DNA from: Bacilli bacterium
Lineage (GTDB): Bacteria > Bacillota_I > Bacilli_A > RFN20 > CAG-826
Length of the DNA: 34,623 nt
Direction: 5' to 3'
Assembly (NCBI GenBank): GCA_024408565.1
Contig: JAKSUW010000010.1
Coordinates: forward strand, 1-34,623
The notes under the pieces were generated by a model. The model had not been told where the DNA came from, made no database searches, and saw only the letters and a program-made list of their open reading frames with translations. The translations under genes were made by a program, and so were the position numbers. This document shows positions 1-34,623 of this stretch, one piece after another; positions within the stretch are counted from its first letter, which is position 1, and the number at the start of each line of letters is the position of its first letter.

Positions 1-39
1 CGCTCTACTTTGCCGATAAAATCAGCATTATTTATAAAC

Positions 40-113
40 TGGTGCCCCCACGCGGAATCGGACCACGAACGGATCCTTACCATGGATCTGTTATACCACT
101 TAACTATGGGGGC
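40..113 (-). tRNA. tRNA-Thr(GGT)
   Basis: A complete cloverleaf reads on the minus strand. The acceptor stem is GCCCCCA/TGGGGGC with discriminator A and an encoded CCA. The D stem GTTA/TAAC closes loop AGTGGTA, the anticodon stem GATCC/GGATC closes loop ATGGTAA, and the T stem CGTGG/CCGCG closes a 7-nt loop. The anticodon GGT reads ACC and ACT (Thr). G1-C72 and C2-G71 fit Thr identity as known in E. coli. The T loop reads TCCGATT, so position 55, almost always T (pseudouridine), is C here. A weak hairpin (GCCGAT/ATCAGC, 12-26) lies beyond its 3' end without a good T-run. Confidence 0.9.
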
Positions 114-186
114 AGCATTAAGTATTATACTGATTTAGCTTTGAGATTGCTAATAAAAAACACTCATGGATTGGTTAAGACGATAA

Positions 187-215
187 TTAACATTTTTAGG
201 TTTTTATGGTATATA
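187..215 (+). promoter_or_regulatory. Sigma-A-type promoter of the first lipoprotein gene
   Basis: TTAACA (187-192), a 17-base spacer and TATATA (210-215) each match the consensus at five of six positions. Transcription would begin near 222. That excludes the in-frame ATG at 206 and supports the ATG at 236, which follows an AGGGA ribosome binding site. Confidence 0.6.
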
Positions 216-235
216 TAAATAAACAGGGACTGTTT

Positions 236-2269
236 ATGCGTTTAACTGGTGCGTTAGTCATATTTCTCTCGATTCCTCTATTTTCTAATTGTCATACGGT
301 TGTTTCCCATCACTTTAAATTTACTGGCGAACATTGCACGATTAACGGCGAAGCATCTTTTGAAAAAACAATTACCGAAGGACATAAAAATAACCAGTTC
401 CTCGTCATTCCTGATGAAAATTACGTTATTGACTATGATGCAACAGTTGTGCCTGACGATATGAGTTTTAAAGATGCGGTGATTACTATCCCCACGATGG
501 ATAAAGATTACACAATTGATGTAAAAACTACTGTTATCCCTTCTTATCGCTTTGAATTTACTGGTGAACATTGCACGATTAACGGCGAAGCATCTTTTGA
601 AAAAACAATTATCGAAGGACATAAAAATAACCAATTCCTCGTCACTCCTGATGATGGTTATAGCATTGACTATGATGCGACAGTTGTGCCCGACGGCATG
701 AGTTTTGAAAATGAGATAATTACCATTCCAGAAATGGACAATAATTACACGATTAATGTAAAAACTATATGTGAGACGCATCATTTTAAATGTACTGGCG
801 AACATTGCGCGATTAAGGATCAATTCGGTCACTTAGTACACGAATTGGAAGAAGATATTCCCATAAACACCGTAAAAACCTACACCATTGTTCCAGATAT
901 AGGTTATTCACTACCGCCAAGTGGTAAAATTGAAGAGGGAGTCACCCTTAGTGAAGATGGAATTTTAACTATTAGTGAAGAACTCGACCAAGATTGTGCG
1001 ATTAATCTTGTCTCTCCAGCAAAAGATGCGCTTATTGATATGAGTGTGGAAGTTGAAAAGGGCGACATAGTCACTTTTGACTTTGGAGAAGGTGATGATG
1101 TAGCGATTGACTGGGGTGATGGCCATACTGATAAAACTACTTCACACAAGTACACCGAGGATGGTGATTATACAATTGCTATTTATAACGATTTTACCAA
1201 ATTTAAAGCAACTAATAATCAATTTATCACGACCGTCAATTTTGCCGATGAATTAACTGAAATCAATAATGGGGCTTTTTCTGGTTGCACGAAATTAGCA
1301 ACTATCACCCTCCCTAGTAAGCTTAGCCGTATTGGTGATGAAGCGTTTAAAGATTGCTCAAGTTTAGAGGCAATTGCACTACCCGATACTGTTACACATA
1401 TTGGTCAGTTGGCTTTTTTTGGCTGTTCCACAATTCAAACAATTAATATTCCAAAAAATGTCGAGTCGATTGGCGGTGGTGCTTTTGCCGGTTGTTCTAG
1501 TCTCCAGTCAATAACCATTGATAAAGATAACACCCAATTCACGTATGTTAATAACACGCTTATTGATCAAAAAAATAAAGCGCTTATTTACGCCTATAAC
1601 GATTTAACTACTTTTGATATGACCAATCTTAGTAGCATCCAACCATACGCATTCTATAATTGTTCAAAATTAGGATCAGTCACTTTACATGATGGTTTGG
1701 AAGAAATTGGGGAATTCGCCTTTTATGGTTGCTATATATATCCCACAATTACAATTCCTGCGACGGTATCTATGGTTGGCGAAGGAGCTTTTGCAAATTG
1801 TCATATTCTTAATAAGATATATGTTAATAAGGACAATAAGACATATCATGGCGATTCGAATGACACCATGATTATTGATAAGGACGGGGTTCTAGTTTGT
1901 GGATCTAACTATCGGCCACTATGTATCCCTGATGAGATAACTCGCATTTCTAAGCACGCTTTCGCTGGTGTTCGTGTTAGTAAAGCCAAAATTCCTACTA
2001 GCGTTAAAGATATTGGTGACAGTGCTTTTTACGGTTCATATCTAGAAATCGTAGATTTAACCGAATTCCATTGTGACAGCGACGAGGTCCCAAATTTAGG
2101 CGCAAACGCTTTTGATGACTGTCAGCCTTGTTTGCAGTTTTATTGTAATACCCCATCTGATATTGATGCATTCATCGATAACCCTGGTTGGAAACCATAT
2201 CAATACCATTTCACATATGGTCCAGTCCCATCTGATATTGACATCGGTAAAAGGAGTAACGGTTTATGA
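236..2269 (+). CDS. Lipoprotein A: InlB-like repeats, PKD-like module, BspA-type leucine-rich repeats
   Basis: A secreted, lipid-anchored surface protein of about 677 residues. The signal peptide ends in lipobox LFSNC near residue 20. Three repeats of about 79 residues follow (roughly residues 25-265). They start with the pattern F-x-(F/C)-TG-x-HC-x-I and carry P-x-x-GYSIDY in the middle, resembling the divergent InlB B-repeat. A PKD-like module (about 265-325) has IDWGDG and HKYTEDGDYTI. The rest is LRR_5/BspA-type repeats (I-x-x-x-AF-x-x-C-x-x-L). Such proteins usually act in adhesion or matrix binding; no ligand can be read here. The TGA stop overlaps the ATG of the next gene (ATGA), which is a full-length paralogue. 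The upstream in-frame ATG at 206 lies inside the promoter and was not used. Confidence 0.85.
   Translation: MRLTGALVIFLSIPLFSNCHTVVSHHFKFTGEHCTINGEASFEKTITEGHKNNQFLVIPDENYVIDYDATVVPDDMSFKDAVITIPTMDKDYTIDVKTTVIPSYRFEFTGEHCTINGEASFEKTIIEGHKNNQFLVTPDDGYSIDYDATVVPDGMSFENEIITIPEMDNNYTINVKTICETHHFKCTGEHCAIKDQFGHLVHELEEDIPINTVKTYTIVPDIGYSLPPSGKIEEGVTLSEDGILTISEELDQDCAINLVSPAKDALIDMSVEVEKGDIVTFDFGEGDDVAIDWGDGHTDKTTSHKYTEDGDYTIAIYNDFTKFKATNNQFITTVNFADELTEINNGAFSGCTKLATITLPSKLSRIGDEAFKDCSSLEAIALPDTVTHIGQLAFFGCSTIQTINIPKNVESIGGGAFAGCSSLQSITIDKDNTQFTYVNNTLIDQKNKALIYAYNDLTTFDMTNLSSIQPYAFYNCSKLGSVTLHDGLEEIGEFAFYGCYIYPTITIPATVSMVGEGAFANCHILNKIYVNKDNKTYHGDSNDTMIIDKDGVLVCGSNYRPLCIPDEITRISKHAFAGVRVSKAKIPTSVKDIGDSAFYGSYLEIVDLTEFHCDSDEVPNLGANAFDDCQPCLQFYCNTPSDIDAFIDNPGWKPYQYHFTYGPVPSDIDIGKRSNGL
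315..776 (+). repeat. Two imperfect 237-bp intragenic repeats in lipoprotein A
   Basis: The first two repeat domains recur with a period of 237 bp (79 codons). The stretch coding for GEHCTINGEASFEKTI is almost unchanged between copies, whereas the C-terminal half has drifted. A third copy after 776 is recognisable only in protein. Confidence 0.8.
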
Positions 2270-4656
2270 AAAAACTATCTGCCTTGTTATTGCCATTATT
2301 TGTTCTTCCTTTTTTAACTAATTGTGCACCCAAATATTACCATTTTAAGTTTACTGGAGACCATTGTGCGATTCTTGGCGAACCAAACTACGAAAAAGAT
2401 ATTGAGCAAGGTGCAACTGATGTTCAATTTACCGTAGTTCCGCAATCTGGTTACAGTATTGATTACGAACAATCAAGCATTCCTGAAGGTGTTAGTTTTG
2501 AAGATGCGGTGATTACTATCCCCATTATGAATAAAGATTACCATGTCGAAGTCAAAACCATCGTCCCATCTTACCATTTTAAGTTTACTGGAGACCATTG
2601 TGCGATTCTTGGCGAACCAAACTACGAAAAAGATATTGAGCAAGGTGCAACTGATGTTCAATTTACCGTAGTTCCGCAATCTGGTTACAGTATTGATTAC
2701 GAACAATCAAGCATTCCTGAAGGTGTTAGTTTTGAAGATGCGGTGATTACTATCCCCATTATGAATAAAGATTACCATGTCGAAGTCAAAACCATCGCAG
2801 AGGAATACAAATATCATTTTATCTTTAGCGGTATACATTGCACCATCCGTAATAGTGCTGGTCATAACGTCACTGAATTAGACGAAACCATCGCTTCCAG
2901 CACAAGCAAGACCTATCAATTAACTCCAGAAGCTAATTATTTACTACCAATTGGTGAAATTCAGCCAGGCATCCACATTGATCAAGATAAGAAACTTACT
3001 ATCGATAAAATGGAGAAAAACTACACAGTTAGTCTTGTTGCCCATACCGAAGACACCGCGATGGATATTGTGGTAAACATGAAAGATAATGAACGAATCG
3101 AATTTTATTGTAGTGGTAATGATATTTTGATTGACTGGGGTGACGGAACAACTAACGAAGAGTTTGGACATACTTACCGAACCGGCTTAATTTACACTAT
3201 TCAAATCCATGGTGTCTTAACTAATTTTAACATTACAATTATGCCTGGCGATGATGAAAACACTAGCATCACAAGTGTTGCTATCTATCAGCCACTTGAA
3301 GAGATTAATAGTAATATGTTCGCAAATTGTGCAGCACTTGAAACTATTATTTTTCCTAATTCGGTGCAAACAATTGGTGAACACGCTTTTGATGGCTGCG
3401 CTAGTTTAACTCATGTTGTTATTCCTAGTAGCGTTAAAACAATTGAGACATACGCTTTCGCCAATTGCACCACTCTCCCCGCCATTACCATTCCGCATGG
3501 TGTTTCGGCACTTAAATGTGCTGCGTTTTTCGGTTGCGAGCGTCTCACATCATTATTTATTTCAGATACCGTCGATTCTATTGAACCAGGCTTAGTCATG
3601 AATTGTCCTTCTCTTACTTCGATTGTGGTCGATAAGAATAATCCTAATTATAGTGACCGAAATTGTAATGCAATTTTTCAAGATATAGGTCGCACTTTTT
3701 TAGGAGTTGATATTGAACCAAATTCGTTATTAATAGTTTGTAGCAACACCCGAAACCTTGATGAAAGCGGAGTTAAGCATATTGCGCCAATTGCTTTTGC
3801 TTTCTTGGAAGGTGTGACTTCAATTGACATCCCCGAAGGTGTTATTTCAATTGGCGGAAGTGCCTTTGCAAATTGTTTTGCTTTAGAAACCGTTCATTTG
3901 CCATCGACTTTAGAATCGATTGGCTTTCAAGCCTTTGCTCAATGTATTTCGTTAACATCAATCCACTTGCCAAATAAAATTAGTATCATTTCCCCAGAAT
4001 GTTTTTTATATTGCACTAACTTATCGGAAGTTACCCTTCCTGATTCCGTTATTGAAATTGGGGATTTGGCATTTAGTCAATGCGTTAATTTAGCTAAGAT
4101 TAAATTTCCTAATTCACTTACGACAATCGGAGATAATGCCTTTGAGAATTGCTCATCTCTCGAAGAAATTACAATTCCACCATCAGTGTCATCAATCTCG
4201 TTAGTAAACCCTTTTATAAATTGCACTGGACTAACTTCTATCGTTGTTGATTCCAGTAATACGGCTTATCGAAGCGAAAATAATACAATTATTAGCAAAA
4301 AGGATGGTACCCTAATTTGCGCTTGTAACGGAACGAGTAGTATCCCTGATGGCGTTACTGCTATTAGTCGTGGCGCCTTCTGTGCAACGAGCATTGAAAA
4401 TATCAATGTCTCCCCCTCTATTACTAGCATTGGGTATTGTGCATTCAAAGACTGCAAAAACTTAAAAATAGTTAATTTAAGACAATTTAGTATTAATGAT
4501 CATGTCCCTAATATTGGCGGAGAATGTTTTAGTAATTGCAGCGATGATCTTCAATTTTATTTTTCTGATGATGCTACACTCAATAAATTTGCGGAAACTG
4601 AAGGCTGGGCGCAATATAGTGATAAATTTACTACCAGACCACTTCCCACTCGGTAA
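2266..4656 (+). CDS. Lipoprotein B: paralogue of lipoprotein A with a duplicated repeat
   Basis: 796 residues, starting at the ATG that overlaps the previous stop, with AAGGAG nine bases upstream (inside the preceding gene). The signal peptide ends in lipobox FLTNC (Cys20). Two repeats of 78 residues (from about residues 24 and 102) are identical in protein and DNA; a third, diverged repeat starts near 181. A PKD-like module with IDWGDG follows (about 265-325), then a longer leucine-rich array than in protein A (about 340-780). Both proteins end in a similar capping segment (VPN-(L/I)-G then LQFY). The two are probably co-transcribed and translationally coupled, and arose by tandem gene duplication. 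Surface binding is the likely role, inferred from the domains. The gene converges on rimO with nine bases between stops. Confidence 0.85.
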   Translation: MKKLSALLLPLFVLPFLTNCAPKYYHFKFTGDHCAILGEPNYEKDIEQGATDVQFTVVPQSGYSIDYEQSSIPEGVSFEDAVITIPIMNKDYHVEVKTIVPSYHFKFTGDHCAILGEPNYEKDIEQGATDVQFTVVPQSGYSIDYEQSSIPEGVSFEDAVITIPIMNKDYHVEVKTIAEEYKYHFIFSGIHCTIRNSAGHNVTELDETIASSTSKTYQLTPEANYLLPIGEIQPGIHIDQDKKLTIDKMEKNYTVSLVAHTEDTAMDIVVNMKDNERIEFYCSGNDILIDWGDGTTNEEFGHTYRTGLIYTIQIHGVLTNFNITIMPGDDENTSITSVAIYQPLEEINSNMFANCAALETIIFPNSVQTIGEHAFDGCASLTHVVIPSSVKTIETYAFANCTTLPAITIPHGVSALKCAAFFGCERLTSLFISDTVDSIEPGLVMNCPSLTSIVVDKNNPNYSDRNCNAIFQDIGRTFLGVDIEPNSLLIVCSNTRNLDESGVKHIAPIAFAFLEGVTSIDIPEGVISIGGSAFANCFALETVHLPSTLESIGFQAFAQCISLTSIHLPNKISIISPECFLYCTNLSEVTLPDSVIEIGDLAFSQCVNLAKIKFPNSLTTIGDNAFENCSSLEEITIPPSVSSISLVNPFINCTGLTSIVVDSSNTAYRSENNTIISKKDGTLICACNGTSSIPDGVTAISRGAFCATSIENINVSPSITSIGYCAFKDCKNLKIVNLRQFSINDHVPNIGGECFSNCSDDLQFYFSDDATLNKFAETEGWAQYSDKFTTRPLPTR
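2337..2797 (+). repeat. Exact tandem duplication of 227 bp at a 234-bp period in lipoprotein B
   Basis: Bases 2337-2563 and 2571-2797 are identical by eye, including all synonymous positions. The period of 234 bp (78 codons) keeps the frame. The unit equals one repeat domain. Confidence 0.92.
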
Positions 4657-4665
4657 AGATTTATC

Positions 4666-5958
4666 TTACTTTAAAACTTCCACTAATAAATCATAAACAA
4701 AAGCGTCTTTAACTTTTAAGCGATAATACTCGCCTAAACGGAGTGACTTATTCGTAACAGCAAAGACACTTCCATCAATATCATCTGGAGCGTTTAACTT
4801 CGTTAAGAAGGTATATTTATGGTTAATCTTATCATAGCTCACGCATAAACCCTCAAGTGTTTCACCAATATGTTCTTTGTTCTTTAAATACGCGATCTTC
4901 TTTTGTTCATTCATTAAGATAGTTAAGCGTTCTAATTTAGTTTTTTCGCTTATTTGTTTAAGAAGAGAGAACGCTTTCGTTCCTTCTTCTTTAGAATAAG
5001 TAAACGCGCCTAAATGATCAAACTTAAATGCTTTAATAAAACTAATGAGTGTTTTAAAGTCACTATTACTTTCGCTAGGGAATCCCACCATCATCGTGGT
5101 CCGAAAAACCGCATTAGGTACTTCGCTTTTAATCTTCTTCAGTGTTTTTAAGGTTAAAGCGTGACTCCCTTTTCGGTTCATCCGCTTTAAGACGCTTTCA
5201 CTTGCATGTTGTAAGGGGATATCAAAATAAGGATAAACTTTCTTACTCGTCTTCATAAAGTGAATAAATTCATCCGTGATTTCATTAGGGTATAGATATA
5301 AAAGACGGTAATGCTTAATGCCTTTTACCTTCTCTAACGCTTTTAAAAGTGAGACAAGATTACTACCGTCTTTTAAATCACGACCATAGTAACTAACATC
5401 TTGGGCGATGATATTAATTTCTTTAATACCGGACTTAGCAAGTAAGGTGGCCTCTTTTACTAACTCGTTAATTTTTCTAGAACGGTAACGACCTCTAATA
5501 TAGGGAATCGCACAAAAACTACAGAAGTTATTACATCCTTCGGCGATTCTTAAATAAGCAGTGTTGCTTGGAGTAGAAATGACTCGATTTAATGAATCAA
5601 GATGATAGTGTTTCTTATCTTTTAGATAAGATGAGACATAATCGTTAAAATGAGGATACTTTGAAAACGGAATCCATAAGTTAACTTCAGGGATCGCTTT
5701 CTTTAACGCTTTTTCGTAACGTTCGACTAAGCAACCCGTCACAATAAGTTTTTTATTATAACGCGCCATCTCAAGGATCGTATTAATCGCTTCTTTTTTA
5801 GCGGGTTCAATAAAGCCACATGTATTGACAATAATGATATCCGCGTCTTTCGGGTTATTGGTGATTGTGTATTGATTAGATTTAAAGGCTGCGAGAATCA
5901 TCTCACTATCCACTAAATTTTTCGCGCAGCCTAAAGAAACTATTCCAACTTTCTTCAT
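4666..5958 (-). CDS. rimO: Ribosomal protein S12 methylthiotransferase RimO
   Basis: A radical-SAM enzyme that adds a methylthio group to the conserved Asp of ribosomal protein S12. The N-terminal MTTase domain begins GIVSLGCAKNLVDSEM and has the cluster cysteines of the auxiliary iron-sulfur centre (GC, TCGF, TGC). The radical-SAM motif CNNFCSFC (C-x3-C-x2-C) follows, with IPYIRGRYRSR, which is typical of RimO rather than MiaB. The C-terminus is a TRAM-like domain. Its 430 residues are the normal length. The ATG overlaps the malQ stop by four bases (ATGA), and it is the last gene of the lipoprotein-cls-malQ operon. Its stop lies nine bases from the convergent lipoprotein B stop. Confidence 0.93.
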   Translation of the reverse strand: MKKVGIVSLGCAKNLVDSEMILAAFKSNQYTITNNPKDADIIIVNTCGFIEPAKKEAINTILEMARYNKKLIVTGCLVERYEKALKKAIPEVNLWIPFSKYPHFNDYVSSYLKDKKHYHLDSLNRVISTPSNTAYLRIAEGCNNFCSFCAIPYIRGRYRSRKINELVKEATLLAKSGIKEINIIAQDVSYYGRDLKDGSNLVSLLKALEKVKGIKHYRLLYLYPNEITDEFIHFMKTSKKVYPYFDIPLQHASESVLKRMNRKGSHALTLKTLKKIKSEVPNAVFRTTMMVGFPSESNSDFKTLISFIKAFKFDHLGAFTYSKEEGTKAFSLLKQISEKTKLERLTILMNEQKKIAYLKNKEHIGETLEGLCVSYDKINHKYTFLTKLNAPDDIDGSVFAVTNKSLRLGEYYRLKVKDAFVYDLLVEVLK

Positions 5959-7415
5959 TCGTTCCGTCCGCTTTTAATGGCAATGTCTTTAAGTTTCTTA
6001 CCTTGAGAGTATAGATTCACATAATTCCGTAAACGGAAGGTCCAGTTATTTTTACTCGTTGTGCCTGGTGAGTTAATCCGTCCGCTTTTCCCTAAACGAA
6101 GGATATCCCAAAGTGAAAGTATCACTAAGCTCGCCGGTTGACTCGCTAAATATTTAAAGAAACTCGTCATAATGTGGTGATGACCAAAATGTTCATCCAT
6201 ATAATCACGAATCGCTTGTTGTTCTTCAGGCGTTAAACTATCAAACCATTCCATTCCGGTCATGTTATCGTGAGTGGATAAATAGATAACGGAATTCTCA
6301 CGTTTATAAATATGCGGGACTTCATGATGTTGAATTTCTTCCTCGATAAAGGAAAACTCCACCACTTGCATCCCCGGTAACTCATAATGGTCACGAAGAG
6401 TAAACACTTCTTCTCTTAAATCACCAAGATCTTCAGCGATAAGTTTTAAATCAGGTTTCTTTTGGTAGAGCTTATCAAAGAAGTCATAACCAGGCGCTTC
6501 TTTCCATTCACCAATGCGGGCGTTAGGTAAGTGAGCCTCAATCGTATAATAAGTGTCAAACGCCCGGAAATGGTCAAGCCGCACCACATCATAAATTTCC
6601 GAAGCGTGTAAAATCCGTTTAAAGAGTAAATCATAATTAACGGTTTTTAAATATTCCCAGTTATAGATGGGGTTCCCCCATCTTTGCCCGTCTTCACTAA
6701 AATAATCGGGTGGGCAACCCGCCACTAACGCGGGTGAATGGTCTTGGTTAAGAATAAAGCACTCTTTGTTATAGAAACACTCCATTGAGTCATAGCCAAC
6801 ATAGAAAGGTAAATCACCAATAATCGCGATGTTTTTCTTTTTCGCGTATTGGTGAATCTTATCCCACTCTTCATAAAGAATATACTGTTTAAAGATTTCG
6901 TAATTCACCGCGTCAATGTCACGGGGACCTGTCGCTTTTACAGTCCAAGTGCTCCAGTCTTCAGTCTTATTATTCTTGCGTAAGACGACATATGAGGCGT
7001 ATTCATTCACCCAAGGTTCTTTAATCTTAAAAGCTTCAAGGATATTAATATATCCTTCTTTTTCCTTAAACCGCTGATAAGCAACTTCTAAATAGGCGTT
7101 TTTAAACTTCCTTACTTTCCGGTAATTAACCCGCTTAAAGTTTCGTTTACTAGTGTAGGGGATAATCTTTTTGACTAAACCCCGGTCATATAAGTCTGGA
7201 ATAGAAACATAGATATCATCAATCGCAAAACTAGAAACCGGAAGATATGGTGAATGGTCACGGTCAATCGGGTTAAGGGGGAGAATCTGCCAACAACGAT
7301 AGCCAATAAGACTAAGAAAATCGATAAATTGATAAGCAGTGTAAGAAAAATCGCCAATCCCAAATTCGTTCGGGAGCGTAAATATAGGAGCTAAGATACC
7401 AATCCGTTTCTTCAT
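5955..7415 (-). CDS. malQ: 4-alpha-glucanotransferase (amylomaltase)
   Basis: A GH77 disproportionating enzyme that transfers glucan segments between alpha-1,4-glucans in the cytoplasm. The family signatures are present: GIGDF and WQILPLNP near the N-terminus, the region with the Asp nucleophile (VRLDHFRAFD), the acid/base Glu region (LIAEDLG) and the third acidic site (YLSTHDNMTG). It has 486 residues, close to the usual 500. It starts two bases after the cls stop with no clear ribosome binding site, so coupling is likely. No other maltodextrin gene is nearby, so it may serve storage or dietary glucan. The stop is TGA, overlapping the rimO start. Confidence 0.93.
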   Translation of the reverse strand: MKKRIGILAPIFTLPNEFGIGDFSYTAYQFIDFLSLIGYRCWQILPLNPIDRDHSPYLPVSSFAIDDIYVSIPDLYDRGLVKKIIPYTSKRNFKRVNYRKVRKFKNAYLEVAYQRFKEKEGYINILEAFKIKEPWVNEYASYVVLRKNNKTEDWSTWTVKATGPRDIDAVNYEIFKQYILYEEWDKIHQYAKKKNIAIIGDLPFYVGYDSMECFYNKECFILNQDHSPALVAGCPPDYFSEDGQRWGNPIYNWEYLKTVNYDLLFKRILHASEIYDVVRLDHFRAFDTYYTIEAHLPNARIGEWKEAPGYDFFDKLYQKKPDLKLIAEDLGDLREEVFTLRDHYELPGMQVVEFSFIEEEIQHHEVPHIYKRENSVIYLSTHDNMTGMEWFDSLTPEEQQAIRDYMDEHFGHHHIMTSFFKYLASQPASLVILSLWDILRLGKSGRINSPGTTSKNNWTFRLRNYVNLYSQGKKLKDIAIKSGRNE

Positions 7416-7417
7416 AA

Positions 7418-9007
7418 CTAAAATAGGGGAGCGAATAAGCGAAGGAGTGACCAGACAAACCGGCGGGGCGCCGCGTAGTTATGGTAGGCCTTATAAGTAA
7501 TCTCGTGACCATCTTTTAAGCAGTACATAAAGTCTTTTTTCATCGCACTAATGCAACTACTCTTATAAAAGAAAGTCGCGTTTTCTAAGTGGAGATATAA
7601 ACTTCGATAATCAAGGTTAATCGTCCCCACCACCGCGTAAATATCATCCACCACAAACATCTTCATATGGACAAAGCCGGGTTTATATTCATAGATCTTG
7701 ACCCCATTGGCGAGTAATAGTCGATAATGACTCCGGGTAATCATAAAGATGGTCTTTTTATCCGGGTGCGAAGGAGTTAGAATCCGGACATCAATCCCTT
7801 GTTTCGCCGCGTTAATTAAGGCGTTTACGATTTCATCGTCAATGATTAAATAGGGAGTCGAAATATAAATATATTTTTTCGCCCGGGCAATTAGATTTAA
7901 ATACACCCGTTCCCCCACTGACTCTGTATCATAAGGTAAATCGCCATAAGGTTGGACATAACCATCGCTTGGGGTGTTAAGCGAAGACGGGAAATATTTT
8001 TGGTAGGCCTTATCGGTCAAACGAACTAGTTTATTTTCTTTTGTATTGAAAGTTAAAATCCATTGCGATAAGAATAGACTTGTTAAACCATGGACGCCTT
8101 CCCCTTCTAACTTAATCGCGTTATCTTTCCAATAGCCAAACGGATGGATTTTATTAATATATTCATCCGCGAGGTTAATTCCACCCGAAAAACCCACCAC
8201 TCCATCAATCACCATAATCTTTCGGTGGTCACGGTTATTGAGTTTTACATCTAGTAATGGTTTAAATTTATTAAACACTAAAACTTTTAATCCATAAGAT
8301 TGAAGTTTCTTCGCGTAACTACTAGGAAGATATTTGGCACTCCCAACATCATCGTAGATGATGCGCACATCCACTCCCGCTTGCGCTTTCTTTTTTAAGA
8401 CATCAAGGATAGCGTTCCAAAAGATGCCAGGCGAGATAATAAAGTATTCAATAAAGATAAAGTGTTTCGCTTTCTTTAATTCTTTTAGCATCACCGGGAA
8501 CGCCGCTTCGCCACTTGGATAATATTGCGTCTTAGTGTGTTTATACACATTCGTGCCTGAAGCACTAGTGATATAGTCCACCATCTTTAAAGCGTCAAGA
8601 TTTTCGGCTTTTAACTCTTTCGCGATGACGGGATTAGTTTTATTAACTCCCAGTAGTTCAATAATCGGTTTTGCCTTTCGTCTTTGACGGTTAGTAACTT
8701 TCTTATTACCAAAGAGGAGATAAAAGAAACAACCGACTAAGGGTAATAAGGCAACCACCACTAACCACGCCACCTTATAAGCCATCTTCACGTGACTATT
8801 AACAATATAAATCACCACTAAACCCGAAATAATAAAAAGGGCGACAATAAAGATAATCGCAACTTGATTATCGTTAAGATGGAAAGTATCTTTCATAGAA
8901 CCGGCAATGGCAAAGACAAACAAAACGATTAAACCAATTTCAAGTAATAATAAGATACCAATCCAGAAGATGCGCGAAGTTAAAATATTACGGATTTTGC
9001 TAAACAT
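7418..9007 (-). CDS. cls: Cardiolipin synthase
   Basis: A phospholipase-D family enzyme that condenses two phosphatidylglycerols to cardiolipin at the membrane. Two N-terminal membrane segments (about residues 14-35 and 46-66) are followed by a third hydrophobic stretch (about 72-95). The two HKD motifs are complete: HRKIMVIDG with GFSGGINLADEY, and HMKMFVVDD with VGTINLDYRS. 529 residues is a normal length for a Gram-positive Cls. It lies three bases after a lipoprotein gene and two before malQ, in the middle of a five-gene minus-strand operon. The link to the upstream lipoproteins may be envelope upkeep, but this is only suggested by position. Confidence 0.93.
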   Translation of the reverse strand: MFSKIRNILTSRIFWIGILLLLEIGLIVLFVFAIAGSMKDTFHLNDNQVAIIFIVALFIISGLVVIYIVNSHVKMAYKVAWLVVVALLPLVGCFFYLLFGNKKVTNRQRRKAKPIIELLGVNKTNPVIAKELKAENLDALKMVDYITSASGTNVYKHTKTQYYPSGEAAFPVMLKELKKAKHFIFIEYFIISPGIFWNAILDVLKKKAQAGVDVRIIYDDVGSAKYLPSSYAKKLQSYGLKVLVFNKFKPLLDVKLNNRDHRKIMVIDGVVGFSGGINLADEYINKIHPFGYWKDNAIKLEGEGVHGLTSLFLSQWILTFNTKENKLVRLTDKAYQKYFPSSLNTPSDGYVQPYGDLPYDTESVGERVYLNLIARAKKYIYISTPYLIIDDEIVNALINAAKQGIDVRILTPSHPDKKTIFMITRSHYRLLLANGVKIYEYKPGFVHMKMFVVDDIYAVVGTINLDYRSLYLHLENATFFYKSSCISAMKKDFMYCLKDGHEITYKAYHNYAAPRRFVWSLLRLFAPLF

Positions 9008-9010
9008 AAC

Positions 9011-10015
9011 TTATTTCTTCGTTGGTTCTGGGATATCTTCGCGAGGAAAAGCGCGGGAAGGTGCATAAGACATTTCGTATTGATATTCATCGTATTCGAC
9101 AAGCATGGGATGCTCAAGATATAACACAGGTACATCAAGGCTATCAGCCGCTTCACTTAAAATTAAGAGTTCACTATAGAAACGGAAAGAAGTAAATCCT
9201 AAATTCTCGGTGGCTTTGCTCGTTTTTGTAAGAATGCCTTCGTAGAAGTAGTTTTTCACCGCTTTATATTTATGACCAAGCGTCGCGTAGTCATCATATT
9301 TACTGTAGGCTTCTTTGATTAAATAACGACCATCTTTAAATTTACCATACACGGCGTCATTATCCTCACCAAAAAGATCAAATTCGATGCCATCGAAATG
9401 CTTGGTAATATAAGTAGTGAACGGCGATAATTGGAAAACATCATCTCTATAATCAGCGTGCTCCACCGTTTGAGTCACTTCTTCTTTTTCCTGATTAATT
9501 TTGGTGGATTTAACTTCTGAATACGTTTTTTGCTGATTGGCTAATGAAGATAAATCCGTATAATCATATGTCTCGACCCGCGAACTATTAGTCTTAATTC
9601 CCCCCGAAATCATTTGCCGTTTATTAACTTCGTAGTTTTTATCGGTTGAAACAATATCGGCTTCATTTTTGGGGTTTTTACAATACTCATCCACCACCTC
9701 TTGGCTCACATAGGAACAGGGGTTTTGTTCTTGATCACCAAAATAGGCGTGTTTTAAATCACGGTATTCCCGTTTTCTTGTGTATTTAGTTGTCAATGCG
9801 TCGGCTTGATACTCTTTAATCGTTCCCCGTAATTTTTGGTATTCAGTTCCTTCATCATCTAAAGGCTCTAATTTTTCTTTACTAAAGGCGCTTTCCATGC
9901 CGATTGGTACATAATTATCACCCGGGAATGGGGATTTTGGCATATCAACCCCACGACCATGACAGGCGATGGCGAACAAGGGAATCAAGAAAAGCGACAA
10001 CATTGACTTTTTCAT
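9011..10015 (-). CDS. Putative lipoprotein, second of a tandem pair
   Basis: 334 residues with a short signal peptide and lipobox FAIAC (Cys18). I do not recognise the family. After the cysteine comes a motif (MPKSPFPGDNYVPIG) that matches the neighbour's FPNPFPNDPYKRIG, and both have a K-Y-(T/I)-x-K segment before a Y-R motif, so the two are diverged paralogues. The mature protein is charged, rich in Tyr, Lys and Asp, without membrane segments. It starts with an ATGA overlap on the upstream paralogue and is followed after three bases by cls. It probably sits on the outer face of the cytoplasmic membrane; its function is unknown. Confidence 0.75.
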   Translation of the reverse strand: MKKSMLSLFLIPLFAIACHGRGVDMPKSPFPGDNYVPIGMESAFSKEKLEPLDDEGTEYQKLRGTIKEYQADALTTKYTRKREYRDLKHAYFGDQEQNPCSYVSQEVVDEYCKNPKNEADIVSTDKNYEVNKRQMISGGIKTNSSRVETYDYTDLSSLANQQKTYSEVKSTKINQEKEEVTQTVEHADYRDDVFQLSPFTTYITKHFDGIEFDLFGEDNDAVYGKFKDGRYLIKEAYSKYDDYATLGHKYKAVKNYFYEGILTKTSKATENLGFTSFRFYSELLILSEAADSLDVPVLYLEHPMLVEYDEYQYEMSYAPSRAFPREDIPEPTKK

Positions 10016-11115
10016 CGGTTATTCTCCCCTGGGTCTGGTAATTTATCAGTGTTATATTGATCAATTTCTTCCGTTTTAAAATGATAGATTGATTCGGTAT
10101 AACCGATGGTAACCGGGCTAATATCCGTAATGGGTACGTTCGGTTGAATTTCTTCACTCGTAATCGAATCTTCTTCATACACCCGTGCTTGATCCACTAA
10201 ATACCAAGATTCTTGCCAAGGTGTAAGCGGGTCAATGGCAACTGATTTTAAGGTTAAACGCGCAACGGCCATCTTGCTATGAACCGCCCGGAACTTCCGA
10301 CCATCGTTGAGTTTGTAGATTCCATCATCTCCATAGGGTGTATCTTCATGACTCACCAAAACTAGATGTCCATCTCTAGTTATGCCCGAGTCAGGAGTGT
10401 CCGTCGGTAATTTAAGATAATCATCTTGCATAATTTGGGTTTCAAACAAATCAAATGGATCGCCTGGTTTACTTTTTTCTCCATCACCATATTTAGCAAT
10501 TAATTTATCTTCAATTTTTGGGTCCGCGGTATTCGTGGTGGTTTTGCTTCTTTCGCTGACACAAAACTCCTCTAAATTTTGCCACGCTTCTAAATTATGC
10601 AAATCGTTGTATTCTTCCGGATAAGATATGCCCGTTGATGGCTTATGTAAATACCAATAGGTATCTTTTTCTTGTTTAACGGCTACATTACCATAAACAT
10701 AGTTTTTAATCGTATCGGCACTACTTTTTAAAATAGCCCGCTTATTAGCCTCATTAGTAAAGCCCTGACTTTGACTATGAAAAACGGTGTCGCTCATTTG
10801 GTTTAAGGAGTCATAACCTTGACGGAATTCGTTGGCAAAGGCTAATTCATAGGAACGATAATGGATTTCTCCATCGCATTTAGTAATGTATTTGTTATAA
10901 AGGGAAGGGTTTTCTCCATCACCAATCGTCCGCGCTAAAACATCCAAATCTTTTGGAGAAATCGGTAAAAGCACTTCTTCATCCGGTGCAATCGTGCGGC
11001 CAATCCGCTTATAAGGATCATTAGGAAAAGGGTTCGGGAAGTCTAAAGAGGAGTGTTTTCCACAGCTAAAAGTTAACGGGATGAGACAAAAAAGAACACT
11101 AAACAACTTCTTCAT
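10012..11115 (-). CDS. Putative lipoprotein, first of a tandem pair
   Basis: 367 residues, beginning MKKLFSVLFCLIPLTFSC: a typical lipoprotein signal with lipobox LTFSC (Cys18). The family is not recognised. It shares the post-cysteine motif D-F/M-P-x-PFP-x-D-x-Y-x-x-IG with the next gene. The rest is hydrophilic and could form a beta-rich domain; no catalytic motif is visible. It is the first gene of the operon that runs on through the paralogue, cls, malQ and rimO. Its promoter probably uses the TATAAT inside an AT-rich inverted repeat just upstream (11128-11147). The TGA stop overlaps the next ATG. Confidence 0.75.
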   Translation of the reverse strand: MKKLFSVLFCLIPLTFSCGKHSSLDFPNPFPNDPYKRIGRTIAPDEEVLLPISPKDLDVLARTIGDGENPSLYNKYITKCDGEIHYRSYELAFANEFRQGYDSLNQMSDTVFHSQSQGFTNEANKRAILKSSADTIKNYVYGNVAVKQEKDTYWYLHKPSTGISYPEEYNDLHNLEAWQNLEEFCVSERSKTTTNTADPKIEDKLIAKYGDGEKSKPGDPFDLFETQIMQDDYLKLPTDTPDSGITRDGHLVLVSHEDTPYGDDGIYKLNDGRKFRAVHSKMAVARLTLKSVAIDPLTPWQESWYLVDQARVYEEDSITSEEIQPNVPITDISPVTIGYTESIYHFKTEEIDQYNTDKLPDPGENNR

Positions 11116-11127
11116 ATAGTTCTATCT

Positions 11128-11147
11128 AAATTATACAAGTATAATTT
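11128..11147 (-). promoter_or_regulatory. AT-rich inverted repeat with an embedded -10 box
   Basis: AAATTATAC and GTATAATTT form a perfect 9-bp inverted repeat around two bases, filling most of the gap between the CarD-family gene and the lipoprotein operon. The minus strand reads TATAAT inside it; the -35 box 17 bases upstream is weak (ATAGCA). It may be promoter plus operator, or a weak hairpin after the CarD gene. Confidence 0.45.
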
Positions 11148-11645
11148 TTATTTGCTATGTTTTTCAATATAGGTCGGGACGTCTTCGAGTTTAATCCCAA
11201 GCGCGATTGCTAACTCTTCGTTTAACAGTCGCTCGCAGAAAGTGGCGAGGTTTTGATCAGTTAAAGGAAGAGATTTTTTCATCTTCGCAAACTCGTTCCG
11301 TTTCATATAGACGGTGTGAGCGACACTGGCTAAAGCGGTTAAATCACCCGATACAATCATATTCTCAAAATAGGTCTTCCGTTTCCGGTTATCATTAATC
11401 CACACCGTTTTACTCCGCCGGATCTTTTTAATTAATAGCTGCGCGTTGCGTTTAGAGATATGCGGGCGAATTTGGGTGGCTTTTTCAACCGGAATCCGGA
11501 TAGTGGAACATTGGGTGTTAAAATAAGGTTTTAAGACGTAGTACTTCGTTTTACCATCACCAAAATCCGCGTTTTCAATCTTTACGACTTTACAAACGCC
11601 TTCGTGCCGATGAACGACACAATCGCCAATGGCAAACTTATTCAT
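11148..11645 (-). CDS. CarD/CdnL-family RNA polymerase-binding regulator
   Basis: 165 residues. The N-terminal Tudor-like CarD domain (FAIGDCVVHRHEGVCKV, then YYVLKPYFN and IRIPVEKA) is the part that contacts the RNA polymerase beta subunit in known members, where it stabilises open complexes, notably at rRNA promoters. The C-terminal half is helical and basic, as in CarD. The ATG at 11645 is preferred over an upstream GTG because the GTG lies inside the ribosome binding site AAAGGTGG. A TATAAT at 11656-11661 is so close to the start that the 5' leader would be only a few bases. It lies between the rpsO terminator and the lipoprotein-cls operon. Confidence 0.85.
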   Translation of the reverse strand: MNKFAIGDCVVHRHEGVCKVVKIENADFGDGKTKYYVLKPYFNTQCSTIRIPVEKATQIRPHISKRNAQLLIKKIRRSKTVWINDNRKRKTYFENMIVSGDLTALASVAHTVYMKRNEFAKMKKSLPLTDQNLATFCERLLNEELAIALGIKLEDVPTYIEKHSK

Positions 11646-11690
11646 AGCCACCTTTATTATATCATAAAAGGGCCATCCCGACTTAACTAC

Positions 11691-11713
11691 AAAAAAAGGA
11701 CCATAGGTCCTTT
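11691..11713 (-). terminator. Intrinsic terminator of rpsO
   Basis: An 8-bp stem (AAAGGACC/GGTCCTTT) with a 3-base loop is followed on the minus strand by an uninterrupted run of seven T, 24 bases after the rpsO stop. Confidence 0.85.
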
Positions 11714-11736
11714 AATTGTTAATTTTTTTAACTACA

Positions 11737-12006
11737 TTATTTCCGTAATTTTAAATCTTTAATCAACTTAATGTAGGCGTCACGGTCATGCTCTTCAAGG
11801 TAATTGAGGAGTGACTTTCTTTGTCCCACGAGTCGCATTAAGCCCCGATGGCTTGAATGATCCTTGTGGTTGTTTTTTAAGTGGAGGGTTAACGCATTAA
11901 TTTGTTCGGTTAATAATGCGATTTGCACTTCCATGCTGCCCGTGTCTTTTTCGTTTTTGGCAAACTTTTTGACGAGGCTCGCTTTCTTTTCCTTACTTAA
12001 GGCCAT
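11737..12006 (-). CDS. rpsO: 30S ribosomal protein S15
   Basis: 89 residues, the standard length. It has the S15 signatures: KFAKNEKDTGSMEVQIALLTEQI at the front, then HLKNNHKDHSSHRGL and LVGQRKSLLNYL, which contact the three-way junction of 16S rRNA helices 20-22. It binds early in assembly of the 30S platform. The gene has its own promoter, a structured leader, a GGAG ribosome binding site and its own terminator, so it is monocistronic. In many Bacillota it follows ribF directly; here a membrane-protein gene stands between them. Confidence 0.97.
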   Translation of the reverse strand: MALSKEKKASLVKKFAKNEKDTGSMEVQIALLTEQINALTLHLKNNHKDHSSHRGLMRLVGQRKSLLNYLEEHDRDAYIKLIKDLKLRK

Positions 12007-12116
12007 GTTTTTTCTCCTTTTATTTTTCTTCGCTACTCCCTAGAAAAGCGTTGGAGATTCGCTTACCCAAGAAATAGTTGCCTAATTAGAATATGCTTTC
12101 TTGTTTAATTTTGCAA
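12007..12116 (-). promoter_or_regulatory. rpsO promoter and possible S15 autoregulatory leader
   Basis: On the minus strand TTGCAA (12116-12111), a 17-base spacer and TATTCT (12093-12088) make a good promoter, with transcription starting near 12081. In the leader AAGCG (12064-12060) can pair with CGCTT (12050-12046). The loop holds CTCC, which can pair with GGAG at 12039-12036, giving an H-type pseudoknot shortly before the ribosome binding site. S15 is known to control its own mRNA through such structures in several bacteria. Its use here is inferred from pairing alone. Confidence 0.5.
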
Positions 12117-12130
12117 CTAAAGAAACGACT

Positions 12131-13105
12131 TTACTCTTTATTTAACTTTGGAAATAAATTTTCTTTTAACGGTAAACACGGTTTAATCTTATGATTAAAG
12201 ATTAACGAGAAAGCTAATAACATCAAATAGGCCATTAAAGAAAAACCAATAATATAGATAATAATAAATACTGGATTAGGCATAAAGGGTTGAATCTGTT
12301 TAAGGATTGGAATCACCGTGGGGAAATGCGAAGAAATATAAAACATGTTAACCACTTGTCCATCAACCCCACTCCGCACCGCTGGTAAGCATTGATAAGT
12401 CGACTCATTAATAACCACCGCGATTAATACCGTCGCGGTAAAAATGGCAAGCGAGGGTAAAAATTGCTTCAGTGTTAATTTCGCCCGTCGGTAATAGGCA
12501 ATATAAATCGCTAGTGCAATCATCACTCCGTGGTGCACCATCGTGTGGATATTAACATAGATGATATCGTTAAAAACCGGGACCGGATAAAAATAATTGG
12601 CTAAGCCACCAAAGACCATAAAGACAATGGAGAAATTTTCCATGATGTCACGGAGCTTACCATCGTTTAATAAAAACACAAACGGCAAGATATAAAAGGG
12701 TAATGAACAAAATTGAAAGGGAAAGCGATTCCACCGATAGGTTTCAGTAAGAACACCATCATTGTAATAATAAAAGTAAGTAAATTGGCCAATCAGTTCT
12801 AAGACAAAAATAATAAACCAGCCCACAAAAATAATTAAACGGTAAGATCTTTCGTTCGCATGGCTAGCAAATTTTAATAAAAGGAAAGTGGCCAGGACCA
12901 AAATCCCTAACCACATCAGATGGAACCAATGGAAAGGCTTTTGAAACTCGCCTTTACTCGCTAAAAGCATCGCTAACGGTTCAACTGGCCCTAATAGTTT
13001 TAGCATTAACAAAGTAAAGAAGAGTCCAAAAACCGCTACGATAGCAAAGAAAACGATTAACCGCCAACGGAGTGAGTCGAAATTCTTAGCTATTTTTTGG
13101 TTCAT
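12131..13105 (-). CDS. YwaF/TIGR02206-like integral membrane protein
   Basis: 324 residues with about eight to nine hydrophobic segments and short polar loops. The segment RWNRFPFQFCSLPFYILPF and the later HTMVHHGVMIAL resemble the conserved parts of the YwaF/TIGR02206 family, whose function is unknown. It is longer than most members because of an extra N-terminal pair of helices. It lies between ribF and rpsO, which are usually adjacent, and has its own promoter (GTGAAA-17-TATAAT). No Shine-Dalgarno sequence precedes the ATG; a short hairpin occupies the leader instead. Family assignment is moderate; it could be another polytopic membrane protein. Confidence 0.65.
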   Translation of the reverse strand: MNQKIAKNFDSLRWRLIVFFAIVAVFGLFFTLLMLKLLGPVEPLAMLLASKGEFQKPFHWFHLMWLGILVLATFLLLKFASHANERSYRLIIFVGWFIIFVLELIGQFTYFYYYNDGVLTETYRWNRFPFQFCSLPFYILPFVFLLNDGKLRDIMENFSIVFMVFGGLANYFYPVPVFNDIIYVNIHTMVHHGVMIALAIYIAYYRRAKLTLKQFLPSLAIFTATVLIAVVINESTYQCLPAVRSGVDGQVVNMFYISSHFPTVIPILKQIQPFMPNPVFIIIYIIGFSLMAYLMLLAFSLIFNHKIKPCLPLKENLFPKLNKE

Positions 13106-13121
13106 ACAACGATAACAAACA

Positions 13122-13177
13122 AACGAACTAAGTTCGTTCCCTAAAAAAATTATACCTTATCCAGTATAGTTTTTCAC
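13122..13177 (-). promoter_or_regulatory. Promoter and leader hairpin of the YwaF-like gene
   Basis: The minus strand has GTGAAA (13177-13172), 17 bases, then TATAAT (13154-13149). The transcript would begin just before a perfect 7-bp inverted repeat, AACGAAC/GTTCGTT with a 3-base loop (13122-13138), which lies 16 bases from the start codon. No ribosome binding site is visible between them. Confidence 0.6.
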
Positions 13178-13182
13178 TAATA

Positions 13183-14064
13183 CTAGCGCTTATTTAAACT
13201 AACGAGGTCGGCGTTAATTTGTTTAATTAATGCTTTCTCGCCACTAAACTTTTTTTCTGGACGGAGAAAATCAATAAATTCGATGTACATTTCTTGGTTA
13301 TATAAATTACCTTTAAAGTGAGGAATATGCACTTCCACAATTGGGATTGATAGTTTATTAACGGTTGGGTGCACTCCGACATTAGCGATGCCTAAACGCG
13401 GAATCCCTAATACATAAGTGATAACTTTATAAACCCCAAACTTCGGAACAACATAATCGTCTAAGATATTGATATTCGCGGTCGGGAAATTTAACGCGGC
13501 TCCCTTTTGAAAACCACGCGTTACTCGTCCACGAATTTGGTATGGGCGGCCTAAATATTCCGCGGCTTTTTTCACTTCACCGCGTTTAATAAAGGAAGCA
13601 ATATCATAACTTGAGATTTTCTTATTGGCTTTCTTCACAAATTTTACAAGATGAACCGGATAATAACGCTTTAAATAGGCGATATTACCTTGCCGGTTTT
13701 TGCCAAAGGCAAAATCGGCACCCGCAAATAGGGCGCTGATATTTAAACGATCAAAAAACTTTTCTTTGAATTGTTCACGGGTAATGTTTTTAAATTGGTT
13801 GTTAAACGGGAAAACGAAAATATAATCCACCCCAAGAACTTTAAATAAGTTCACGCGGGCGCTTAAACTCGTAAGATTCTTTCGTCCTTTGACGTTACTA
13901 TCAAAGGTAATAACCCCAACTTTATCTTCACAATGAATCCGCGCTTCGTTAATCAAGCGTTGATGCGCAATATGGACGCCATCAAAATAGCCTAAACAAA
14001 GCGCTAATTTATCTTTAAGTTTCGGAACATTAGTTAAGGAAGCGTTGATTTTATAAACTTTCAT
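13183..14064 (-). CDS. ribF: Bifunctional riboflavin kinase / FAD synthetase
   Basis: Makes FMN from riboflavin and FAD from FMN. The N-terminal nucleotidyltransferase domain has the signature LGYFDGVHIAHQRLI and later FAGADFAFGKNRQGN. The C-terminal kinase domain begins near GRPYQIRGRVTRGFQKGAALNFPTAN, where the GxxxNFPTAN motif binds substrate. About 293 residues. The start chosen is the ATG at 14064 (MKVYKIN), which overlaps the end of truB by 14 bases; an upstream in-frame start would add 12 residues inside truB that do not look like family sequence. truB-ribF adjacency is conserved in Bacillota. Confidence 0.92.
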   Translation of the reverse strand: MKVYKINASLTNVPKLKDKLALCLGYFDGVHIAHQRLINEARIHCEDKVGVITFDSNVKGRKNLTSLSARVNLFKVLGVDYIFVFPFNNQFKNITREQFKEKFFDRLNISALFAGADFAFGKNRQGNIAYLKRYYPVHLVKFVKKANKKISSYDIASFIKRGEVKKAAEYLGRPYQIRGRVTRGFQKGAALNFPTANINILDDYVVPKFGVYKVITYVLGIPRLGIANVGVHPTVNKLSIPIVEVHIPHFKGNLYNQEMYIEFIDFLRPEKKFSGEKALIKQINADLVSLNKR

Positions 14065-14902
14065 AATGGAATCCACGTTCACAATAATATAACATATCAC
14101 GCTTATTATAAGCGTAAATTGCTACCGCCACGCCTTGATGAGTCATAATGACATAATCATCGTGACAAGCAAGCTTAATCGGTGCCCCGTTTTTAATCTT
14201 TTGATAATCCGGGCATTTAACTTGCTTAAACTTCAAAGCGTCTTTAATTTCAATGACATGCTTTTCTAGTATACATTCAAGTTTCTTACTCTCCGCGATT
14301 TTATATTCCCCGATACCATTACGTTCCAAATTCGATAGATAACCCACTTCATTTAATTTCTTAGCAATATCAACGCCAAGTGAACGGATATAGGTTCCTT
14401 TATCAACTTTCGCGTAGAAGATAATCTGGTTATCTTCGTAGTGAATAAGTTTTATATCATAGATATGTTGAGTGCGCTCTTTAACTTTAACAGCTTGGTT
14501 TTTTCGCGCGTATTTATAAAGCGGTTTCCCTTTTAATTTAATCGCACTATAAATAGGCGGCACTTGTTTAATTTCGCCAAGAAAAGATTCTAAAACTGCA
14601 CGAATTTCTTCTTTGGTGTGTTTTTTCGGCTTCTTTTGTTCAATGACCTTACCCGTCACATCATAAGTATCCGTCATTTTTCCTAACGTTAATTCTGCGA
14701 TATATTCTTTGCTTTGATTTTCTAGATAAGGCAAAATCTTGGTTCCTTCGTTTAGACCAACGATTAATAATCCACTCGCGAATGGATCAAGCGTTCCGGC
14801 GTGACCAACTTTCTTGGTTTTGAATTGGCGTTTTAAAACCCGGATAACATCATATGAGGTCATCCCAACCGCTTTCCGCACTAACAAGATGCCATGTTTC
14901 AT
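14051..14902 (-). CDS. truB: tRNA pseudouridine(55) synthase
   Basis: Isomerises U55 in the T loop of tRNAs. The catalytic motif GHAGTLDPFASGLL carries the Asp nucleophile. KVGHAG, PPIYSAIKLKGKPLYKYAR and the RSLGVDIA segment are further TruB marks, followed by a short C-terminal PUA-like part. 283 residues. It is the first gene of the truB-ribF pair. Only 23 bases separate its ATG from that of the divergent TtcA-like gene; there is no ribosome binding site, and a TATAAT ends seven bases before the ATG, so a leaderless mRNA is likely. Confidence 0.94.
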   Translation of the reverse strand: MKHGILLVRKAVGMTSYDVIRVLKRQFKTKKVGHAGTLDPFASGLLIVGLNEGTKILPYLENQSKEYIAELTLGKMTDTYDVTGKVIEQKKPKKHTKEEIRAVLESFLGEIKQVPPIYSAIKLKGKPLYKYARKNQAVKVKERTQHIYDIKLIHYEDNQIIFYAKVDKGTYIRSLGVDIAKKLNEVGYLSNLERNGIGEYKIAESKKLECILEKHVIEIKDALKFKQVKCPDYQKIKNGAPIKLACHDDYVIMTHQGVAVAIYAYNKRDMLYYCERGFHYESL

Positions 14903-14903
14903 A

Positions 14904-14923
14904 TTTAATATTATAATATTAAA
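14904..14923. promoter_or_regulatory. Perfect 20-bp palindrome acting as a divergent -10 region
   Basis: TTTAATATTATAATATTAAA is its own reverse complement and fills the gap between truB and the TtcA-like gene. It contains TATAAT on both strands (14912-14917 plus; 14915-14910 minus), 8 and 7 bases from the respective ATGs. Neither gene has a Shine-Dalgarno sequence. Confidence 0.6.
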
Positions 14924-14925
14924 CG

Positions 14926-15654
14926 ATGAAGGCGATTCGGATTATTTTAGCGGGCGTTCGTAACGCGGATAAGACTTATCATCTCTTTAAGAAGGGCGAT
15001 AAAATCGTTGTCGGCATTAGTGGCGGCAAAGATTCTTTAGTGCTTTTTTACGCTTTAACGCTCTACCAAAAGTTCGCCCACACCGACTTTAAAATTTATC
15101 CCGTGATGCTTAATCTAGGCTTCCCAAACTTTAACCCCACTAAATTAAAAACTTGGTTTAAAAAACTTGGTTACCCATTAATTATTAATGACGCCAGTAA
15201 CGTTTACCCCATCTTAAAAGCGAACCAAAAACAAAAGAAACATTTACCATGTTCCATTTGTTCAAGAATGAAAAAGGCGATTATTAACGCGGTCGCCAAA
15301 GAATTAAAATGCAATAAAGTCGCGTTCGCGCATCACATGGATGATGCGGTTGAGACTTTATTTATGAATATCTTTTATGCGGGTAAAATCGCTACCTTTG
15401 AACCCAAGATGCATCTAAGTAACGCGAACATTAATTTTATTCGTCCTTTAATCTATTCAAAGGAAATCGATATCGCGCGATGCGCAAAAGAGGAAAAACT
15501 GCCGGTTTTAAAATCCAATTGCCCCGCTGATAAACAAACCAATCGTTACGAAATTAAGAAGTGGCTAATGGCAATTAGTAAAGATAGTCCACTCGTAATG
15601 AAAAACGTTTATACATCACTAAAGAACACTAAACAGATAAAACTTTGGCCGTAA
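14926..15654 (+). CDS. PP-loop ATPase of the TtcA/TilS superfamily (probable tRNA 2-thiolation enzyme)
   Basis: 242 residues. The PP-loop VGISGGKDSL binds ATP and adenylates the substrate. The pattern LPCSICSRMKK (C-x2-C) and the later NCPAD match the TtcA family, which uses an iron-sulfur cluster to thiolate tRNA; AFAHHMDDAVETLF is the usual second motif. The exact target base cannot be told from sequence; TtcA acts on C32, and relatives act on other positions. It is the only plus-strand gene within the truB-to-rbfA region and splits an otherwise conserved gene order. Start and promoter are unusual: no ribosome binding site, and a TATAAT eight bases before the ATG. Confidence 0.85.
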   Translation: MKAIRIILAGVRNADKTYHLFKKGDKIVVGISGGKDSLVLFYALTLYQKFAHTDFKIYPVMLNLGFPNFNPTKLKTWFKKLGYPLIINDASNVYPILKANQKQKKHLPCSICSRMKKAIINAVAKELKCNKVAFAHHMDDAVETLFMNIFYAGKIATFEPKMHLSNANINFIRPLIYSKEIDIARCAKEEKLPVLKSNCPADKQTNRYEIKKWLMAISKDSPLVMKNVYTSLKNTKQIKLWP

Positions 15655-15672
15655 TTAGTCAAAATTACTTTA

Positions 15673-16164
15673 TTAGTCCATAGCCACAAACATGGCTTGG
15701 ATTCCGTTTTTATCAGTCGAACTAGTAATTGCAATGCTAACTTTGTCATCTATTTTTGGGTTTTCGACACAATAAATCACATCAAAAAGAACAGTCTCAT
15801 CATCTTTAGGCAACGCGAATTTATTTTTGATGTTCTCGGGTGAGTCATTCATAAAATTTAGAATGCCGCCATCGTATTTAGTAAGTGTAGTATCATTAAA
15901 TGTTACTTCGACCGGTTGTTTTACATCAATGATGTGGGAATACCCTTCTTTTGAGTCGAGAAAAATCAAAGCAGACATATTCGTCACAGCCTTTTCAACG
16001 AGTGAAATTTTAAAGGTGATTTTCTCTCCTTTCTTGGCATCAAAACTATCAGAAATCAAACCCATGTCTCCCCACTTGTTAATATTAATGATTTTATCTC
16101 CACCACCACACGCGGTAACTAAAAAAGCCGCTCCTAATAATGGAATAATTTTATTTCTAAGCAT
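15673..16164 (-). CDS. Small putative lipoprotein
   Basis: 163 residues. Signal peptide MLRNKIIPLLGAAFLVTAC has lipobox LVTAC (Cys19), followed by GGGDK. I do not recognise the mature part: about 140 residues with alternating hydrophobic and polar positions, suggesting a beta-sandwich (for example KKGEKITFKISLVEKAV and KVSIAITSS). It has its own promoter and a strong AGGAGG ribosome binding site. It lies downstream of rbfA on the same strand, where truB would normally follow. The signal-plus-CGGG start resembles the lipoprotein at 28757-29359, but the mature proteins do not align obviously. Confidence 0.75.
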   Translation of the reverse strand: MLRNKIIPLLGAAFLVTACGGGDKIININKWGDMGLISDSFDAKKGEKITFKISLVEKAVTNMSALIFLDSKEGYSHIIDVKQPVEVTFNDTTLTKYDGGILNFMNDSPENIKNKFALPKDDETVLFDVIYCVENPKIDDKVSIAITSSTDKNGIQAMFVAMD

Positions 16165-16193
16165 AAAAATCCTCCTTGCTTAAACTAACTCAA

Positions 16194-16222
16194 GAATAAT
16201 CTTTACGAAAAAAAAAAGTCAA
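16194..16222 (-). promoter_or_regulatory. Promoter of the small lipoprotein gene
   Basis: The minus strand has TTGACT (16222-16217) directly after the rbfA stop, a 17-base spacer that begins with a long T-run, and TTATTC (16199-16194); TATTCT one base later is an alternative -10. The T-run (ten T) has no stem before it, so it is not clearly a terminator for rbfA. Confidence 0.6.
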
Positions 16223-16579
16223 TTATCTTTTCTTCTTCATACGGTTAAGCGCCCGCTCATCTTTTTTGAGTAATTCGTTCATTTTTTCATCGATGATGAA
16301 ACGCTCATCATAAATAAAACGAATCTCAGGCGTTTTATATAAAGAAATTTTTTGGGCTAGTTCATGGCGAAAGTACGGAGCCATCTGGGTAAGCTTTGCG
16401 AATGATTTCTTTTGATCCTTCGCGTTTAAAAACGAAACATAAACTTTCGCAAAACTATAATCATTCGTGACTTCGATCTTATTCACCGAAACAAAACCAA
16501 TCTTCGCGTTCGCCGCTTTTAAAACAATATCGCGGATATCGCGGTCAATCATCGCTTTGATTCTTGGCTTCCGGTCCAT
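16223..16579 (-). CDS. rbfA: Ribosome-binding factor A
   Basis: 118 residues, a normal length. RbfA helps mature the 5' end of 16S rRNA in late 30S assembly. The single KH-like domain shows the family pattern: DIVLKAANAKIGFVSVNKIEVTNDYSFAKVYVSF, then a helix with FRHELAQKISLYKTPEIRFIYDE. A basic tail (RALNRMKKKR) ends the protein. It starts two bases after the infB stop and is the last clear member of the rimP-nusA-infB-rbfA operon. Confidence 0.94.
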   Translation of the reverse strand: MDRKPRIKAMIDRDIRDIVLKAANAKIGFVSVNKIEVTNDYSFAKVYVSFLNAKDQKKSFAKLTQMAPYFRHELAQKISLYKTPEIRFIYDERFIIDEKMNELLKKDERALNRMKKKR

Positions 16580-16581
16580 AA

Positions 16582-18417
16582 TTACTTAACGGTTTCTTCT
16601 TTCATTTCGTAGGCTTCAATCATGTCGCCTTCGTGAATATCGTTATAACCTAAGATGGTTGCACCACATTCAAAACCGTTCTTGACATCACTCGCATCAT
16701 CTTTAAAACGTTTAAGCGAACCAAGTTCACCATCATAAATAACCACGCCATCACGGACAAGATGGACTTTACTTCTCGCTTTGATGTGACCTTCAGTCAC
16801 ATAACAACCCGCGATGGTAAGCTTATTCGCCTTAAAGAGATTACGCACTTCCATTTGACCAATACTCACTTCTTTTAGTTCAGGTTTGAGCATACCTTTT
16901 AAGGCACCTTCAATTTCTTCAATCATCGCGTAGATAATCCGGTGTAAACGAATTTCCACTTTCTCTTCTTCCGCTTTCGCCTTAACGTTTGCGCTTGGAC
17001 GAACGTTAAAGCCATAAATAATCGCGTTACTCGCGGATGCTAAAGCAATATCACTATCGGTGATCGCACCGGCGGTCGCTCGAATCACATTCACCTTAAC
17101 ACCAGGAATATTAATCTTATTCACACTACTTTTTAAGGCTTCGCATGAGCCGGTTGAGTCCGCTCTAATTAAAAGGTTAAGCGAGGTAATTTCGCCTTCT
17201 TGGGCTTGTTTATATAAATCATCAAGACTCCGCGCCGCGCTACCTTGTAAATCGTGTTCTTTCTTCGCTAAGGAACGTTTAAAAGCAATATCACGTGCTT
17301 CCTTTTCCGTTGGGAACGCCATAAAGTGATCGCCCGCGTTAGGTACTTCACTTAAACCAGTCACACTCACTGGTGTAGCTGGCGTCGCACTCTTTAACAC
17401 TTTGTTAAATTCATTGACCATCCGGCGGATGTGACCGTAACTAGTACCCACGACGACATAATCACTATTATTTAAGGTTCCGTTTTGAACTAATAAGGTC
17501 GCTTTTGGTCCTTCGCCTTTATCTAGTTTTGCTTCTAGCACCGTCCCCATCGCGTAGCGATTAGGATTGGCTTTTAATTCTAAAACTTCACTTAAAGTAA
17601 TAATACTTTCTAAAAGATTATCAAGACCTTTGCCCGTCTTGGCACTAATCTCACAGAAAATATTTTCACCACCATATTCTTCGGGAATAATTTCGTGATT
17701 CATTAATTCGTTTTTGACTTTCTCGGGGTTCGCACCATCTTTATCAATCTTATTGATGGCGACAATAATTGGCGCTCTCGCGGCCCGGGCGTGATCAATC
17801 GCTTCAATGGTCTGCGGCATCACACCATCATCGGCGGCGACGACTAAAACCACGATATCAGTGACACTTGCCCCGCGACTTCTCATCGCGGTAAAGGCTT
17901 CGTGACCCGGAGTATCGATAAAAGTAATCTTTTTTCCTTTTACGTCTTTTTGGTAGGCACCGATTGCCTGAGAAATGCCACCGACTTCCCCCGCAGCGAC
18001 ATGACTATTACGAATCGCGTCAATTAAAGTCGTCTTACCATGGTCAACGTGACCCATAATGGTAATGACCGGTGGGCGTTCCACTAAATCTTCTTTCTTA
18101 TCTTTAATTTCAACTTCTTCAAAGTTTTCGGCGCTCACGACTTTTTCTTTCTTGACATCGTAACCAAAGTTTAAGCAAACTTCGCCAATGCTATCATCAT
18201 CAAGCATTTGGTTAATTGTCACCATCTTCTTCTGCAAGAAGAAATACTTAATGATATCACTTGGGAGGATGTTAAGTTGTTTCGCGAGTTCGCCAACACT
18301 TAATGAGCGAGTAAACACGAAGACACCATTATTTACTTTGTTAAAGTTTTTCTTATGGTCTTTATTAAAACTCACGTTACTAATTCGTTGTTTGTTTTTA
18401 AAGTTGTTATTCTTCAT
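16582..18417 (-). CDS. infB: Translation initiation factor IF-2
   Basis: A GTPase that places fMet-tRNA on the 30S subunit and promotes subunit joining. 611 residues: a short N-terminal region with one IF2-N domain (LSVGELAKQLNILPSDIIKYFF), without the long linker of larger forms; the G domain with GHVDHGKTTL, DTPGHEAF and NKIDK; then domains II-IV, the last binding fMet-tRNA. The ATG at 18417 is chosen because it lies eight bases from GGAGG; an in-frame GTG three codons earlier lies inside that site. It follows nusA directly; the ylxR and ylxQ genes that usually separate them are absent. Confidence 0.96.
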   Translation of the reverse strand: MKNNNFKNKQRISNVSFNKDHKKNFNKVNNGVFVFTRSLSVGELAKQLNILPSDIIKYFFLQKKMVTINQMLDDDSIGEVCLNFGYDVKKEKVVSAENFEEVEIKDKKEDLVERPPVITIMGHVDHGKTTLIDAIRNSHVAAGEVGGISQAIGAYQKDVKGKKITFIDTPGHEAFTAMRSRGASVTDIVVLVVAADDGVMPQTIEAIDHARAARAPIIVAINKIDKDGANPEKVKNELMNHEIIPEEYGGENIFCEISAKTGKGLDNLLESIITLSEVLELKANPNRYAMGTVLEAKLDKGEGPKATLLVQNGTLNNSDYVVVGTSYGHIRRMVNEFNKVLKSATPATPVSVTGLSEVPNAGDHFMAFPTEKEARDIAFKRSLAKKEHDLQGSAARSLDDLYKQAQEGEITSLNLLIRADSTGSCEALKSSVNKINIPGVKVNVIRATAGAITDSDIALASASNAIIYGFNVRPSANVKAKAEEEKVEIRLHRIIYAMIEEIEGALKGMLKPELKEVSIGQMEVRNLFKANKLTIAGCYVTEGHIKARSKVHLVRDGVVIYDGELGSLKRFKDDASDVKNGFECGATILGYNDIHEGDMIEAYEMKEETVK

Positions 18418-18447
18418 GTCACTCACCTCCTTTATTAGTTAGTTAAA

Positions 18448-20160
18448 TTACTTCTCGTCGTCGTAATATTCGTCGTACTCGTCGTAATCGACATCATCCT
18501 CATCGTCAAAGCTTTCTTCCTCGTTATTCTTCTCTTCTTCTTCCATTTCACGAAGCTCTTCGGCGGTATAGATGTCCATTTTCTTAATTTCTTCTTTGGG
18601 TTTATCGTCCTCTTTCTTTTCTTCGTGTGGGACTTCAGTTTCGGTAATCTTCCGGGGCCGACGCGCTGGCTTATTCGCCGCTTTCTTTTCCGCTTCTTTT
18701 TCTTGTTCAAGTTGTTTTTCTAGATCAAGAATATTCGTCGTGGTCTTAATTTCCACGTGTTCCGCAGCGCGTTGTTCAGCGCGACTCGCGGCGGCTTTCG
18801 CCTTCGCTAATTCTTCTTCTAAGCTAGAAGTATGAGTTGTAGGCGTAACACTTTCTTTCTTGCGTTTGGCTTTGCTTTCTTCTTTTGAAGCAATCGCGTT
18901 GGCGCTTACTTTTTCTAGTTCGGCGGCCTTCTCTTTCTCTTTTTCTTCCTTATAGGCTAAGGATTGTTTGGCGAATTCGCTCTTCTTCTTTTCTTCTAAG
19001 CGGACCGCGTCTTGGGCTTTTAATTCTTCCGTGGTGGTGTATTTTAAGCCTTCTTTTGCGGCTTCGGATTCTTCGAGGATGGTTAAATCATAACCCGTTA
19101 ACATCACCGCTAAACGAATATTAATGCCGCGTAAACCAATCGCTTTTGAGTATTGACCGTCTTTCACAATACAAGTGGCTTCTTTACCATCTTCATCGTC
19201 TTGGTCAATATTAACACCGACGACTTCCGCGGGACGTAACGCATCAATAATATATAAGGATGGGTTATCACTATAGGCGACGATATCAATCTTTTCTTTA
19301 TCGCGACCGTTACCACCTAATTGGTTCACGACTTTATTAATCCGCCCGCCGTCTTTACCAATGCAACTACCCGTCGCATCAACATCAGGATCATTAGAAT
19401 AGACAGCGACTTTACTTCTTTTACCAGCTTTCCGTGCGATACCTTTAATGACAATCGTGCCATCATAGATTTCGTGAATTTCTTCTTCAAACAAGCGTTT
19501 CACAAAACCTGGATGAGAACGCGTGACCGCGATGCTACCCTTTTTATCGGTGGAGACATCCGCTAAATAGAGCTTAATTTGTTGACCAACGGTAAAGGTT
19601 TCATCGCCAATCATATCTTTACGCGATAAATAAATCGTGTGGTCACCAACTTTAACACCCGCACCCCGTTCTTCAACCTTTTCTACTTCGCCAAGCACAA
19701 TTTCGCCAATGTGGTCTTTATACGTTTCGTATAACACTTCCTTTTCCGCATCATTTAAGCGTTGATGGAAAGCGTTCTTAAATTGTTTAATAAAAATCTT
19801 ACTTAACTCATCGATATCAATATCTTCGTCATGGATTTCAATCACATCATCATATTTAAGGTTCTTATCCTTCATGATTTCTTGGGCGTCTTCTAAATCG
19901 ATTTCGAGCATATCGTCTTCGACGTCTTTCTTGATCGTTTTGATTTGGTAAAAATCTGCTTTACCTTTTTTGGTGTCTAAAACAACCTTCACTTTGGGAT
20001 CCGGTAATTCGATATCTTCACTCTTCACACCACCGTTTAAAATCCGGATATAAGCGCGTTCTAGCGCACTCACCGTAATCTCCCGAATGACATCAGGGGC
20101 GATGTTCTTTTCTTTGCCGAGCACTTCGCTCGCATCAATGAGCTTTTTCACATTAAACAT
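18448..20160 (-). CDS. nusA: Transcription factor NusA with a long charged C-terminal tail
   Basis: Binds RNA polymerase and nascent RNA, and affects pausing, termination and coupling to translation. 570 residues against about 350-400 in most Bacillota. Order: N-terminal polymerase-binding domain (1-140), S1 domain (about 147-215), two KH domains (about 230-365, with GSCIGKDGGRINKV and KAIGLRGINIRL). The last 200 residues are not part of the core. They start with a Lys/Glu/Ala-rich probable coiled coil, pass a basic patch (KPARRPRK) and end in a strongly acidic Asp/Glu/Tyr tail. In Mycoplasma pneumoniae an extended NusA sits between polymerase and ribosome; a similar role here is inference. 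Confidence 0.95.
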   Translation of the reverse strand: MFNVKKLIDASEVLGKEKNIAPDVIREITVSALERAYIRILNGGVKSEDIELPDPKVKVVLDTKKGKADFYQIKTIKKDVEDDMLEIDLEDAQEIMKDKNLKYDDVIEIHDEDIDIDELSKIFIKQFKNAFHQRLNDAEKEVLYETYKDHIGEIVLGEVEKVEERGAGVKVGDHTIYLSRKDMIGDETFTVGQQIKLYLADVSTDKKGSIAVTRSHPGFVKRLFEEEIHEIYDGTIVIKGIARKAGKRSKVAVYSNDPDVDATGSCIGKDGGRINKVVNQLGGNGRDKEKIDIVAYSDNPSLYIIDALRPAEVVGVNIDQDDEDGKEATCIVKDGQYSKAIGLRGINIRLAVMLTGYDLTILEESEAAKEGLKYTTTEELKAQDAVRLEEKKKSEFAKQSLAYKEEKEKEKAAELEKVSANAIASKEESKAKRKKESVTPTTHTSSLEEELAKAKAAASRAEQRAAEHVEIKTTTNILDLEKQLEQEKEAEKKAANKPARRPRKITETEVPHEEKKEDDKPKEEIKKMDIYTAEELREMEEEEKNNEEESFDDEDDVDYDEYDEYYDDEK

Positions 20161-20171
20161 AATTATCTCCT

Positions 20172-20636
20172 TTAAAATTTAATGGCTAAATTCACTTTGT
20201 CGATGTCATTACGCACCAAGGTAATCGCTTTTTTCTTCGCTTTCTCTTGGACTAGCATCGTGACACTTTCCTTTTTGACTTCAAGTAAAGTCCCCACGAT
20301 GTTATTTAATCCCTTATAAGGATGAGAAAGGTGAACGTTAAGATAACGATTTAAGTAGTGATCAAGTTTACTAACCGCAATCGCTTTCTCCGCGCCTAGA
20401 CTAGTGACATCAAGGATATATGGATCCGTGATAATATCACTTGCATCGAGTAAGGGCGAGATTAAATCACTCACACTTACAATCATATCGAGACTAATAT
20501 CTTCGTCCTTATCAATCACGATGTGGAGGTAATACTCACCATTTTCTTTTTGGTAATGGACCTTCACTAAAGTGTAACCTAAGCTATTTAGTTTACCCTT
20601 TAATAGTGATGTGACAGCACTTTCGATATGATTCAT
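20172..20636 (-). CDS. rimP: Ribosome maturation factor RimP
   Basis: 154 residues, the usual length. RimP acts early in 30S assembly. The N-terminal domain has the family pattern GYTLVKVHYQKENGEYYLHIVIDKDEDISLDMIVSVSDLISPLLD, followed by YILDVTSLGAEKAI (the usual LEVSSPG motif is altered). The C-terminal SH3-like domain has GTLLEVKKESVTM. It is the first gene of the rimP-nusA-infB-rbfA operon, behind a leader with a terminator-like hairpin, and has a GGGGAG ribosome binding site. Confidence 0.93.
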   Translation of the reverse strand: MNHIESAVTSLLKGKLNSLGYTLVKVHYQKENGEYYLHIVIDKDEDISLDMIVSVSDLISPLLDASDIITDPYILDVTSLGAEKAIAVSKLDHYLNRYLNVHLSHPYKGLNNIVGTLLEVKKESVTMLVQEKAKKKAITLVRNDIDKVNLAIKF

Positions 20637-20725
20637 TTTCTCCCCTTAAAAATAAAGAGCGGCACTAAGCCACTCATATATTTTGCTATAAGAGATTAGG
20701 TTTTGACACCTAACGAGGTATATCT
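20637..20725 (-). promoter_or_regulatory. Leader with attenuator-like hairpins ahead of rimP-nusA-infB
   Basis: The minus-strand leader holds two hairpins. The first is TTAGGT/ACCTAA (20713-20696) with a 6-base loop, possibly extended by TAAGA/TCTTA. The second is GAGTGGC/GCCGCTC (20675-20657), a 7-bp stem with a 5-base loop and one G-T pair, followed at once by TTTATTTTT and then the rimP ribosome binding site. The second looks like an intrinsic terminator that every rimP transcript must pass. No convincing promoter was found; TATACC near 20725 is a weak candidate. Confidence 0.55.
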
Positions 20726-20784
20726 TACTCCTTACTAACAAAACTGCAAGTGAAAGATATTTAGCTCACTAGATATTGACCATT

Positions 20785-20810
20785 CTTTTTTCATAGAAAA
20801 AAGGTATAAT
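20785..20810 (+). promoter_or_regulatory. Promoter of add with an inverted repeat in its spacer
   Basis: TATAAT (20805-20810) lies 25 bases before the start. A perfect 8-bp inverted repeat, CTTTTTTC/GAAAAAAG around ATA (20785-20803), ends one base before it, filling the spacer. The best -35 by sequence (TTGACC, 20776-20781) is 23 bases away, too far for normal use; ATTCTT at 17 bases is poor. This arrangement suggests a regulated promoter. Confidence 0.5.
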
Positions 20811-20835
20811 GGTTAGGTATATAAAAGGAGATATT

Positions 20836-21849
20836 ATGAACTATAGTAAAGAATTTGTGATGGGACTTCCAAAAGCGGAACTCCACTTACACTTAGAAGG
20901 AACTTTAGAACCGGAACTAAAACTTAAACTCGCTAATAAAAACCATATTGATATTGGTCAAAAAACGATTGAAGAGGTAAAGGCGAGTTATCAATTCCAT
21001 GACCTGACGAGTTTCTTACAAGTTTATTATCCAGCGATGAATGTCTTACAAGATGAATCGGATTTCTATGCGTTAGCGCACGCTTATTTATTAAAAGCAA
21101 AGGCGCATAATGTTAAATATTGCGAACTCTTTTTTGATCCGCAAGCGCATACCTCTCGTGGTGTCCCGTTTAAAACCGTCATTAACGGCTACTATAAAGC
21201 AGTGAGTGAAGCGAAAGAAACTTTAGGTATTGAAGCGCATCTAATTATGTGCTTCTTACGTGATATGTCATATGAATCCGCAAAAGAAACCTATCAAGCG
21301 ATGTTACCTTATAAAGATAAGATTATCGGGATTGGACTTGATTCAGATGAACGGAATAATCCACCTGAGAAATTTAAAGACATTTTCTTACAAGCTAAAA
21401 AAGATGGCTTACATATTACGATGCACTGCGACATCGACCAAATTGATTCCATTAAACATATCCGCACTTGCTTAATGGAGATTGGCGTTGAGCGGCTTGA
21501 TCACGGTACGAATATTGTTGAAGACGAATCGCTGGTAGATTATGTCATCAAACATAAGATTGGTTTTACTTGTTGCCCTGTCTCGAATAGCTTTGTTACG
21601 AAAGACATGAAAGGCAAAGAAATGAAATATTTATTAAGCAAAGGAGCGCTCGTCACGGTTAACTCCGATGACCCGGCTTATTTCCAAAGTTATGTCTCGG
21701 ATGACTTATACACTTTAGCGAGTAAGTTTAATCTTAGCAAAGAAGAAGTGATTGAACTCGCGAAAAACTCCTTCCGCGCAAGCTTTATGAGCGAAGCAAA
21801 AAAAGCTGAATATTTAAAACAAATTGACGAATACGTCAAAACTCACTAA
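20836..21849 (+). CDS. add: Adenosine deaminase
   Basis: Deaminates adenosine to inosine in purine salvage. Zinc-enzyme motifs are all present: LPKAELHLHLEGTL (two metal-binding His and substrate contacts), MHCDID, RLDHGTN and TVNSDDPAYF (the metal-binding Asp pair). 337 residues, normal for the family. The ATG at 20836 follows AAGGAG at good spacing; an in-frame start nine codons upstream would lie at or before the probable transcript start. It is a single-gene unit, divergent from rimP, and its stop abuts the stop of rsmH with no base between. It could act on related aminopurines, but the motifs favour adenosine. Confidence 0.94.
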   Translation: MNYSKEFVMGLPKAELHLHLEGTLEPELKLKLANKNHIDIGQKTIEEVKASYQFHDLTSFLQVYYPAMNVLQDESDFYALAHAYLLKAKAHNVKYCELFFDPQAHTSRGVPFKTVINGYYKAVSEAKETLGIEAHLIMCFLRDMSYESAKETYQAMLPYKDKIIGIGLDSDERNNPPEKFKDIFLQAKKDGLHITMHCDIDQIDSIKHIRTCLMEIGVERLDHGTNIVEDESLVDYVIKHKIGFTCCPVSNSFVTKDMKGKEMKYLLSKGALVTVNSDDPAYFQSYVSDDLYTLASKFNLSKEEVIELAKNSFRASFMSEAKKAEYLKQIDEYVKTH

Positions 21850-22785
21850 TTAGCACTTTTTAATCGCACGTAGTTTTGCACTTTTAGCGCGACTATTCGT
21901 TTCCGTTTCTTCTTTACTCGGTGTCACGACTTTTTTGGTGAGTAAGACAAACGGCATCTTATCATTGGTTGGTAATTCATAAACATCTTCGCGGTCACCA
22001 ATGGTCCGCGTTAACTTTTCAAAAATGTTTTTCACAATCCGGTCTTCAAGACTATGAAACGAAATCACCACTAAACGACCATCGGGTTTTAAATATTTCA
22101 CCGCTTTGCTTAAAGCAATCTCTAAATTGTTTAATTCATCATTCACTTCAATGCGTAAGGCTTGGAAAACTTGTTGAGCGGGGTGACCATGATGGCTCGC
22201 GTTCTTTTTGGGTTTGGCGTGTTTAATCATCTCGGCGAGTTCAATGGTTGAAATAATTTCGTGCCACTCCCGGCGCTTCACGATGCGCTTGGCAATCTTA
22301 TAGGCATCCGGATCTTCACCATTTTCCCGGAAGATTCTGGTTAATTCACGGAGCGAATAGTTATTAATGATATATTTGGCGGTTAATTTTTGACTCCGGT
22401 CCATCCGCATATCAAGGTTACCCTTATGCTGATAAGAGAAACCGCGATAATCTTCATCTAGTTGCGGCGAAGAAACACCGAGGTCTAATAAAATACCATC
22501 AACCTTATCAATATTCTTAATTCTTAAGAACTCATCAAAATAACGATAGTTACTATGAATGATTTCGTAGTGACCACGGGTTTTCACCCCCGCTAAAACT
22601 TTTTCACTATCACTCACCGCTTCTTCATCAAGATCAAAGCCAATTAATAGACCATCTTTCCCTAACCGTTTTAAAATTTCCGAGGCGTGACCCGCCCGAC
22701 CAATCGTAAAATCAAGATAAATACCATTCGGTTTTATATCTAAAAGTTTAATGGCTTCGTTTTTTAAGACGGGGAGGTGTTTCAT
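21850..22785 (-). CDS. rsmH: 16S rRNA (cytosine(1402)-N(4))-methyltransferase
   Basis: Methylates C1402 in the 30S P site. Motifs: LPVLKNEAIKLL and YLDFTIGRAGHASEIL (SAM-binding loop, a variant of the usual DGTLGGGGH), GILLDLGVSSPQLD, GFSYQHKGNLDMRMD, and ISFHSLEDRIVKNIF. 311 residues. In most bacteria it heads the division and cell wall cluster with mraZ and ftsL; here it is the last gene of pheS-pheT-yceD-rsmH. Its ATG overlaps the yceD stop (ATGA). The stop is tail to tail with add. Confidence 0.95.
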   Translation of the reverse strand: MKHLPVLKNEAIKLLDIKPNGIYLDFTIGRAGHASEILKRLGKDGLLIGFDLDEEAVSDSEKVLAGVKTRGHYEIIHSNYRYFDEFLRIKNIDKVDGILLDLGVSSPQLDEDYRGFSYQHKGNLDMRMDRSQKLTAKYIINNYSLRELTRIFRENGEDPDAYKIAKRIVKRREWHEIISTIELAEMIKHAKPKKNASHHGHPAQQVFQALRIEVNDELNNLEIALSKAVKYLKPDGRLVVISFHSLEDRIVKNIFEKLTRTIGDREDVYELPTNDKMPFVLLTKKVVTPSKEETETNSRAKSAKLRAIKKC

Positions 22786-23258
22786 ACATCAAAATCCTTC
22801 AGTTTATCGAAAGCGGGATTATATTCGTTATCTTTTTGTTTTCTTAGCTCATCTTCGCTAAGAACCCGATAACCTTCCCCACTTGCTTTAATTTTAGCAC
22901 CTTTTTTCACTACACGAGTTGGAATTTCACCAACCACTAAATCAAGGATAATCGGGTCAAGGTCCACCACGCTTCCTTCTACGTAATAAGTATCAGGATT
23001 ATTTGGGTCATCACTTAAGTCAATTGACTCAGTAAAATTAAGCGGATAATCAACTGGTTCTAAAGTGTAGGCGCACGCGACTACCGCAGTACCGCGAATC
23101 GCTAAAGTCACATTAATTAAGTTTCCATCGTTAAAAATATCCGCCCGAACTTTAAGGTGATTAAGTGCTAAAAGCGGCTTTCGCACACTTTTAAAATTCA
23201 CTTCTTCTTCAAGAGTGTAAAGTTCTTTAGGAGCAATTTTCGCGATGTTAAATTTCAT
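22782..23258 (-). CDS. YceD/DUF177 family protein
   Basis: 158 residues. It shows the DUF177 outline: an N-terminal beta region (KPLLALNHLKVRADIFND), the central VVACAYTLEPVDYPLN, which stands where members have a C-x2-C pair but has one cysteine here, and DLDPIILDLVVGEIPTRVV near the end. The family is linked to 23S rRNA metabolism in E. coli and plants and usually precedes rpmF. Here rpmF is missing and rsmH follows with a 4-base overlap. It abuts the pheT stop without a gap. Confidence 0.8.
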   Translation of the reverse strand: MKFNIAKIAPKELYTLEEEVNFKSVRKPLLALNHLKVRADIFNDGNLINVTLAIRGTAVVACAYTLEPVDYPLNFTESIDLSDDPNNPDTYYVEGSVVDLDPIILDLVVGEIPTRVVKKGAKIKASGEGYRVLSEDELRKQKDNEYNPAFDKLKDFDV

Positions 23259-25646
23259 TTACCGCACCTTAATATTTTCTTTTAGTAACGCCGCAACAAT
23301 CTTATTCATCGTCTCGTTAATCTCTGCGTCTTTTAGTGTTCCATCATTTTTATTGAGGGCGATCGTTACTGCGATGGATTTTTGTTCATGAAGATTTTTA
23401 TCTTGGTAAACATCAAAGATTTCTACTTGTTTTACAAGTGAACCACCGTGTTTTTTAATAAGATTAATTACGCTTTCTCCTTTAGTCGAAGGCGAGACAA
23501 GTAAAGCAAGGTCACGCGTCACGGTTGGGAAACGTGGAATCGCTTTGAACTTAGTGTGCCCGGTTGGTAAAGCAAGTAACTTATCAAGTTTTAATTCGAG
23601 CACCAACACTTGGTTATTCTTAATTTGGTAACGCGAATAAACACTTGGATGAAGTTCACCAAGATAACCAATCGTTTCCTTGTTAAGACTAATAACCGCA
23701 CTCCGCGTGGGGTGAAGCTCGTTACTCGCAAAGTTTAGTTCGTTTAAACTATAACGGTTTTTCTCAATACCGATAATTTGCATCACCGCTTCTAGATACC
23801 CTTTTAATGAATAGAAATTATACGGGGTTTTCTTTAAAGCGCCTTGTAAAAGTTCTTGACCGGTTAAAACAATCGCTAAACGGAGGCTCTTGCCACCTTC
23901 CGCTGTCACTTCGCTAATCTCAAATAAACCAAAGTCTTTATTTTGGCGAGCGAGATTAAAGCTCGTTACATCAAGTAAAGAAGGAATAAGTCCTGGCCGG
24001 ACATAAGCGTGATCATCGGTCATCGGGTTCTTAATTTTTAAAGGCGCACCATCGACTAATAAACGGAATTCATTGGCCCGCTTTTCGTTCACCAAGGTGT
24101 AACTAACCGTTTGGTATAAACCTAAACTACTTAAGTGATTTTTAATTTCTTTAATGAGTCGTTGTTTTTCAGTGTAGACACCAGGTAGAGTCGTAAGTTT
24201 TGGTAGTTCCGCTTTGACATCTTTAAAGCCTAAAATGCGCACCACTTCTTCCGCTAAATCGTTAAGACCATCAATGTCAATTCGGTAATTAGGCACCGTA
24301 GCAAGGAAGCTCGTTTTGGTTTCCTTACTAATAGCAAAATGATCCGCTTTTAAAGTATCGCGAATAAGACTTAAAGCGTAATCAGTGCCTAAAACACTAT
24401 TAATACTTGTGCTAGTCACCGTAAATTGTTTCGCTTCCTTTTTTGTTTCATCATAAGGTTTTACTTCGTTAGCTTCTTTGGCCCCACAATATTTTTTAAT
24501 TAAAGCCGCTGCTAAGTTCACCGCCTCATAAGCGCTTTGTGGATTAAGTCCATGCGTAAAGCGAATAGAGGATTCACTAATGAGATTAAGGCGAGTTGAG
24601 GTGCGCCGAATTTGAGCGGCATCAAAGATGGCGGCTTCAACGACAATATTTTTCGTCGCTAAACTATCGCTACTTTCTAAGCCACCCATAATCCCCGCTA
24701 AACACATCGGCTTTTTATCACTCGTGACCACTAGGTCGCCTTTCTTCACTTGATAGGTTTTATGGTCTAAGGCCACAAAATCGCCAACATAATCATCGCG
24801 GACTACTAATTCTTGCTTAGGTAATTTATCTAAGTCATACATATGTAATGGTTGCCCAGTTAATAGCATCACGTAGTTACCAATATCAACGATATTGTTA
24901 ATTGGCCGCACTCCCATCGCGATTAAATGCTTCTTAATTTCTAACGGCGATTCTTTGACGGTAATATCGTGAAAAATTTGGGAAACAAATAATTGACATT
25001 TATTGGTGACACTCATGGCTTTAAAGTCCGCTAGTTTCCCCGCCATTATTGGTTCATTAATTGTTTTTACCTTGCGGTTAAATAGTGTTCCGACTTCTTG
25101 TGCGACGTGATATAGCGATAATAAATCAGGCCGATTCGCTAAAAGTTTTAAGTTTAAGACGACATCATCTAAACCAAGTTTATCAAGGACATCTTCTTCA
25201 CCAACTTTAAACTCTTTGCCTAATTCATGGATACCAGTTAAGTCAGGTGTATCAACATACTTTTCATCTACACCTAATTCAAGTAAAGAACAACACATTC
25301 CGTTACTTTGATAGCCGCGGATTGTACTGACTTTAATTTCGCCACCCGGTAATTTCGCGCCCGGCATAGCGACAATGACTTTTAGGTCTTTACGAACATT
25401 AGGTGCACCACAAATAATTTGTTTCACACCATATTTCTTACCTAAATCAACCTCACATAAATGTAAATGGGTGTCGGGTATTAATTCACATTTTTTAACT
25501 TCCCCAACAACGAGATTACTCGCTGTACTTAAACGAGCAATGCTTTCGACTTCCACTCCCGCGAAGGTTAATTTCTTCGCGACCATTTCCGGAGTTAAAT
25601 CATGTAAGTCGACTAACTCAGATAACCAACGATATGACACTAACAT
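23259..25646 (-). CDS. pheT: Phenylalanine-tRNA ligase beta subunit
   Basis: 795 residues, the usual length. Order: B1/OB-fold tRNA-binding domain (about 40-150, with VVGEVKKCELIPDTHLHLCEVD), B3/B4 domain including the editing site, B5 domain (about 400-470), the catalytic-like core, and the C-terminal ferredoxin-fold anticodon-binding domain (FPTVTRDLALLVS). It forms the alpha2-beta2 enzyme with PheS; the beta subunit clears mischarged Tyr-tRNA(Phe). It starts three bases after pheS; the ribosome binding site lies in the pheS stop region (AAAGGAGATAA). Confidence 0.97.
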   Translation of the reverse strand: MLVSYRWLSELVDLHDLTPEMVAKKLTFAGVEVESIARLSTASNLVVGEVKKCELIPDTHLHLCEVDLGKKYGVKQIICGAPNVRKDLKVIVAMPGAKLPGGEIKVSTIRGYQSNGMCCSLLELGVDEKYVDTPDLTGIHELGKEFKVGEEDVLDKLGLDDVVLNLKLLANRPDLLSLYHVAQEVGTLFNRKVKTINEPIMAGKLADFKAMSVTNKCQLFVSQIFHDITVKESPLEIKKHLIAMGVRPINNIVDIGNYVMLLTGQPLHMYDLDKLPKQELVVRDDYVGDFVALDHKTYQVKKGDLVVTSDKKPMCLAGIMGGLESSDSLATKNIVVEAAIFDAAQIRRTSTRLNLISESSIRFTHGLNPQSAYEAVNLAAALIKKYCGAKEANEVKPYDETKKEAKQFTVTSTSINSVLGTDYALSLIRDTLKADHFAISKETKTSFLATVPNYRIDIDGLNDLAEEVVRILGFKDVKAELPKLTTLPGVYTEKQRLIKEIKNHLSSLGLYQTVSYTLVNEKRANEFRLLVDGAPLKIKNPMTDDHAYVRPGLIPSLLDVTSFNLARQNKDFGLFEISEVTAEGGKSLRLAIVLTGQELLQGALKKTPYNFYSLKGYLEAVMQIIGIEKNRYSLNELNFASNELHPTRSAVISLNKETIGYLGELHPSVYSRYQIKNNQVLVLELKLDKLLALPTGHTKFKAIPRFPTVTRDLALLVSPSTKGESVINLIKKHGGSLVKQVEIFDVYQDKNLHEQKSIAVTIALNKNDGTLKDAEINETMNKIVAALLKENIKVR

Positions 25647-25649
25647 AAC

Positions 25650-26675
25650 TTATCTCCTTTTAAACTCATTAAGAAAACGAACATCGTTTTGGTAGAAACG
25701 CCGGATATCATCAATTCCGTATTTGAGCATTGCGATTCTTTCTAAACCAACGCCAAAAGCGAAACCACTATATTCTTTCGGATCATAGCCATTAAGTTTT
25801 AAAACGCGTGGATTAACCACCCCTGCACCAAGAATCTCAATATAACCGGTGCCTTTACAAGTTGGGCAACCCTTACCACCGCATTTATCGCAACTCACAT
25901 CCACTTCAACACTTGGTTCAGTGAAAGGGAAATAAGAACTCCGTAACCGGATTTCGCGCTTTTCACCAAAGAGTTTCTTCACAAACGCCTCTAAGGTTTT
26001 CTCTAAGTGACCAAGGTGAATGCCTTTATCAATTAACAATCCTTCGATTTGCATGAATTGATGGGAATGGGTTAAATCATCGTTATCCCGGCGGTAGCAT
26101 TTCCCTGGACAAATAATCCGCACCGGACCGCCTCTAGCTTCTTTCATCGCTCGCGCTTGAGCGGGACTCGTGTGGGTTCTTAATAACATCGTATCGCTTA
26201 GATAGAAGGTATCTTGCATTTCCCGAGCGGGATGGTCTTTTGGAATATTCATTAATTCAAAGTTATATTCATCACTTTCCACATCACTACCTTCATAGAC
26301 TTGGTAGCCCATACCTAAAAAGATTTCGGTAATTTCTTCTTCCACTAACGCTAAAGGATTAACCCCGGCTTTGTTATATGAGTTCGCAGGTAAAGAGATA
26401 TCAATTTTTTCATTTTTTAAACGAGCATCTAACGCTTGTGCGTTAATACTAGCGAGTTTTTCTTCAAAGGCTTTACTAATCGCGTTCCGGGTTTCGTTAA
26501 TCTTTTGGCCAAACGTTTTTCTTTCTTCGGCCGCGAGATTTTTTAGTTCACCCATCTTCTGGTTAATTTCGCTTTTTTTACTTAAAAAAAGATTACGGAC
26601 ACTAGTTAACGCGTCGGAATTCTTCGCGTCATTAATCGCTTTTAAGGCTGCTTGTTTAATCTCATCAAGTTCCAT
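25650..26675 (-). CDS. pheS: Phenylalanine-tRNA ligase alpha subunit
   Basis: 341 residues, the usual length. An N-terminal coiled coil that grips tRNA(Phe) is followed by the class II catalytic core: motif 2 (PGKCYRRDNDDLTHSHQFMQIEG) and motif 3 (GFAFGVGLERIAML), with MLLRTHTSPAQAR between the domains. A cysteine cluster (CDKCGGKGCPTCKG) may bind zinc, as in some bacterial PheS. Strong AAAGGAGG ribosome binding site. First gene of pheS-pheT-yceD-rsmH, controlled by the Phe T-box upstream. Confidence 0.97.
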   Translation of the reverse strand: MELDEIKQAALKAINDAKNSDALTSVRNLFLSKKSEINQKMGELKNLAAEERKTFGQKINETRNAISKAFEEKLASINAQALDARLKNEKIDISLPANSYNKAGVNPLALVEEEITEIFLGMGYQVYEGSDVESDEYNFELMNIPKDHPAREMQDTFYLSDTMLLRTHTSPAQARAMKEARGGPVRIICPGKCYRRDNDDLTHSHQFMQIEGLLIDKGIHLGHLEKTLEAFVKKLFGEKREIRLRSSYFPFTEPSVEVDVSCDKCGGKGCPTCKGTGYIEILGAGVVNPRVLKLNGYDPKEYSGFAFGVGLERIAMLKYGIDDIRRFYQNDVRFLNEFKRR

Positions 26676-26692
26676 AAATACCTCCTTTTAAA

Positions 26693-26889
26693 GAAAAAAA
26701 GATGACACCAGGAACGATTGCTCGCGGTACCATCCTACTTCGTAATTTAATACGCACTTAATTGCTCTACGTTAACCCCGTATTAGGAGACTCCGAGGTG
26801 AATTCATCGCTTTGCTAGTTAGATTATTTTCACTCTCTAATCTTCACTACCACTAGTAAACTTGCGATTACTACTTCTCTTCTACGTCT
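26693..26889 (-). promoter_or_regulatory. Phe T-box riboswitch
   Basis: The leader of pheS carries the T-box core (AGGATGGTACCGCG, a close match to the consensus), a stem I with the AGAGAG-type motif, and a specifier TTC (26802-26800) in GAATTCACC. The Phe codon fits the genes downstream. The terminator pairs GATGGTACC with GGTGTCATC (9 bp) and is followed by seven T. Uncharged tRNA(Phe) should stabilise the antiterminator and switch on the whole pheS-pheT-yceD-rsmH transcript. Confidence 0.93.
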
Positions 26890-26895
26890 AAAATT

Positions 26896-26924
26896 ATTAT
26901 AACTAGTTTATTTTAAGTTGTGAA
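26896..26924 (-). promoter_or_regulatory. Promoter of the pheS T-box transcript
   Basis: TTCACA (26924-26919), 17 bases, TATAAT (26901-26896) on the minus strand. The -35 box lies inside the end of the SpoU methyltransferase gene, so readthrough from that gene is also possible. Confidence 0.7.
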
Positions 26925-27540
26925 GAACAATTGACGCGGCAACACTCACATTTAAAGAATCTATATTCTTTATGGGAATCTTCGTGACGACATCGGCGAG
27001 TGATAAAATTGCCTCATTAACACCCCGGGCTTCGTTACCAAAAACCATCACAAATTGTGGTGATACTTTTAACTTATTAAATAGGGTCGCTCCCTTTAAT
27101 CCGGTTGCAATAATTTGGTGATCTTTTTTTAGTTCACGAAGTAACTTAATATCGCCATAACAAACATTAATATCAAAGATGATGTCTTTAGCGACGGCTA
27201 AACATTTCTCGTTATAGATTGAAACGGAGTGAGGTGACAACACTAAGTCAAAATAACCACATTCTTTCATTAAGTAGATAATTTTACCTAAGTTACTCGG
27301 GTCAGTAATTTCGTCTAAATAAATAATTCTTTTACCAAGTGGCTGACTATTTAGATACTTCACAATCCCCACCACTCCATCGTTAAGTTGATAGGCCGCT
27401 TTTAATAAATGGAGACGTCTCGCTTTATTAATTGATGCTTCATCAAAAACAAGAAAACACTTTTGTTTCACTTGTTCTTTATGTAAACGGAGTTTATTAA
27501 CTTCTTTTAGTTTGGTTTTACTAATCATTTCCATAATCAT
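26908..27540 (-). CDS. SpoU/TrmH-family RNA 2'-O-methyltransferase
   Basis: 210 residues. The SPOUT knot motifs are present: LDEITDPSNLGKII (motif 1), VFGNEARGV (motif 2) and IPIKNIDSLNVSVAASIVLHNL (motif 3), where the SAM-binding knot forms. Members methylate ribose in rRNA or tRNA; the target cannot be told from sequence. In many Bacillota a TrmH-family gene sits just upstream of pheS, as here. It overlaps the end of the preceding metallopeptidase gene. Three in-frame ATGs (27540, 27534, 27528) occur near the start and none has a clear ribosome binding site, so the exact start is uncertain. Confidence 0.88.
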   Translation of the reverse strand: MIMEMISKTKLKEVNKLRLHKEQVKQKCFLVFDEASINKARRLHLLKAAYQLNDGVVGIVKYLNSQPLGKRIIYLDEITDPSNLGKIIYLMKECGYFDLVLSPHSVSIYNEKCLAVAKDIIFDINVCYGDIKLLRELKKDHQIIATGLKGATLFNKLKVSPQFVMVFGNEARGVNEAILSLADVVTKIPIKNIDSLNVSVAASIVLHNLK

Positions 27541-28192
27541 AATGATGATGCGATAACGCCTTGCTTAACGCTTTATAGTTTGGACAATATTGATAGACAA
27601 GCGCATAAAAGTCTTTTGAATGATCAAAGAATTTATCATGGGCAAGTTCATGGACAATTACACTATCAATGATTGGTCCACTATAGTGAACGAGTTGTAA
27701 AGCAAAAGATAATGCCCCCGTATAACGACGGTTTGAACCATAACGGCTATTCATATCTCGTACCGTAATACGATAATGTTTAGTGCCCATTAATTTCTCT
27801 AAGCGTGGTAATTGAGATAATAGATAATCCTTTAATAAACTCTTTAAGAACTCATTTAAATCGATCTGACTTTTTACTTCAATATGATCAGGGAAGACAT
27901 GATTAACACTCGTGATAAGATATGGCATCTTCTTGCCAAAGATATAAACGTAGTTACGACCAATTGCCGGGGTGTATTTATTTTTCTCCGCTTTTTCAAT
28001 GAGACCTGGCGCAAAACGTTCTAGACCAGCGAAGATTTCTTTTTGGCTTGTCCGATATGGCGCGTTGATATTAAAGGTTAACGTTGGCGCATCATAACGA
28101 TAGTTAATGTTACGCATTCTCGGACGAAAATTAATCACGACTTGGTAGTTAGTGAACTCGTAAAGATAGTTAGTAATAATCGGCTCGTGCAT
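27521..28192 (-). CDS. YgjP/DUF45-type metallopeptidase
   Basis: 223 residues. The zinc motif VIVHELAHDKFFDHSKDF (HELAH plus a third His) and the preceding SRYGSNRRYTGALSFALQLV match the YgjP/M48-like DUF45 family, as does CPNYKALSKAL. The substrate is unknown; some members are thought to be cytoplasmic proteases. The start at 28192 (MHEPI) is chosen because a TATAAT ends seven bases before it; an upstream TTG at 28210 would lie before the promoter's -10. The mRNA is probably leaderless. The gene overlaps the SpoU gene, so the two are likely co-expressed. Confidence 0.83.
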   Translation of the reverse strand: MHEPIITNYLYEFTNYQVVINFRPRMRNINYRYDAPTLTFNINAPYRTSQKEIFAGLERFAPGLIEKAEKNKYTPAIGRNYVYIFGKKMPYLITSVNHVFPDHIEVKSQIDLNEFLKSLLKDYLLSQLPRLEKLMGTKHYRITVRDMNSRYGSNRRYTGALSFALQLVHYSGPIIDSVIVHELAHDKFFDHSKDFYALVYQYCPNYKALSKALSHHHYDYGND

Positions 28193-28199
28193 CAAAAAT

Positions 28200-28205
28200 A
28201 TTATA
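28200..28205 (-). promoter_or_regulatory. -10 box of the metallopeptidase gene (leaderless type)
   Basis: TATAAT on the minus strand, ending seven bases from the ATG at 28192, the same spacing as at truB. A possible -35 is TTATCA, 18 bases upstream. There is no ribosome binding site. Confidence 0.5.
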
Positions 28206-28242
28206 AACAATTGGTAAATATTTTGATAACATAAATAGCGTT

Positions 28243-28728
28243 ATGAAAAAGACTCTTGTGAGTGCGTGTCTTGTCGGTGATAAGGTCACTTATGATAAGC
28301 ATGGTCACTATCATCCCCTAATAAAAGAACTCTTAAAATACTACGAACTCGTGCCTTTTTGTCCAGAAGTCGAAGGGGGTTTAAAAATCCCACGGAAGAA
28401 AAGCGAACGCCGGCGGAACGAAGTCAAAAACGAAGTAGGTCTTGACGTCACTAAACAATTTAATCTTGGTGCGGAGAAAGCATTAAATATTTGCCAATAC
28501 CTTAATATTAAGATGGCTATCTTAAAAGAAGATTCACCTTCTTGTGGTGTGCATAAGATTTATAATGGCTTATTCCAAGGCCGCAAAATTCCGGGTCAAG
28601 GTTGGACGACCGAACTATTAACGAAACACGGCATTAAAGTCATTAGCGAAAACGAAATTGAAGATCTCCTCAAAATTAAAAAAGCGGAAGAAGACCGTAA
28701 ACAAGCAAAAGGAAAACCCCAAAAATAA
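28243..28728 (+). CDS. DUF523 family protein
   Basis: 161 residues. It matches DUF523: SACLVGDKVTYDKHG at the start, FCPEVEGGLKIPRK, DVTKQFNLGAEKAL, and AILKEDSPSCG followed by an ending GIKVISENEIEDL. The conserved cysteines (SAC, FCPE, SCG) suggest metal or thiol chemistry; no reaction is established that I can assign from sequence. The tail is Lys/Glu-rich. It is divergent from the metallopeptidase gene, has no ribosome binding site (TAAATA lies five bases before the ATG), and its last codons form the left arm of the terminator hairpin. Confidence 0.88.
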   Translation: MKKTLVSACLVGDKVTYDKHGHYHPLIKELLKYYELVPFCPEVEGGLKIPRKKSERRRNEVKNEVGLDVTKQFNLGAEKALNICQYLNIKMAILKEDSPSCGVHKIYNGLFQGRKIPGQGWTTELLTKHGIKVISENEIEDLLKIKKAEEDRKQAKGKPQK

Positions 28729-28739
28729 GTTGGGGTTTT
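28713..28739. terminator. Bidirectional intrinsic terminator
   Basis: A 10-bp stem, AAAACCCCAA/TTGGGGTTTT, with a 7-base loop that contains the DUF523 stop codon. On plus it ends in TTTT; on minus the right arm is TTTT followed by CCTTTT. It serves DUF523 and the tpiA-BI1-lipoprotein operon that converge here. Confidence 0.8.
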
Positions 28740-28756
28740 CTTAAATTGATTATTAA

Positions 28757-29359
28757 TTACTTAGTAGCGGTAACCGTGAATTCGATTTGATAATCCACTT
28801 CTCTTTCGCGGTCACTTTCTTTTATAAAGCGTCCTACAAAGTGAGCGGTTAAAGTTTTACCATTAACTTCAAATCCGTTATCCACAACGATTTCTTCCTT
28901 CCTGTTACCAAAATCATTACTAATGTGATAAAACACTTCATAATTATCATAACCTTGAGCATAGTTGCCGAAGAAATGATAACCGCTAGCGGTTTTTCCG
29001 TATTGGAAAGCCATATCCATAGTCGATGGACCAGTTTCACGAAGGTTAACTGGATATACGGTTGTTTTTCCTTCATTAACGGTTAGAACCTCAACACCCA
29101 TGTCACCATTAAGACAAACAGCGCCGTTTTTAGTGGGTGTTTTGTCTGAGTATTGAGTAAGGACATCATGAATTGCAGTCTGAATTTCACTAATTTGCGT
29201 AAAGTCAGATTTTTTAAACTCTTCTTCATCACCTTTAGTGAATGTGTAAACGATTTTACTCGCTTCTTGAACTTTATAGTCACCAGCTACACTACCTCCA
29301 CCACACGCAAAAAGCATGGGTGCCACTAATAATGGAAGTACTAATTTTGTTTTATTCAT
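28757..29359 (-). CDS. Putative lipoprotein
   Basis: 200 residues. Signal peptide MNKTKLVLPLLVAPMLFAC has lipobox MLFAC (Cys19), followed by GGG and then GDYKV. The family is not recognised. The mature part looks beta-rich, with repeated aromatic-polar strands (YHFFGNYAQGYDNYEVFYHI) that could form a lipocalin-like or sandwich fold; that is a guess from pattern. It has a strong AAGGAG ribosome binding site that overlaps the stop of the upstream Bax-inhibitor-1 gene, and is the last gene of the tpiA operon before the bidirectional terminator. Confidence 0.78.
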   Translation of the reverse strand: MNKTKLVLPLLVAPMLFACGGGSVAGDYKVQEASKIVYTFTKGDEEEFKKSDFTQISEIQTAIHDVLTQYSDKTPTKNGAVCLNGDMGVEVLTVNEGKTTVYPVNLRETGPSTMDMAFQYGKTASGYHFFGNYAQGYDNYEVFYHISNDFGNRKEEIVVDNGFEVNGKTLTAHFVGRFIKESDREREVDYQIEFTVTATK

Positions 29360-29369
29360 AAAAATCTCC

Positions 29370-30086
29370 TTAGCGGTTATCGCTACTAAAGACCGCGATG
29401 AGTCTTAAGATGTGAAGTAAGATAATAATGAAATCTAAATAGAGATTAAACGCTAAATAAATGGCAAGATTACCTTCACCGGCAAAGCGGGCGCTGATGG
29501 CCTTAATTTGCCAAACATCGTAAGCGGTAATTAGCATGATTGCTATTACGATAATGATACTCGTCACAATATTTTGGATGGCCCAGACTTCTGGCATTAA
29601 GATAGCGAAGATAATATTAAAGAGTGAAGCAAATAACACACTAATTAATAAGCCAAAACCAACAAGCCCCATACCCGAAGCGTTCTTCGCAAACATACCA
29701 ATTAAGCACATCGCGCCAAAGGCTAATGCGGCAATCCCAAAAGCCGAGGCTAATGTCCACCAATTAAGGACAAAACCAAAGCTCGAAATTAAAACGCCCA
29801 TACAAATTGAGTAGAGAATCATTGGAATAAGACTTGCTTTACCCGCCCGGATTGAGGTAATTGCGATAAAGATAGTCAAGAAAAGCTGCGAAATGCTCGC
29901 CACGATTAACATGATCGTGTAAGCCCGCTCATCAATCCCCACCGTATTTAAGATAGCGGATAAGCCAAAGCTTACTGCCACTGTTACCATTAAGAAGGCA
30001 AACATGTATAAGAAGGTCTTAGAGAGAAGACTTCTTTGCCCTTCCTTAGTGTAAGGGGTACTACTATTAAAACTATAAGACGCCAT
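29370..30086 (-). CDS. Bax inhibitor-1/YccA family membrane protein
   Basis: 238 residues with seven hydrophobic segments. It shows the BI-1 pattern: N-terminal TYMFAFLMVTVAVSFG-like first helix (here FLYMFAFLMVTVAVSF), middle helices, and near the end LITAYDVWQIKAI and LAIYLAFNLYLDFIIILLHILRL with the conserved acidic pair. Bacterial relatives (YetJ) are pH-sensitive calcium-leak proteins of the cytoplasmic membrane; the same role here is inferred. It lies 11 bases after tpiA and 10 before the lipoprotein gene. Confidence 0.92.
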   Translation of the reverse strand: MASYSFNSSTPYTKEGQRSLLSKTFLYMFAFLMVTVAVSFGLSAILNTVGIDERAYTIMLIVASISQLFLTIFIAITSIRAGKASLIPMILYSICMGVLISSFGFVLNWWTLASAFGIAALAFGAMCLIGMFAKNASGMGLVGFGLLISVLFASLFNIIFAILMPEVWAIQNIVTSIIIVIAIMLITAYDVWQIKAISARFAGEGNLAIYLAFNLYLDFIIILLHILRLIAVFSSDNR

Positions 30087-30097
30087 AAACTCCTCCT

Positions 30098-30859
30098 TTA
30101 TTGAATAATGTTCATGAGTAAATCGTGGAAACTATCCACCGCGAGTGAGGCACCACCAACAAGGGCACCATCAATATCGGGGGAAGTTAAATATTCTTTA
30201 ATGTTATTAGGCTTTACTGATCCGCCATAAAGGATCCGGATATCATTCGCAGTGCCTTCGCCATAGAGTTCTTTAATTGTGGCGCGGATAAAAGCACAAA
30301 TATCTTGCGCGATTTCTTTGCTCGCGTTTTTGCCAGTGCCAATACTCCAGATTGGCTCATAAGCAATCACAACATTCTTCGCTTTATCACAAGGAATATC
30401 TTTAAAGCCCGCGACGATTTGGTCTTTAATAAAGTTCTTAGTTTCACCTTTTTCATAGGTCTCTAAGGTTTCACCACAACAATATAAAGGCACCATATTT
30501 TGGTTTAAGAGTTTAATCATCTTTTTATTGCAAGCTTGACTCGTTTCGCCATTATAGGTCCGACGTTCGGAGTGACCAATAATCGCCCAAGTAACTTTAA
30601 TCTCTTGAAGCATTTCGGGTGAAACTTCGCCCGTAAATGCGCCACTAGTTTGATCGTTAACGTTTTGGGCGCTAATGATTAAGCCTTTCGGGGCTTTCGC
30701 TTTTACATCTTTTAAAGATAAGAAAGTGGGTGCGACACCTAAATCAATATTGTTCTTTTCAGCGGTATCAACAATGCTGTCGCATTCTTCGACAAACTTA
30801 ACCGCTTCGGCAATGGTCTTGTTCATTTTCCAGTTGCCCATTAATAATTTTTTTCTCAT
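30098..30859 (-). CDS. tpiA: Triosephosphate isomerase
   Basis: Interconverts dihydroxyacetone phosphate and glyceraldehyde 3-phosphate. 253 residues, normal. Motifs: MGNWKMNKT (catalytic Lys), VTWAIIGHSERRT (catalytic His), VVIAYEPIWSIGTGK (catalytic Glu and loop 6) and ILYGGSVKPNN (phosphate binding). It is the first gene of the tpiA-BI1-lipoprotein operon, with promoter TTGTTG-16-TATAAT upstream. Unlike in many Bacillota it is not in one cluster with gap and pgk, which lie 2 kb away beyond a plus-strand gene. Confidence 0.97.
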   Translation of the reverse strand: MRKKLLMGNWKMNKTIAEAVKFVEECDSIVDTAEKNNIDLGVAPTFLSLKDVKAKAPKGLIISAQNVNDQTSGAFTGEVSPEMLQEIKVTWAIIGHSERRTYNGETSQACNKKMIKLLNQNMVPLYCCGETLETYEKGETKNFIKDQIVAGFKDIPCDKAKNVVIAYEPIWSIGTGKNASKEIAQDICAFIRATIKELYGEGTANDIRILYGGSVKPNNIKEYLTSPDIDGALVGGASLAVDSFHDLLMNIIQ

Positions 30860-30892
30860 GCTAAATAAACTCCTTTTTTGGTTTCATCTTAT

Positions 30893-30920
30893 ATTATAAA
30901 CTATTGTTTATGTTCAACAA
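30893..30920 (-). promoter_or_regulatory. Promoter of tpiA
   Basis: TTGTTG (30920-30915), 16 bases, TATAAT (30898-30893) on the minus strand. The -35 overlaps a short inverted repeat (ATTGTT/AACAAT). Transcription would begin near 30886, about 27 bases before the start codon. Confidence 0.65.
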
Positions 30921-30940
30921 TAGAAATCGAATTTCGTGTA

Positions 30941-30968
30941 TTTGTTTTGTATGACTTCATGATACAAT
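30941..30968 (+). promoter_or_regulatory. Promoter of the DUF6273 repeat-protein gene
   Basis: TTTGTT (30941-30946), 16 bases, TACAAT (30963-30968), about 31 bases before the ATG. An inverted repeat TTGTAT/ATACAA spans the spacer and the -10. The ribosome binding site is weak (GAGG). Confidence 0.5.
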
Positions 30969-30999
30969 ATATTAATCTGATTAGACTGAGGCTATTAAC

Positions 31000-32982
31000 A
31001 TGAGCAAAATTATCGAAGGCCACACTTTTGATGAATACCAAGATAAATATGGTAAGAAGTTTGAAAACGGTAAATTAGAATTCGTTCCTTTGAGCAAAGA
31101 TAACCAACTTGATAATGATAAAAATTATTGGAAAATCGATGATAAGAAACCGGGTTATTACGAAATTACTAATAAGAAACCATTGATTTTCTTCTTGGCA
31201 ATCTTAGGTGCGGTTGGGACCGTTACCGCTATTATTGTGACTAGTGTTATGCTAACAAAACCAACACCAATCGGAGATTTTTGTCAATTCACTTTCGATA
31301 GTGAACATTCACAAATCGATGTCGATGGCAAAAAACACCACAAGATAGATATTTCGCTAAAGAAGGGTGAAAAACCGGATGAAATATATTATGTTTATGC
31401 CGATGAGGGCTATGAATTAGAAACTGATCCAGAATTACCAGACATTATTGATTACGAAATAACCGATGGGACTAAAGCTAAATTATCGTTTAATAGCCCA
31501 ATTGTAGAAAACATTACTGTAACGATGCCCACTACTCCAGCTGTTGATAAAGTACAATTTCACTTCTTGGGCAATAATTGCAAAATTGATGTTGATGGCA
31601 AACTGGAACAAGAACATACATTTGAATTAGAAAAAGGCAAAAAGCCAACTGAACCATATAATATTAAAGCCGATACAAATTATGACTTACCAGAAACCAT
31701 AACAGATAAGCCTGATATTATAGATTATTCCCGTGATACATCGGATATCACTAAAGCAACTATTTCATTCAACAGTGCAATTACCGATAACACCGAAGTA
31801 ACAGTTAAAGCGGATCCACAGTTAGTTACTTTCCACTTTACTGGTACAAATTGTAAGATCAAGATTAACGAAGATTATCTAACCGATTACACATTTTCTC
31901 TAGAAAAAGGCAAGAAGCCAACTGAAACATATAATATTAAAGCGAATAATGGTTTTGTATTACCAGCTGAGCCGATATTACCAAGCATCATAACATATAC
32001 AAAAATTGATGATACTAACGCTACCCTAGTTTTTAATAGCGTAATAAACAATAACATTAAAGTTGATAGTATCAAAGCAACTCCGCCGGAAATAAAGAAA
32101 TGGTATACATTTAACAATTGGTGGGATTATTGTTCTTGTAATATTGAAGGCGTAGAGGCTGATGACGAAGACATTGGTCAAACCGTTCAATTAAAAGTAA
32201 ACAATCAAAATCACGATGTTCGTCTAATTGGTCTAGATCACGATGATGAAGTTGATGGTGATGGAAAGATTATTGGCAAAGTCCACACAACTTTCCAATT
32301 CAATAATCTTTTGTGTGATGAAAATGGTTATTCTTTTGGCGTAGTTGAAGATTTTGACCAAGTTTATGAAGCATACAATGCTGATTATTTAAACTCGATA
32401 TTGCGTAAAGATTTAACTGGCAATGGAGCTGGTGAAATTATGTGGTTTCAAAGAGGCGAAGTAAATAGATCAGACAAATATAAAACCACGACAGTAATGG
32501 ATATGCTCCCCAAAGAGCTAAAAAAAGTTTTAAAAGAAGTTAAGAAAGAAATTTATGTCGGCGATACTGAAGAATATGATGAATTTATAAAGACAGATTA
32601 TTGTGATAAATTATTCGTTCCTACTTATCGAGAAATGTTTAAAGAAGGGAGCGAATACGACGGTGATTATTATAGCGATGAAGGCACAACATATGAATAT
32701 TATCTTCTAGATGATTCTACAAGAATATTCAACCAAATTAGCACTGATATATTTGTGGATCCCCCTACTATTTGGGATGTTTTTCTTGAATATGGAGCCG
32801 ATGCACCAGAAAATTGGGCTGGATATTGTAGCGGTGACCATGCTACCGATGCATGCGCTGTGTTCGCTTCTCCAGACTGTTCCCTCAGTTTTCAAAGCGT
32901 TTTATACATTTATTCTAGCACTATACTTCCTATGCCAACTACTACCTATGCTCTTGGCATCACTCCTTGCTTCTGCATTTAA
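31000..32982 (+). CDS. Membrane-anchored repeat protein with DUF6273 domain
   Basis: 660 residues. A cytoplasmic N-terminal segment (1-58, charged) precedes one membrane helix (about 61-86), with no lipobox. Outside follow three repeats of about 85 residues (roughly 96-175, 186-269, 277-355). The second and third carry F-H-F-x-G-x-NC-K-I, LEKGKKPTE and YNIKA, and are close relatives of each other. They resemble the repeats of lipoproteins A and B at the other end of the window. The C-terminal domain (about 380-660) matches DUF6273: VRLIGLDHDDE, TFQFNNLL, LPKELKKVLKEVKKE, CDKLFVPTYREMF, GTTYEYYL, and the end GITPCFCI. The usual W-x-RSP motif is replaced by NWAGYCSGDH. Function unknown; a surface or wall-facing role is likely. 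Confidence 0.82.
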   Translation: MSKIIEGHTFDEYQDKYGKKFENGKLEFVPLSKDNQLDNDKNYWKIDDKKPGYYEITNKKPLIFFLAILGAVGTVTAIIVTSVMLTKPTPIGDFCQFTFDSEHSQIDVDGKKHHKIDISLKKGEKPDEIYYVYADEGYELETDPELPDIIDYEITDGTKAKLSFNSPIVENITVTMPTTPAVDKVQFHFLGNNCKIDVDGKLEQEHTFELEKGKKPTEPYNIKADTNYDLPETITDKPDIIDYSRDTSDITKATISFNSAITDNTEVTVKADPQLVTFHFTGTNCKIKINEDYLTDYTFSLEKGKKPTETYNIKANNGFVLPAEPILPSIITYTKIDDTNATLVFNSVINNNIKVDSIKATPPEIKKWYTFNNWWDYCSCNIEGVEADDEDIGQTVQLKVNNQNHDVRLIGLDHDDEVDGDGKIIGKVHTTFQFNNLLCDENGYSFGVVEDFDQVYEAYNADYLNSILRKDLTGNGAGEIMWFQRGEVNRSDKYKTTTVMDMLPKELKKVLKEVKKEIYVGDTEEYDEFIKTDYCDKLFVPTYREMFKEGSEYDGDYYSDEGTTYEYYLLDDSTRIFNQISTDIFVDPPTIWDVFLEYGADAPENWAGYCSGDHATDACAVFASPDCSLSFQSVLYIYSSTILPMPTTTYALGITPCFCI

Positions 32983-33002
32983 TTGTTTGTGATTTTAATA
33001 AA

Positions 33003-33028
33003 AAATAAGCGCCAAATGGCGCTTATTT
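33003..33028. terminator. Bidirectional intrinsic terminator between the DUF6273 gene and pgk
   Basis: An 11-bp perfect stem (AAATAAGCGCC) with a 4-base loop lies between the convergent genes. On minus, the direction of pgk, it runs into six T; on plus the trailing T-run is short. Confidence 0.85.
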
Positions 33029-33047
33029 AATTGATAGATAGGAATTA

Positions 33048-34220
33048 TTATTTAATGATATCAACACCAGGGAGATGACCATCGTTTTCAATCATCTCTA
33101 AGCTTGCTCCACCGCCGGTAGAGACGTGAGCGAATTTATCTTTATAGCCAAATTCTTTTACCGCCGCGGCGCTATCACCACCACCACAAACGCTGAAGCA
33201 ATTATTGCCTAACTTCGCGATTGCTTCACAAACAGCTTTCGTGCCCGCTTGGAAATCTTTTTGTTCAAAGACACCCATTGGACCATTCCAGAAAATCATC
33301 TTAGCTTTAGCAATTTCGCTTGCGAATAATTCTGCGGTCTTTGGACCAATATCCATGCCTTGATAGCCCGCTGGTACTTCTAATTCAACAGTCTTTTTAT
33401 CGGTCCAACCTTCAAAGGCGTTTGTGACCACTGCGTCAACCGGTAAAACAATCTTCCCGTTCGCGTTCTTTAAACAATTCCGGGCGTATTCAAGTTGTTC
33501 ATCTTCCACTGGTGAATTACCGGTTTGATGACCTAACGCTTTTTGGAAAGTAAACGCCATCGCACCACCAATTAAAATCTTGTCGCACTTCTTGAGAAGT
33601 GATTCAATGACTTTAATCTTATCACTCACTTTTAATCCACCTAAAATCGCGATATAGGGACGATCAGTGGGTTTTACTTCAACGCAGCGCATTAAGTTAT
33701 CAACTTCTTTTTTCACTAAGTAACCAATCGCGACTGGTTTATTTTCTTTCTTAAGTAACGCGGGAACGCCATAAGTTGAAGCGTGAGCCCGGTGAGCGCT
33801 ACCGAAAGCGTCCATCACATAAGCATCCGCTAGTTTCGCCCAATCCATAGCTAAGTCTTCTTTATTCTTTTCTTCCCCAGGTTCATAACGGGTGTTTTGT
33901 AATAATAAAACTTCGCCATCATTTAAGGAACTAACAAGTTGATTTACTTCTTCGCCACGTGGAAGCGAAGCAAACTTTACGTTTTGCCCTAATAATTCGC
34001 CTAAGCGTTTCGCGACGGGCGCTAAATCGTTCTTCTTTTTTTGTTCGGCCACCACTTCAGGTGCTTCTTTATGTTTCACTTTACCAAGGTGCGAACAAAG
34101 AATGACTTTGGCGCCTTGCTTAATTAAAGTTTTAATCGTGGGTAAAGCTTGAACAATCCGATTATCATCACGGATCGCTCCGCCTTTAAGTGGAACGTTA
34201 AAATCCACCCGCACTAACAC
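33048..34220 (-). CDS. pgk: Phosphoglycerate kinase (start codon not evident)
   Basis: Transfers phosphate from 1,3-bisphosphoglycerate to ADP. Motifs: VRVDFNVPL, LCSHLGKVK, VMDAFGSAHRAHAS, LGGLKVSDKI, FWNGPMGVFE, GGGDSAAAV and STGGGASLEM. The GTG at 34220 is the only standard start codon in frame, but it has no ribosome binding site and would cut off family-like residues upstream in the same frame (LAVDQLNNIAGKRV). AAAGGAGAT lies at 34275-34267, and the codon six bases beyond GGAG is AAG (34262-34260), not ATG. One extra T there would read ATG-CTA-GCA. So the true start is probably at 34262, and the sequence or strain carries a lesion. pgk follows gap with about 65 bases between. Confidence 0.9.
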   Translation of the reverse strand: MLVRVDFNVPLKGGAIRDDNRIVQALPTIKTLIKQGAKVILCSHLGKVKHKEAPEVVAEQKKKNDLAPVAKRLGELLGQNVKFASLPRGEEVNQLVSSLNDGEVLLLQNTRYEPGEEKNKEDLAMDWAKLADAYVMDAFGSAHRAHASTYGVPALLKKENKPVAIGYLVKKEVDNLMRCVEVKPTDRPYIAILGGLKVSDKIKVIESLLKKCDKILIGGAMAFTFQKALGHQTGNSPVEDEQLEYARNCLKNANGKIVLPVDAVVTNAFEGWTDKKTVELEVPAGYQGMDIGPKTAELFASEIAKAKMIFWNGPMGVFEQKDFQAGTKAVCEAIAKLGNNCFSVCGGGDSAAAVKEFGYKDKFAHVSTGGGASLEMIENDGHLPGVDIIK

Positions 34221-34266
34221 CCGTTTACCGGCGATGTTATTTAATTGATCAACTGCTAGCTTATTT

Positions 34267-34326
34267 ATCTCCTTTATTTTTAATCAACCGGCGCCCCTGA
34301 GGGCGCCATTAATTACTAGTAATTAA
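34267..34326 (-). promoter_or_regulatory. gap-pgk intercistronic palindrome, GC hairpin and pgk ribosome binding site
   Basis: A perfect 18-bp palindrome, TTAATTACTAGTAATTAA (34309-34326), starts one base after the gap stop. It is followed by a 7-bp GC hairpin (GGCGCCC/GGGCGCC, 34290-34307, 4-base loop) without a T-run, and then AAAGGAG for pgk. It could be an RNA-processing or stabilising element; a full terminator is unlikely. Confidence 0.5.
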
Positions 34327-34327
34327 A

Positions 34328-34623
34328 TTAGCAATTTTCCGCAAAGTATTTAATGGTGCGGACCATTTGTGAAGTGTAAGAATTTTCGTTATCATACCAA
34401 GACACGACTTGGACTTGATAGAGACTATTACTAATTGGTGTCACCATGGTTTGGGTGGCATCAAATAAGGAACCAAAGCGCATACCGATAACATCGGAGC
34501 TAACTAATCATTCTTCAGTACAGCCGAATGATTCAATCGCTTGTGAATTCATGAATGCATGGATAGCAGCAGGAGTCGATTCTTTATCAGACTTAACGAC
34601 TGCGACTAAGATAGTGGTTGAAC
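34328..34623 (-). pseudogene. gap: Glyceraldehyde-3-phosphate dehydrogenase, 3' part with an in-frame TGA
   Basis: The C-terminal part of GAPDH, running off the window end. Reading from the edge: LVAVVKSDKESTP, SFGCTEE, then TGA (34510-34508), then [46 protein letters not shown] and TAA. Frame and similarity continue unbroken across the TGA, which stands at a variable position usually filled by a charged residue or Pro. The truncated product would lack the strand with SWYDNE and the last helix, so it should not work. Because the organism uses TGA as a stop elsewhere, this is a nonsense lesion, a sequence error, or real readthrough. Typed as pseudogene for that reason only. Confidence 0.75.

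Follow-up and report, generated by a model that had tools for sequence, protein, structure and literature searches.

We found that the spacer between truB and a divergently oriented ttcA-like gene is, with good probability, a bidirectional promoter of the kind described by Warman and Grainger, from which both transcripts would be leaderless or nearly so. The junction is real and its geometry is well conserved; its sequence and its conservation among relatives, like a genome-wide signal of the same type, are direct observations. In a spacer of only 23 bp it appears to bring together, more compactly than is usual, two ways of starting a bacterial gene that are already known. Both ingredients, bidirectional promoters and leaderless genes (PMC3160421, PMC12340547), are known, and no new mechanism is involved. 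The features that bear on this reading, all within the 34,623-nucleotide stretch of DNA analysed here (the window), are the following.

13183 to 14076, minus strand: ribF, overlapping the 3′ end of truB
14051 to 14902, minus strand: truB, tRNA pseudouridine-55 synthase (TIGR00431, 223.7 bits against a cut-off of 151)
14889 to 14894, plus strand: weak -35-like hexamer ATGCCA (4/6), inside truB, 17 bp from the plus-strand -10
14902, minus strand: predicted truB mRNA start, the A of the ATG, from the position of the -10; a T precedes this A on the minus strand
14903 to 14925: truB/ttcA-like spacer, 23 bp, ATTTAATATTATAATATTAAACG, as read from the sequence
14904 to 14923: perfect 20-bp palindrome TTTAATATTATAATATTAAA, inside the spacer
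14910 to 14917: ATTATAAT, putative bidirectional core, in which the -10 elements of the two promoters overlap
14910 to 14915, minus strand: -10 TATAAT of truB, 7 bp to the ATG
14912 to 14917, plus strand: -10 TATAAT of the ttcA-like gene, 8 bp to the ATG
14925 to 14926, plus strand: predicted ttcA-like mRNA start, at the G (1-nt leader) or the A of the ATG, from the -10 position and a purine preference
14926 to 15654, plus strand: TtcA/TtuA-group PP-loop tRNA thiolase (TtcA-like; best match TtcA)
16223 to 18426, minus strand: rbfA and infB, the remaining operon genes, cut off from truB-ribF by the inverted ttcA-like gene

An earlier note on this DNA had described the 23-base spacer, the 20-bp palindrome, a TATAAT on each strand and the 7 and 8 bases that separate these from the ATGs, and direct reading bore out every detail. 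The truB start codon reads as CAT, at 14900-14902 on the minus strand, and that of the ttcA-like gene is the ATG at 14926-14928; both are backed by conserved N-termini in relatives, and they adjoin the two ends of TTTAATATTATAATATTAAA at distances of 1 and 2 bases. Within ATTATAAT the two TATAAT boxes have 4 bp in common. Neither gene has a Shine-Dalgarno (SD) site, as the note had also held, with no SD-like tetramer before the ATG on either side. The junction thereby shows two marks of leaderless genes, a -10 box 5-10 bp before the start codon and the absence of an SD site. We also looked for an intrinsic terminator at the junction; no G+C-rich stem followed by a T run was found, and we rejected a terminator reading of the palindrome.

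The identity of TruB is secure. The ttcA-like product scored 188.2 bits against the TtcA model NF007972, under the NCBIfam cut-off of 272, and we therefore named the gene ‘TtcA-like’ rather than assigning it to TtcA (tRNA 2-thiocytidine-32 synthetase). Both genes belong to tRNA modification, as the note had held. truB and ribF are neighbours in nearly all relatives examined and probably form one unit, with ribF second. The usual bacterial operon order is infB-rbfA-truB-ribF, and all four genes are found here in the same order and on the same strand. Unlike in that operon, an inverted ttcA-like gene stands between rbfA and truB, and truB-ribF would have a promoter of its own: in the window and in relatives, infB-rbfA lie on one strand, ttcA on the opposite strand and truB-ribF again on the first. 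This interruption leaves no simple read-in of truB-ribF from the upstream operon, so truB-ribF probably needs the junction promoter. In another Bacilli group (L044-L050) the block is rearranged, with the head-to-head truB/ttcA junction retained. The ttcA-like gene and rbfA are separated by a small lipoprotein gene (window 15673-16164) that is missing from the relative with 97% TtcA identity (L043), where rbfA begins about 20 bp after ttcA. On the other side, window 12131-13105 encodes a membrane protein with a match to Pfam TMEM164 (PF14808), a family that is familiar chiefly from eukaryotes.

The weight of evidence rests on relatives, not on the symmetry of the palindrome. We compared 61 distinct divergent truB/ttcA junctions, drawn from the family and from another Bacilli group. 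In the nearest relative (Bacilli bacterium isolate Horse_feces342, 97% TtcA identity), the spacer is identical letter for letter. Three junction types occur in the genus, with spacers of 23, 31 (L004, L005) and 50 bp (L007). The truB-side hexamer stands exactly 7 bp from the ATG in all three (TATAAT, TAAAAT and TAGAAT, respectively) and the ttcA-side hexamer stands 8, 9 and 10 bp away (TATAAT, TATAAT and TAGAAT); in the 31-bp and 50-bp types the two -10s are separate and do not overlap. The distance from hexamer to ATG is thus constant while spacer and palindrome vary, which fits the prediction of leaderless promoters. Across the 61 junctions, the core ATTATAAT occurs in 21 (shuffles: mean 2.2, maximum 8), an exact TATAAT lies 6-10 bp before ttcA in 35 (mean 2.1, maximum 7) and before truB in 11 (mean 2.1, maximum 6), and perfect palindromes of at least 14 bp occur in 15 (mean 1.3, maximum 5). 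One junction (L029) carries another symmetric core, TATGTTAACATA, 6 bp from both ATGs, which we read as a putative extended -10 (TGTTAACAT) on both strands.

The earlier note had proposed comparing the junction in relatives, with ordinary leaders as the observation that would speak against it, and the outcome was divided. None were found within the genus. In more distant genera (L033, L019, L148 and L169), however, the shared ATTATAAT lies within a longer spacer of 59-71 bp and SD-like sites precede one or both genes, and these SD-led junctions count against the bidirectional leaderless reading. The shared core has a scattered distribution on the TtcA tree, with nine changes, at least four of them forced by well-supported branches. 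Given this scatter, and given that the core also occurs with SD leaders, the bidirectional core is gained and lost separately from the leaderless state. Two peculiarities were seen in a congener assembly, G001: its ttcA-like gene is split in two frames (G001:C1:1258-1985; L007, L037), and one of its contigs, of 3.5 kb (C9, L006), has a further truB/ttcA junction, which resembles another genus and may be contamination.

The same -10 placement forms a class across the genome. TATAAT stands 6-9 bp before the start codon of 69 genes, whereas the 20 possible orderings of its letters have a median of 18; at other distances TATAAT precedes 13-28 genes. The start codons in this count were partly chosen by the signal. 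With permuted hexamers as the control for this choice, the signal is enriched in genes that open a transcription unit (43 of 284; 3-17 for other orderings). Thirteen divergent pairs have spacers of 60 bp or less, and in eight of these, C20:29408 among them, both genes lack an SD site and have a -10-like hexamer before the start; when one mismatch is allowed, the permuted hexamer ATAATT also gives 7 both-ended pairs out of 14, so that only exact-match counts are strong. Where the gap in leaderless-type genes is 6, the base before the start codon is a pyrimidine in 20 of 20, which fits a +1 at the purine of the start codon. As a set, the leaderless genes have no clear -35 and some have a TG before the -10 box. 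No 16S gene was found in this assembly, so the anti-SD was checked in relatives, where CCTCCTTTCT is intact in the nine with a complete 16S. Since the anti-SD is intact and many genes of this genome carry SD sites, SD-led and leaderless initiation coexist. Across the class, TATAATN(6-9)ATGA exceeds its reversed control in many Bacilli families and several-fold in some (for example G142, G187 and G205), a count too crude for ranking lineages; this suggests that other Bacilli lineages are also rich in leaderless genes and that the signal is wider than one family.

Symmetry of the palindrome alone is only moderately unlikely, because the spacer is almost all A/T (21 of 23 bases). Dinucleotide shuffles of the spacer gave a 20-bp palindrome in 194 of 20,000 trials (1%) and mononucleotide shuffles in 15 of 20,000 (<0.1%), and the genome holds eight perfect 20-bp palindromes and none longer (928.8 kb read), versus about 1.5 of that length expected arithmetically from base composition alone. 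With the ATTATAAT core fixed and the flanks shuffled, the frequency was 0.1%, and the full-length palindrome is therefore somewhat more symmetry than two overlapping -10s need. Other perfect palindromes centred on ATTATAAT, of 16-18 bp, are found at G000:C8:10359, C15:8066 and C21:49113, the last within a 176-bp divergent spacer.

On the bidirectional-promoter reading, RNA polymerase with the housekeeping sigma factor would bind the junction in either direction, one molecule at a time, the two -10 elements that overlap in ATTATAAT serving opposite directions. Transcription of truB(-ribF) would begin in one direction and that of the ttcA-like gene in the opposite one, each at its start codon or no more than 1-2 nt from it, and both mRNAs, leaderless or nearly so, would be translated without an SD site. 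The palindrome would be mostly a by-product of fitting two -10 boxes and their A/T-rich start regions into 23 bp in opposite orientations. Promoter activity, transcription starts and leaderless translation are what we infer for the junction, and the earlier proposal that both mRNAs would begin at or next to the AUG agrees with the geometry in the genus, the conservation in the family and the genome-wide TATAAT signal. The -35 regions that had been placed inside the opposite genes fared less well. The weak ATGCCA lies in truB, on the ttcA side, but no -35 for the truB side was found within the ttcA-like gene; the hexamer is not conserved in the genus, and a search among the congeners found no -35. 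Weak or missing -35 elements count against the bidirectional-promoter reading.

Like known bidirectional promoters (Warman, Grainger; PMC12825309, PMC10268837), the junction has overlapping -10s on opposite strands, lies between divergent protein genes and has a weak -35. Such promoters are defined by starts 7-25 bp apart (PMC10268837), a range that includes the 21-24 bp between the starts predicted here, although most described pairs are 18 bp apart (PMC12825309, PMC10268837). The junction differs further in that both transcripts would begin at start codons and that its symmetry is perfect over 20 bp. As in known leaderless genes (Zheng et al. 2011 PMC3160421; Deinococcus PMC12340547; Mycobacterium PMC3898074), a TATAAT/TANNNT stands 6-9 bp before the start, there is no SD site, and the genome also has SD-led genes. 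The Firmicutes examples in the 2011 survey came from Lactobacillales and Mycoplasma (PMC3160421), whereas the present junction belongs to an uncultured, small-genome Bacilli lineage and would place two leaderless genes on one core. Searches of open-licence papers for ttcA and truB in a divergent arrangement, and for leaderless genes with overlapping divergent promoters, returned nothing relevant.

The alternative that survives best is that two ordinary, independent leaderless promoters came so close, with shrinkage of the spacer, that their -10s fused, and that the overlap has no functional consequence. We give this somewhat less than an even chance; it overlaps the bidirectional-promoter reading, differing only in whether the sharing matters, and the likelihoods of the two do not sum to one. 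Spacers of 50, 31 and 23 bp with both -10s kept within one genus are what such merging would leave, and compact divergent leaderless pairs of unrelated genes exist elsewhere in the genome (C20:29408, 22 bp). Against it, ATTATAAT is found in many genera and also at junctions with long SD leaders, and the core is therefore not only a product of shrinkage.

At the other extreme, the palindromic double -10 could be the entire regulatory DNA of both leaderless genes, the orientation of polymerase setting the ratio of TruB(-RibF) to TtcA-like protein in a minimal coupling device that selection maintains in this lineage. We consider this doubtful, though some coupling of truB and the ttcA-like gene may occur. 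In published tests with E. coli, the two directions of bidirectional promoters competed little when activity was basal (PMC12825309). Together with the unconserved letters of the palindrome and the separate promoters of congeners, this leaves the single symmetric switch of the earlier note unsupported; the length and centre of the palindrome vary as well, the -10s are separate in two of the types in the genus, and neither a regulator nor a good -35 was found.

It is unlikely that the palindrome is a regulator's operator, and we put little stock in a dimeric regulator that would bind it to repress or switch the gene pair. The perfect 20-bp symmetry does span both -10 elements, palindromes of at least 14 bp recur at the truB/ttcA junction, and the arms change symmetrically in the genus, with TTTAATATT in L002 and TTTATTATT in L004 both mirrored in the opposite arm. 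The letters of an operator would be expected to persist, however, and here the letters, length and centre of the arms vary among relatives (ATTATAAT, ATTATATAAT, TATGTTAACATA), with identical arms only in the 97% relative; no regulator gene lies beside the junction, and congeners have non-overlapping promoters. Similarly improbable is that either mRNA, or both, begins within the opposite gene and crosses the palindrome as part of a normal leader. The lack of a strong -35 at the junction would be in keeping with such distant starts, but neither ATG is preceded by an SD site, the distance from -10 to ATG is conserved at 7-10 bp, and the sole other promoter-like site in 14600-15250 is weak, lies inside the ttcA-like gene and points away from truB. 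Mere coincidence in an A/T-rich spacer with no promoter is very hard to credit, since for all the spacer's composition and the eight 20-bp palindromes in the genome, the conservation of the junction is far above that of dinucleotide shuffles.

If the bidirectional leaderless reading is true, the junction is a case of extreme intergenic compression, made up of little more than two start codons and two -10 boxes, and it would document leaderless starts in reduced-genome, uncultured gut Bacilli, outside the groups surveyed in 2011. The junctions of the family, which span a shared core with SD leaders to a shared core without leaders, form a natural series useful for studying leader loss and the cost or gain of a shared -10.

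Two further divergent junctions were seen. A second compact one in the window (28193-28242) has a TATAAT 7 bp before the ATG of its minus-strand gene (27521-28192); the plus-strand gene at 28243 has no SD site and no clear -10 at such a distance. In the pair at G000:C20:29409-29430 (L124), formed by a PlsX-like gene and a putative lipoprotein gene (named by reading the translations only), the 22-bp spacer GTGTTTATTATATAATTAAAGC contains ATTATATAAT and has an exact TATAAT 6 bp from both ATGs.
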